Of a stretch of DNA of 42,762 bases, positions 1 through 42,762 are shown piece by piece. The stretch is taken from positions 1 to 42,762 of IMG/VR virus record IMGVR_UViG_3300025009_000198, one strand, 5' to 3'. Within the stretch, counting starts at the first letter, position 1, and each line of letters starts with the position of its first letter. Origin of the DNA: a virus. A program made the position numbers and the translations under genes. The notes under the pieces are model-generated. The model saw only the letters and a list, made by a program, of their open reading frames with translations, had not been told where the DNA came from and did no database searches.

Positions 1-117
1 AGCCTGTGTTCGTGGCAGCGCTCTGGTAGCCTGTGTTCGTGGCAGCGCTCTGGTCGCCTGTGTTCGTGGCAGCGCTCCGGTAGCCTGTGTTCGTGGCAGC
101 GCTCTGGTAGCCTGTGT
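1..117. repeat. 27-bp coding tandem repeat, left contig end
   Basis: Four 27-bp units plus a partial one (first unit 1-27, AGCCTGTGTTCGTGGCAGCG then CTCTGGT). Units differ only at a few positions (TCTGGT or TCCGGT; AGCC or CGCC). Read on the minus strand each unit gives nine residues. Bases 1-77 are identical to 42685-42761 at the other contig end, and the next base differs (C at 78, T at 42762). Confidence 0.95.
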
Positions 118-451
118 TGGATTCCTTAGCGTCTTTCCAGTCCACGCGGTCCAGGATAAACTTTAGACCAAATTCGATAATCCCTTTCAGACCGATCTCC
201 ACGCCGACTTTTAATTTAGTACAAGCAACTTTGCTGTCGTCACCGTCTTTATCTGTTTTACCGTCACCTTCTACCGTTGCGTACCGACTATCGCAAGGAG
301 GGTAGTAGTTAAAAACATCAAGTGGCTCTTCGCAAAAATGGAACCCTTTTCGGCAAGCTTCGGCATCGGCCTCTTCATATTCGCCACCTGCAGCGAATTG
401 GAACCCTCTGCACGCCATGTCCTTGTCAAAACCTTTGAAACCTCGAATCAT
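1..451 (-). CDS. DUF7666-like repeat protein, N-terminal part (gene continues across the contig ends)
   Basis: The ATG at 451 follows AGGGGG at good spacing. The translation starts MIRGFKGFDKDMACRGFQF, has a Cys/Phe-rich N-terminal domain resembling DUF7666 phage proteins (KGFHFCEEPLDVFNYYP), and then enters a perfect nonapeptide repeat, SAATNTG followed by YQ, YR or DQ. The reading frame is still open at base 1. It resumes at 42762 in the same repeat and ends at 42401, so this is the first half of one gene on a circular molecule. It is in the early leftward operon after the 42-residue membrane protein. The function is unknown; the repeats could build a beta-solenoid-like stalk, which is inference. 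Confidence 0.8.
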   Translation of the reverse strand, partial: MIRGFKGFDKDMACRGFQFAAGGEYEEADAEACRKGFHFCEEPLDVFNYYPPCDSRYATVEGDGKTDKDGDDSKVACTKLKVGVEIGLKGIIEFGLKFILDRVDWKDAKESNTGYQSAATNTGYRSAATNTGDQSAATNTGYQSAATNTG

Positions 452-497
452 TTCTTTTCCCCCTCTAATTTGGTATACTGACATTGAATGATTTCCC

Positions 498-626
498 TTA
501 CGGCCTGTTGATGTTGACGCATCGACAGGCCTTTTTGCGTTTCTCCGATTGGTACCAGCACCACCCCCAAAAGTAAATCAGCATAGGAATAAAGTGGCCC
601 AGGAATACGGCTTGAGTGTGGTCCAT
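498..626 (-). CDS. small membrane protein, 42 aa
   Basis: Too short for most gene finders. The ATG at 626 follows AAGGAG about 10 bases upstream and begins two bases after the stop codon of the preceding gene. The product MDHTQAVFLGHFIPMLIYFW and onward has one hydrophobic segment with many aromatic residues and a basic, Cys-containing tail. It is in the same tight early operon. A longer in-frame start (722) overlaps the upstream gene and is less likely. The function is unknown. Confidence 0.5.
   Translation of the reverse strand: MDHTQAVFLGHFIPMLIYFWGWCWYQSEKRKKACRCVNINRP
511..540. other. inverted repeat in the end of the 42-aa gene
   Basis: GGCCTGT and ACAGGCC arms are followed on the plus strand by TTTTT, giving a terminator-like hairpin. 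No plus-strand gene reads into it from the left, so its role, possibly blocking antisense transcription, is uncertain. Confidence 0.35.
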
Positions 627-628
627 CG

Positions 629-1009
629 TTAAGTAATCTCCTTCCACTTCTTCCGGAGAGCTAAGGCGTCGAGATCCTTTTGGGCTTCTTCTGGAGTTGT
701 TCTCCATGGTAGATTCCTGCACCCGTGTTCCCCATACCCCGGAGCCTTGTCAGGCTTGCGGCAGAAGGTTTTAAAACAGTTTTCACCTAAACCGGCACGT
801 ACGAAGTAGACATGGCCGCGAGAATCAAAGTATTGCCTTATGGGTATTTCCTCGGGCCTCACCTCTTGATCCCAGCACTGCTTACAATTACTTTCCCTTT
901 CCTCGCAATGGGTTTGAGGCGTTTTGGTGTATCCCATTACGCAGTAGTCGTTTACGAGGGTTTCCTTTGGTATTCCGTGTTGCGTGGAAACTTGATCGAT
1001 TAATTTCAC
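629..1009 (-). CDS. Cys-rich phage early protein, unknown function
   Basis: The GTG at 1009 is chosen because AGAGGAGG lies directly upstream at good spacing; a further in-frame GTG at 1045 lacks this. The 126-residue product has a Cys/His set (HCEERESNCKQCWDQE, then a second cluster CFKTFCRKP and HGCRNLP) that could bind metal. The N-terminal 30 residues (LIDQVSTQHGIPKETLVNDY) look like a helix-turn-helix or short helical domain. It lies 4 bases after the 56-residue gene and 2 bases before the 42-residue gene in the early operon. I do not recognise a named family. Confidence 0.7.
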   Translation of the reverse strand: MKLIDQVSTQHGIPKETLVNDYCVMGYTKTPQTHCEERESNCKQCWDQEVRPEEIPIRQYFDSRGHVYFVRAGLGENCFKTFCRKPDKAPGYGEHGCRNLPWRTTPEEAQKDLDALALRKKWKEIT

Positions 1010-1013
1010 GTTT

Positions 1014-1184
1014 TCACCTCCTCTCAACGTGGCCAACGTTTTCACTATCTAAACTCTTTTTAGCGGCGTCATTTAGAATCCGTAGTCCGATCTTAAGAAT
1101 TACTTGCGCTAATTTATTTACCGCCTCCGGGTCCGGCTGCCGTGGATATGTCCGCTCTACGATGGTTGCCACGTATTCTCCCAC
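1014..1184 (-). CDS. small early protein, 56 aa, overlapping cro
   Basis: The GTG at 1184 has AAAGGG upstream and the TGA is at 1014. The sequence (VGEYVATIVERTYPRQPDPE, then an amphipathic helix KLAQVILKIGLRILNDAAKK) looks like a real folded small protein. The overlapping cro C-terminus, by contrast, degrades into low-complexity GGRIRGNHRR/GPGGG. It overlaps the cro gene by about 70 bases in another frame and ends 4 bases before the next start. The function is unknown. A repressor-operator-like site lies just upstream at 1200-1215. Confidence 0.55.
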   Translation of the reverse strand: MGEYVATIVERTYPRQPDPEAVNKLAQVILKIGLRILNDAAKKSLDSENVGHVERR

Positions 1185-1407
1185 CTTTTACCCTTTCAAT
1201 AACCGCATTCGTTAATGAATCTTTAAAAAAAATACCTGGTTCTTCATGCAATAATCCTGCGATAACTTCAAGACGGTCCGCGTCTATTCCAGCTATGCCT
1301 CTTTCGATGTTGTTATACTGCTGCCGTGTAAGGCCCAGTTGTTCAGCCATAAAATTCGTCATAACTCCTTTTGCTTTTCGTACACGCCTTACCCTAGCGT
1401 TAATCAC
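1114..1407 (-). CDS. Cro-like helix-turn-helix regulator
   Basis: A 97-residue product with an HTH_3/Cro-CI domain in the first 60 residues (GVMTNFMAEQLGLTRQQYNN, then IERGIAGIDADRLEVIAGLL). It starts with GTG at 1407 behind AAGGGAG. It is the first gene of the leftward early operon and is transcribed divergently from the CI-like gene across a shared operator region. By phage analogy it would switch off the repressor and allow early transcription; this is inferred from position. The C-terminal third overlaps another gene and is atypical. Confidence 0.8.
   Translation of the reverse strand: MINARVRRVRKAKGVMTNFMAEQLGLTRQQYNNIERGIAGIDADRLEVIAGLLHEEPGIFFKDSLTNAVIERVKGGRIRGNHRRADISTAAGPGGGK
1200..1215. 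promoter_or_regulatory. operator-like site inside cro
   Basis: TAACCGCATTCGTTAA. Its first 15 bases are identical to the site in the intergenic region (1427-1441), although here it lies inside the cro coding sequence, just upstream of the 56-residue gene. It could be a repressor roadblock or looping site. Confidence 0.5.
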
Positions 1408-1425
1408 TTTTTACCACTCCCTTTA

Positions 1426-1441
1426 TTAACCGCATTCGTTA
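1426..1441. promoter_or_regulatory. repressor operator, downstream of early promoter
   Basis: TTAACCGCATTCGTTA, an imperfect dyad with TTAACCG/CGTTA half sites. It lies about 8-23 bases downstream of the predicted start of the leftward early transcript, between that start and the cro ribosome binding site. Confidence 0.6.
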
Positions 1442-1455
1442 CTTGCTTATTTCGT

Positions 1456-1484
1456 ATTATATTAACCGTAACCGATAATGTCAA
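1456..1484 (-). promoter_or_regulatory. early promoter (PR-like), consensus sigma-A
   Basis: On the minus strand TTGACA (1484-1479), a 17-base spacer (1478-1462) and TATAAT (1461-1456), a perfect consensus. It reads into cro with a leader of about 42 bases. The spacer is exactly the operator TTATCGGTTACGGTTAA, so a bound repressor would cover the promoter. Confidence 0.85.
1462..1478. promoter_or_regulatory. repressor operator filling the early promoter spacer
   Basis: TTAACCGTAACCGATAA (plus strand). It shares the TTAACCG half site with 1426-1441, 1200-1215, 4249-4264 and 4299-4315. It fits precisely between the -35 and -10 boxes. Confidence 0.7.
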
Positions 1485-1587
1485 GAATAAATTTACATAA
1501 ACGTGCATATATTATCTACTTTCGTTAATACTATATAAGTGCTACAGTTTTAATGCTAAAATATACTTTAAAATATAAGGGGAAAAG

Positions 1588-1986
1588 GTGAATTCATTGG
1601 CTAAAGACGTAGGCGAAAGAATACGTGAATTACGTACTAATCGGGGTTGGCTACAGTCCGAATTAGCCGAAAAAATAGGTATAACTAATCAAATGATCTC
1701 TAACTGGGAGCGCAGTTACACAAAGATAATAGATGCTCAAGATGTCGCAAAACTAGCTTCTGTATTTGAAGTATCTACTGACTATATATTACTAGGCATA
1801 ACCCCAACTCAAAAAATACAAGAAGCGTTAGCCGATGATACAGAGTTATTGGAGTTTTTTAACGACCTGACCACTAGAGAAGAATTACAAATTTTATTCA
1901 AGCAAGTGAAGCCCCTAAAAAAAGAAACGATTAAACGTATTATTAAGTATATAAAAATTGTTGAGGATGAAGAGTCCAATGAATAA
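1588..1986 (+). CDS. CI-like phage repressor (HTH_3)
   Basis: A 132-residue product with a Cro/CI helix-turn-helix at residues about 8-65 (GERIRELRTNRGWLQSELAE, then KIGITNQMISNWERS) and a helical C-terminal region instead of a LexA-like peptidase domain. This is the architecture of Bacillota repressors that are inactivated by ImmA-type proteases. It starts with GTG behind AAGGGG. It is divergent from cro and followed by a terminator and then the ImmA/IrrE-like gene. It should keep the early promoter and, by shared operators, the 4.3-8.7 kb cassette off in the lysogen. Confidence 0.88.
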   Translation: MNSLAKDVGERIRELRTNRGWLQSELAEKIGITNQMISNWERSYTKIIDAQDVAKLASVFEVSTDYILLGITPTQKIQEALADDTELLEFFNDLTTREELQILFKQVKPLKKETIKRIIKYIKIVEDEESNE

Positions 1987-2015
1987 ACCCGCCGATTAAT
2001 TTCGGCGGGTGTTTC
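1987..2015 (+). terminator. Rho-independent terminator after the repressor gene
   Basis: Stem CCCGCCGA / TCGGCGGG with a short AT loop, followed by TGTTTCT. It separates the repressor from the protease gene, so the two may be transcribed at different levels. Confidence 0.75.
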
Positions 2016-2057
2016 TATCTAAAGGGTGTCCGACAAATTAAGATAGAAGGTGACAAT

Positions 2058-2372
2058 ATGGAACAAACCGTTAGTAGAATCGACTTGAGTGAAAACATAG
2101 TTTGTCATCAAGTCTACATGGGCGAAGGCGTGAAGGGCTTTGTCTACTTGTCGAAAAAGGGTACGTATCACATATTTATTGCAGACACCTTATCTCCAGA
2201 AGCTCAATCCGAAGTTCTAGCCCACGAAATGCACCATATCAAACACGACTTACCCCCAGGACACTATTTCATAGGTCTAGATGCCCAAGGCACTGATTTT
2301 GAGATTAAGGCTAACTCTTCAGCGAGAAAATCGGCTGCCGCTATGCTTAACCTGATCACTAGCGCCATCTAA
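2058..2372 (+). CDS. ImmA/IrrE-type metallopeptidase, short form
   Basis: A 104-residue product with the zinc-peptidase motif HEMHH (residues 56-60) within EVLAHEMHHIKHD, as in ImmA/IrrE (Peptidase_M78) proteins. In ICEBs1 and related phages these cleave or inactivate the CI-type repressor on induction. It is preceded by GAAGG at good spacing and lies next to the repressor gene. It is shorter than ImmA of ICEBs1. Its end overlaps the end of the convergent integrase by 14 bases. Confidence 0.8.
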   Translation: MEQTVSRIDLSENIVCHQVYMGEGVKGFVYLSKKGTYHIFIADTLSPEAQSEVLAHEMHHIKHDLPPGHYFIGLDAQGTDFEIKANSSARKSAAAMLNLITSAI

Positions 2373-3999
2373 CTCTTTCTCCGTTTTTTCTAGAGAATGC
2401 ATGGAATATCCATGTACTCTCTATGTTATAAAGTGTGGTATGGTTCTGCGCATTTCTTGAGATGCTTAACTCCATACCATGAAAAAAATAATACTGAGCC
2501 GTAACTATCGAGTCCCATTTTCCAGCCTCATTTAATACAGTTTTTACCTCTACTCGGCGCACCATGGCCCGGACAAGAGCAGACTTTTCTTCTTCGGTTA
2601 ACTCGTCTAAATGATCACGTACTGCATCGATCACTAGACGTACGTTTAGTACGTTGCCTTCAAAATTTTGCGCGTTATTTATCTTGTCAAATAGAAATTC
2701 CTTCCGTGAATTCAAAGACCCTAATTCGTTAGCCAATTCTTCTAAGGCTTCCTCAGCTTCTTGCTCTGTTAATTTTCCCCGAGTCATTAGGCCTATGACC
2801 TTACCCCTAGCCGCCTGCTTATCAATGATAAAATTTTCTACCTCGGCTAATTCAATTTGTAGAGGCTCACTAGACTCTTTGTTTTTCCCCAGTTCCTTTT
2901 CCATTTCTTCTATCAATTCTTCAGGGTGCGATAAAAGCTCGTAGATATCCTCCCATACTGCGTTTTCAACATCGGCAGCTCTTAACTGTTTGGTATCACA
3001 TTTTTTTCCCTGTCCGTATTCTACGGTACCAGTACAACGGTAGTAAACCCTTCCGCTTTTGCTGTCTCCGCTGCTGCCTACTAATGCCCTACCACATTTA
3101 GAGCAATAAATAAGCCCCCGTAAAAGATAGTTATGCTTTTTACTCCCCCTAGCTACATCCGCGTTTTTAACTATTTTTTCCTGCATATCCGCATATTTTT
3201 GATAGTCTATAATAGCTGGAACTTCCAGCTTTATAGTATCTCTTTTCCTTTTTGATCTTTTAAGATAACTGTAAGATCCCATATAGGCTGTAGTTCTCAA
3301 AATAATAGAGATGTGCCCAGCGTGCCATTTTCCCGTACTCTTATTCTTTGTACCCTTAGACACAGCTGGGGTAAGAACGTCTTTAGCATTCAGGTATTTA
3401 GCCACTTCCACGGTACTCATTCCGTCTTCATACAGCTGAAATATCAGGCGTACCGTATCTGCTTCCGGATCGTAGATAGCCAGCCTCTTATCTTCGATGC
3501 GATACCCAAACGGCGGGGCTCCTGATACCCATTTCCCTTCTCTGACGTTACGGTCCTTTCCCCCCTGGGTACGTTCTAGAATGGTTTCGCGTTCTAATGC
3601 CGCGATACTAGCGAGAAGCGTCATGAAAAATTTGCCGGTCGGAGTACCTGTATCAAACGCTTCAGTCATGCTTTTTAGTGCGATATTTTGCTTCTCCAGC
3701 AGATCGTAGGTATCGAGTACGTTTTTTACGTTACGCGCTAACCGGTCTAGCCGGTAAATAAATAAGATATCAAACTTCTTATTTTTAGCGTCCAGTACTA
3801 ATTTAGACCCAGCGGGGCGTTCGGATAGGGCGATAGTTCCAGAAATACCCTCGTCCAGGTAAAATTCATGTTCTGTTATGCCCATTTCAGGGCCGTGTAA
3901 TTCTAGGTAGCGCTTAGCATAGTCTACCTGGGATCCAATCGTCCCCTTCTCTACCTGTTCGTCGGAAGATACCCGGCAGTATATGGCACATCTTACCAT
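2359..3999 (-). CDS. large serine recombinase / phage integrase
   Basis: A 546-residue protein with a resolvase N-terminal domain starting CAIYCRVSSDEQ (catalytic Ser at residue 11), the conserved LFIYRLDRLARN region, a Recombinase domain, and a zinc ribbon (CSKCGRAL ... YYRCTG ... KKCD). A coiled-coil region follows, as in large serine integrases. It catalyses integration at attP/attB and, with a directionality factor, excision. It is in the lysogeny region, convergent with the ImmA gene. No excision factor or attachment site could be identified with confidence; attP would be expected in the flanking DNA, for example 4000-4090. Confidence 0.95.
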   Translation of the reverse strand: MVRCAIYCRVSSDEQVEKGTIGSQVDYAKRYLELHGPEMGITEHEFYLDEGISGTIALSERPAGSKLVLDAKNKKFDILFIYRLDRLARNVKNVLDTYDLLEKQNIALKSMTEAFDTGTPTGKFFMTLLASIAALERETILERTQGGKDRNVREGKWVSGAPPFGYRIEDKRLAIYDPEADTVRLIFQLYEDGMSTVEVAKYLNAKDVLTPAVSKGTKNKSTGKWHAGHISIILRTTAYMGSYSYLKRSKRKRDTIKLEVPAIIDYQKYADMQEKIVKNADVARGSKKHNYLLRGLIYCSKCGRALVGSSGDSKSGRVYYRCTGTVEYGQGKKCDTKQLRAADVENAVWEDIYELLSHPEELIEEMEKELGKNKESSEPLQIELAEVENFIIDKQAARGKVIGLMTRGKLTEQEAEEALEELANELGSLNSRKEFLFDKINNAQNFEGNVLNVRLVIDAVRDHLDELTEEEKSALVRAMVRRVEVKTVLNEAGKWDSIVTAQYYFFHGMELSISRNAQNHTTLYNIESTWIFHAFSRKNGERVRWR

Positions 4000-4090
4000 T
4001 AGAGTATGACCACCTTTCTTGTCTTAGGACAACTTATGTCACTCATAGAGATTATAGCAGGTGACAAAGAGAGGGGCTGGTTTTATCGGG

Positions 4091-4228
4091 GTGGAATACA
4101 TTAGGGTATTACCTGAGAAAAATGATCCCGAAGCAATAAAGCAGTTTTTAAAATTGCTAATCGAAATTTCTCAACGCCTGCAAAACCAAGAACATCCTCC
4201 TTCCAATGAGTCTCAGGAAAGCACCTGA
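4091..4228 (+). CDS. small acidic protein upstream of cassette, 45 aa
   Basis: GTG start at 4091, TGA at 4226-4228. The product (VEYIRVLPEKNDPEAIKQFL, then KLLIEISQRLQNQ) is helical. A good terminator hairpin overlaps its last codons, which supports a real short transcript. The ribosome binding site is weak (AGGGG about 14 bases upstream). It is divergent from the integrase; an excision-related role is possible, but nothing in the sequence proves it. Confidence 0.45.
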   Translation: MEYIRVLPEKNDPEAIKQFLKLLIEISQRLQNQEHPPSNESQEST

Positions 4229-4238
4229 GACTTTTCTC
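4210..4238 (+). terminator. Rho-independent terminator
   Basis: GTCTCAGG, a 6-base loop, CCTGAGAC, then TTTTCTCT. It isolates the 45-residue gene from the operator-controlled cassette promoter downstream. Confidence 0.8.
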
Positions 4239-4248
4239 TGTCCATAGT

Positions 4249-4264
4249 TTAACCGCAAAGGTTA
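4249..4264. promoter_or_regulatory. second operator upstream of the T4SS-like cassette
   Basis: TTAACCGCAAAGGTTA, with the same TTAACCG half site and imperfect dyad as the switch-region operators. It lies 35 bases upstream of the promoter-embedded operator. Confidence 0.5.
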
Positions 4265-4292
4265 TTATTATACATCGAATGGGATTATTTTA

Positions 4293-4321
4293 CTGTAATT
4301 AACCGCATCGGTTAATAATAT
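4293..4321 (+). promoter_or_regulatory. cassette promoter with embedded operator
   Basis: CTGTAA (weak -35, 3 of 6), a 17-base spacer that is the near-perfect palindrome TTAACCGCATCGGTTAA (4299-4315), then TAATAT (-10). This is the same operator-in-spacer geometry as the early promoter at 1456-1484. The predicted leader to the GTG at 4370 is also about 42 bases. Confidence 0.65.
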
Positions 4322-4369
4322 TATGTATCAGGTATATATTATTTAGCTGGTACGAAAGGAGTTGATAAT

Positions 4370-4564
4370 GTGAGCCAGCTCGTCAACACAAGCGTTACCC
4401 TAACAACGGAGCAAATTACATTCACCAGGGGTAAAGGAAACACCAGCCGGTACATTCGCAGCCTGATAGACCGTGAAATAGGCAACGAACAAGCAACTGC
4501 GCGATGTCAATCCTTGGTTAGGGCTTACCAGAACGTCTTAAACAAAGAAAAAAGCCCCCGCTAA
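4370..4564 (+). CDS. small ribbon-helix-helix-like protein
   Basis: GTG start behind AAAGGAG. A 64-residue product whose first half (VTLTTEQITFTRGKGNTSRY, then IRSLIDREI) has the beta strand plus two helices of Arc/CopG-type DNA-binding proteins. It is the first gene of the plus-strand cassette and probably an autoregulator or a DNA-binding accessory factor. The family call rests on pattern only. Confidence 0.6.
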   Translation: MSQLVNTSVTLTTEQITFTRGKGNTSRYIRSLIDREIGNEQATARCQSLVRAYQNVLNKEKSPR

Positions 4565-4655
4565 CGGAGCCTAGACTGTGCCTATGTAAGTTTATCGTCT
4601 ATAAACTTTATGCGACAGGTACCCCGTTTTATTCCAAAAAGGAGGTATTCCGCAA

Positions 4656-4976
4656 ATGTTAAGATTAACCAACCATTTCCGCAAGCACAAAAGCTTCTAT
4701 TTTCAAGTCGGAATTACGGCGGCCGCAATGCTCCTCTCCCCTACCGTGGCTTTAGCTTCAAACCTTGACGATAAAGGCATGAGTATTTATTGGAAGATTG
4801 TCAGTGTAGGTAAATATGTAATTTTGGGTAAAGGGTCCGTTAACTCTATCCAGTCTGTCTTAGACGGGGACTATGAAAAAGCAAAACATCAGTTTATTGG
4901 ATACCTCATATGCTTTGGCGCTATGCTTGCCCTCCCCCAAGCGTTGGACCAAATAGAGGGGCTGTTTAAATCATGA
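4656..4976 (+). CDS. VirB2/TrbC pilin-like membrane protein
   Basis: A 106-residue product behind AAAAAGGAGG. A basic N-terminus and hydrophobic stretch end in VALAS (signal-peptide-like, cleavage near residue 35). Then come a second hydrophobic segment, a short charged loop (DGDYEKAKHQ) and a third hydrophobic segment (FIGYLICFGAMLALPQAL). Signal peptide plus helix-polar loop-helix is the layout of VirB2/TrbC-type pilins of type IV secretion systems. Its stop overlaps the start of the next gene (ATGA), so the two are co-translated. A holin-like role is an alternative, but the phage already has a holin with its lysin. Confidence 0.5.
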   Translation: MLRLTNHFRKHKSFYFQVGITAAAMLLSPTVALASNLDDKGMSIYWKIVSVGKYVILGKGSVNSIQSVLDGDYEKAKHQFIGYLICFGAMLALPQALDQIEGLFKS

Positions 4977-5602
4977 TCTTAGCGGCTTTAAAGGGTGGAG
5001 TTATATTAGCCGTTGTAACCATGATCATGACTAAGCCTGTATTATTCCTTGCTTACGCACATGTTGTCGCATTGATTGGTTGCACGTCATTAATCCTCTT
5101 ATATGTAGGGGGATTCAAGCAGGGGCTTAGATGGGTCGGTATAGCGCTGGTTAGTTACATTCTCCTTAATATTTTCATAGACGTCAACGGGGGTAGTGAC
5201 ACAGTTAAACGCGGTGAATATATCGCCCCGGTTGTTGGACCAGTATCTAGCCCCTTCGGCCCACGCCTTTCCTCCCCCGAGGGATTTCACTACGGTATAG
5301 ATTTCGCGGTACCGGAAGGTACTAAAGTTCGATCGAGTAAAGCAGGAACCATAAGCCTTGCTGGATACAACGGTAACATAGTTGGTAATGTAGTGGAAAT
5401 TGATCACCCGGACGGGACACAGACAATGTACGCCCACAACAGCCAGGTATTACTTATCGTAGGTCAGTCAGTAAAACAGGGCGATGTTATAGCCTTAAGC
5501 GGTAACACAGGGCGCAGCACAGGCCCCCATGTACATTTCGAAATACGCCTTGATGGTGGAAAAACGTCAGTCGATCCGGCACCACACTTGAATTTAAAGT
5601 AG
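4973..5602 (+). CDS. membrane-anchored M23 (LytM) peptidase
   Basis: A 209-residue product with about three N-terminal transmembrane segments (residues about 6-70), a short linker, then a LytM/M23 domain. The zinc-ligand motifs are HYGIDFAVPEGT (HxxxD) and GPHVHFEIR (HxH), with the MYAHN His in between, all present. M23 enzymes cut peptide cross-bridges in peptidoglycan. Here the domain would face the wall from the membrane, as wall-remodelling enzymes of Gram-positive conjugation systems do. The start overlaps the preceding stop. It lies between pilin-like and ATPase genes rather than in the lysis module. Confidence 0.85.
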   Translation: MILAALKGGVILAVVTMIMTKPVLFLAYAHVVALIGCTSLILLYVGGFKQGLRWVGIALVSYILLNIFIDVNGGSDTVKRGEYIAPVVGPVSSPFGPRLSSPEGFHYGIDFAVPEGTKVRSSKAGTISLAGYNGNIVGNVVEIDHPDGTQTMYAHNSQVLLIVGQSVKQGDVIALSGNTGRSTGPHVHFEIRLDGGKTSVDPAPHLNLK

Positions 5603-5615
5603 GAGGTAAATGGTA

Positions 5616-8006
5616 ATGAAGCCTATTAAACTAAGCGAGTACGTGGCGATTATAAAGCCAACCTACGTATATTTGAGACTTACACCAAACAATGCGATCC
5701 GCAACAACACGTCTAGCAACATTGCCAAGACTATCGGATCGCTATTCAAGACATTGCGGCAAATCATAAAGACAGAACGCAAGAAACTAATTAAGGCGAT
5801 GGGAAAGAAGTTATTGGGTACCAAGTTTTCCGTGGCCTTGAATCCTAAGGTTAGCTACTACATTTATGTCGAAAAGAAGCGTATCGAGTTTTACTTTATA
5901 GTGCCAAAGCAGTACGAGAGCATTATTAGGGAAAAAATGTCCGATACTTGGGACAGCGTAACTATTAAACCCGTGGATGAGCTTCCGAGCTTTAGTGAGG
6001 ACTCGACTATATATCAGTTGGCCTACTCCAAGGAAGATGGCCTTAGCCTAGCGGTAGATAAGCGCAGCAATAAACTCTTGGAAAGCAACATGAATATAGT
6101 GGACATCATGGAGGACGGTGACAAGGTTGGCATATTCTACAATTTCATCCCTACATCCCAGCGCAGTTGGCTAAGCGAGTATAGGTCCACGATAACGAAG
6201 GTACGCATGGAGCAGCCGGTGGATAAAAACAAAGCGGGACCTAAGTACTTGGCTAAATGGGCGTTCTCTCTTTTGTCGGGTCTACTAAATGACGTTGGCC
6301 AAGTGCTTGGAGGTGACGGTAAATACATCGCCAAATACGAAAAGGATAACGCAATGATTTTGAAGCAAACGTTATCCAGTATTTCTAATCATAAAGTTGT
6401 GTCTGATGCCACAGTTATCAAGGGTAAAAACATGGTGCTCAAGGCCCAAATTATTGTACTTAGTGAAAGTAGGGATGAGTTACGGCAACGTAACAATGCG
6501 AAATCTCTAGCCCAAAGCTATGATTGCATAGGCGGCGAAGACAATAGCTTACTTCATAGAAAATATAAGGGGAGGTTTAATCACTTGGATACTAAAGTAA
6601 AGGGTGCAGAAGTACTTAAGGTGGGCGTAGATGAATGTAGTAATTTTTTAGCCTTGCCAGGACGCGAACTTCTGGCGAAACACAAGTTTATTGAGAAAAT
6701 TGAAACCTTAGAGAGTGAGGTTCCGGACGAACTCCTTACCGGCGTAATGTGCCTGGGGGAAAATACCTTCAAGGGGAATAAGCAAAAGGTCTACATGAGC
6801 ACCGACTTTGATTACCAAATGCTTTCACTGGTGCTCATCGGACCGAACCGAGCAGGGAAATCGAAGTTCCTAGCAAACATAGCTCGGGATGCAATTAAAG
6901 CGGGAGAATGCGTAATTATCCCAGACTTCATTGGGAGCTGCCAACTGAGTGATGAGATTGCTTCAGCCTTCTCTAAGGATAAAGTTCTTGAGGTCCGCTG
7001 TGACAACTGGGAGACATTGCAGGGTCTCGCGTATAACGAAGTACCTCCAAGTACGAACCCGTTTATACAGTATAAAAATGCCAAAGAGCAATCGGCGCTA
7101 CTTATGACACTTGTCGATAGTATCAATGCAGACGATGCGAGCTTTACTGCGAAAATGGGTAGGTATTTCGAGAGCGCAGCCTTGGTCGTATTCTTGTCGA
7201 ACGGCAATATCAAGGATGTGTTTGCTACTCTACTTAATTATAAAGTCCGAAAGGCATTTATCGATGTGGTATCTAAAGAGCAGATGGAGAACATGGAAGA
7301 ATATATTGATTACTTGAGAGAACTGGACGAAGTAGATAAGAAAGGCAAGGTAGTTGGCACCAAGACACACTTAATCACCGGTGCTGTGGATAGACTACAA
7401 AAGCTGAAGGTCAACGCCTACATCGAAACTATGTTGAAGAAAGGCAGTGAAAATAACATTGATTTGGTGCAGGAGATACAGAGGAACCAGTTAATAGTAA
7501 TTAAGATGCCACAACGGATGTTCTTGACCGATAACGAAAAGGATGTCTATGTAACCTATTGGATGACAAAGATTTGGCTTGCCCTGCAGATCCGGGAGGA
7601 GCAGGTCAAGGAAAGATCCAAAATGACCAAAGTAAATTTGATTATCGATGAGCTGTACCAGGTGAATAACGCCGAGAAGTTCCTTAAGCTGAAGTTAAGC
7701 CAACTCCCTAAATTTAATCTTAAGCCTATTATCAGTTGTCACTATCTTAATCAGGTTAAATCTATCCGCGAAGAATTCAGAAGCGCCAATGCGTCCTACA
7801 TGCTAATTTCGGGTTGTGATAAAAAGAACTTTGATGAGTTAAAAAGTGAATTATATCCATACACCGAAGAGGATTTACTAAGCTTAAAGCGCTACCACAG
7901 CTTGAACCTGATAAAGTGCAACGATAACTATGCCAAGTTCGTTACCCACCTTCCAGCACCTATTACGCACCACCAAGGAGGTGATGAAAGGAACGCTGCA
8001 GAATAG
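5616..8006 (+). CDS. VirB4/VirD4/HerA-like conjugation-type ATPase
   Basis: The ATG at 5616 is chosen because AGGAGG (5601-5606) is 9 bases away; the ATG at 5610 is too close. An ~800-residue product. The N-terminal ~400 residues have no clear motif beyond an early VirB4-like beta region (SYYIYVEKKRIEFYFIVP). The RecA-like domain has Walker A GPNRAGKSK (about residue 411), a Walker B line VNLIIDELYQV (about 675) and a following ISCHYLNQ segment that matches the motif after Walker B in TraG/VirD4/HerA pumps. Probably an inner-membrane or cytoplasmic motor for DNA or protein transfer, working with the adjacent pilin-like and M23 proteins. No relaxase is nearby. The assignment to VirB4 versus VirD4 is open. 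Confidence 0.75.
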   Translation: MKPIKLSEYVAIIKPTYVYLRLTPNNAIRNNTSSNIAKTIGSLFKTLRQIIKTERKKLIKAMGKKLLGTKFSVALNPKVSYYIYVEKKRIEFYFIVPKQYESIIREKMSDTWDSVTIKPVDELPSFSEDSTIYQLAYSKEDGLSLAVDKRSNKLLESNMNIVDIMEDGDKVGIFYNFIPTSQRSWLSEYRSTITKVRMEQPVDKNKAGPKYLAKWAFSLLSGLLNDVGQVLGGDGKYIAKYEKDNAMILKQTLSSISNHKVVSDATVIKGKNMVLKAQIIVLSESRDELRQRNNAKSLAQSYDCIGGEDNSLLHRKYKGRFNHLDTKVKGAEVLKVGVDECSNFLALPGRELLAKHKFIEKIETLESEVPDELLTGVMCLGENTFKGNKQKVYMSTDFDYQMLSLVLIGPNRAGKSKFLANIARDAIKAGECVIIPDFIGSCQLSDEIASAFSKDKVLEVRCDNWETLQGLAYNEVPPSTNPFIQYKNAKEQSALLMTLVDSINADDASFTAKMGRYFESAALVVFLSNGNIKDVFATLLNYKVRKAFIDVVSKEQMENMEEYIDYLRELDEVDKKGKVVGTKTHLITGAVDRLQKLKVNAYIETMLKKGSENNIDLVQEIQRNQLIVIKMPQRMFLTDNEKDVYVTYWMTKIWLALQIREEQVKERSKMTKVNLIIDELYQVNNAEKFLKLKLSQLPKFNLKPIISCHYLNQVKSIREEFRSANASYMLISGCDKKNFDELKSELYPYTEEDLLSLKRYHSLNLIKCNDNYAKFVTHLPAPITHHQGGDERNAAE

Positions 8007-8076
8007 TCGTAAAACCATTAATCCTGTCGGATGGCAGGAAAACACCGCAGCCCATGGAAAGTCTATTAAGTTTTGA
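7984..8076 (+). CDS. possible 30-aa ORF overlapping the ATPase 3' end
   Basis: The ATG at 7984 sits 2 bases after a strong AGGAGG inside the end of the ATPase gene; the product is MKGTLQNSRKTINPVGWQEN and so on. The spacing is too short for confident translation and the peptide matches nothing I know. Confidence 0.2.
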   Translation: MKGTLQNSRKTINPVGWQENTAAHGKSIKF

Positions 8077-8106
8077 TAAATTAATTTTAAGGAGTTGGGG
8101 TTAAAA

Positions 8107-8673
8107 ATGGCATTGGTAAACTGTAAAGCGTGCGGCAAGGAAATAGGCAAAGGTGTAAACAAGTGCATCAATTGTGGGACGGATCAAAGGAACTTCTTCG
8201 GAAAGCATAAGATCATAACTGGTATTCTGGTGATTCTGGTCCTTGGCGGCATCGGTTCGGCTTTAGGGGATAAGGATAAAGCAAGTACTGCCTCGGCACC
8301 CGTTGTGTCAGCGCCTACATCTACTCAAGCCCCGGCCGCTACGCAACAGCCAAAGGCTCCCCCAATGATTGTAACAGCAGACAAACTTGTTGAAGATCTG
8401 AAGGCCAATGCATTAAATGCAAGTGAAACGTACAAGGGTAGATACGTAGAAGTGACGGGTCAACTATCAACCATCGACAGCGGTGGAAAGTATTTCTCGA
8501 TTGATCCTATGGATGGTAGTTTTACTATGACCAATGTTATGTGCAATATTACTCAAGAACAAAAATCTGCCGTATCAAAATTCACAAGTAAGCAGAAAGT
8601 AACTGTAGTGGGAACTATGACTGATGTTGGAGAAGTAATGGGTTATACTATAAAAGTTGAGAGCATTAAATAA
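8107..8673 (+). CDS. zinc-ribbon, transmembrane, OB-fold-like protein
   Basis: The ATG at 8107 is preferred over TTG at 8095, which abuts the AAGGAG. The N-terminal zinc ribbon has four Cys (CKACG ... CINCG), followed by a single transmembrane segment (ITGILVILVLGGIGSAL), an Ala/Pro/Thr-rich linker and a C-terminal beta-rich domain (YKGRYVEVTGQL ... KVTVVGTMTDVGE) resembling OB-fold tRNA_anti-like proteins. It is the last gene of the plus-strand cassette, before a terminator. By topology the ribbon is cytoplasmic and the OB domain extracellular. The function is unknown. Confidence 0.7.
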   Translation: MALVNCKACGKEIGKGVNKCINCGTDQRNFFGKHKIITGILVILVLGGIGSALGDKDKASTASAPVVSAPTSTQAPAATQQPKAPPMIVTADKLVEDLKANALNASETYKGRYVEVTGQLSTIDSGGKYFSIDPMDGSFTMTNVMCNITQEQKSAVSKFTSKQKVTVVGTMTDVGEVMGYTIKVESIK

Positions 8674-8710
8674 TAAGCTTAGAGCTTAGAGCTTAGTACT
8701 AAACGCAAAA

Positions 8711-8746
8711 AAGGCCCCTAGCCGTTAAGCTAGGGGCCTTCGCCAT
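8711..8746. terminator. bidirectional terminator between cassette and lysis module
   Basis: A near-perfect stem AAGGCCCCTAG / CTAGGGGCCTT with an 8-base loop. On the minus strand it is followed by TTTTTT, a strong terminator for the late operon; on the plus strand the T-run is short. Confidence 0.9.
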
Positions 8747-8761
8747 GCGTAATATAAACCC

Positions 8762-8785
8762 AAATTGGCAAGCGCTTGCCAATTT
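8762..8785. other. 24-bp perfect palindrome at end of the late operon
   Basis: AAATTGGCAAGC followed by its reverse complement, overlapping the amidase stop codon and 20 bases from the terminator. It may be a transcript 3' stability hairpin or a protein-binding site. Confidence 0.6.
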
Positions 8786-9524
8786 AACCAAGGTATTCCT
8801 TAACCGCAGCTGCCGTATCATATTTATCATTCCCCGAAAGTAAAATTTCATCGGTTTGCCTTATCGATGAACCTCCCACAACGATCAATGTTTTTGCTTT
8901 TTTTGCTTCTGTTGATGGCCGTATAAAGATCGCGCAGTTTCCATGCTTTGCGGCTACATCCGCTCCGGCCCAAAAATCTTCTTTGGTGTTAAGTAAAACG
9001 GCTACTTCCAATATATCATTCTCTCCTTCCTGTAAGTCTTTAAGCAGCCTAGCCCACGGGAAACCAGTTCCTGGGCAGGTTGCTTTATTAATGGAATCAA
9101 TCCGGTAGTGACCAATGATTGTGTCCGGACTCGGCACGATCCCTAATACATCAATAAGCCACCGATGAAGGGAAAGTGTCGCTTTATACTGAGCTTCAGG
9201 CACTACATCACCGCTCTGGCCTTCATGTTCGATGCTAACTGTGTAATAGTTCGGATTAACACCGGATTTAAGCAGAGGCCAATCGGGCTTATTTGCACTA
9301 CCGTTTGCCCATGCCGGATTATCTAGGCTGACATACTGATGAATTTCACCGCTTTTCCCAACCCCAAAATGAGAGCTGACTTTACTTGATGGATTAGAAA
9401 ACCAGGAGTCGGTACCAGCTAGTGTTCCACTCATTACGTGGTTGACGATTGCTATGGTTTTCAACTTTTTTGATGCCGCGCTGAAATGCGGAGATCCGAT
9501 CCACCTAATGTTAGGCTTATTCAT
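8784..9524 (-). CDS. endolysin: N-acetylmuramoyl-L-alanine amidase
   Basis: A 246-residue product. The N-terminal Amidase_2/PGRP domain has zinc ligands His29 (IAIVNHV), His139 (IIGHYRI) and Cys150 (TCPGTGFPW). The C-terminal ~80 residues (LIVVGGSS ... LLSGNDKYDTAAAVKEYLG) resemble the cell-wall-binding repeat 2 family (CW_binding_2). It hydrolyses the amide bond between muramic acid and the stem peptide at lysis. The ATG overlaps the stop of the holin gene by 4 bases, so the pair is coupled. It is the last gene of the late operon. Confidence 0.93.
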   Translation of the reverse strand: MNKPNIRWIGSPHFSAASKKLKTIAIVNHVMSGTLAGTDSWFSNPSSKVSSHFGVGKSGEIHQYVSLDNPAWANGSANKPDWPLLKSGVNPNYYTVSIEHEGQSGDVVPEAQYKATLSLHRWLIDVLGIVPSPDTIIGHYRIDSINKATCPGTGFPWARLLKDLQEGENDILEVAVLLNTKEDFWAGADVAAKHGNCAIFIRPSTEAKKAKTLIVVGGSSIRQTDEILLSGNDKYDTAAAVKEYLG

Positions 9525-9928
9525 TTTCCTTCCCCCTTCTCCTGTAGCTGGGTGAGCACACGACTTATGCCTGGTGGCAACGGCACTCCCAAGATACCCA
9601 AGTTTTCCGTAACCGATATTCCTTCCCGGGCAGCATAAAAATAAAGGGCTAAAGTCCTGAGAATCGGCTCCGCGTTGCCCACCATCTCATCCAGCAATAC
9701 AGCTATGAGCAGCACCGCGAGGATGGCTCCCTTGCGTAGACCACCCCACCACATTACATCGCTGTTCACAGTTTTGTTTTTTACTGCCCCCAGAAAGCCC
9801 GTAATGTAGTCAACGACCATGAGGGCTATTAAGACTCGTAACGCTATATCCCACCCTCCCAGGCACGCGCTCATGATCGTACCTGCCGAGGCTATTACCG
9901 TGCTAAAACCTACCTCTTTTATGTTCAT
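9521..9928 (-). CDS. holin (phage holin family 4, Holin_4_1 type)
   Basis: A 135-residue product with three to four hydrophobic segments, the characteristic MVVDYITGFLGAVKNK signature of the toxin-secretion/phage-lysis holin family and a charged C-terminus. It starts with ATG behind AAAGGA. It forms membrane holes that release the amidase. It overlaps the amidase gene by 4 bases. Confidence 0.93.
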   Translation of the reverse strand: MNIKEVGFSTVIASAGTIMSACLGGWDIALRVLIALMVVDYITGFLGAVKNKTVNSDVMWWGGLRKGAILAVLLIAVLLDEMVGNAEPILRTLALYFYAAREGISVTENLGILGVPLPPGISRVLTQLQEKGEGK

Positions 9929-9956
9929 ATTCTTACCATCCTTTCGTTTCTACCCA

Positions 9957-9984
9957 TAAAAAATAACCTCGTGATGAGGTTAAG
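9957..9984 (-). terminator. Rho-independent terminator
   Basis: TAACCTC, a 5-base loop, GAGGTTA, then TTTTTT on the minus strand. It ends the transcript of the ribbon-helix-helix gene at 10015-10341 and lies upstream of the holin. Confidence 0.8.
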
Positions 9985-10014
9985 ATAAACTCGTAATGCG
10001 AAAGACGCCAAAGA

Positions 10015-10341
10015 TTAAGCTTCAGCGTCTTCTTCCCAGTCTAACTTTTGTCCACAATCACAAACTTTTTTACTGTACCAGTGTTTGTAATAGCCATCAC
10101 CTAAACTCTCGCTTAACTCTGTATCACATGACGGACACAATGCAGGACTCCATGATTCAATAATAGGTTTCCGGGGAATTTGTTTGTTTATGGACGCATT
10201 GACAAAAGCGTTTACGCTCAATCCTTCCTTGTCTGCATATGCTTTGATCTTTTCCTTTTCCCCTTTTGGCACGGTAAGCGGTATTCTGTCATACGCCTTT
10301 TCATTATACTTCCGATTTGCCTTAGTTCTCGCTGTTGGCAT
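10015..10341 (-). CDS. Arc-like ribbon-helix-helix protein with C-terminal zinc ribbon
   Basis: A 108-residue product. The N-terminal DNA-binding part (YDRIPLTVPKGEKEKIKAYA, then DKEGLSVNAFVNASI) matches Arc-type RHH proteins. The C-terminal part has CPSC ... CDCG, a likely zinc ribbon. The start follows GAGGTGAGGAT. It is divergent from the 68- and 93-residue genes across a control region carrying two ACTAACG copies, the likely operator. Probably a local regulator of that small module. Confidence 0.75.
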   Translation of the reverse strand: MPTARTKANRKYNEKAYDRIPLTVPKGEKEKIKAYADKEGLSVNAFVNASINKQIPRKPIIESWSPALCPSCDTELSESLGDGYYKHWYSKKVCDCGQKLDWEEDAEA

Positions 10342-10371
10342 ATCCTCACCTCAACACAAGCATACCACAAA

Positions 10372-10463
10372 AAATATACTAACGCTAGTGTAAAAAGTGT
10401 TGATTATGTACTAACGTTATGTTATATTGTATGTAATAACACCAGTACATTTAAGGGAGGAAA
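10372..10463. promoter_or_regulatory. divergent control region of the small moron-like module
   Basis: The plus promoter is TTGATT (10400-10405), 17 bases, TATATT (10423-10428). ACTAACG occurs twice, once in the promoter spacer and once at about 10379 in ACTAACGCTAGTGT. This is a plausible autoregulatory site for the adjacent RHH protein. Confidence 0.6.
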
Positions 10464-10468
10464 TGAAA

Positions 10469-10675
10469 ATGAAGCCAAAGCTGTACAAAGTCCTCAATGC
10501 CGGAAGTACTCAAATAGGGATGATTTGCGCTACCTGTATAACTAAAGCCACTAAACAGTTTATTGCTACACTTGATAAGCCAGCCAAGCACGAACTTTAC
10601 TCCAGAGAACAAGCAAGTGTGCGTTACAGCGACAACTACTGCGTAATGAGCGACTTCGTAATCTATGAAGCGTAA
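10469..10675 (+). CDS. hypothetical small protein, 68 aa
   Basis: The ATG at 10469 is 8 bases after GGGAGG; the ATG at 10463 is too close. The product MKPKLYKVLNAGSTQIGMIC and onward contains a CATC motif and a YSDNYCVMSDF stretch. No family recognised. It is transcribed from its own promoter against the late genes, so it may be expressed in the lysogen. Confidence 0.55.
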   Translation: MKPKLYKVLNAGSTQIGMICATCITKATKQFIATLDKPAKHELYSREQASVRYSDNYCVMSDFVIYEA

Positions 10676-10713
10676 CGCCAGCCGGGGCCAATACCGGCGT
10701 AAGGAGGAGTAAA

Positions 10714-10995
10714 ATGTTTAAACCAGTGAAACTCATGGGCGAAGTTATGGCCCTCGCTTATCTAGTCAACGCCAATACCGACTATTGCACAATGATTCGC
10801 TACTCTGGTCACGTAGACGCAATTAATATTAGGGTTTTTCCCAATAAAGAACATTGCACCGAGGATGAGCCTATTTACGTATCAGATTTCTACGTCGATG
10901 GAAAACACGGCTGTGATCCAGAAAGGGAACTACTTGAACTTAAAGCTACCCTAGAGGGTTATATTTTCCCGCATACAGAAAGCACCCGTCCCTAG
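10714..10995 (+). CDS. hypothetical protein, 93 aa
   Basis: Preceded by AAGGAGGAG at good spacing. A small alpha/beta-looking protein (YCTMIRYSGHVDAINIRVFP, EPIYVSDFYVDG). It is in an operon with the 68-residue gene and followed by a terminator. No family recognised. The isolated plus-strand pair inside a minus-strand late region looks like an added cargo (moron) module. Confidence 0.6.
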   Translation: MFKPVKLMGEVMALAYLVNANTDYCTMIRYSGHVDAINIRVFPNKEHCTEDEPIYVSDFYVDGKHGCDPERELLELKATLEGYIFPHTESTRP

Positions 10996-11025
10996 CTTGC
11001 CGGCCAGACGAGTGCTTATCACGAC

Positions 11026-11067
11026 ACCGGAGTGTTGTGGTTATTATACCATGGCGCTCCGGTTTTT
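11026..11067 (+). terminator. probable terminator of the plus-strand small module
   Basis: ACCGGAG and CTCCGGT arms (24-base loop) followed by TTTTT on the plus strand. A second hairpin (AAGCAC..CGTC / GACG..GTGCTT) lies just upstream at 10979-11017. Confidence 0.6.
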
Positions 11068-11098
11068 ACGTGTTTGCGGTTTTTGAGTCAAATGCGTA

Positions 11099-11452
11099 TT
11101 AACCAACTCTATGACAACACATATAAGTTGTACGCTGGAAGGATGTCCTCGTTGTAATTGCATTAGAGCTATATATCATAACTTTAAAAACCTCACCTGG
11201 AGAAGCCCCTATTGTTAAGGTGCCATAGAGCGCACCAATTCCAGCATTAGCTATATGGTGTGCAATACGCTTAAATTGTACGTTATCTTTGTGCAACTCA
11301 ATATAAACAATATTGCCTTGTACTTCTGTGCCTAGATCAACGGCAACATTAAATGTATAAACCCCCTTTTCATTAAAAGTCATTGTACTTGCTGTCGCAT
11401 CGTATTCGGCCAAATAGTCATAGTGTTTTGATTGGAATAACAATTGCGTCAA
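11099..11452 (-). CDS. tail-region structural protein, start unclear (possible 1-base frameshift)
   Basis: A 117-residue readable part from TTG at 11452, beta-rich (GVYTFNVAVDLGTEVQGNIV), like accessory tail proteins. The frame stays open up to 11569 and encodes LDSQSISDTRTKIDVYPNAT, clearly coding, but has no ATG/GTG/TTG start there. An ATG directly after the stop of the upstream gene (11544) would give MRIILDSQ... if one base were inserted after its second codon. Either a sequencing or real frameshift, or a non-standard ATT start, is involved. It lies downstream of the RT gene in the same direction. The function is unknown. Confidence 0.5.
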   Translation of the reverse strand: MTQLLFQSKHYDYLAEYDATASTMTFNEKGVYTFNVAVDLGTEVQGNIVYIELHKDNVQFKRIAHHIANAGIGALYGTLTIGASPGEVFKVMIYSSNAITTRTSFQRTTYMCCHRVG

Positions 11453-11544
11453 TGTAGAGGATGGAATCGCTTGAGTTGCATTGGGATAAACGTCTATCTT
11501 GGTTCTGGTGTCACTAATCGATTGTGAATCTAAAATAATCTCAT

Positions 11545-11853
11545 TTAGCTGAGGTAGCCTTCGACTTCCTCAACGGTGAATCCAAGCTGAAATAGTCTAC
11601 AATTGGAGTCTTCCATGTATTCGTACTGGTAATACTGGGGTGTCGTACCAGGCATATCAGCATCTCCACCGACAACCTTGTGAGTTTCGTCTGTAATGCC
11701 GTCGGATTCATTTTGCAAAAGTCCGGTGTTTAACCACTGCATCCGCTCATCCAAGAGTTCCCGGAAGACAGGCTTCCACTGCTCTGGTGAGAAATTATCC
11801 TTCACATAGGCATAGTCTTCTTTCGTGTTTAGCCACTTAGGGAATCCAATCAT
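11545..11853 (-). CDS. hypothetical protein downstream of DGR reverse transcriptase
   Basis: A 102-residue acidic protein (MIGFPKWLNTKEDYAYVKDN, ending GFTVEEVEGYLS) preceded by GTAGGAGG. It follows the RT gene by 11 bases. It does not look like the basic four-helix accessory protein Avd of other DGRs; the conserved look suggests a tail-fibre assembly or accessory protein. No named family recognised. Confidence 0.65.
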   Translation of the reverse strand: MIGFPKWLNTKEDYAYVKDNFSPEQWKPVFRELLDERMQWLNTGLLQNESDGITDETHKVVGGDADMPGTTPQYYQYEYMEDSNCRLFQLGFTVEEVEGYLS

Positions 11854-11864
11854 AGTAATACCTC

Positions 11865-12884
11865 CTACGTCTTTGATTGTTCATTGCAAACTTCCATGAG
11901 TTCATCGATTCGTAAACTTTGCCTCAGATTGTAGCTATTTGACCATCTTAGCCACCCCATAGTTGACGCTAGCGACGACCTGTATTGGTCGATTGATATC
12001 TTGTTCTTGCCCAATAGCACCGGTAATCGCTTGATCCGCTTTTTAGTTCTCTTGGCCGTGCTTTTCCTAACGAGAATATAACCGCGAAAGTGCCTATATC
12101 CCAAGAAATCAACTCCACGTGACACTTGGAACAAGTCGCACTTACTAAACGTCAACCTTAGTTTTTCAAGTAAGAATTCTTCAATGATTACCGCCATCTC
12201 ACCCAGAAACTTTTTGTCATCATGAAATAGTAGGAAGTCGTCGCAATATCGAATGTAATGCTTAATGTGGTATTTGTGCTTCATTAACTGATCGAGTTCA
12301 TTCATGTACAAATTTCCGAACCATTGACTCGTGAAGTTACCAATTGGGGTATTCGTGTTGTCACCAATGCTGTAGATGATATCTTTGAGCAGCCAGAGTG
12401 TGTCCTTACATTTTATTTTCCTCTGTACGATCTCAAACAAGATATCGTGCTTGATCGATGGGTAAAACTTTGAGATGTCGCACTTTAGACAGTATTTGTT
12501 TTTGCGAACAAACTCCATGGTTCGTTTGCTACCGGAGTGCATTCCCTTACCGCTTCTACAAGCATAAGAGTCGTGGATAAATAACTTGTCCCATATCGGC
12601 TCAAGCACATTCAAGAGTGCGTGCTGAATGATCCGGTCAGGATTAAAGGGTAGTTTGTAGATCAAGCGCTTTTTAGGTTCAAATATGGTTTTAGTCTTAT
12701 ATGGTGAGGTTGTAAATGTTTTATTGGCAAGGCTTTCACGGATCTTAGTAATATTCGCGTCAAGATCTTTTTCAAAGTTTTGAACTGTATTTTGCCAACC
12801 TTTGCCCTTTCGTGCGCGAAGGTAAGCCAGGTGTATGTTCTCTTCACTGATTATCTGTCCAAATAGATTCCCGTGTCTTTTCAT
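11865..12884 (-). CDS. DGR reverse transcriptase
   Basis: A 339-residue group II-intron-like RT. The palm motif YIRYCDDFLLF has catalytic YCDD at residues 213-216, the upstream Asp is in LKCDISKFYPSI (133-144), and motif 4 is IGNFTSQWF (181-189), the GxxxSQ form typical of DGR RTs. A maturase-type thumb follows; no endonuclease domain. It copies the template repeat RNA with errors at adenines for transfer into the variable repeat. It directly follows the template repeat. The start ATG has no clear Shine-Dalgarno and a 9-bp hairpin lies just upstream, so translation may be low or regulated. Confidence 0.95.
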   Translation of the reverse strand: MKRHGNLFGQIISEENIHLAYLRARKGKGWQNTVQNFEKDLDANITKIRESLANKTFTTSPYKTKTIFEPKKRLIYKLPFNPDRIIQHALLNVLEPIWDKLFIHDSYACRSGKGMHSGSKRTMEFVRKNKYCLKCDISKFYPSIKHDILFEIVQRKIKCKDTLWLLKDIIYSIGDNTNTPIGNFTSQWFGNLYMNELDQLMKHKYHIKHYIRYCDDFLLFHDDKKFLGEMAVIIEEFLLEKLRLTFSKCDLFQVSRGVDFLGYRHFRGYILVRKSTAKRTKKRIKRLPVLLGKNKISIDQYRSSLASTMGWLRWSNSYNLRQSLRIDELMEVCNEQSKT

Positions 12885-12893
12885 AAATAATGT

Positions 12894-12933
12894 ATGGGCG
12901 TAATTTTCGCAAGATGCTACTAACTACGCCCAT
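12894..12933. other. inverted repeat in the leader between template repeat and RT
   Basis: ATGGGCGTA (12894-12902) and TACGCCCAT (12925-12933), perfect 9-bp arms around a 22-base loop, ending 9 bases before the RT start codon on the minus strand. GGGAGG abuts its 5' arm. It may shape the template RNA or control RT translation. Confidence 0.6.
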
Positions 12934-13016
12934 CCTCCCTTTTAGTGTTTTGCTTCATTTACATGAGACAGGGCCAACAGATCCAGCCAGGAGTTGCTCA
13001 AAACCTGTATCTGCGT

Positions 13017-13123
13017 GCTGAACTGACCACTGATATTCGAATTAGCATTCCAGCGATAATTATTCGCATTCCGTGACTGTGACCCGGAATTCGTGCCATT
13101 ATTCCAATTAGCGCCCGCCAGCA
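13017..13123 (-). repeat. DGR template repeat (TR)
   Basis: 107 bp aligning without gaps to 13160-13266. There are 19 differences, 18 of them at TR adenines of the sense (minus) strand and one at a T. In the target frame the TR would read AGANWNNGTNSGSQSRNANN, rich in AAT (Asn) codons, the codons that adenine mutagenesis diversifies best. It is noncoding here and lies between the target gene and the RT gene. Confidence 0.95.
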
Positions 13124-13144
13124 GACCTACTAGCCCATAAAATT

Positions 13145-14257
13145 TTACTGGCTCCGCGCGCCGAACCGACCACCGACATTCGAACCAGCACGCCAGCGAT
13201 AATAACTCGCAATCCGCGACCGCGACCCGGAATTCGCGCCATCATCCCACCTAGCGCCCGCCAGCAACTTGGTATCTCCATAAGTTCCTTGTCTATACAG
13301 CTGACCTTTTCCGCCCGGTAACGCATACCATCCCCAAGCGGGGGAGGGATCCGCTGACCCAGTCACCGCATTTTGTGTGTATGCAGCTGCAGTATTTTCA
13401 GTGTGCGTATGCGCAAGGCTGCTTAATTGGTAGCTCTGCTCGTCCAGCCATTGCCACATCGCGCCTGCGCAATCCTCACAGCCGATGTTGCTCACCATCC
13501 GTCTGCCAGCAGTGTCGCTGTGCCCTCCTGTGTTATTCGGATCAACAGACCCAAGAATATTGGTTTGCTCGTTAGACCCTGCGGCAATAACCTGGAACTC
13601 AAAGTCTTTCAATAATCGTTTTCTTACCGCTCCACCGTCATCCACGAAGCTATTCCAGTCTCGGGTGTCCGAAATAGTTGCGCCAAAGACGCTTGCAGTT
13701 GAGGGTCCTGTTCCGCTTGTTAGATAGATATCAACCCAGATCCCTGTGGCTGCTGAATAGACCATGCCTTCAGGGTTCGAGACTGGACGAAAGGCAAGGT
13801 CCCAAATTGACGCGGGGAGGATATCACCTGTCAAAAAGCCAGTCAGTGGATGACCTGCGACCGCTCCAACCGAGAGGCATAGGCAATGGAATCCACCGAT
13901 CTTGCGCGAGTTGGAGGAAGTATATCCGGTTGGAACTGTTGAGTTAGCTGAAAGCACGAAGGTAGGAGAATTACCGGAACCAGGTTGGCAAGCGTAAATG
14001 TAAAAATCTTTCCCGGCTCGGTTGGCTGCCACTGCGTAATCTGTCGGGGAAATAGAGTCCCAGCTCGCGGAATTATTTAGGTCGATGCTCGCTTGGGCCG
14101 GTAGCAAATAGCCCTGGTTGTTTATGTTAACCGTTAGCGTGTTAGGGGAGAGCAAGGTTGTATTAGCGCCTCCAAGCGCCCAGCTTACGTCTCTAGCATA
14201 GTGTGCTGGGACAGAGGCAATGGCCAGTCTAACGTCTGTAATGGGGTTAAATAGCAT
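13145..14257 (-). CDS. DGR target: tail fibre/adhesin with C-type-lectin-like C-terminus
   Basis: A 370-residue product. The N-terminal two thirds are beta-rich tail-fibre-like. The C-terminal region (WGWYALPGGKGQLY ... TKLLAGARWDDGANSGSRS) matches the C-type-lectin/formylglycine-type fold of DGR variable proteins. The last ~36 codons are the variable repeat, ending right at the stop. It should sit at the tail tip and bind the host receptor, with DGR action changing up to about 16-18 residues. It starts with ATG behind AGGGGG, 3 bases after the stop of the upstream gene. Confidence 0.92.
   Translation of the reverse strand: MLFNPITDVRLAIASVPAHYARDVSWALGGANTTLLSPNTLTVNINNQGYLLPAQASIDLNNSASWDSISPTDYAVAANRAGKDFYIYACQPGSGNSPTFVLSANSTVPTGYTSSNSRKIGGFHCLCLSVGAVAGHPLTGFLTGDILPASIWDLAFRPVSNPEGMVYSAATGIWVDIYLTSGTGPSTASVFGATISDTRDWNSFVDDGGAVRKRLLKDFEFQVIAAGSNEQTNILGSVDPNNTGGHSDTAGRRMVSNIGCEDCAGAMWQWLDEQSYQLSSLAHTHTENTAAAYTQNAVTGSADPSPAWGWYALPGGKGQLYRQGTYGDTKLLAGARWDDGANSGSRSRIASYYRWRAGSNVGGRFGARSQ
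13160..13266 (-). repeat. DGR variable repeat (VR)
   Basis: The last 107 bp of similarity at the 3' end of the target gene. Codon changes from TR include AAT to GAT, ATT, AGT, TAT, CGT and GGT, and CAG to CGG, with flanking GC-rich blocks conserved. Adenine-dependent differences continue for a few bases past the aligned block towards the stop codon. VR and TR are separated by only 36 bp. Confidence 0.95.
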
Positions 14258-14260
14258 ATC

Positions 14261-14710
14261 TTATGCCCCCTCTGTGACAAGTAAATTTTTAGCACCAGCG
14301 CTATTGATTGCGTAAATAGCACCCGTGTACGTGAACCCTGTGGGCAGCTCGTGACTACCGCCGTTTGCGTTAAGCCTTATCCCTTTGTAAAGGATAGCAG
14401 CGACGCCATATGAAATATAAATGTTTGTGTCACTGTCATTTTCTAAGAGAAGGTATTTCCGATTTGCATTTGCTGCTAATACGAGAGTGCTTCCTGCGCC
14501 GATAGCTACAGCCGTATGGGTTATATTTAATGGGCTCACAGTAACGGCGGCATCGACCCTTAACCGACCCCCAACCACCTCTAGATCAGCTACTTGCTCA
14601 TAACCCTCTGCATCCAGGACGGGATTCCCAGATGAGTCTACCAGAAGTACGTATACCTGTGATTTCTCTACAGCGGTTATCGAGAGTGAGCTTGCACGTG
14701 TTTTAGACAT
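14261..14710 (-). CDS. beta-rich phage structural protein, 149 aa
   Basis: Contains LVLAANANRKYLLLENDSDT and GIRLNANGGSHEL, a pattern found in small beta-sandwich accessory proteins of phage tails or capsids. It lies directly upstream of the DGR target with a 3-base gap, so it is probably an adaptor or part of the baseplate/fibre complex. The name and exact role are not known to me. Confidence 0.65.
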   Translation of the reverse strand: MSKTRASSLSITAVEKSQVYVLLVDSSGNPVLDAEGYEQVADLEVVGGRLRVDAAVTVSPLNITHTAVAIGAGSTLVLAANANRKYLLLENDSDTNIYISYGVAAILYKGIRLNANGGSHELPTGFTYTGAIYAINSAGAKNLLVTEGA

Positions 14711-14733
14711 TTGCCTTACCCCTTTCTTTGCAT

Positions 14734-14757
14734 AAAAAATAAGCCCTTATGCGGCTT
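14734..14757 (-). terminator. terminator-like hairpin
   Basis: AAGCC, a 7-base loop, GGCTT, then ATTTTTT on the minus strand, after the propeller-like tail gene. The short stem suggests partial termination, lowering expression of the fibre and DGR genes. Confidence 0.5.
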
Positions 14758-14780
14758 TAAGTAGACAATTGTGCCTTGAA

Positions 14781-15839
14781 TTATGAGCCAGTTAATTTCA
14801 TTAAATAAGCTCCTTCCGGGGATGTAGCATACAACTCTTCGTTCCACACCATTAGGTCTGATATAGTTTGATTATCTGGCGTTGCACAGACAAGCTCCCA
14901 AGAGTCTACACCATTCCACTTTAAGAGTGACATATCATCACCCCAATACCCTAGATACTCTGTTGCGGTACTGCGGTTATATGCTGCTGCGTAAATCGTA
15001 TCATTGAACCAAGCTACGCCTAACCCATCCCCTATACTCCACCCGCCAACCATATCTAAGGGGGGCAACTGAGGAGCTTTCACAACCCAAGAGTCGGCGC
15101 CATTCCATTGTTTAAGTTCGCCCGTAGAGGATATAGCGAGTAACCCAACAGGAGTGGAGAGTAAGTGTTTAATAGTATTATCTGCGCCAGTTTTTGCAAC
15201 CCACGCGTCAGTGCCATTCCATTCATACAATATATGAGTAGCTGACCCCTGCATATATATTTTTCCGCTATATTCAACAAGCCCAGCAGATATTACGTTT
15301 GTGAGTCCGATGCTATAAGGTGTCCTCGCTACTAATGCCCCACTCACAATTTCATAAAGTATCCCGCCGTTAGGGTAAGAGTTGTGCATAAAAAATATTC
15401 TATCATCACTGGTTAATAAAAAGCTTGAGGAGTACGAACCGTTAGCCGTAGAAAGGGTGGATACCGTTACCCAGGCAGACGTAGGGATATCCCATTTCTG
15501 AAAATACGAAGGGTAGGGGTAGGGGTATCTAGCTGTTCTATATAGAGTACCGTCTGAATTCTGGATCACAGACTTTAACCAATAATATAGCGGGTCAGTT
15601 ACCTCGGTTATTTCCGTTAGGGTGTTTAATGTTGGGTTATAATCTCGATTGTTACGCGCTCCACCTATTAAAAACTTACCGTTAATTGCTTTACTAAGTT
15701 GATAAAATTCATCATAATCCGCTACACCATTTGCGAGCTTAACTAATGCTAGAACTGTAGGAGGAGCAGCCGTTAATATACCCTGCCTACCCAGGGTATA
15801 CCCAACTATAAAGCCGTTATCGAAATCAATGTTAGACAT
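14781..15839 (-). CDS. tail protein with Kelch/propeller-like repeats
   Basis: A 352-residue product with at least four W-containing repeats: QKWDIPTSAWVTVS, YEWNGTDAWVAKTG, KQWNGADSWVVKAP, LKWNGVDSWELVCA. Each follows a stretch of short hydrophobic strands (GLVEYSGKIYMQG, VAWFNDTIYAAA), as in beta-propeller blades. It lies between the tail hub and the fibre genes, so a tail-tip or receptor-contact protein is likely. The fold is inferred from the repeat pattern. Confidence 0.65.
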   Translation of the reverse strand: MSNIDFDNGFIVGYTLGRQGILTAAPPTVLALVKLANGVADYDEFYQLSKAINGKFLIGGARNNRDYNPTLNTLTEITEVTDPLYYWLKSVIQNSDGTLYRTARYPYPYPSYFQKWDIPTSAWVTVSTLSTANGSYSSSFLLTSDDRIFFMHNSYPNGGILYEIVSGALVARTPYSIGLTNVISAGLVEYSGKIYMQGSATHILYEWNGTDAWVAKTGADNTIKHLLSTPVGLLAISSTGELKQWNGADSWVVKAPQLPPLDMVGGWSIGDGLGVAWFNDTIYAAAYNRSTATEYLGYWGDDMSLLKWNGVDSWELVCATPDNQTISDLMVWNEELYATSPEGAYLMKLTGS

Positions 15840-15858
15840 GGTTCACCTCTCCACAACT

Positions 15859-17700
15859 TTAATATGTGACAGTTAGCGTCCTACCAAAGTCGCTTGCCAT
15901 TGCAGTAATTCTTCCGTCAACATCTTTTGTCCATTCCCACACTTCTGTTACTCCATCGTTTGTTATGGAAACCCCTACATCTCCTGCAGTGTACACAATA
16001 GCAGTGTCGATAACAGGTCTAGCTATTAAATCTGTTGTACCGTCAGGATTAATCTGAGCAAAACTAACCCCTGCCCCGTCATCTTTATAAAAATAAACAT
16101 GACCATCTTCGAGTATCTGAATGTACCCACCGTTAACATCGGTTTTCCCCGGCTTCAGTCGCATGGCTTTTTGACCCGTACCGTCTATATGGGTATCGAT
16201 TGACCCTCCATATTCCCCTATTTCTAAGATAGCCTCATCATCTATGCCTGTTATCTTGCCAGCTTTAATAATCAACCCTTCAATGAGCGCACCTACAAGC
16301 TGTTGAGCCATGACCGTAGGACTATATATGCCTTCTCCTGTTATATGAGTTAGATATCCAGCCAGACTTGCTATGTCGCTAATTGCAGGACTCCAGTTTA
16401 TGTCCTTAGCGCCTACTTGATCTGCCGTAGGAGGGGTAATAGCGTTCCAATCAATGACTGACCCCTCTAACATATGAACAACAGCAGATAATAACAACTT
16501 CCTAGTTACGCCATCTAACTTTAATACCGGCGCTCCTGCTTCATCAGACATTTCTATGGTGTCGCTGTTAAGAATAAGTTTCCCAGATCCATCAGACTTC
16601 TCAACCTTGATCCCATTAGCCCTTCCAATTGTTACCCCGTAATATGGCGCATCTAGCTTAACCGCATTTGCGACTTGTTTGCTCAAACTACCTTTGTAAT
16701 CAAATTCACTTCGTTGTTCTGAATAAGATGGCGCAATTGATGTTGTTCTTAGCCCGCCCTTAAAAGACATTTTGTTTGATAGGATTATTGATGGGAATGT
16801 TGAGCCATCCCTGCGTGTAACAGTTATTGCATCCCCTACCTCAATATTAGGCCTACCTTTCCAATCCATATTAACTGGAGTATAGGCTAGCCCATTAATT
16901 GCAGCAAAAATAGTATCAAGCATAGTTTGATCCATAAAAGGATTGTAAAAGCTAAGAGTATTATCTGCGCTGCCACTACCAGCAGTTAAGAATTCACCGT
17001 CCGTGTTATAAATTAGCTTAACCGCTGTATAAGTTTTAAGCGGATTAGTCTCATTGGCCCTAAAATAATCAGAAGCTAATATGAGGGTTTTTGCAGCATC
17101 AGGCAAGAACTTAACAAAAGCAAGCTTCTCATCCTTTGTCATTTTTACACTAGCACCATGGGCGCTAGCAATATAACCCAACATATCTCTAATAGTTATA
17201 TCCAGGTCCTTATAAGGTATCATGTAGGCTGGATTTATGACAACGCTTGAATCTACCACCAAAGATAATTGGGCTACTATTTCATTGAAAACTAATTGCA
17301 TTGATATGGGATAAACAAGCGCTGAAACAAAAGTCTGCTGTGTTAGTATCAGCTTATCATAGCAGGTAAATTTCCACACGCCGTTCTGATGGCCGCGATT
17401 ATCAATATAATAAGAACCTAGCGCTACCCATTCGGTAAAGCCACCTGAGCCATTCAGGCGCACATAGGGGGTTATTTTAGCATTGGTAGGAATAGTGTCA
17501 GCAGTCTTTATTTGAAATGTTAGCTTAGATGTAATTACGTTTCCAATGCTAAAATTATCAGACGAGACTACGCTATCATCAATTTCAAATTCAATAACTG
17601 AAGTATTGTTATAAGTGATAGCTCCTACCAAGGCTTTAACTTCAAATTCACGATCGGACTTGGTTATATATTGTTTAAATAATTCAGATACAGTATACAC
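15859..17700 (-). CDS. tail hub / tail-associated protein (Tal-like)
   Basis: GTG start behind AAGGAGG. A 613-residue product. The N-terminal half resembles prophage tail endopeptidase-like hub proteins (EWVALGSYYIDNRGHQNGVW, GRPNIEVGDAITVTRRDG). The C-terminal half has fibre-like repeats and a beta-helix-like region. It follows the distal tail protein, as in other siphovirus baseplates. It probably forms the tip through which DNA exits. No catalytic peptidase motif was recognised. Confidence 0.8.
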   Translation of the reverse strand: MYTVSELFKQYITKSDREFEVKALVGAITYNNTSVIEFEIDDSVVSSDNFSIGNVITSKLTFQIKTADTIPTNAKITPYVRLNGSGGFTEWVALGSYYIDNRGHQNGVWKFTCYDKLILTQQTFVSALVYPISMQLVFNEIVAQLSLVVDSSVVINPAYMIPYKDLDITIRDMLGYIASAHGASVKMTKDEKLAFVKFLPDAAKTLILASDYFRANETNPLKTYTAVKLIYNTDGEFLTAGSGSADNTLSFYNPFMDQTMLDTIFAAINGLAYTPVNMDWKGRPNIEVGDAITVTRRDGSTFPSIILSNKMSFKGGLRTTSIAPSYSEQRSEFDYKGSLSKQVANAVKLDAPYYGVTIGRANGIKVEKSDGSGKLILNSDTIEMSDEAGAPVLKLDGVTRKLLLSAVVHMLEGSVIDWNAITPPTADQVGAKDINWSPAISDIASLAGYLTHITGEGIYSPTVMAQQLVGALIEGLIIKAGKITGIDDEAILEIGEYGGSIDTHIDGTGQKAMRLKPGKTDVNGGYIQILEDGHVYFYKDDGAGVSFAQINPDGTTDLIARPVIDTAIVYTAGDVGVSITNDGVTEVWEWTKDVDGRITAMASDFGRTLTVTY

Positions 17701-17712
17701 TACAAGTCCTCC

Positions 17713-18078
17713 TTATTGCTCAGTTAGAGTAATCTTAAGGCCATTCCAATACATTTCTCCATCAACCTCAACTGCAAAGGGAGCAGGCCTATTACCAACA
17801 TAAAGCTTTTTAGTTACATATGCTCCTGCCATTGGATCTGGATAATAAAAGTCAAAATACACATCGCTCATAGCCTGCAGTATTGAGGCTATTTGCGCCC
17901 ATGTTAGAATACCGAACGTCATATCTATTTGACGCTTAACTGTGATCCGATCTCTATTAAGAGTTCCATCAGCGGTTCTTGTTGTAGATTCAGCATTATC
18001 CAAGTCAAGTGGTGTAACCGTAAAACCATCAGCTTTTGGATATGCAGCTATTTCCACATTATTTATCTTTATTAGCAT
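17713..18078 (-). CDS. distal tail protein-like (DUF6711 type)
   Basis: A 121-residue product (MLIKINNVEIAAYPKADGFT ... YVGNRPAPFAVEVDGEMYWN GL) of the small distal-tail family in Bacillota phages. It lies between the tape measure and the hub, where Dit-type proteins occur. It would form the ring connecting tube and hub. Confidence 0.72.
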   Translation of the reverse strand: MLIKINNVEIAAYPKADGFTVTPLDLDNAESTTRTADGTLNRDRITVKRQIDMTFGILTWAQIASILQAMSDVYFDFYYPDPMAGAYVTKKLYVGNRPAPFAVEVDGEMYWNGLKITLTEQ

Positions 18079-18092
18079 TAGTTACACCACCT

Positions 18093-20633
18093 TTAGACTT
18101 CTATTAAGGCCTTGCCTGTTCTCCTTTGTTCAGAATTTATGCAGCTAGCAATTAGCCTAGCAAACTCAGATTCACCAATTTTTAATGACATACTTTGGCT
18201 CTGTATAGCTGCAAGTATTAACTTTAGGATTGCTACCATTTCCTCGCTTCCTCCACCAAGCATTCCTTGCAATTTAGACAAAGGACTAATAACTTCGGGG
18301 TCTTGCCCAGCATTGCGGTTGTCTCCAACCATTGCCAGTGTTGGGGAGCTTACAATGCCTCCATTGGCTAACCTAGGAATACTAATATCAGCAATAGGCA
18401 TTGTCCATCCTGATATACCCATAGCGGACTTAGCAAGGTTCCACCCATAAATAACCTTATTAAAACCCTTAATAGCAAAGTTCACGAAACTCTCTAGTGC
18501 TGTTATAGCTACGTTTGCTCCAGCCTTGAATATATTTTTAACTCCATCCCACATTCCTGAAAAAGCATTTTTAATAGGTGTGGCAACCTTATCCCCAAAC
18601 CATGTTGCAGCCCCATCCCATTTCTCTTTAATCCATTTCCAGGCTTTTGCTCCGGCTTCTTTTACCTCGTCCCAATGCTTTACTAGCATATAAATTCCAA
18701 GACCTAGCAACGCAATAGCCCCTATCACAAGGGTTATGGGAGAGGTTAACACGGCCAGTGCTGCGTTGAAGAACCATGTCGCTGCTGTAGCTATGCCAGT
18801 AGCGAAGGCATATGCCCCCGCAGCTATAGTTTGAGCACCTATAGCAATTGTTGATATTCCTATTTGCCAGGCTTGCTTTAAGAAAGCTGCTGTGCTTTTC
18901 ACGACCGAAACAATTAAATCCTTGGCATACATAGCAGTTAGTGCCATCGTTTCCCACTTATCTGCCAATTTTGCAATGGTAGCTGCTTTAACTGCCGCCG
19001 TTATTCCCTTTAAGGCCTCCATTACTCCCCCGCTCATTTGAATAAAGGCTAACAACTCAATGCCTTTCCAGGCGGCAAAGAAGAGAACGACTGAAGTGGT
19101 TATTCCATCCACAATAGATTGATGATCTGACATCCAATTACCTATGAATGTTAATTCATTCGCAAGTCCGTTTAAAACACTAACTATTACACCTCCGGTC
19201 CAAGTTGCTATTGGCTGTAAAAAGTTTTCCCACAACCATTTACCCAGAGGTTTAAACGAAAGCAAAAGGGGATTCAAGATCGTAGCTGCTCCAGCCAATG
19301 CTTTGAAAAATGATGGTAGAGCGTCTTGTATTGTCCAGGTAGCGAGAGGGGCTAAAACATTATCCCAGGCCCACGTCAATCCCTCAAATAAGGTAGCCGT
19401 TACAGGTTCCAGGGCTGTCTTCAGTTTGCCCAGGCTATCCATGAGGGGCTGAAAGTTTATCTCTCTAAACCGTGCAAAAAAGGTTTTAAAACCTTCCGAC
19501 ATAGAGTCAAGTTTACCCTTAAACCTGTCTAAACCGCCTGTATCTATATCAGGTACTTTAGGCATAGCACCTAAATCAACGGCTCCTGCTCCACCACCCC
19601 CGCCAGTATCAGCAGCGTCGTCCTCTGCGCCTCCAGCCTTTTGGCCTATCACGTTTAGTTGGTCAAAGGCACCTAATGAACCCTTGATGGACTTAGCCGC
19701 TTTGGCAACCTTTCCGGCTGTATTAGTTGCAGCTTCACCGACCGCAGTTGTGCCCGCTGCCGCGCCCTTAGTTGCTGTTTCCGTGCCACCAGCCGATCCC
19801 CATACGAGTTCCGTGAAAGCCCTGAAATAAGATGCCGCAACTTGCAACTTCGCGATCAGCGAATTAAGTATAGAAAGAACAGGAGTAAGCATGTTTATGA
19901 ATCCTTGCCCCATGGTAGTCTTCATGATATTCCACTGTTCACTCAATACTCTCGTTTGGTTGGCCCAGCTGCCCGATGTTCTGGTGAAGTCGCCTTGGGC
20001 GTCCTTGGTTACGCTCAGCAGGTAGTTATACCTCAATAGGGCTTGAGATGCTTGGTTCATAGCTTGATACTTTTTAGTTATTCCTTGAGTAAGCGCATAG
20101 GCTTCGAGGTTGGCGATAGTCATGTTAACGCCAATTTGTCTGAGGGGCTCAATTTCTCCTGATATCCCCGCCTGTATCTTGTAAAAAGCCTCTTCCGGTT
20201 TTAGGTTATAGAATGAAGCCATATCCGCAGCAAGAGTAGTTAGCCCCAAAGACATATCTGTCATCTTTTGACCAGAAAAACCCGAGCTTTTTAGCATAGC
20301 ACCCATGGTTGAAGCAAACTCTTTAGCGGAATATTCAGAAAGGCCAAGCTTAGTAATAGCGTTTTGAGCAAAGGTGTTAACTTGATTAGACATGCTACCG
20401 AAGGTTACATCAACCACATTCTGAACTTCTTGAAGGTCAGAAGCCATTTTTGTAGCACTTCTACTGAAATCAATCATTTTGTCTACTGCGAAAGCTGCAG
20501 CAATGATGCCTCCAAGCCTCATGAAGGCCCCGCCTACCATGTTAGTGGCTTGTCCTGCTATGCCATTCAATTGGCGCTGAAAGGGGCCAGTATTTGTCGA
20601 TAGGTCTAAATCAATTGTTCCTACGCTTGACAT
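18093..20633 (-). CDS. tail tape measure protein
   Basis: An 846-residue product. The N-terminal TP901-type tape measure core (FAQNAITKLGLSEYSAKEFA, AGISGEIEPLRQIGVNM), a Gly/Ala-rich linker near 300-350, several hydrophobic helices around 540-680, and a C-terminal IADISIPRLANGGIVSSPT segment common to these proteins. Its length sets tail length, about 0.12-0.13 micrometre using the usual 0.15 nm per residue. It overlaps the end of the chaperone frame by 13 bases. Confidence 0.92.
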   Translation of the reverse strand: MSSVGTIDLDLSTNTGPFQRQLNGIAGQATNMVGGAFMRLGGIIAAAFAVDKMIDFSRSATKMASDLQEVQNVVDVTFGSMSNQVNTFAQNAITKLGLSEYSAKEFASTMGAMLKSSGFSGQKMTDMSLGLTTLAADMASFYNLKPEEAFYKIQAGISGEIEPLRQIGVNMTIANLEAYALTQGITKKYQAMNQASQALLRYNYLLSVTKDAQGDFTRTSGSWANQTRVLSEQWNIMKTTMGQGFINMLTPVLSILNSLIAKLQVAASYFRAFTELVWGSAGGTETATKGAAAGTTAVGEAATNTAGKVAKAAKSIKGSLGAFDQLNVIGQKAGGAEDDAADTGGGGGAGAVDLGAMPKVPDIDTGGLDRFKGKLDSMSEGFKTFFARFREINFQPLMDSLGKLKTALEPVTATLFEGLTWAWDNVLAPLATWTIQDALPSFFKALAGAATILNPLLLSFKPLGKWLWENFLQPIATWTGGVIVSVLNGLANELTFIGNWMSDHQSIVDGITTSVVLFFAAWKGIELLAFIQMSGGVMEALKGITAAVKAATIAKLADKWETMALTAMYAKDLIVSVVKSTAAFLKQAWQIGISTIAIGAQTIAAGAYAFATGIATAATWFFNAALAVLTSPITLVIGAIALLGLGIYMLVKHWDEVKEAGAKAWKWIKEKWDGAATWFGDKVATPIKNAFSGMWDGVKNIFKAGANVAITALESFVNFAIKGFNKVIYGWNLAKSAMGISGWTMPIADISIPRLANGGIVSSPTLAMVGDNRNAGQDPEVISPLSKLQGMLGGGSEEMVAILKLILAAIQSQSMSLKIGESEFARLIASCINSEQRRTGKALIEV

Positions 20634-20998
20634 TCATTCACCCCCTTCGCACCAAACATAGCCTTGAACATAGCCCCCAGGTTATCCATATCTTTGCTTA
20701 GCTTATCTGGCTCTTCAAGTTTCTTCAGGGCTTGCCTTGTATGCCAATCTCGGTGGATCCGGCGCTGGTCAGGGTTGAATGCCTTGATAGTCTCTTGGTC
20801 CTTCTCTGCTCGTATTCCTACCACAGAACCCAAGGGAGTATCAGGCATCAATCCCCCAACCAGGGTAACAAACTCTGTCCAGGGCATACCAACCTCTTGC
20901 CTGATCCTAATTCCGTATTGTTTAGCCAGACTAGCTTCTACCAGGTTCCAATCTTCTCTCAGGTCATACCAAACTTTCGTGCTGCTATCAGCCCTGAG
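20621..20998 (-). CDS. tail assembly chaperone, frameshift extension (Gp15-like)
   Basis: This reading frame is +1 relative to the upstream chaperone ORF and open well before its only ATG (20887). The part before the ATG (LRADSSTKVWYDLREDWNLV) matches the conserved sequence of Gp15-type tail assembly proteins, so it must be translated by frameshifting from 20988-21293. The likely slip is at TTT-C (21002-20999), where tRNA-Phe can move from TTT to TTC. The product would be an analogue of lambda gpGT that loads tube subunits on the tape measure. Confidence 0.7.
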   Translation of the reverse strand, partial: LRADSSTKVWYDLREDWNLVEASLAKQYGIRIRQEVGMPWTEFVTLVGGLMPDTPLGSVVGIRAEKDQETIKAFNPDQRRIHRDWHTRQALKKLEEPDKLSKDMDNLGAMFKAMFGAKGVNECQA

Positions 20999-21293
20999 GA
21001 AATCGGGCCTCAGCTTCCTCGTACTCGATACCCTGCATACATGCCAAGATAGCTGTCATCAGAACTTTGAAGTTTGCAAGGGACATTTCTTTTGCCCCAA
21101 TCTCTTCGACAGCCTTCTCTCCCAGAGAAAGCTCCAAAGCCTTGATCATGCTGTCGATTGAGCTGGTGACGACTAATTCCTCAAACTTAAGCACTGTACC
21201 CATACCATCGTTAACCGGGTATTCTTTGTCCTTTATAACAATAGTTGGTTTTTCATTGCTAAGTTTATCAGTAATATTAATTACCTTTGCCAA
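20988..21293 (-). CDS. tail assembly chaperone (gpG-like)
   Basis: A 101-residue product (MAKVINITDKLSNEKPTIVI ... VLMTAILACMQGIEYEEAEA) between the tail tube and tape measure genes, the position and size of tail assembly chaperones. It ends QG-TGA four codons after the candidate slippery TTTC. It is expected to be made in large excess over the frameshifted product. Confidence 0.8.
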   Translation of the reverse strand: MAKVINITDKLSNEKPTIVIKDKEYPVNDGMGTVLKFEELVVTSSIDSMIKALELSLGEKAVEEIGAKEMSLANFKVLMTAILACMQGIEYEEAEARFPQG

Positions 21294-21329
21294 AACCGCA
21301 CCTTCTTTCTTCTAAGAATAAACAAAGTA

Positions 21330-22052
21330 TTACGCCACAATAGCAACTGAACTCCCTGCCTTAACTGTTACAATACCAGGGGAGGTTTCAACCAGCGTTA
21401 GCATATTTCCGTTATTAACTGGGATGTCATTGCCAAGAGTATAAATGGCCCACCCATTTGCTACGCTTAACACTTCTCCAACAACAGGAGTATCGCTGTT
21501 AACTCTGTAATAATAAGCATTGCCTGCAGTAAGAACAGGAACTACTGCTGCAATCTTGGTAGTACCTGCCGTTACCCCATCCTCAGTAACGAAAGTTAGA
21601 ACCCCGAGAGACCCAGCAGACGCGGTATACGCAGGAAGCCCGTCAGACAACAGTTCAAAGTCCAACGTATCAATCTTGGTAGAATCCCCACCCGCAGATT
21701 GTTTAAGATCAATAACACAGTCCATAAGCAACTTATCTCCGTTAGGAAGAGTCCACTCAAGTTGAGACTCAACAGTTTGACCTGTAGCCAAAAGTGTTTT
21801 CGCAACGTAGTCATTGCCCGGATCCCCGTAGTTCCGCTTTCCCTTGAACTTGAACGACAAGCCTTTACCTGTTACAGCACGCCTAACCCACCCAGCTGTG
21901 TCCATAGGTGTCCATTCTTCCGTCTTGGACGCAATGCTTGGCTCGAATGTTTCCATGTCCTTGACTACAACGAGAGTCCCCGGGGTTGTTCTTCCAGCCG
22001 TGTTGATTTTGAAAATGTTATTGTGTACAGGAAATACACCTGTTCCCGACAT
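21330..22052 (-). CDS. major tail (tube) protein
   Basis: A 240-residue beta-rich protein. The N-terminal ~170 residues fit the tail tube fold (VFPVHNNIFKINTAGRTTPG, LSFKFKGKRNYGDPGNDYVA). The C-terminal ~70 residues form an added beta domain (FVTEDGVTAGTTKIAAVVPV) like the surface-exposed domains of tube proteins. It lies between the tail terminator and the chaperone. Confidence 0.87.
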   Translation of the reverse strand: MSGTGVFPVHNNIFKINTAGRTTPGTLVVVKDMETFEPSIASKTEEWTPMDTAGWVRRAVTGKGLSFKFKGKRNYGDPGNDYVAKTLLATGQTVESQLEWTLPNGDKLLMDCVIDLKQSAGGDSTKIDTLDFELLSDGLPAYTASAGSLGVLTFVTEDGVTAGTTKIAAVVPVLTAGNAYYYRVNSDTPVVGEVLSVANGWAIYTLGNDIPVNNGNMLTLVETSPGIVTVKAGSSVAIVA

Positions 22053-22062
22053 ACGACATTAC

Positions 22063-22449
22063 CTACCTTTCATAAAAGATGTCTATTTCAATTACATACT
22101 CGTAAACGTTTTGATCATCGGTGCCCACACTAACTGGATCTGGCTGTCGCGTTTCAAAGGTTATAACACGCTTACCGCTGATCACAGCCGACTTGCCGAA
22201 CAAACAATTGTAAACCTCTTGCGCTTTTTGCTCTGCCGTATCAGCATTTTTACTCCAGTGAATTAATATTGATATAGGCTTGGCTGCATAGCTGGTATTC
22301 TCAAGACCTCCGAGGGCAATATTGGGAGCACGGCCGGTTGTGTTATACAGGCCAATACATTGTTCTTTGTTCCCATCGATCTTCCCGATATACCAATTTG
22401 GGCAGCTTAGTTGTGTTTTAAGCCAATCCCTCACCTCTGCCAGCGTCAT
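22063..22449 (-). CDS. tail completion / minor capsid protein (Minor_capsid_3-like)
   Basis: A 128-residue product (MTLAEVRDWLKTQL ... CIGLYNTTGRAPNIALGGLE) of the family called minor capsid protein in Bacillota phages, functionally the tail terminator. It overlaps the preceding gene by 4 bases and precedes the tube gene. Confidence 0.8.
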   Translation of the reverse strand: MTLAEVRDWLKTQLSCPNWYIGKIDGNKEQCIGLYNTTGRAPNIALGGLENTSYAAKPISILIHWSKNADTAEQKAQEVYNCLFGKSAVISGKRVITFETRQPDPVSVGTDDQNVYEYVIEIDIFYER

Positions 22450-22823
22450 TGCACCACGCCCTCCGTCAATCTCCGATATAACTCCCGGAACGTCATCCTA
22501 GCGAAATCTTTTCTGTTTCCATCGACCCATGGTTCCAGCCATTTACCACGAGCATTGGCGTTCTTATCGGTCCTGAAATTAAACTCTGGATGCCAATACA
22601 ACCGGCGGGCATAAGGCGTGTCGTAGATCAGCTTGACGCGTCCTGTCCTAGCCTTAGAATCATCGATATGGGCGCTTCTTTCCAGTTCTCCGGTCTGCTT
22701 AGGCACAACGGCACCCGTCATAACGTCCGTTTTTACCGCGTCTGCAGTCATGACCAAGGCTTGCGCTTGAGCCACACTAAGCCTATTCAGATTTGCTTGA
22801 TTCATTGTGACTCTAACCCTCAT
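22446..22823 (-). CDS. head-tail joining / minor capsid protein (Minor_capsid_2-like)
   Basis: A 125-residue product with the HK97 gp10-like pattern (PKQTGELERSAHIDD, YDTPYARRLYWHPEFNF, WLEPWVDGNRKDFARM). A neck protein that joins head and tail. It overlaps both neighbours by 4 bases. Confidence 0.82.
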   Translation of the reverse strand: MRVRVTMNQANLNRLSVAQAQALVMTADAVKTDVMTGAVVPKQTGELERSAHIDDSKARTGRVKLIYDTPYARRLYWHPEFNFRTDKNANARGKWLEPWVDGNRKDFARMTFRELYRRLTEGVVQ

Positions 22824-23140
22824 GACAGCTCCAATTCGGTGGAAAAAACGCTGCCGTCCGGGTTTTTAGGACGCTGGGCCCTGAAGATATTCCGCTTGAT
22901 TTCTCCAAACTGGACGTAGCCCTCGATCAGTTTGTCCGGGTAAATATCCCCCTCGACAATCACTTTTCCAGACAGCGTAACGAGCCTTCGTTCTGCGTCC
23001 AGGACCTGCTTTGACTTCTCGTCGTGGTGGCATAGATCATCGTACAGAAGGGTTTCCACCGGCTCCCCATTTTCGCTAAGCTCTGTTTGGTACACTTTGA
23101 CGGGTGTTACTAAGATCCACTTAGGGAATGGAAGTTTCAT
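22820..23140 (-). CDS. head closure / minor capsid protein (Minor_capsid_1-like)
   Basis: A 106-residue product with the family pattern DDLCHHDEKSKQVLDAERRL and EGDIYPDKLIEGYVQFG. A beta-barrel head-closure role is expected from position. Confidence 0.8.
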   Translation of the reverse strand: MKLPFPKWILVTPVKVYQTELSENGEPVETLLYDDLCHHDEKSKQVLDAERRLVTLSGKVIVEGDIYPDKLIEGYVQFGEIKRNIFRAQRPKNPDGSVFSTELELS

Positions 23141-23142
23141 AG

Positions 23143-23505
23143 TTATAACCCCCGATCCGTTAAACCTGTGGTCTTAAGCAGATTTACGACTTCATTCGAT
23201 GTCTTTACGCCGTTTGTCTCGATAACGTTGAGTGTTAAGCTAATGCTTCCTGCGCTATATCCGGATAGCGGTGCATCCAGGTACGCCCCGTATTGGTACA
23301 CATACTCAGCCTGAGCGCATACGGCCTTCTTAACCCTCCCTTGTTGAAAGGGAGTAAGGGCTTCAAAACCTACGGCAACGATCCTGTTATAAGTCATGCT
23401 GTCGATCTGATCGGAGGCTTTGCTCAATTGCCGGGTAAGCTCTGCGATGGGAATAACACTGCCGCCATAATCACCCTGGTAGTACTCTGCATCGGCATAC
23501 GGCAT
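23143..23505 (-). CDS. head-tail connector (gp6/gp15-type adaptor)
   Basis: A 120-residue helical protein (PIAELTRQLSKASDQIDSMT, FQQGRVKKAVCAQAEYVYQY) typical of adaptor proteins that bind the portal. It is the first gene of the neck cluster after the capsid genes. Confidence 0.78.
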   Translation of the reverse strand: MPYADAEYYQGDYGGSVIPIAELTRQLSKASDQIDSMTYNRIVAVGFEALTPFQQGRVKKAVCAQAEYVYQYGAYLDAPLSGYSAGSISLTLNVIETNGVKTSNEVVNLLKTTGLTDRGL

Positions 23506-23507
23506 AA

Positions 23508-23747
23508 TTAATCACCCGTTTTCTTGGTGGTCTTTTTAGGAGCAAGAGCGGGCCCAGGTACTGGTTCAGGCTTGGGAGGTTCATCTTGCCCCTCTTCTGG
23601 TTCTAGCTCTGGCTCCTCTACCTCGTATCCATGAGTCTCGAACCAATTGATTAAATGGGGATCTGATGTTTCGCCAACTCCATTAACAAAAGGTACACCG
23701 GCTGAAATACCGGTGTACTCTTTATTAGGCGCATATATTTTGGGCAT
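23508..23747 (-). CDS. small capsid-region protein, IYAPN-type domain, Pro/Glu-rich tail
   Basis: A 79-residue product. The N-terminal 40 residues (KIYAPNKEYTGISAGVPFVN ... WFETHGYEVE) are related to the N-terminus of the next upstream gene (24322). The rest is a Pro/Glu/Lys-rich tail. Phage proteins of this kind occur next to the capsid gene; a decoration or capsid-associated role is plausible. Confidence 0.65.
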   Translation of the reverse strand: MPKIYAPNKEYTGISAGVPFVNGVGETSDPHLINWFETHGYEVEEPELEPEEGQDEPPKPEPVPGPALAPKKTTKKTGD

Positions 23748-23761
23748 AAATTACCCTCCTT

Positions 23762-24322
23762 TTAAGCTGCCACCACAACTTCAATAGTAGCTGTAAAGCC
23801 GCCTGTATTAGCGTATGGGGCAGGCAATGTTCCAAGTGTTGCCGTAAATGTGTAAGAGCCTGCTGTGGTTTTGTCATAGGTATCCGTATCTTCCCAAGCC
23901 GCGACAGGTACTGCCACTGTTCCAGCATCACATAACGCGGAAGTAGGTAACACCGCTTTAACTGCTGCTGCATCTGCATAGACAGGCGCTGCAACAGTTC
24001 CGGCAGCCAAATTAGGAATTGCATCAAAAGCAGTAATTTCAACCTTCATCAATACTAACTGACCTTCGATGGCCGCAACCAAAGCCGCCTTTGTCATTCC
24101 GGTGGGTGCAATCCCAACATAAGGTGCAAGGGCCGCTAGTTCTTCAGTTTTTAAGTAATCCCAGGGCGATAGAGCATCCACCAATGGAACTACCGTGTAA
24201 CCTTTTGCGGTGAACCATGCCACCACTGCCGTGTTAGCATCAGGAACAACGGCAGCACCATTGTAAAAATCAACACCGTAATCACAATTATGTGATTCAT
24301 TGGGCGCATATATCCTTGCCAT
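23762..24322 (-). CDS. capsid-region protein: IYAPN domain, SAP/HeH-like helix pair, Ig-like domain
   Basis: The ATG at 24322 is chosen (GATGAGG 8 bases upstream); the GTG at 24331 overlaps the ribosome site. A 186-residue product with, in order, an IYAPN-type domain (residues 1-45), a helix-extended-helix region (YLKTEELAALAPYVGIAP ... TKAALVAAIEG) and an Ig-like beta domain (GSYTFTATLGTLPAPYANTG) at the C-terminus. It directly follows the major capsid gene. A capsid surface fibre or decoration protein is likely by analogy with Ig-like phage head proteins. Confidence 0.7.
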   Translation of the reverse strand: MARIYAPNESHNCDYGVDFYNGAAVVPDANTAVVAWFTAKGYTVVPLVDALSPWDYLKTEELAALAPYVGIAPTGMTKAALVAAIEGQLVLMKVEITAFDAIPNLAAGTVAAPVYADAAAVKAVLPTSALCDAGTVAVPVAAWEDTDTYDKTTAGSYTFTATLGTLPAPYANTGGFTATIEVVVAA

Positions 24323-24338
24323 GACTTTCACCTCATCT

Positions 24339-25301
24339 TTACGATACTTTGATTTTACGCATTACCCCGGCTGCTTTCGTTGCTTTCAGCGCCACGGCTG
24401 CTACCATTTCAACCTCGCCCTTCTTCACTGCTCCAGCAGTGGTGAAGTCAGGTAACCAAGTATTAACCGGGGATTGCCCAGCCATGCTAACACCGTGGAA
24501 GCCATCAAGGCCCAGACGAACAGCATACAGAGAGGTTAGCCCTGCATCGCCCCCGGTCAGGATCGGGGAAACTGGATCATTGGTACCCGGCTTTGCACCA
24601 AGGTCAAGGAAAGGTATTGTATCATAGGCTTCAACCTGACCACCAAAATCATTCTTGGTAGTTGTATACGCTCCGGATCTCCGCGCACATGCCCTTAATT
24701 TTGCAATCAACTTAAGATTACCAGCAATAAACGATGGCCGGCCATCAAGCCCCATGAGGAATTCGTCAAGCTCATCTAGGAATACTTTGTAGTTCGAATC
24801 AACCGCAGCTGCCGTAGACAAATCGATAGCCGAACCCGGAATCAACTCAGTGGATGAACCTGTCAGCGCCTTCTCTAACCCATCAAAAGCATTCGCATCC
24901 ACAGCGCTATCCCCGTTGATCACGGTGTCATTGAATAGGGCTTGAGCGGCTTTTGTCTTCTGCTGGATCTGCAGCGTAACTTCGTTTATGATCCCGCCCA
25001 TGTTAGCGATGATACGGTCAAGTTCGAAGCTACCACCGAAAACCTTAAGGTCCGTGGTATAACGCTGCTTTGTTACGGTTTGGGGTGTGTACTCAGAGTT
25101 TACAGCTCTAAACGCTGCAGTCGGTTGTGTGATCAGCCTGGTGTACCCGTAGGTAAGGGTTGCACCGCCCCCGGTCGGGGACACTGCATCATCAAACGTT
25201 AGGTTATCAAGCAAAAAACTTGATTTTCTAAACTCGTCGATAACCCCCATTTGTAATGCATCTTGCACGTTTTTCTGCGCCTCCGCTAGTGTGATTGCCA
25301 T
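24339..25301 (-). CDS. major capsid protein (HK97 fold)
   Basis: A 320-residue product with an N-terminal helical arm (TLAEAQKNVQDALQMGVIDE), strand-rich E-loop region, a long spine-helix region (FELDRIIANMGGIINEVTLQ) and a C-terminal A-domain (SLYAVRLGLDGFHGVSMAGQ). Size, position after the scaffold and before the neck genes, and overall pattern fit the capsid subunit. Confidence 0.9.
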   Translation of the reverse strand: MAITLAEAQKNVQDALQMGVIDEFRKSSFLLDNLTFDDAVSPTGGGATLTYGYTRLITQPTAAFRAVNSEYTPQTVTKQRYTTDLKVFGGSFELDRIIANMGGIINEVTLQIQQKTKAAQALFNDTVINGDSAVDANAFDGLEKALTGSSTELIPGSAIDLSTAAAVDSNYKVFLDELDEFLMGLDGRPSFIAGNLKLIAKLRACARRSGAYTTTKNDFGGQVEAYDTIPFLDLGAKPGTNDPVSPILTGGDAGLTSLYAVRLGLDGFHGVSMAGQSPVNTWLPDFTTAGAVKKGEVEMVAAVALKATKAAGVMRKIKVS

Positions 25302-25324
25302 ATTCCATCATCCTTTCTTATTTC

Positions 25325-25897
25325 CTATTTTGTGCTAAAGTGTGATGCCACTGCATCAGCTAGCGACATAGGTTTTCCATCCGCTGGAACTTGTTTTCCA
25401 TCTGCCCCAATTTTGAAACCAGGCTTAGGACTCTCCGTCTGGACCTCCTTGAAGAGGAACTTCTTTGACTCTGCAAGGCCTTTAATTTGTTCATCCAGAC
25501 CAACGATTTTATCACCATCAATCACCAGCTTAGTTTTATCCACCAAGCCAGCGGCCAGGCCTTCATCGTGGACCTTACCAGCCAAAGCGATTTTAATGGC
25601 GTTTGTCAGAGTCAAATCCTTAAGTTGCGTTTGGTGCTCATCATCCTTCTTTTTATTTTCGGCCTGAAGAGTAGCAATTTGAGTTTTCAATTCTTCACTG
25701 CTTCCTGCTGCAGTTTTGAGGGATTCAAGCTGTGTTGCATTATCCTTAACAGTCGTTTTGAGCGTCTTGTTCTCCTCATTCACCTCATCAAAACGATGTT
25801 TAGGGATATAAGTCTTAAGCTCCTCTTGTGAAGCACCAGCAGCCTTTGTAGCTTGTTCCTCCGTCAATCCTAGTGCGATAAGTTGTTCTTTAGTCAT
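25325..25897 (-). CDS. capsid scaffolding protein (Phage_GP20-like)
   Basis: A 190-residue, charged, mostly coiled-coil protein (ENKTLKTTVKDNATQLESLK, LQAENKKKDDEHQTQLKDL). The C-terminal segment (SPKPGFKIGADGK) is short and basic, as in GP20-type scaffolds. It starts TKEQLIALGLTEEQATKA, the usual family start, just upstream of the capsid gene. Confidence 0.88.
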   Translation of the reverse strand: MTKEQLIALGLTEEQATKAAGASQEELKTYIPKHRFDEVNEENKTLKTTVKDNATQLESLKTAAGSSEELKTQIATLQAENKKKDDEHQTQLKDLTLTNAIKIALAGKVHDEGLAAGLVDKTKLVIDGDKIVGLDEQIKGLAESKKFLFKEVQTESPKPGFKIGADGKQVPADGKPMSLADAVASHFSTK

Positions 25898-25984
25898 TTA
25901 TTTTTCGTCCTTTCATCTTCACTTTTTATCCCGGTCGTGGCCGGTGATGTCTTTATAGTTAACGCCCAAAATACCAAAATGGCA

Positions 25985-26021
25985 AAATATAAAGGCACTT
26001 ACCCATTTCAGCAAGTGCCTT
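25985..26021 (-). terminator. probable terminator upstream of the scaffold gene
   Basis: AAGGCACTT and AAGTGCCTT arms with a 12-base loop, followed by TTTATATTTT on the minus strand. It may reset expression so that scaffold and capsid are driven separately. Confidence 0.6.
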
Positions 26022-27129
26022 AACCCTTAATTTGTTCCCTCCTGGGATCTCTTCGGAGCTGAGTATTCTCAGTTAGGTGCTCTCTGATCTTACCTTGCCA
26101 ATACCTAACTTTGGCAGCTGCATCCTTCTGGTTATCCGGATCCACAGACCCTGCTTCATGCCGTTTATATTTCCTCACCTTTCGCTCCATATAGCGCTGT
26201 TTCTGCTCTGCATCGTAATTGAACAAAGCTTTTTCGTCGTCTACAGGCTCTGGAAGAGAACTTATACCCTCAAAGTAGGTACCCGTGTTATGTCGGCAAT
26301 GAGGATGAAATAGCCCACCACGTATAGCCATACTCAAAGGTGGGTAACTACCTTTGCCTTTCTTGCCGCCGCTATAAACATCGTCGATATACACCTTACC
26401 TTGCCACGGAAGACAAAGCGGCGAACAGTTATTGTGCGAAGAGACGACAACTGTGTGTATCCCCAATTCCTCACGCCGAGCCCCTTCTCCCGTGAATACT
26501 GCGCGTTGCGATGATGCCCGAAGTGCCATTTCTGCGTAAGATGCGATGTTCACTCGTCTGCCGTTTTTGTAAACAATGCAGTCAAGACCCTTGTCTAAAA
26601 AATCATTCGTGGCCATGTCAATAGCCTGGCCTAAGGAAGTTGCTCCTGCATTGAGATACAGCTGTGACTTGAAGATAGTCTGTCGATATACATCATCAGC
26701 TTGCCGCAGCATAGCATATCGTCCTTTTTGGAGATCCTGCTTAACTGCCTTAATAAGCGCGTTTACACGTTTCTCATTGACCTTAAAAAAACTGTCATCC
26801 GTGTCATCCACGCGTGCAATGAGTCTGGTAAGCTTTCCCGCGATATAAAGGAGTTTCAGCGTTTCATCAACGTTTTTCGCACCAAGCTTAAACGAATCCT
26901 TAAGCAAAGCTTCGGTTTCCCGGTCAATAACCTCTCCAGCTGCATTGATAAGCTTTTTATTGTTAGCCTTGTATCTGGCTAGGGCTTGTAACTTTCTACG
27001 CTGCCACTGCTCCCACTCAAAGCCCTCTTTGGCCTCTTCATCCAGATGTCGGGCGAAGTTGCGCTTCATGGAAGCTATCAGGTCATACTCCATCTGGATG
27101 AAGATCCTAGAGATATCATAGGGATCCAT
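26020..27129 (-). CDS. minor capsid protein (Phage_min_cap2, MuF-like)
   Basis: A 369-residue product. A helical N-terminal half, then a domain with conserved Cys/His (HNNCSPLCLPWQGKVY and FHPHCRHNTGTYFEG), the hallmark of Phage_min_cap2/MuF proteins. It is made next to the portal and packaged in the head or neck. It starts at the portal stop with a 1-base overlap. Confidence 0.88.
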   Translation of the reverse strand: MDPYDISRIFIQMEYDLIASMKRNFARHLDEEAKEGFEWEQWQRRKLQALARYKANNKKLINAAGEVIDRETEALLKDSFKLGAKNVDETLKLLYIAGKLTRLIARVDDTDDSFFKVNEKRVNALIKAVKQDLQKGRYAMLRQADDVYRQTIFKSQLYLNAGATSLGQAIDMATNDFLDKGLDCIVYKNGRRVNIASYAEMALRASSQRAVFTGEGARREELGIHTVVVSSHNNCSPLCLPWQGKVYIDDVYSGGKKGKGSYPPLSMAIRGGLFHPHCRHNTGTYFEGISSLPEPVDDEKALFNYDAEQKQRYMERKVRKYKRHEAGSVDPDNQKDAAAKVRYWQGKIREHLTENTQLRRDPRREQIKG

Positions 27130-28607
27130 TAGGTATCACTTCCGGGAGAAGCGTCTCTATTTAGACCAGGCTCATCCATCATCAGTCCTTGTTCCTCTTT
27201 CAGTCGGGAAACCTCTTCCGCTTTCTGTTCGTCCGTCCAGGTGTCGCCGTAAAGGCTTTCGACAGACTGTTCAGTGGACATGATGCCGTAGGTCTTAGCC
27301 TTGCCTACTGTCTCCACTACGGTATCAAAGCTAGGGCTGGCATACTCCCCAAAGGTAATGGAGGCCTCATACTGCCCTGCTGAACGACTAGACATGGTGT
27401 CGTAGACTTTCAACGTCACGTCAACCAGCCGTGGTATCACCTCGTTCAAGGTTTCGACTATTTTTCCACGGGTGTAAAGCGTTGCCTTCTCTTTTTCCCT
27501 CTGCGCCTCAGCGTTGTCCAGCTTCTTAAGGTCAATGCCCAGGGTGGCAGGGCTCATGATCCCCTGGAGACACATATCTAGAGCACTGGAATAGCTGGCA
27601 ACAAAAGCCTCGTACAGGATAGTAGGCTGGACTGTGTTAATTTGGCTTTTCGCGTCTTCAGCCATTACATTGCCGATGCGGATAAACTGATTATCGAAGG
27701 GGTTCGGCTTTAGAAACGCCCCTGTGAGCGGATCCTTGGGAATCATGTCCTCTGGGATATACTTCTGAACCCGCCCTGCCCGGATAGCATCAACCCATTG
27801 AGATATGACCTCATCCAGAGCGTCGAAAGAATCTGCTTTGCTATCGAAAATGCTTTTACCTCTGCCGGGCCACTTGGAGGACTTAAATAGCATGAGCGGT
27901 ACGGCCATGATGAAATCACCTGTATAGGTCACGTCCTGTAGTTGTGCTGTTTCCGGAAGCGTGGCAAGCTGAACAACCTTTCCGGCTGCATCAAGAAGCT
28001 GGTACCGGATATACCCTTTGCCGTAGGTTTCTGCCAACCGGTAGTCCTTTTCTTTCACCGCGTAATCCGTGTAGAAAATTACCTCTTGCAGACGTCCCCT
28101 GTTGTGTTTGTAATCCACTCTTTCCCCGGAAAAGAACTCTATGATGGGGTATTGGGTTACATCGGTGTCCACTGTGATCTTGAAGGCTCCATCACCCGCC
28201 ACAAGGGTCTCAGTTATGGCTTCCCCTATGAGCTTATCCGCGCCATTGTCTTGGCTAATCGCGTCCCATAAATCCGTTTGTTCCTGCGCCTGGAGTTCAA
28301 TACCGTCCAGGTCCGCCATAACGATATCCGCGAATCGATCCGCAATCATAGCAGGGAGGCCGGAGTGGATCTTGCGTATCCCTAAGCCCTCAGTGGGTAC
28401 CGCTGCCCAGAAGCGGGATTTGCTTACGGGGTCTAAAGCGGTCTGCTTGAAGAACTGATCCAACTCTGATGGATCTCCCCGGTATAGCAGCCTGTTTCTC
28501 AGAACGTTAGTCTGGTAGCTCAATGGCTCTCTAATCGTGATGATTCTGTTCTCATAAGCTGGCTGGATTTTTAGTATTTTCATGACCATGTTACGAAACC
28601 ACCCCAC
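27129..28607 (-). CDS. portal protein (SPP1 gp6 type)
   Basis: A ~490-residue product of the Phage_prot_Gp6 family (LRNRLLYRGDPSELDQFFKQ, GLGIRKIHSGLPAMIADRFA, LDKHW-like helices in the C-terminus). It forms the dodecameric ring for packaging. The start is uncertain: the GTG at 28607 abuts GGGAG, while ATG at 28589 or 28583 lies further from it. Confidence 0.92.
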   Translation of the reverse strand: MGWFRNMVMKILKIQPAYENRIITIREPLSYQTNVLRNRLLYRGDPSELDQFFKQTALDPVSKSRFWAAVPTEGLGIRKIHSGLPAMIADRFADIVMADLDGIELQAQEQTDLWDAISQDNGADKLIGEAITETLVAGDGAFKITVDTDVTQYPIIEFFSGERVDYKHNRGRLQEVIFYTDYAVKEKDYRLAETYGKGYIRYQLLDAAGKVVQLATLPETAQLQDVTYTGDFIMAVPLMLFKSSKWPGRGKSIFDSKADSFDALDEVISQWVDAIRAGRVQKYIPEDMIPKDPLTGAFLKPNPFDNQFIRIGNVMAEDAKSQINTVQPTILYEAFVASYSSALDMCLQGIMSPATLGIDLKKLDNAEAQREKEKATLYTRGKIVETLNEVIPRLVDVTLKVYDTMSSRSAGQYEASITFGEYASPSFDTVVETVGKAKTYGIMSTEQSVESLYGDTWTDEQKAEEVSRLKEEQGLMMDEPGLNRDASPGSDT

Positions 28608-28782
28608 CTCCCTTACACCCCCTACTTACAAATGTGTCATAAACAGAATATATCCTTGGTTATGTAAAGTTCAAACGCGATATTACCGAGCTCTTTATAA
28701 TAAAATAGCTCACATCCCTACCCCCGCAGTGGTTTCAGCGTTTTATTGAATGTGTCACAATTACATTCTGTCGCATTCAACA

Positions 28783-30174
28783 TTACCCCCCTATCATGTA
28801 CATCGTCTCTGCAACGCCTGTCGTTGCGTCCGGGGCATCATCGTGAGTGTTTTTGCCCTCCCTCTGGTAAGCCGCCATCGCTTTGTAATAGTCCGGCCAT
28901 CGGTCACGCCAATTTACCGGGTAATAGATGTGCTGCATAACCCAGGTAGCATTGGACACAATACGAGCAACTTTATTCTTCGACTGGTGGAACCAGCTGA
29001 CATTGGTGAAATTGCTTTTAAGGTCCTGTTCCAGAATGCGCTTAATGTTCCGGGCAAAGGACCGGCCACCGCTGTTACTCTCAAATCTCGACCGGTTAAC
29101 CTTAAACTCAAAAAGAGCCTTCGCAGTTGCAGGCTCCGTAATCTCCATAGGCTCTTTGGTGTAGATGATATCCAACACATAGGCCTCTTTGAGGTATTCC
29201 CCCCAAATGATGTTGCACAGGTAGTCAGCCCCCTCATCCGCACTGTCGCAATAGCTGTAAATGCTGGTAAACAGCGGATCCCCTTTTGCATCAACCGGCA
29301 GCTGTGTGTAGGTCTTGAAGCTGCTATACAGCTTACCCTTTAGGTCAATCGGGATCTGCTGATAGTTTGCACTAGCGATATCCTCGCCCATGGCGCGGGT
29401 TTTCATCTCGTAGGACTCTCGGGATAAGATCGCATCGCATAACATGGTACCATCATCCTGCAAGGCCTTCATGGTCATCAGCCGGACCTTTTTCTTTTCC
29501 TGCTGGAAATGATCAAAGGCCCTTCCTGCTAGATCTCCTGTTGCCCAGCGAGTCATAATAATAATGATTTTCCCGCCTTCTTCAAGACGGGAGAGCATGG
29601 TGTCCGTGAACCAGGTCCAGTGCTTATCCAAAGTTGCTTCGTTGTTGGCTTCATCAGCGTTTTTGATGAGGTCATCCAATATCATAAGGCTAGCACCAAA
29701 GCCCGTGGCCGTACCCGTAGGTGATGTAGCAAGGTAGTTGTTGTAACCACCCTCTAAGGACCACAGGTTCATGGCACCGTCGCCTTTTTTGATTCTAACG
29801 CCCGGAAATACATCTCCGTAAATAATCCGTTCCCGATCCGCTTTAACGGTTCCAATGCCATCCCTGACAGCTTTGGAGAACGTTGTAGACAGCGTCTCGT
29901 TATAAGAGCCTGTCATGACTTTCTCGCGTTGATCGTTGCCGAATACCCATTGGGTAAACAGTGAAGCTGTTCGGCTTTTACCGTGCCTTGGGGGGAGATT
30001 GATAATTTGAATATCATCCTGGCTTTCATAAAACTCTTGTAGTGTCGCACAAAGGTCTTTTAGATATCGCCGGTCTTCACTGTAAAAATCAGGAGCCATT
30101 GCTTGGCAAAAATAAAAGAACTCGCGGTTGGCCAGTTCCACCTTCGCATATCGCTTGATCAGGTCCTTATCCAC
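28783..30174 (-). CDS. terminase large subunit
   Basis: A 463-residue product. ATPase domain with Walker A PPRHGKSR (61-68) and Walker B SLMILDDLI (D167, D168); coupling region QIPIDLKGKLY. The nuclease part has CDSADEGADY and a late HDDAPDATTG, the acidic cluster of the RNase H-like fold. It translocates and cuts phage DNA at the portal. It overlaps the small subunit gene by 8 bases. Confidence 0.95.
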   Translation of the reverse strand: MDKDLIKRYAKVELANREFFYFCQAMAPDFYSEDRRYLKDLCATLQEFYESQDDIQIINLPPRHGKSRTASLFTQWVFGNDQREKVMTGSYNETLSTTFSKAVRDGIGTVKADRERIIYGDVFPGVRIKKGDGAMNLWSLEGGYNNYLATSPTGTATGFGASLMILDDLIKNADEANNEATLDKHWTWFTDTMLSRLEEGGKIIIIMTRWATGDLAGRAFDHFQQEKKKVRLMTMKALQDDGTMLCDAILSRESYEMKTRAMGEDIASANYQQIPIDLKGKLYSSFKTYTQLPVDAKGDPLFTSIYSYCDSADEGADYLCNIIWGEYLKEAYVLDIIYTKEPMEITEPATAKALFEFKVNRSRFESNSGGRSFARNIKRILEQDLKSNFTNVSWFHQSKNKVARIVSNATWVMQHIYYPVNWRDRWPDYYKAMAAYQREGKNTHDDAPDATTGVAETMYMIGG

Positions 30175-30901
30175 TGTCGATCAGCTTCTTAAGCTCCTCG
30201 GTAGTTAATCCTGCAAAGGGATTAGCAACATCCAGTTTACCGGTCAGGTGGAGGGTGTCGTTGAACATTCCCAAATGACGCGCTACATTCTCCAGCGCTT
30301 TTCCCTGGTCTTGCATTTTAATCTCTATCCCTGCAGCTGTTTGCTTAATGCCCGCATACAGCAACTTTGCCTTAGGACCTAAATCACGGGTGTCCTCAAT
30401 ATGCAGATCAATATTCCCTTCCCCTTTGCAGTAAGGGCATTTTGGGTGTGGTCTAAGTAATCGGTCGTATCCATATCCCCCGCTATCTGACGGAATAACC
30501 GGTTTTTTATCCTGCTCTTTAGCCAAATTGATTGCCGATTGCACCGCGCGCTTATACTCTTCTTCGTCGAACCATTGGTATTGATGGTCTTTGCCAAAGC
30601 AGTGGCGACAGCAGACGCGCCGTAAATGGATGATCTCATTCGGATCCGCTGTAGCAATGTCCCACCAACGCTGAAGCACTTTATCTGCAGTGATCTCTGT
30701 CCGCTCAGCCCTTTGCTTCATGCGCTCTTCTGAATAGGCCTTCACGTTAACATTGGTTAACAGCCGACTAGCAGCCGCTTTGGCCGTATCATCTTTTGTC
30801 ACTTTTGGGTATGCTGCTTTATAGGCCCTAGTGGCGTTCAGGTCCACTAAGTATTCATCCACGAATCTCTTCTGTTTTTCTGTTAACGCCACTAGGTTCA
30901 C
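30167..30901 (-). CDS. terminase small subunit with zinc-binding insert
   Basis: A 244-residue product. The N-terminal Terminase_2 HTH region (LTEKQKRFVDEYLVDLNATR) recognises the packaging site. A middle insert has CCRHC and CPYC with further His/Cys, a likely zinc finger that many Terminase_2 proteins of Bacillota carry. It is longer than the usual ~150 residues because of the insert. First gene of the packaging operon apart from the small zinc-ribbon gene. Confidence 0.88.
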   Translation of the reverse strand: MNLVALTEKQKRFVDEYLVDLNATRAYKAAYPKVTKDDTAKAAASRLLTNVNVKAYSEERMKQRAERTEITADKVLQRWWDIATADPNEIIHLRRVCCRHCFGKDHQYQWFDEEEYKRAVQSAINLAKEQDKKPVIPSDSGGYGYDRLLRPHPKCPYCKGEGNIDLHIEDTRDLGPKAKLLYAGIKQTAAGIEIKMQDQGKALENVARHLGMFNDTLHLTGKLDVANPFAGLTTEELKKLIDSG

Positions 30902-30915
30902 CTCACTTTTTGTAC

Positions 30916-31062
30916 TTACTCTGGCGTGTCATTCGATCCAGTGTTTTCCGTTTTCTCCTTTGTACACTCCGGACACCAAAATCTCACCAGATATGAAAAG
31001 TATTTCTTCTTACACCTCGGGCACTGGAAAAGGGCTGGCTCAATTCTCATTCTCTTGGCCAA
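30916..31062 (-). CDS. small zinc-ribbon protein, 48 aa
   Basis: TTG start at 31062 with AAGGCGG upstream at good spacing; stop at 30916. The product MAKRMRIEPALFQCPRCKKK ... FWCPECTKEK has two CPxC knuckles, a clear zinc ribbon. It lies between the late terminator and the small terminase gene. It is likely a regulator or packaging accessory; the family is not known. Confidence 0.6.
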   Translation of the reverse strand: MAKRMRIEPALFQCPRCKKKYFSYLVRFWCPECTKEKTENTGSNDTPE

Positions 31063-31086
31063 AGAAATCACCGCCTTATGGGCATA

Positions 31087-31114
31087 GAAAAAAGCGCCCC
31101 CGCTCGGGAACGCC
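31087..31114 (-). terminator. terminator between early and late operons
   Basis: GCGTTCCC, loop GAGC, GGGGGCGC (two G-T pairs), then TTTTTT on the minus strand. It follows the DUF1492-type regulator and precedes the packaging genes, so late transcription needs read-through or a separate promoter. Confidence 0.8.
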
Positions 31115-31166
31115 TTTTGACAATACTATTTTAGCACATAAGAGTGTATCATTGTGTATCATCTTT

Positions 31167-31568
31167 TTAGGCTAACATTTTTAAAGCCTCCGAATGAATC
31201 CTGTGGACCTGCGCCCATCCAAAACCCATATCAACACATATCTGCTCCCACGACAACAGCTCAACGTACCTTGCCCTAATCAGGTAGCACTCACGCGCTG
31301 GTAATATCTCAATCGCTTTCTCAATCTCAGAAAGCACAGCGTAAGACTCTATGATCTGCTCAGCTAACTTTTCTCTGGCCTCTTCCATATCAGTTACCGA
31401 GTTGCCCACCTTGTCGCTCGTATTGCCTTTCCCTGCGATGGCGTCATGCTTTTTCTTCAGATGGGTCGTGATCTTGGTTGACGCCGAATCTAGCTGTATC
31501 AATCTAGATTCCAACTTAATGATGTTTCGACGGATCCAATAATACTCTCGAAGTTTTTCCTTTGTCAC
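31167..31568 (-). CDS. late transcription regulator (DUF1492/ArpU-like)
   Basis: GTG start. A 133-residue product: coiled-coil N-terminal half, then a sigma region-4-like HTH (ARECYLIRARYVELLSWEQI, GFGWAQVHRIHSEALKML). Proteins of this type end the early operon of many Bacillota phages and switch on the packaging and structural genes. It lies just before the terminator and the terminase genes. Confidence 0.82.
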   Translation of the reverse strand: MTKEKLREYYWIRRNIIKLESRLIQLDSASTKITTHLKKKHDAIAGKGNTSDKVGNSVTDMEEAREKLAEQIIESYAVLSEIEKAIEILPARECYLIRARYVELLSWEQICVDMGFGWAQVHRIHSEALKMLA

Positions 31569-31737
31569 TACTGCCTGCCCCCTTAATCAACATGGACCCC
31601 AACTCATGCAACGTCTCATAGTTCTTTACTTCTCGCCCAGTTTTTCTCTTCCAGGCATCGCAGGTATATTTACCAGGTCCTACGAGTCTTGGTGCACAGC
31701 AGCTGTAAGTCTCGCCCTTATATTTTAGGTGTTGCAC
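31516..31737 (-). CDS. small early protein, 73 aa
   Basis: GTG at 31737, AAGGAG 10 bases upstream. Contains YSCCAPRLVGPGKYTCDAWK, a Cys-rich stretch. It overlaps the upstream gene by 20 bases and the DUF1492-type gene by 53 bases, in different frames. No family recognised. Confidence 0.5.
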   Translation of the reverse strand: MQHLKYKGETYSCCAPRLVGPGKYTCDAWKRKTGREVKNYETLHELGSMLIKGAGSSDKGKTSRVLLDPSKHH

Positions 31738-32092
31738 CAGGATTCAACTCCTTAGGCTTCCAGTTACATAAGTCATTACACGTCTCACACGGGTCACTGC
31801 CCAACTTAGCAAGCTCGTCCTCAGTCATAAAAGAGTAAAGGCACTGTAGGCATTTTGCTTCGTTCTGCAATTCCTTCTCATCTTCAACATCTTCATTCGC
31901 AAATTCCTGCGTTGTTATAGCCTCGATGCATGACAGGTTGATGCTAAATAGTTTCTCGCGTCCTTCAATGTTTTCCCATTCTAAACTGGTGATCTCTCCT
32001 GCCATATAATGCTTCTTAGAGATGAGTTTTTTAGTGTAAAACTCGATGATATTTCCGTTTTTCAGGAATATTCTAGCTTTGATTTCACTCAT
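31718..32092 (-). CDS. hypothetical early protein with Cys knuckles
   Basis: A 124-residue product. Beta-rich N-terminus (ARIFLKNGNIIEFYTKKL) and a C-terminal CLQCLYSF ... CETCNDLCNW set that may bind zinc. It overlaps the helicase stop by 4 bases. The function is unknown. Confidence 0.65.
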   Translation of the reverse strand: MSEIKARIFLKNGNIIEFYTKKLISKKHYMAGEITSLEWENIEGREKLFSINLSCIEAITTQEFANEDVEDEKELQNEAKCLQCLYSFMTEDELAKLGSDPCETCNDLCNWKPKELNPGATPKI

Positions 32093-33459
32093 GCCAATCC
32101 CTCTCTCACTTTCTCGATTCTTGCTTTCAGCGACTGCATTAACGTCTCCTGCGTAGCCCCTTTATCCACCAGCGCCGACATAACATCTTCATCACGGCCA
32201 CCCTCTACCACCAAGTGATGTATGATAACCTTCTGTGTTTGTCCCTGCCGGTGTAACCGCTTGTTAGCTTGTTGGTATAACTCCAAAGACCAATTTAGTC
32301 CGAACCAGATTTCGTGGTTTCCTCCGTCCTGGAGGTTCAGGCCGTAAGCAGCGCTTGCCGGATGGGCCAACAGGATATCTACTTTTCCGGCATTCCAGTC
32401 TGTTTCATCCTGTGGTGTCCTCAACTCCCGTAATCGAAGACTAGTTCCAGACAAAGCTTTCTTTATCCGCACAAGATCGTGCTTGAAATTGTAATACACC
32501 AGGGCCGGTTTACCATTTAGGCCTTCTACCAGCTCCATAAAGGCTTCGATCTTGCATTGATGAATCTCATGAACTCCACGATCCTCATCGTACAAGGCCC
32601 CGTTGCAAAGCTGCAAAAGCTTGTTGGATAACGCAGCCGCGCTGGTGACGTCGATAACGGTTTCTGGATTAACCTCCAAAATCATTTTCCGTTCAAGCTC
32701 CTCATAGGCTTTTCTTGTTTTGGGATCAAGGATCACCGGTACGGTGATGGAGATGCATTCAGGCAATTCCAGGTAATCTTCAGCCTTCATGCTGACGCAA
32801 ATATCGGCTATTTTCTGTTGAATTGCTTCAGCGGATCCCGGCTTCAGCTCATACCCAAAGCCATCATAGTTTTGTTCAAAATACTTCTCTCGGTAATGTG
32901 TGATAAATTTTTCAAGTCGTTTTCCTTCGTCCAGCAGAAACACTTGCGCCCACAGATCCAATAACCCGTTTGGCGCTGGCGTACCGGTTAACCCGATGAA
33001 TCGTGTAATGTGTTTACGTACCCAAGTCAGGGACTTGAATCGTTTGGCCTGATGATTCTTAAAGCTGCTGAACTCATCCACGATCACGGTGTCAAATGGC
33101 CAGGCGTTGCGGTAATACTCGACTAGCCATTGTACATTCTCCCGGTTAATAACGTAGATGTCAGCCGGTGTGTTCAGCGCTCTCACCCTCTTGGCCAGAG
33201 TGCCCAACACCGGAATGACTCGAAGCATGTGCAAGTGGTCCCACTTTGCTGCTTCCTTTGCCCAAGTTGCTTCAGCCACTTTCTTTGGGGCTATGATAAG
33301 CACTTTGCTAATCGCGAACCGGTTATATTTTAAGTCGTTAATGGCCGTTAATGTTATTACAGTTTTTCCCAATCCCATATCAAGAAAGAGTCCCAGGGCC
33401 GGATCTACTAACAGCCGGTTGATACAGTAACTTTGATAGGCGTGAGGTTTAAATTTCAC
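32089..33459 (-). CDS. SNF2-family DEAD/DEAH helicase
   Basis: A 456-residue product. Walker A DMGLGKT (K32), motif II IVDEFSSFK, motif III LTGTPAPNG, motif VI QANKRLHRQGQTQKV and the second RecA domain. A compact phage-type SNF2 ATPase of the replication module, probably remodelling DNA for replication or recombination. It overlaps VRR-NUC by 4 bases, suggesting they act together. Confidence 0.93.
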   Translation of the reverse strand: MKFKPHAYQSYCINRLLVDPALGLFLDMGLGKTVITLTAINDLKYNRFAISKVLIIAPKKVAEATWAKEAAKWDHLHMLRVIPVLGTLAKRVRALNTPADIYVINRENVQWLVEYYRNAWPFDTVIVDEFSSFKNHQAKRFKSLTWVRKHITRFIGLTGTPAPNGLLDLWAQVFLLDEGKRLEKFITHYREKYFEQNYDGFGYELKPGSAEAIQQKIADICVSMKAEDYLELPECISITVPVILDPKTRKAYEELERKMILEVNPETVIDVTSAAALSNKLLQLCNGALYDEDRGVHEIHQCKIEAFMELVEGLNGKPALVYYNFKHDLVRIKKALSGTSLRLRELRTPQDETDWNAGKVDILLAHPASAAYGLNLQDGGNHEIWFGLNWSLELYQQANKRLHRQGQTQKVIIHHLVVEGGRDEDVMSALVDKGATQETLMQSLKARIEKVREGLA

Positions 33460-33755
33460 TCGCCTATCATCCCTTTGCAGCCCTCGATAAACTTGTCCAC
33501 CTCGGCTTTGCTGTCCAGGGTAAAAACGTCAAAGTTCAGATTTCGTATTTTGCGTTGCTGTGCTTCCTGCAAAGATGTTGGTTTTCTCCCTGTTGCTTTC
33601 AACTCGACAAATACGACTTTGCCGCCTGGAAGTAAAACTAATCTATCAGGTACACCCGCGTTTCCAGGTGAAACGAACTTATAGGCTCTACCCCCCAATG
33701 CTTTGACTTGGTCCCTGAGATAAGCCTCGATGACGTTTTCTCTCGCCATTTTCAT
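33456..33755 (-). CDS. VRR-NUC domain nuclease
   Basis: A 99-residue stand-alone VRR-NUC protein (PD-(D/E)XK fold) with GNAGVPDRLVLLPGGKV and VFVELKATGRKPTSLQEAQQ: the catalytic Asp, ExK and Q. Proteins of this size act as Holliday-junction-type or structure-specific nucleases in phage replication modules. Confidence 0.9.
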   Translation of the reverse strand: MKMARENVIEAYLRDQVKALGGRAYKFVSPGNAGVPDRLVLLPGGKVVFVELKATGRKPTSLQEAQQRKIRNLNFDVFTLDSKAEVDKFIEGCKGMIGE

Positions 33756-33949
33756 TTTCCGCCTTTCAAAAATCCGCTACAAAGCTATACGTGTATAGCG
33801 TATATTTGCGTAACGTGGTTCACGTGGTATATATACACTGTTATTTATATATATTTATACTTATATATAAATATTGTAGACATAGTATACATATACAGTT
33901 AAACCCTTGCGCTCCTAGGTTTTGGGGCGACTACAAAACCGTATACAAC
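33756..33949. other. AT-rich gap, candidate replication origin or control region
   Basis: About 190 bases without a gene, very AT-rich between 33830 and 33900 (runs of tatata). Contains the inverted repeats GCTATAC-GT-GTATAGC (33784-33799) and ACGTG-gtt-CACGT (33813-33825). It lies inside the replication operon between the primase/helicase and nuclease genes. No confident promoter or terminator was found here. Confidence 0.45.
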
Positions 33950-36457
33950 CTATTTTTTTTCGTTGACGTTGTTTACATTTACATCTTCAAGCAATGTAGA
34001 CGTAGAAACGGGTTGTAGACGTTTTATTTGGTGGTTTTTCTGGCTGTTTTCTGCTCTTTTAAAGCCCCTTTGCATGCCGTATTCTGCACCAAATCTTCCG
34101 GGAACTGTGTCCCTCCACCAACCTGGAATCATGTCTAAGATTGAGTTAATACGGTGCGCCTCAATCTTTGGTATGCTGGATCTTGAATCGTGCAAGCACT
34201 CTTTCCAGATCTCCAAAGCGCAAATACGGTCCCTGGGAACTAATTTTATTTCTCCTGTCATCCCGTTTCCCCAAAACATATTGCGTCGTTCCAAGCTCCA
34301 TTTCTGCCAATCATGAGGCACACGACGCTCAAGAAATTCCTCAATTTGTCCCTGCATAGTATCTCTTTCCAGGTGTGCCTCACGGCGTTTTTCCGCTTCG
34401 GCTTCCATCTCATCTGATAAATACAAAGGCTCTCCCAGCCTCCAGCGCATAACGGCTTCGGCCCATATTTGGCCAATTTCGTTGCTGTCCAGATCGTTAA
34501 AAATAGACTTAGTCGGCTTTTGCACCTCGGTATCAACTGGCCAAAAGCGGCGGTTCCCTGTCGTATCTCTTAAATAATCGTGGTCATTTGTCGTCCCAAA
34601 AAACACACAGCGCCTTAAATGTTTTTCAGTTTTTCGGGCATATGCAGCTCTATATTGGTCATCCAGTTTGCTCAAAAACTGCTTAACAACCTTAATATCC
34701 GTCTTGCTGAATGCTTCTAACTCCCCGATCTCAACAATCCAAATACCCTGCAACAGTTCTGCCGCGTCCTTGCCTTCAAATGTCTTTATGCTGTCTGAAA
34801 ACCACTCTCTGCCAAGCTTAGTGAACAGAGTGCTTTTACCTATGCCCTGGCGACCACAAACGACCGTCATATAATCGAATTTACATCCCGGCGACATAGC
34901 TCTGGCGATGGCAGCCGTTAACGCTTTACGGGCAACCGTGCGGGTATATGCGTGGTCCTCAGCTCCAAGATAATCAACGTATAAAGTGTCAAGCCTCGAC
35001 AGCCCATCCCACTCAAGATTAGTAAGATAGGCTATAACGGGGTCAAAACCGTTGGCTGCAGCGTGATTGCGTAACGCATCGTCAATAACTTCTTTCGAAC
35101 GAAATCCCAATATCTTTTCGATGTATTCCCTTAGTCCAGAATCGTCGGCCTCAACCCACTGAAACGTGTTAGATTCTTTTTCTCTCACGTTCCATGGTAA
35201 TGGAGCTACACCTAAAATGCTGTCAGCGAATAGGTTCTTTAGAATGCGACCTTTAAGCACCGGATCATGCTCAAGCACCACGCGCACATTTCCGATAGTT
35301 TTTAAAGGCGCTCCTGTCGTTGAACTTGTCTTTAGCTTACGCATCCAATTAGTATCGTCACCTGGAGTTGAAGTAAAATCCTGCGCGGCCTTTTCATATC
35401 TTTCCTGAAGAAGTAAAGATGCGACGTGATCATCTTTTACGGAAAACTCACACATAGCCTTAAAAGACGGAAGATTATTGGTTAAAGTACCAGGCTTAAC
35501 ATCATCATCCATCTCACTAAATTTGTGTAATCGTACTAGGTCAAAAGCGTTCACCAATTTGCCACTTGTGGGGTCAGTTGCATGATGTGAATAAAGGAAA
35601 TGGCCGTTATCGTACACAACAGCACCGCCAACGGTACTACCACCAGTGAAAGTAAATCGCCCATCATCGCAAGATAGATATTCACCAGGTAAAAACGTCT
35701 CAATGGCACTGTACACGTCGTATATGCGGCAGAAGGCCCCAACAACACCGTTCTTAGCCGTTGGATCTCCCTGCTTAACTGCAAGTCTGACATGCGTTTG
35801 CTGGGTCCCCGGTACTTCTGGCCATTCAGCCACGTTGCGCCAATCAGCGTAAGTAGCAAGGAGCCCGTCAGCGTCAAGAAACGGCTTATCCCCATACTGA
35901 TAGACATAAGTACTATCTGAGCAACAGCTTGGCCAATACATCAAACGGTGGGCTTGGAAGGTCGTTGGGTCACATAGTTCTATACCTATGATGCTTGCTA
36001 GTTTACGTGCTAACGGCTCGTACTCATCCGCCGTAGTCGTTCGGTCGGGAGGCACAAGCACACGCAAGCGTGGCTTGTCCTCCGCGTGCTTACGGGTACT
36101 GTAGACCACGTAAGCGCAACCTAACCCCTCTATCCTAAGCAGTACGTTTTGTGTCTGACCCGCGGGAATATTGTCCAGGTCTAAAGTGAGTACATCCCGC
36201 CCAATAATGCTGTTCTCTTTGCGTCGTCCACCGCCACGGATCTCCCCAGCCACAAAGCCACCTACGTCTTTTAGTTCGTCCTGTTTGCTCTTGGGTAGCT
36301 GCATGTAGTCAGCTAATGTCTCAACGCTTCTAACCGGTGTTTTAAGGCGCTCCACCATCTCTGACCAGTAAAGAGTTTGCACCGGCCACCGCGTAGCTTT
36401 GCGACTACCGGCAGATGACATAGTAATTTGTCGATCGTTAATGAGCACTTGGAGCAT
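33950..36457 (-). CDS. primase/VapE-type replicative helicase fusion
   Basis: An 835-residue product. The N-terminal region resembles archaeo-eukaryotic primase domains (RDVLTLDLDNIP with paired Asp, YSTRKHAEDKPRLRVLVPPD, FQAHRLMYWPSC). The C-terminal VirE/VapE ATPase has Walker A CGRQGIGKST and Walker B IWIVEIGELEAF, then FFGTTNDHDYLRDTTGNRRF. It primes and unwinds phage DNA. The ATG at 36457 overlaps the preceding TGA (TGATG), with AAGGAG upstream. The far C-terminus is basic and likely unstructured. Confidence 0.9.
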   Translation of the reverse strand: MLQVLINDRQITMSSAGSRKATRWPVQTLYWSEMVERLKTPVRSVETLADYMQLPKSKQDELKDVGGFVAGEIRGGGRRKENSIIGRDVLTLDLDNIPAGQTQNVLLRIEGLGCAYVVYSTRKHAEDKPRLRVLVPPDRTTTADEYEPLARKLASIIGIELCDPTTFQAHRLMYWPSCCSDSTYVYQYGDKPFLDADGLLATYADWRNVAEWPEVPGTQQTHVRLAVKQGDPTAKNGVVGAFCRIYDVYSAIETFLPGEYLSCDDGRFTFTGGSTVGGAVVYDNGHFLYSHHATDPTSGKLVNAFDLVRLHKFSEMDDDVKPGTLTNNLPSFKAMCEFSVKDDHVASLLLQERYEKAAQDFTSTPGDDTNWMRKLKTSSTTGAPLKTIGNVRVVLEHDPVLKGRILKNLFADSILGVAPLPWNVREKESNTFQWVEADDSGLREYIEKILGFRSKEVIDDALRNHAAANGFDPVIAYLTNLEWDGLSRLDTLYVDYLGAEDHAYTRTVARKALTAAIARAMSPGCKFDYMTVVCGRQGIGKSTLFTKLGREWFSDSIKTFEGKDAAELLQGIWIVEIGELEAFSKTDIKVVKQFLSKLDDQYRAAYARKTEKHLRRCVFFGTTNDHDYLRDTTGNRRFWPVDTEVQKPTKSIFNDLDSNEIGQIWAEAVMRWRLGEPLYLSDEMEAEAEKRREAHLERDTMQGQIEEFLERRVPHDWQKWSLERRNMFWGNGMTGEIKLVPRDRICALEIWKECLHDSRSSIPKIEAHRINSILDMIPGWWRDTVPGRFGAEYGMQRGFKRAENSQKNHQIKRLQPVSTSTLLEDVNVNNVNEKK

Positions 36458-36894
36458 CACTCCTTAAGGTCAATTGTCGGCAACCCGGTAAGTAACTCTA
36501 CCTGATAAGCTGGTAACCCATACACCTCTGCGGTCCCGCTTTGACCGTGTTTTCCGTAGTTAATTATTAGAGTATCAGTGGTGAAGATACTGCTGCACTG
36601 GTGAAGGTTACTCTTATCAAGTGAATGAGCAAACCTCTTAAGCAGATCATAATTCATATACAGAGACACATCTTCAACCTTTACGATCACTGGATGCCCC
36701 GTGATTGTGTTTAGATATTCAAGCTGTTTTATGAGTGATCTGAGCTTTATGTCCTTGAAGCTTGGGCAGAACTTTTTTCGTTCTTTAATTTCTGCTTGCA
36801 GTTTATTGCGTTGCGCTTTGATAACTCTATTGGCAGCGTCTTTGGATTTCTTGATTTGTTCTAGTTCATCGTCTGTCAGTTTTCTAAGGAACAT
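36457..36894 (-). CDS. hypothetical early protein with coiled coil
   Basis: A 145-residue product: a long charged N-terminal helix (LEQIKKSKDAANRVIKAQRN) then a mixed domain (PVIVKVEDVSLYMNYDLLKR). It is translationally coupled to the primase gene. No family recognised. Confidence 0.65.
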   Translation of the reverse strand: MFLRKLTDDELEQIKKSKDAANRVIKAQRNKLQAEIKERKKFCPSFKDIKLRSLIKQLEYLNTITGHPVIVKVEDVSLYMNYDLLKRFAHSLDKSNLHQCSSIFTTDTLIINYGKHGQSGTAEVYGLPAYQVELLTGLPTIDLKE

Positions 36895-36905
36895 TAGCTC
36901 TCACC

Positions 36906-38879
36906 TCAATCCTTTTTGTAGTAAGTAGAAGTAAAGCCCGCTGCTTTAAGCAATAACCCAGGAGCCCACGAAATCGGTTCGCCCATAATCTCACAAACTC
37001 GGGCCAGATCTGCTTGCGTCTCCGGAGCATCAATTACGCACTCATCATGAACATGCATCACGGTTTGATATCCTGCAGCGTTAACCCTCATCAGGCTTTC
37101 AGCCAAACAGTCCCTGGCTATCGCCTGGATAATGTTCTCCGTGAGCTTCCCCCCGTATGTCGAAATAACGCCCCACTTTTTGGTATTCTGGTCAACTCCG
37201 TGATAGTGTAATGCTTCTTTGCCAAAATCGTTTTGGTGTAAAAAAGGTCTGGGGTAAAAGAGTTTTCGTCGGCTCGGTAGGGTTATTGTGAAAAAGTCTT
37301 GTTGGTTTTCGTAGTCACCTTCACGGGCTAGTATCAGACCTTTAACCCCGACTGCTTGTCCAGTCCTCATAACTTGCAGCGCGGCATTTTCAAGACTAAA
37401 CCACAGGTCAACAATTCGCTTGTTCGCTGCCCTCCAACGCCTAACAACATCAGGAAGTTCCTCTTCTGTTAGGCCCATGGTCAGAGCGCCCATCGTGATC
37501 AGCGCACCTACGGCTCCTTGATATCCCAGGGCCAATTCTGCGATCTTACCTTTTTGTCTAAGTTCGTACTCTGGATTGCCTTTTTTGATTAGCCCTAACG
37601 GCACCCCGAACATCGCTGATGCCGATGCCTCGTAAATCTTTCCGTGAGTGGCGAACACTTCAAGCCGCCACTGCTCCCCAGCTAACCAAGCAATTACCCT
37701 GGCCTCAATGGCGGAGAAGTCTGCCACTACAAGCACGTTCCCGGGAGACGGAACAAAGGCCGTGCGTATAAGCTGGGAAAGAGTATCTGGTACATTGCCG
37801 TATATAACTTTTAGGACATCTATCTTTTTGGCCTTCACGCAATCCCTAGCATGGGTAAGCGTTTCAAGAAAGTTCTTAGGGAGGTTTTGCACCTGGACCA
37901 GTCTCCCGGCCCATCTGCCTGTTCTGTTCGCTCCGTAAAACTGCAAGAGTCCGCGGATCCGGTTATCAATGCACACCGCTGATTGCATAGCGGTGTATTT
38001 TTTTACAGAGGTTTTTGATAGTTCTTGCCGGATCTCAAGCATTCGTCGGGCTGTGCCGCTGTCCGTAGTCTTGATCATACTTGCCACAGTGGCTTTCTGA
38101 AGATCCGCGACCTCTTCACCGGTTTCCTCAGCCAACCACTTAGTCAATTGCTTGACGCTTTTAGGATTATCAAGTCCGGATAGCTGAATTGCTTCTGCCA
38201 TTAGCTCTGTAGTGCTAACCTCACTGCAACATAGAGCACCTTCGATCAATCCGGGATCCACAGCAACCCCATAAGCGTTGATCCGCTGGTCCAGTTCCCA
38301 AAGCTTTTGTTCCTGATCTGGCACTGGGAAATTAGATAGACGTCTTTCCACTTCCATTTCGGTAACAACGTCCTGGGCGCAATACAGCTTGAACAGATGC
38401 CACTTTTCAAGCTCGTGATGTGGTAACGTCCGCGTGCGCTGCCCATTTTTTGTTGTCGGTTTCTGTGGTATACAAAACGTGCGGATCAGGGACATCCCAA
38501 TTCCCATCTTGCGCTTATCTTCCTGCATCCCTATTGCTTCGCCTACCTTTCCAAGGCCCATAGGATAGCCACAGTACAGACCGTGCATCATCGTACAGCG
38601 CCATTGTTCAAGAGGAGAAAGGTAGAACTTGTTAAGACAGTACCACTCAAACGCGGCATTATAAGCGTGCTTGATTACGTTTGGGTCCGCTAGAGCCTCT
38701 GATATCTCCCTTGGTAACACTCCTCTTTGCGTTATATCTAGCACTCGTACCGGCTCGCCGTTAAAGGAGTAGGCGAATAGGAGTATTTGGAAATCAGGGG
38801 ATTGTACATATCTGTACAATCCCGCTTTTTTAAGATCTACGCTTGAAAATGTTTCGATGTCTATCGACAAGTGCCTCAT
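36906..38879 (-). CDS. family A DNA polymerase
   Basis: A 657-residue product. N-terminal 3'-5' exonuclease (LSIDIETFSS, D6 and E9). Polymerase domain with motif A VVADFSAIEARVIAWLAG (about 384-401), motif B RQKGKIAELALGYQG (about 441-455) and motif C VMHVHDECVI. No 5' nuclease domain, as in phage polymerases. Its ATG overlaps the stop of the DUF2815 gene by 4 bases. Confidence 0.97.
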   Translation of the reverse strand: MRHLSIDIETFSSVDLKKAGLYRYVQSPDFQILLFAYSFNGEPVRVLDITQRGVLPREISEALADPNVIKHAYNAAFEWYCLNKFYLSPLEQWRCTMMHGLYCGYPMGLGKVGEAIGMQEDKRKMGIGMSLIRTFCIPQKPTTKNGQRTRTLPHHELEKWHLFKLYCAQDVVTEMEVERRLSNFPVPDQEQKLWELDQRINAYGVAVDPGLIEGALCCSEVSTTELMAEAIQLSGLDNPKSVKQLTKWLAEETGEEVADLQKATVASMIKTTDSGTARRMLEIRQELSKTSVKKYTAMQSAVCIDNRIRGLLQFYGANRTGRWAGRLVQVQNLPKNFLETLTHARDCVKAKKIDVLKVIYGNVPDTLSQLIRTAFVPSPGNVLVVADFSAIEARVIAWLAGEQWRLEVFATHGKIYEASASAMFGVPLGLIKKGNPEYELRQKGKIAELALGYQGAVGALITMGALTMGLTEEELPDVVRRWRAANKRIVDLWFSLENAALQVMRTGQAVGVKGLILAREGDYENQQDFFTITLPSRRKLFYPRPFLHQNDFGKEALHYHGVDQNTKKWGVISTYGGKLTENIIQAIARDCLAESLMRVNAAGYQTVMHVHDECVIDAPETQADLARVCEIMGEPISWAPGLLLKAAGFTSTYYKKD

Positions 38880-39718
38880 AGGCCCATTATGCCACCCGGC
38901 GTAATAGGCAACCCGGTTATTGGATCAATCTGCGCCGGTTGTTGCGGATAGGTTGGAGGCATCGGCTGTACTGGCGGAGCATATGTTGGCTGCTGTTGTG
39001 GGTATGCAGGTTGTTGATAAGATGGAGTATTCTGTGGATACATAGGCTGTTGTTGTGGATAAGTCGGTGCTCCCGGTTGCTGTGTGTACTGAGGTTGTTG
39101 TGGTGCGTATTGCGGCTGTGGTTGCTGTTGTTCCCAAGGTTGAGGAGCATAAGGCTGCTGCGGAGCTGGTGGAAAGCCTCCTCCAAAGGCAGCCTCAGCA
39201 GATATACCGCCGCCTAATGGCTCACCATCCATAAGCTTTTGCACTGGTCCAAGGCCGCACCCAATGCCCTTCTTCCCCGAATTGAAATAAGGATAGAAGT
39301 TAACATTCACACGCGCATACATACCAGAATATATTTCAGACTGGCTAAGAATTGGTTGTACTGTAGCATCCACAACTGCTGGTTGCTGTTTACTTGATGC
39401 TGTAAATACCCAATGGCCTTTACACTCAGGCCCAAAGTGTTCACCGTTTTGACGCAATCCATCCCCGTCCCAAATAGGGTTTGGCACTTGCGGCGGTCGT
39501 GTTCCGTTCCACTTAGAGGCCACACCCAATTGGATAGCGGCATTAATGGCGGCATCAATTCGCTGTTTCGTGGCTATATCGGATTTCGGCAGAAGGATAG
39601 TCATGCTGTATTTAGGATCATCCGTTGGTTTAATAGCATACGGCTTAAAAAGGTGTAGATAGCTCCCTCTTATTTGTCCTGTCGTTACGGATGTCGAATT
39701 TGCTTGTTGATTACTCAT
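38876..39718 (-). CDS. DUF2815 ssDNA-binding protein with Gln/Pro-rich tail
   Basis: The ATG at 39718 is chosen (GGAGG 8 bases upstream); longer in-frame starts lie in the DUF2800 gene. A 280-residue product. The N-terminal ~180 residues are a DUF2815 OB-fold (GSYLHLFKPYAIKPTDDPKY, YSGMYARVNVNFYPYFNSG), the family of T7 gp2.5-like phage SSBs. The last ~100 residues are Gln/Pro/Tyr-rich (YPQQQPMYPQNTPSYQQPAY), a disordered tail unlike the usual short acidic SSB end. It sits directly before the polymerase. Confidence 0.88.
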   Translation of the reverse strand: MSNQQANSTSVTTGQIRGSYLHLFKPYAIKPTDDPKYSMTILLPKSDIATKQRIDAAINAAIQLGVASKWNGTRPPQVPNPIWDGDGLRQNGEHFGPECKGHWVFTASSKQQPAVVDATVQPILSQSEIYSGMYARVNVNFYPYFNSGKKGIGCGLGPVQKLMDGEPLGGGISAEAAFGGGFPPAPQQPYAPQPWEQQQPQPQYAPQQPQYTQQPGAPTYPQQQPMYPQNTPSYQQPAYPQQQPTYAPPVQPMPPTYPQQPAQIDPITGLPITPGGIMGL

Positions 39719-40889
39719 TTTCAATTCCTCCGCTTTCATTTTTGAATACATCTTCCGGATTTAAAGGCTTGATCGGTTCGCGCTTATCGCTTGCCAAAGC
39801 AAGGGTCGGTTTACCGGGTTCCGTTTTGACATGCCCAGCATCGAATAACAGTTCGGTATATTGCTTTTTACCGAGAACTTTCTCTAGAGCCGGAACAGTT
39901 AGTGGATTTCTCACATACAGCACGGCCTCTTCGATACCACCGGCTATGAGGGCTTTAAACGCTTCATCCTGGTTGGCATATTGTCTTGACCCTCTGCCCT
40001 CAACAGCCTTCCATCCTGGCACCTCGCCGCCTCTAAGGCACTCACTGAGGGCGTATTCCTCAAGGGCTTTAGCCCACTTAGCTAGATCCTGAGCCCTTTG
40101 AAGGATCTCTCCTACTTCTTCGTTCGAAATAAGTGGCGGCTTCGTTTGCTTGAAGTCCTCTAGCGATAAGTTGAATTCAGCCCTTGCGCGGCAAAGAGAT
40201 TTGGCTCTGCAGAACCGGCAGTGATCACCCGGTACGAACTCCCCAAGACCCTTCCATGCCATTTCAGCCGCACCCATAACGGTATTTGTAGCCCAGTAGT
40301 GCAGATCGTCAGCGGACATCGTGAATTCTGATATTGAGTCAAGCCTAGGTTGTACGATCACCATGACGACCTGCTCGATGCTGTACAAGATCGAATACTC
40401 CAAGATGGCCCCGATTGCGTACAACATCATCTGAGGATTATTGTCCGCAAATACAGGAACGCCTTTTCCATACTTAAAATCAATGACATACATGACGTTG
40501 CCGCCGATGATGATACAGTCCCCAGTCCCAAAGCCCTCCGGAGCATATGCGCTGTAGTCGAGTTTTTTCTCGATCGCAATATAGGGAGGAGCAGCGTAAC
40601 CGTGTACAACCCCGGAAATGTAGTTTAAATAAGTGTCTGTATGCTTCAGCATCTCATCTTGGTACAGGGGTTTTTCTTGCAATTTTTTTAATTTACTGTT
40701 GAAGGACCTAGCGCCCATCGGTTCAATAAAATGTTTTCGGAGCTTCAACTCGCCGATCTCGTGGGCTAGGCTGCCTTCTTCCGCGTAAGTGCTAGTGCTA
40801 TCTGGCATAGTTTCTTCGAGTCGAGCGCTCGGGGTACAGTGGAGCCACTTATGGGCTCCACTTGCACCGAGTAATGCGTGTGCTGTCAT
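39711..40889 (-). CDS. DUF2800 nuclease (Cas4/RecB-like)
   Basis: A 392-residue product: LLGASGAHKWLHCTPSARLE at the start, EEGSLAHEIGELKLRKHF, the catalytic core DCIIIGG ... VIDFKYGKGVPV (Asp and DFKxGKG) and a Cys cluster GDHCRFCRAKSLCRARAEF near the middle of the protein (about residues 215-235) as in iron-sulphur PD-(D/E)XK nucleases. It is paired with DUF2815 in many Bacillota phages; likely a recombination exonuclease. Confidence 0.9.
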   Translation of the reverse strand: MTAHALLGASGAHKWLHCTPSARLEETMPDSTSTYAEEGSLAHEIGELKLRKHFIEPMGARSFNSKLKKLQEKPLYQDEMLKHTDTYLNYISGVVHGYAAPPYIAIEKKLDYSAYAPEGFGTGDCIIIGGNVMYVIDFKYGKGVPVFADNNPQMMLYAIGAILEYSILYSIEQVVMVIVQPRLDSISEFTMSADDLHYWATNTVMGAAEMAWKGLGEFVPGDHCRFCRAKSLCRARAEFNLSLEDFKQTKPPLISNEEVGEILQRAQDLAKWAKALEEYALSECLRGGEVPGWKAVEGRGSRQYANQDEAFKALIAGGIEEAVLYVRNPLTVPALEKVLGKKQYTELLFDAGHVKTEPGKPTLALASDKREPIKPLNPEDVFKNESGGIENE

Positions 40890-41438
40890 TTAAATCCTTG
40901 CCCCCATTGTACGAAGTTGGGTAGCGAAATTACCGTATTGCTCTTTAGGTAGCATCGTAAGAGCCTGTACACCAAAAGCGGTAAGTAATGCTACGAGCTC
41001 AACCTTTCGCCCTGCATCCATTAACTGCGTGGCGGCTACTGCTAGCTGATCCATAGTGTAGCTAGCTGCTGTGGTGGGCACTGCGGTTAAAGGCTGCTGC
41101 ATCGGCTGCTGTGGTAGTTGAGGTTGTTGAGGTTGCATTTGTTGGACTGGAATTTGCGGCGGCTCTTGCTGGACTGGTGCTTGCTGCTGTGGAATAACCG
41201 GCTCTTGCTGTTGAAGTTGCATTTGCTGAGGTTGTACCTGTTGTAGCTGTGGTTGCGCTTGTTGAGGCTCTTGCATCTGCGGGAAATATTGTGGCTGCTG
41301 GATCGGGGGAATAACTGACGGTATTTGAACCGGCGCGCCCTCGATTGGTTTAACTCCGACTAGCGCTCCGATTAAGGCCCTAATCACCTCTACGATTTCA
41401 GGTGCTTTGATTTCGACAACTACATTTACATTAAACAT
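40890..41438 (-). CDS. Gln/Pro-rich linker protein of the early operon
   Basis: A 182-residue product: a short N-terminal domain (VVVEIKAPEIVEVIRALIGA), ~80 residues of Gln/Pro/Met repeats, and a helical C-terminal domain (MDQLAVAATQLMDAGRKVEL). The middle is low complexity, the ends are likely interaction domains. It abuts DUF2800. A scaffold for the replication or recombination complex is an inference. Confidence 0.7.
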   Translation of the reverse strand: MFNVNVVVEIKAPEIVEVIRALIGALVGVKPIEGAPVQIPSVIPPIQQPQYFPQMQEPQQAQPQLQQVQPQQMQLQQQEPVIPQQQAPVQQEPPQIPVQQMQPQQPQLPQQPMQQPLTAVPTTAASYTMDQLAVAATQLMDAGRKVELVALLTAFGVQALTMLPKEQYGNFATQLRTMGARI

Positions 41439-41470
41439 TGTTCGTCCTCCTCTTTCTGACTCTTAAATCT

Positions 41471-41881
41471 TTACCAGGCGCAAATAGGATTCTTGTTCAC
41501 GGATCTTTTATTAATCATGTGTCCGACCTCAACCCAAGTCCTGCTCTCCATCGTCCTCACGAACTCAAGCCCCTCATAACCCGCCTGCATTGGAACGTAC
41601 TCCCCAGTGATCCGATAAACCGATACCAAGTTCTCCTTGCCATTCTCCCGGGCCATGGCCTTGATCGCTTTATCCATCGTCGGACCATCGCGCTCTACTA
41701 CTCCAGCCTTTGGATACTTACCCTCCGTTAGCCACTTCAGATGGTCCTTCAAAGTGGTTCCGCTCATGCCTAACGCTTTAGCAAATGCATCTCGGCTTGT
41801 GTGTTTGTTAAACGCGGACATGAATCCCTCAAGAGTCGGAAATAGTTTCTGCAGTTTTTCACGATTGGTTGTCTTAGCCAT
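41471..41881 (-). CDS. early HTH-like protein
   Basis: A 136-residue product with a likely helix-turn-helix (RDAFAKALGMSGTTLKDHLK) and a C-terminal mixed domain. A transcription or replication regulator of the early operon; family unknown. Confidence 0.65.
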   Translation of the reverse strand: MAKTTNREKLQKLFPTLEGFMSAFNKHTSRDAFAKALGMSGTTLKDHLKWLTEGKYPKAGVVERDGPTMDKAIKAMARENGKENLVSVYRITGEYVPMQAGYEGLEFVRTMESRTWVEVGHMINKRSVNKNPICAW

Positions 41882-41892
41882 AACCTACCTCC

Positions 41893-42129
41893 CTAAGTAG
41901 CCTTTTTAATAGACCGACTTACTCGCTTTTGAATTGCATGGTCACTAACCCCGTATAGTTCTCCGACTTGCTTCCATGTTAGGCACTTTTTAAACCTCAA
42001 AATCTCACTAATATCGGCGTCCTTTAATTTCCTTGGCGTAGGCAGTATTTGCATGACTTGAAAAGCCTCGTCCGGAATTCGTTCTGACAGAATACAAACA
42101 CATAAAGCGTAGTAGTTTTCCTGATTCAC
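41893..42129 (-). CDS. small HTH protein
   Basis: A 78-residue product with a C-terminal helix-turn-helix (LTWKQVGELYGVSDHAIQKR) and a basic tail. It overlaps the upstream gene by 4 bases. Probably a DNA-binding regulator. Confidence 0.7.
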   Translation of the reverse strand: MNQENYYALCVCILSERIPDEAFQVMQILPTPRKLKDADISEILRFKKCLTWKQVGELYGVSDHAIQKRVSRSIKKAT

Positions 42130-42380
42130 CGGCCCTTGCGCCTTCTTTGCTTGGGATAGTTCTTATACCGGTCAGTCCTTGAACGCACCGAGCACGCCTT
42201 TTGCTTCGGTAAAATTGGGGTAAACGCAATCCTTGATTTACCGTGAGCCCAATATCCCTCTGGACCTCTTTCCAATAGCACGGCACAACCCGGGGCTCTG
42301 CAAAAAGATAGGGTTTCACCGGGTTTAAATTGCATAGCTTGTCCACAAATACAGGTTGGAGTTAACGCTTGCTTAGACAC
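42126..42380 (-). CDS. small Cys-containing, basic protein
   Basis: An 84-residue product, zinc-ribbon-like CICGQAMQF ... FCRAPGCAVLLE followed by a strongly basic C-terminus. It follows the repeat gene stop (42401) by 20 bases. Possibly nucleic-acid binding. Confidence 0.6.
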   Translation of the reverse strand: MSKQALTPTCICGQAMQFKPGETLSFCRAPGCAVLLERGPEGYWAHGKSRIAFTPILPKQKACSVRSRTDRYKNYPKQRRRKGR

Positions 42381-42400
42381 GGAACCGCCTCCTCGATTCG

Positions 42401-42762
42401 TTATTTAGCCTCAACAAATTCGCTGTTCACAAGTTGATAAAAGGTATCTGCCTTGATTTTCTCGCCATCTACTTTTGCGCTTTGGACATCAACGATATGG
42501 TCTCTCCCTTCGTTGTCTTCGGCCCATTCCGCTAGTACAATCCAACAACCTAACGCACCCCGGGCTTTTCCTTCATAGCCGGTACACATTGCTACCGACT
42601 CTTTCCCCTCGACCGTGGCAGCGCTCTGGCCGCCTGTGTTCGTGGCAGCGCTCCGGTAGCCTGTGTTCGTGGCAGCGCTCCGGTAGCCTGTGTTCGTGGC
42701 AGCGCTCTGGTAGCCTGTGTTCGTGGCAGCGCTCTGGTCGCCTGTGTTCGTGGCAGCGCTCT
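42401..42762 (-). CDS. DUF7666-like repeat protein, C-terminal part (continues from base 1)
   Basis: Continues the gene that starts at 451. From 42762 it reads SAATNTGDQSAATNTGYQ and more repeats, then SAATVEGKESVAMCTGYEGK and ARGALGCWIVLAEWAEDNEG to the TAA at 42401. A conserved C-terminal domain follows the repeats, as in other phage proteins of this kind. At least ten repeat units are present across both ends; the true number is unknown because the assembly breaks inside them. Confidence 0.8.
   Translation of the reverse strand, partial: SAATNTGDQSAATNTGYQSAATNTGYRSAATNTGYRSAATNTGGQSAATVEGKESVAMCTGYEGKARGALGCWIVLAEWAEDNEGRDHIVDVQSAKVDGEKIKADTFYQLVNSEFVEAK
42607..42762. repeat. 27-bp coding tandem repeat, right contig end
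   Basis: Five 27-bp units plus partial units of the same sequence as 1-117. Positions 42685-42761 equal 1-77 exactly. Confidence 0.95.

Follow-up and report, generated by a model that had tools for sequence, protein, structure and literature searches.

Across very divergent phages and prophages, genes for an RHH protein, a pilin-like protein, a small TM protein (in some copies with an M23 peptidase domain) and a VirB4-like ATPase keep the same order. We think that this module probably, if by no means certainly, encodes a minimal VirB2/VirB3/VirB4-like translocon for a Gram-positive-type envelope. A pilin-motor pair found across such different phages would be a widespread trans-envelope phage machine, to which one paper has so far given a few lines of speculation. 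Since members occur in the Bacillus subtilis phages SPP1 and SPO1, the module is directly testable in laboratory strains.

Gene layout of the locus

We analyzed a complete virus record of 42,762 bases (the window). Pfam recognized a terminase, a DNA polymerase A, a VapE-like primase and a holin among its proteins, and the closest relatives of its TerL were those of phages of Clostridioides and Terrisporobacter. No match to an Rfam family and no tRNA was found in the window. A preliminary description of this DNA had reported five consecutive plus-strand genes between integrase and lysis genes. All five ORFs were confirmed, with a serine recombinase on one side and an amidase/holin on the other, as follows.

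2359-3999, minus strand: serine recombinase, one flank of the five-gene stretch
4249-4271 and 4299-4321: two 23-nt direct repeats, 83% identical, candidate RHH operator
4370-4564, plus strand: RHH DNA-binding protein, 64 aa, GTG start
4656-4976, plus strand: pilin-like protein, 106 aa, signal helix and two-helix hairpin
4973-5602, plus strand: TM-M23 protein, 209 aa, small TM domain fused to an M23 peptidase
5610-8006 (alternative start 5616), plus strand: VirB4-like ATPase, 798 aa
8095-8673, plus strand: zinc ribbon/TM/OB-fold protein, TTG start, internal ATG at 8107
8710..8741, minus strand: intrinsic terminator, strong stem 8741-8710
8784-9928, minus strand: amidase/holin, the other flank of the five-gene stretch

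The strong stem that had been described as closing the cassette was present. However, its T-tract lies on the minus strand, indicating that the stem at 8741-8710 mainly ends the opposing lysis operon; it may stop plus-strand transcripts as well.

The RHH assignment of the first gene was supported. The protein matched the RHH gene found ahead of the module at most related loci, and hhalign of window-type against Bacillus/phage-type RHH proteins gave an E-value of 2e-5 (reversed control, 0.3). Each 23-nt repeat upstream of the gene contains an imperfect palindrome (AACCGCAAAGGTT and TTAACCGCATCGGTTAA), the palindrome count being at most modestly, and not clearly, above that of shuffled sequences (41 of 500 shuffles reach it). 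From these sequences we infer that the repeats within 4249..4321 are a candidate RHH operator.

The ATPase is VirB4-like

Over its full length the ATPase belongs to PHROG 5156, annotated as "unknown function" (E = 3e-81). It carries the Walker A motif GPNRAGKS and the Walker B motif IIDE, and residues G409, G414, K415, D678 and E679 were invariant in an alignment of 36 ATPase homologues. Walker A lies at about residue 410 of 800 and is preceded by an N-terminal domain, as in VirB4. The TrwB_AAD_bind family matched the window protein below the curated cut-offs (E = 0.003) and matched 21 of the 36 homologues (best E = 5.5e-6). Among the Pfam matches listed there were only this family and generic AAA, and none to a curated VirB4 or AAA_10 family. 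PDB searches with the sequence, alone or as a profile, returned nothing useful.

An AlphaFold model was built from the 36-sequence alignment (mean pLDDT 83.5). Foldseek against the PDB ranked R388 TrwK/VirB4 first (E = 2.6e-14), over the whole chain of about 800 residues, followed by TrwB and HerA (both 9e-11, each over about 450 residues) and Thermoanaerobacter VirB4. The TM-score of the model against VirB4 was about 0.32, with a multi-domain rmsd of 14.7 Å, HerA and TrwB close behind, and about 10% sequence identity by structural alignment; rotation or shifting of the domains explains the low TM-scores. Because of these low scores and the lack of a curated VirB4 or AAA_10 match, we call the protein VirB4-like and do not assign it to VirB4. 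The preliminary description had offered VirB4, VirD4 and HerA side by side. The full-length match of the modelled structure prefers VirB4, and does not favor VirD4 or HerA as the closest relative.

The same searches bear on readings in which the ATPase has no part in transfer. That the protein is phage-encoded would suit a packaging, SMC-like or other non-transfer motor, but the window encodes its own small and large terminase subunits, TerS and TerL, and the fold search gave VirB4 first, then TrwB and HerA, with no packaging or SMC motor among the best 50 matches listed. We regard such a motor as extremely improbable. A HerA/MADS-type anti-phage defense ATPase is also very unlikely. PADLOC gave a mad8 match (E = 1.7e-6), and SIR2-HerA and DUF4297-HerA complexes were among the Foldseek matches. 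These defense ATPases belong to the same P-loop superfamily but differ in their partners and N-terminal architecture. Further, no SIR2, nuclease or MADS partner adjoins the gene, its constant neighbors are membrane proteins, and the full-length structural match favors VirB4.

The pilin-like protein

The protein encoded at 4656-4976 has a predicted cleavage site after ALA34 (judged by eye), and its AF2 model shows a signal helix followed by helices at 37-69 and 73-105. The hydrophobicity of its homologues was consistent with a leader and a two-helix hairpin. The signal sequence and helical hairpin expected of a VirB2-like pilin were thus found, but homology to VirB2 pilins is weakly supported: TrbC/VirB2 (PF04956) matches were weak, with E = 3.7e-4 at best, and occurred in 2 of 37 homologues, a T4SS_pilin match among the homologues stood at 0.059, and hhalign against TrbC gave P = 1e-3 with a TrbC reference set that was too small and poorly chosen. 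A fold search of the model against the PDB gave no significant match.

Window-type pilin-like proteins aligned with proteins of TP-84, BpsM-61 and D6E at an hhalign E-value of 4e-4 over about 121 columns, and at 2.9e-5 with a wider set (reversed controls, 0.02-0.05). By these profile comparisons, the window protein is related to the protein preceding the ATPase in TP-84, BpsM-61, D6E and other phages. Many members have an N-terminal "EFxNG"-like motif in common (read by eye). The TP-84 homologue, TP84_47, is one of fourteen proteins that mass spectrometry detected in purified TP-84 particles (PMC5889276), which shows that the protein is made and exits the cell with phage material. The detection could reflect copurified membrane, and the location could be compatible with virion, filaments or membrane debris alike.

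The small TM protein and its M23 domain

The third gene, which overlaps the pilin-like gene by 4 nt, had been described as a membrane protein with an M23 peptidase. This was confirmed by a clear Pfam match (E = 9e-34), and the zinc motifs HxGxD and HxH are intact in the sequence. The M23 domain is C-terminal in the window clade, is fused N-terminally in most Bacillus and Paenibacillus copies and is encoded by a separate gene in locus L040; it is absent from the clostridial copies and the more divergent phages, an Alicyclobacillus plasmid excepted. That the domain can be fused to either end or encoded separately suggests that wall cutting is tied to the TM protein. Pfam backing for VirB3 homology of the TM protein is essentially nil (PF05101, E = 0.19 in 2 of 26 homologues), and the agreement with VirB3 is one of position and size only.

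Conservation of the module and the variable fifth gene

Using profiles built on the window-type proteins, we surveyed 11 viral contigs and 34 genome loci, together with annotated phages. Genes for the pilin-like protein, the TM protein and the ATPase occurred together at other loci, and almost all complete close loci had them in this order, which argues that the grouping is more than chance. Neither of the outcomes named in the preliminary description as refuting it, an ATPase of a non-transfer family or genes that fail to co-occur elsewhere, was observed. The RHH gene preceded the pilin-like gene at most loci. In more divergent phages the matching places were held by an RHH protein, a protein with a signal and a pair of hydrophobic segments, in some cases another 2TM protein, and the ATPase. 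The module was found in D6E and in prophages of Bacillus, Paenibacillus and Clostridia; it is kept in order in SPP1-type siphophages, TP-84 and many prophages, and the motor also occurs in SPO1-type myophages and phage G.

The fifth gene did not share this conservation. Its product has a clear OB/tRNA_anti-like domain (Pfam E = 7e-15) and is similar to PHROG 8545, "superinfection exclusion Sie-like" (E = 6e-14). Homologues of the OB protein were sought beside the other loci, and none was found beyond a weak match in L001; the gene downstream of the ATPase differed locus by locus. Because of this variability, we take RHH, pilin-like, TM(M23) and ATPase genes as the unit and the fifth gene as cargo. 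Of the five-gene cassette first proposed, four genes are therefore conserved together, and the locus-specific OB gene lies outside the module. In two loci the gene directly after the ATPase encodes a type IV-prepilin-like protein (GFTLIELMIVIAVIGIL; L002 10631-11152 and L008 9164-9685), another kind of cargo.

The cargo and the position of the module bear on a different reading, in which, in lysogens and infected cells, a membrane complex would block or reverse the entry of DNA from other phages or would remodel the wall, and no extracellular filament is needed. Many prophages carry the module just after holin and amidase genes, and in several genomes tail, holin and amidase genes are followed by the module and then, directly after the ATPase, by host-like genes. 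This places the module at the prophage end, a usual site of lysogenic conversion. The Sie-like similarity of the window cargo and the variation of downstream cargo by locus point the same way. However, the Sie-like gene does not share the conservation of the module, exclusion usually relies on a single small protein rather than a motor with pilin, hydrolase and filament, and the module also lies in the early/middle region of virulent-type phages (SPP1). Such a superinfection-exclusion or surface-alteration device seems to us fairly unlikely; if the module does exclude rivals, its architecture would be new among superinfection-exclusion systems.

Filament genes and Replic_Relax genes near the module

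Among 78 ORFs upstream of genomic copies, an actin-like ALP_N domain was found in 10 and a tubulin domain in 3; amidases and holins were the other common families. Actin-like genes also occur in SPO1 (gp27.9), D6E and FADO, and the window and several prophages have no filament gene. In L006 (5852-6934) and L007 (5861-6940) a tubulin-family (TubZ-like) gene lies upstream of the module and is itself preceded by a small wHTH-like gene. A Replic_Relax gene (PF13814) directly follows the VirB4-like ATPase gene in L055 (6666-7490; SPO1 gp27.3) and L020 (8748-9575; FADO).

Actin- and tubulin-like genes beside RHH genes, which are nearly always present, resemble plasmid partition systems. RHH protein, filament and membrane-bound ATPase might accordingly anchor phage or plasmid DNA and set its place within the cell, with nothing crossing the envelope. 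Such a tether would not need an M23 wall hydrolase or an exported pilin-like protein, the filament gene is missing from the window and several prophages, and partition is superfluous for an integrated prophage. We consider DNA tethering or segregation quite improbable. It and superinfection exclusion are nevertheless the serious rivals to the translocon.

Relation to known systems

The conjugative VirB2/VirB3/VirB4 core (R388 TrwL/TrwM/TrwK and its equivalents in Gram-positive ICEs) shares with the module the motor fold and length and the order pilin, small TM protein, ATPase. Gram-positive type IV secretion systems include a wall hydrolase, and this component is common to the module and Gram-positive conjugative systems. 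Unlike in conjugative type IV secretion systems, VirB6, VirB8, T4CP and relaxase were not recognized in the module. No relaxase or coupling gene had been seen in the preliminary description, and Pfam likewise found neither a relaxase nor a T4CP among the window proteins scanned, a set including part of the small ORFs. No VirB6- or VirB8-type protein was recognized, and the block contains no further conserved membrane gene. The statement that pilin, hydrolase and motor are the minimum parts of a conjugation channel was consequently too strong, as VirB6, VirB8 and a coupling protein were not recognized and many copies lack M23.

The preliminary description also knew of no described phage system with exactly this set. 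However, in the 2018 re-annotation of SPP1, gp32 is reported to resemble TrwB, VirB4 and FtsK by HHpred, and the SPP1 group proposed that gp32 forms a trans-membrane translocon with gp31.1 and/or gp31.2; ORFs 31.2 and 32 are non-essential in the laboratory (PMC6316719). SPP1 gp31, gp31.1, gp31.2 and gp32 and their relatives in GBK2, 049ML001 and Ray17 have the order RHH-like, SP/2TM, 2TM, ATPase, as in the module; the SPP1-type order was read on the SPP1-like phage 049ML001 as a stand-in for SPP1 (NC_004166). The SPP1-type ATPase is a distant homologue of the window ATPase (23% over 60% of the query). Unlike the window, SPP1 is a lytic phage and has no M23 domain. That paper is not known to develop the idea of a pilin, the connection with RHH genes or the wide distribution (PMC6316719). 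Beyond the SPP1 proposal, the present analysis adds the connection with RHH genes, the family of pilin-like proteins, the changing placement of M23, the filament neighbors and the distribution. A literature search covering few subscription journals and preprints found no paper describing the full module.

In SPO1 the stretch gp27.9-gp27.3 brings together an actin-like gene, genes for three small TM proteins and the gene of the VirB4-like ATPase gp27.4. Its TM proteins had no detected similarity, and the Replic_Relax protein gp27.3 is an addition absent from the window. In ParM/ParR-assisted conjugation of plasmid R1, an actin-like filament and an RHH protein work with the VirB4-like ATPase TraC, to which the actin-like ParM binds (PMC4949242). 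This binding is a precedent for joining a filament and a VirB4-like motor. R1 differs in having a full F-type type IV secretion system and a relaxase, whereas the window has no filament gene.

A possible mechanism for the translocon

If the module is a translocon, the ATPase would assemble beneath the membrane with the small TM protein at the VirB3 position and would use ATP to extract pilin-like hairpins from the membrane, stacking them to form a conduit or filament. Where an M23 domain is present, it would open the peptidoglycan locally. The RHH protein would autoregulate its operon and might also act as a DNA tether. Many relatives have an actin- or tubulin-like filament, which would serve the same translocon complex. 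The module is probably made in the living lysogen or in early infection rather than for virion assembly.

The translocon reading draws on the TrwK match, the upstream pilin and TM genes, the detection of TP84_47 by mass spectrometry, the filament and Replic_Relax neighbors and the independent SPP1 proposal. Counting against it are that no VirB6, VirB8 or coupling protein was recognized, the weak support for VirB2 and VirB3, the low TM-scores and the non-essentiality of SPP1 31.2 and 32 in the laboratory. We tentatively name DNA as the likeliest single substrate; a protein, or a mere surface filament, is the alternative. That the module transfers DNA between cells is a conjecture; if it moves DNA, phage DNA would have a third route in addition to virions and lysogeny.

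Host range and a possible link to spores

ATPase matches in the phage collection came from phages of Bacillus, Geobacillus, Lysinibacillus, Brevibacillus, Alicyclobacillus and Terrisporobacter, two "deep-sea thermophilic" records (D6E) and one Microcystis record. As a control, SPO1-type capsid genes were found mostly in phages of Staphylococcus, Enterococcus, Listeria and Lactobacillus. These results suggest that the ATPase is confined to spore-forming hosts, one cyanophage record excepted, although related phages are not independent and the confinement may equally reflect lineage inertia. The Microcystis record, phage MaeS (MT362618.1, 79,995 bases), is the only non-Bacillota match; its size is similar to that of Slash-type Bacillus megaterium phages, so that its host assignment may merit another look.

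Phage genomes are known to become entrapped in spores (PMC9429907). A lysis-independent DNA-delivery machine of the phages and prophages of endospore formers, in which a VirB2/B3/B4-like conduit would pump phage DNA into a neighbor cell or the forespore, is an idea that we consider unlikely. The RHH protein, with the filament where there is one, would bring phage DNA to a conduit crossing the envelope or septum, and in the forespore variant the genome would thereby survive in the spore; the sending of DNA into spores is speculation. A link to Spo0A was not significant: among 300 Bacilli genomes, all 11 that carry the ATPase have Spo0A, but 248 of the whole set have it too. A strict sigma-factor consensus scan found no sporulation promoters, but no sigma-A ones either. 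Spo0E-like genes occur near the module in one lineage only (BpsM-61, PK2.1 and TP-84), where these phosphatase genes lie shortly downstream of the ATPase (L013 4912-5139, L018 9090-9248 and L056 6757-6915).

Other features of the window

A small protein encoded at 10015-10341 of the window (MPTARTKANRKYNEKAYDRIPLTV...) also adjoins the module in L011 (10501-11088), which suggests related host or phage lineages. Further along, at 11865-14257, the window contains a diversity-generating retroelement with a reverse transcriptase (11865-12884) and an Mtd-like target (13145-14257). Its template repeat (13005-13123) and variable repeat (13148-13266) are 119 nt long and 81% identical, and in a 140-nt comparison 25 of the 39 differences fell at template adenines.

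Follow-up and report, generated by a model that had tools for sequence, protein, structure and literature searches.

An Mtd-type diversity-generating retroelement in a phage genome without avd and without the OB-fold-like gene of its relatives

Organization of the cassette and its target

The window analysed here is the whole 42,762-nucleotide stretch of IMG/VR virus record IMGVR_UViG_3300025009_000198. The cassette lies on the minus strand in the order target gene (14257–13145), variable repeat (VR; 13266–13148), template repeat (TR; 13123–13005) and reverse transcriptase (RT; 12884–11865). The target gene (13145–14257) encodes a 370-residue Mtd-family tail protein with a C-type-lectin (FGE-subclass) C-terminal domain. 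The VR (13148–13266) forms the final 119 bp of its coding sequence before the stop codon and shares 81% identity with the TR (13005–13123), which holds 34 adenines. The interval between TR and RT (12885–13004, minus strand) corresponds to the spacer (Sp) of the RNA of a diversity-generating retroelement (DGR). The RT gene (11865–12884) encodes 339 residues and is followed by a gene for a protein of 102 residues (11545–11853, minus strand), whose position as downstream neighbour of the RT is conserved in relatives; this protein had no Pfam or PHROG matches. The gap between the two genes is 12 nt in the window versus about 290 nt in the relatives.

Genes for a terminase, a minor capsid protein, a tape-measure protein, a holin, an amidase and a serine recombinase were also found in the window, which is therefore taken to derive from a temperate-looking tailed phage. 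Among the other phage genes is one for an Enc34-type ssDNA-binding protein (PF10991). On the plus strand, a 798-residue open reading frame (5610–8006) with an ATP-binding GPNRAGKS motif was assigned to PHROG 5156 (unknown function); it adjoins an M23 peptidase gene (4973–5602) and resembles an ATPase of the conjugation type, here carried by a phage.

The target protein was matched to Pfam mtd_2nd (PF21916; E = 1.7e-20), to the tail protein PHROG 11262 (1.6e-56) and, by sequence, to the BPP-1 Mtd structures in the PDB (1.8e-15). An AlphaFold model of moderate confidence (mean pLDDT 69) was aligned with Mtd with a Z-score of 23 and an r.m.s.d. of 3.7–4.1 over about 290 residues. Weaker structural matches were Treponema TvpA (Z-score 12) and TaqVP from Thermus (Z-score 8.7), both of which are DGR variable proteins. 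The protein thus combines an mtd_2nd domain with a lectin C-terminal domain and, judged by sequence and by predicted fold, is homologous to the Major Tropism Determinant of BPP-1. These searches bear out the initial annotation of the locus, made from the DNA letters, as a DGR acting on a phage tail adhesin.

The RT was recognized by Pfam RVT_1 (E = 5.9e-21). Its best solved relative is 8ub7_A (1.6e-52; 181.9 bits versus 76.7 bits for the next), which is labelled only 'Reverse transcriptase' in the table and which we take to be the RT of the BPP-1 DGR. All 77 of the 77 near-invariant columns in an alignment of 40 relatives are retained. The motifs YCDD and IGNFTSQ, both reported in the initial annotation, are present in 11865–12884. 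The SQ of the latter falls in the motif-4 region and is a hallmark of DGR RTs (PMC3521204); in its motifs, as in its nearest structure, the enzyme is of the DGR type.

Adenine-specific differences and the DGR RNA

A pair of 107 bp repeats (TR 13017–13123 and VR 13160–13266) had been annotated at the 3′ end of the C-type-lectin-like gene, and both repeats are present. A recount of their differences returned the earlier figure, 18 of 19 at template adenines; A accounts for 29 of the 107 bases in the TR (hypergeometric P = 5e-12). The repeat runs further in the 3′ direction to 119 bp (TR 13005–13123 and VR 13148–13266), and the similarity stops at the last codon of the target before the stop. Over this length there are 23 differences, with 21 at adenines and two T→G. 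Of the non-adenine differences, one (T→G at 13107) falls within the VR core and counts against the explanation that we favour below. The separation of 36 bp given previously holds for the 107 bp repeats, whereas the gap between the full 119 bp repeats is 24 bp. The TR codons had also been described as mostly AAT; AAT is indeed the commonest A-containing TR codon, but at ten of 23 the word 'mostly' is a slight overstatement. No change at a TR adenine is able to create a stop codon, and the 21 variable codons allow about 10^18 possible proteins. Self-comparison of the whole window revealed neither a second TR/VR pair nor any other copy.

Relatives were gathered as 65 relatives of the target, further relatives of the RT and 33 contigs sharing the TR-spacer motif, and a repeat scan of these yielded 57 non-redundant TR/VR pairs. 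When the 57 cassettes were pooled, the VR differed at 982 of 1567 TR adenine sites versus 174 of 4911 other sites. No non-adenine core difference was present in 41 of the pairs, and three carried 15–46 such differences (these are probably gapped and hence out of register). Comparison of VRs among related phages with a constant TR, a check suggested with the initial annotation, gave differences almost exclusively at TR adenines. In contigs L073, L074, L090 and L095, from four metagenomes, the TRs are identical and the VRs differ at 16–18 of 30 adenine sites and at none of 84 others; the upstream target DNA is also identical (the stretch compared is only 34 nt for pairs that include L073). The DGR family is active in close relatives. 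The only second contig of the present phage (L002) differs from the window by one base in 6.4 kb and has an identical VR. No current activity is therefore seen in this phage itself, which counts against our favoured explanation. A search of viral contigs with a DNA pattern derived from the TR returned L002, already known, as its sole match.

Among the relatives, the 75 kb record IMGVR_UViG_3300029286_003689 (L008 and L085) carries two Mtd-type target loci, at 1–6074 and 41305–47580 of the contig.

The spacer of 120 nt is conserved in an alignment of 22 relatives, with an invariant core (AACTCCT.GCTG) and with AACTCCTGGCTG almost invariant. A conserved hairpin with a 12 bp outer stem (12894–12933, minus strand) is supported by covariation, with both sides changed in ten of the 12 stem pairs, and is present in the window's own fold. 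For the whole spacer structure 95.9% of cells were paired; none of 500 shuffles scored as high and slid controls gave 28–51%. A structured RNA supported by covariation thus lies downstream of the TR. A scan of Rfam gave nothing above the cutoff, from which we conclude that this RNA is not covered there; the covarying spacer (12885–13004, minus strand) could found an Rfam family.

The 3′ ends of the two repeats are IMH-like. In the VR this end (GCGCGCGGAGCCAG; 13148–13161, minus strand) is GC-rich, and in the TR the IMH*-like end (GCACGCAGATACAG; 13005–13018, minus strand) has CCUGGCUG of the spacer RNA as its predicted pairing partner; pairing with the spacer core was likewise predicted for GAUACAGG at the TR 3′ end. 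In 50 of the 57 cassettes GAGC in the VR stands opposite GATM(C/T) in the TR at an unchanged register (GAGCC and GATAC, respectively, in the window). This fixed difference of two bases (GATAC or GATCC in the TR versus GAGCC in the VR) is likely to be the IMH*/IMH signature of the lineage, by analogy with BPP-1. No hairpin was found between VR and TR in the window; the same scan found a clear one in many, but not all, relatives.

An OB-fold-like gene beside the RT in relatives

In the relatives, a gene of about 95 codons lies just after the RT gene and mostly overlaps its 3′ end (for example 7496–7804 of contig L003). The predicted structure of its product is a β-β-β-α-β-β barrel (pLDDT 88), the best matches of which were OB folds and other small barrels. 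Bacterial single-stranded DNA-binding proteins (SSBs) gave a Z-score of 6.4 and an r.m.s.d. of 2.2 over 68 residues, and POT1 and RPA were also among the matches; Z-scores below 8 for this model are indicative of fold only and not of function. The model suggests that the protein has an OB-like fold. Sequence searches of Pfam, PHROGs and the PDB provided no usable name for it.

In the first set of relatives, all of those whose sequence extends far enough past the RT carry the gene. Of the 80 nearest RT loci, retrieved by an RT search that was blind to it, 77 have it as well, and the window is among the three without it. The adjacency is not absolute, as the gene lies about 1.6 kb from the RT in L050 (6105–6431) and 2.7 kb away in L220. 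In the reverse look-up, a DGR RT was located upstream of or beside the gene in at least 76 of 80 viral matches, most within 200 nt, and all nine matches in bacterial and archaeal genomes lie beside a DGR RT. One bacterial DGR (L194, Muricauda; 4868–4947) has two VR copies per TR and the OB-fold-like gene, and no Mtd-like target was found in it; this helper may therefore not be restricted to Mtd targets.

bAvd (PF22296) was absent from the window and from the cassettes of the relatives in a search that finds the BPP-1 protein at 2.2e-37. Matches in the contigs of three relatives were rejected as their Avd because they fall outside the DGR cassettes; the match in IMGVR_UViG_3300029286_003689, at 71607–71900, is away from the cassette of L085. 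The OB-fold-like protein is a candidate DGR accessory in cassettes without avd, in phages, bacteria and archaeal viruses. It may be the same as a DGR-associated protein of an earlier survey that had no Pfam or CDD entry (PMC10053308), and an ORF labelled 'Avd' in a figure of the ANMV-1 genome (PMC4372165) may also be this gene.

In the window only the first codons of the gene remain (ATGAACAATCAAAGACG; 11868–11884, minus strand), overlapping the RT 3′ end and corresponding to ATGGAAGATCAGAGACT in L003; about 270 nt are missing, which places the next gene only 12 nt past the RT. An hmmsearch of the window's six-frame translation with the accessory family gave a best E of 1.8, which was rejected as chance. 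The cassette had been called compact in the initial annotation, and it is so beyond what could be seen there, since both Avd and the OB-fold-like gene of the relatives are missing. Because the RT, the DGR RNA and the target look intact, the locus is a natural deletion of a candidate Avd substitute. In L207 the gene is truncated in its own way, and L267 is without it and has 28 VR/TR differences, 27 of them at TR adenines.

Interpretation and comparison with known DGRs

The repeats, the Mtd-type target, the type of RT and the VR changes of the relatives all support the original reading of the locus as a DGR. The cassette is almost certainly a phage DGR whose target is a receptor-binding tail protein of Mtd type. 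It is a genuine element of known kind, with target and RT homologous to those of BPP-1 and without avd. If the element works as that of BPP-1 does, the RT would bind an RNA that carries the TR together with the structured spacer and reverse-transcribe it from a start near the TR 3′ end (IMH*). Template adenines would be misread by the RT, mostly giving A→G, and the mutated cDNA would replace the VR, so that as many as 21 codons in the lectin domain at the tail tip would be altered and never to a stop. Phage progeny with an altered lectin domain could then bind altered receptors. We infer these steps of the mechanism, and an effect on host range, from the comparison.

The gene end might instead simply have been duplicated in tandem and then diverged by drift, beside an unrelated retron-type or group II RT. 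This would account for neighbouring in-frame repeats separated by 24 bp, but it is extremely improbable given the concentration of 18 of 19 differences on one template base (P = 5e-12), the same asymmetry across the 57 related cassettes and an RT that has the SQ motif and is closest to 8ub7; the adenine-only differences among relatives with identical TRs already refute it. The spectrum of the changes raises another question. A→G makes up 17 of the 21 adenine differences in the window (the median over cassettes is 0.56). Editing of the template RNA or an Arg/Gly constraint, rather than misincorporation by the RT, could produce such an excess, and scaffold codons in several relatives do show a consistent CAG→CGG change. 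We regard this as unlikely. The bias is undiminished at fourfold-degenerate TR codons (73 G, eight C and two T), where the amino acid cannot be selected, which places it in the copying. C is moreover the commonest misincorporation of the BPP-1 RT in vivo (PMC12875486), so that the excess is not new.

Whether the element still works is a closer question. It may have been switched off recently by deletion of an essential accessory, with the present VR frozen from earlier retrohoming, and we consider this a real possibility that falls well short of an even chance. Of 80 close relatives, 77 keep the accessory and only a short relic survives here, the VR is the same in both contigs, there is one non-adenine core difference and no post-VR hairpin was found. 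Decay is not yet visible, however, as all 77 near-invariant RT columns and the RNA fold are intact; L267 likewise has no accessory and yet 27 of its 28 differences are at TR adenines, and the Enc34-type ssDNA-binding protein of the phage might compensate. Most likely, the DGR of this copy retains reduced activity or retained it until recently.

The BPP-1 DGR (mtd-avd-TR-brt) shares with the window a homologous target and RT, the order target(VR)-TR-RT, adenine-specific differences, a structured spacer after the TR and homologous variable codons (N-W-N-N-x-T-N-S-G-S in the window TR and N-W-N-N-T-S-N-S-G-S in BPP-1). Unlike BPP-1, the window lacks avd, its variable codons are AAT rather than AAC, and target and TR are only 22 bp apart. 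BPP-1 also has a hairpin between VR and TR; that none was found here counts against continued function, as does the lack of any known accessory when set beside the loss of BPP-1 activity without Avd (PMC12875486). The nearest named relative is the DGR of Caudoviricetes sp. vir525 (BK063673; recorded host Methanosarcinales), which has the same order and is 56% identical in target and 66% in RT but has the OB-fold-like gene still in place over the 3′ end of its RT gene. The archaeal virus ANMV-1 (Paul et al., 2015; PMC4372165) also carries a DGR, with an RT 38% identical to that of the window; its OB-fold-like gene (AJP62065) is present right after the RT, and its target was unmatched to that of the window in the phage search.

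Any novelty would lie in the helper gene and its loss in this phage. Accessory genes of DGRs were reportedly surveyed chiefly by Wu et al. 2018 (NAR). We tentatively propose, at slightly less than even confidence, that one lineage of Mtd-type DGRs, spread over phages, bacteria and archaeal viruses, has swapped Avd for a small SSB-like OB-fold protein encoded over the RT 3′ end, and that the present phage is a natural deletion mutant showing loss of this helper with RT, RNA and target intact. The locus adds a clear Mtd-type DGR without avd and draws attention to a conserved OB-fold-like gene linked to DGR RTs; cassettes that have or lack this gene form a matched pair for the function of accessory proteins. 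The route by which mutated cDNA enters the target gene is still mysterious (PMC12875486), and a helper resembling an ssDNA-binding protein would bear directly on this step from cDNA to target.
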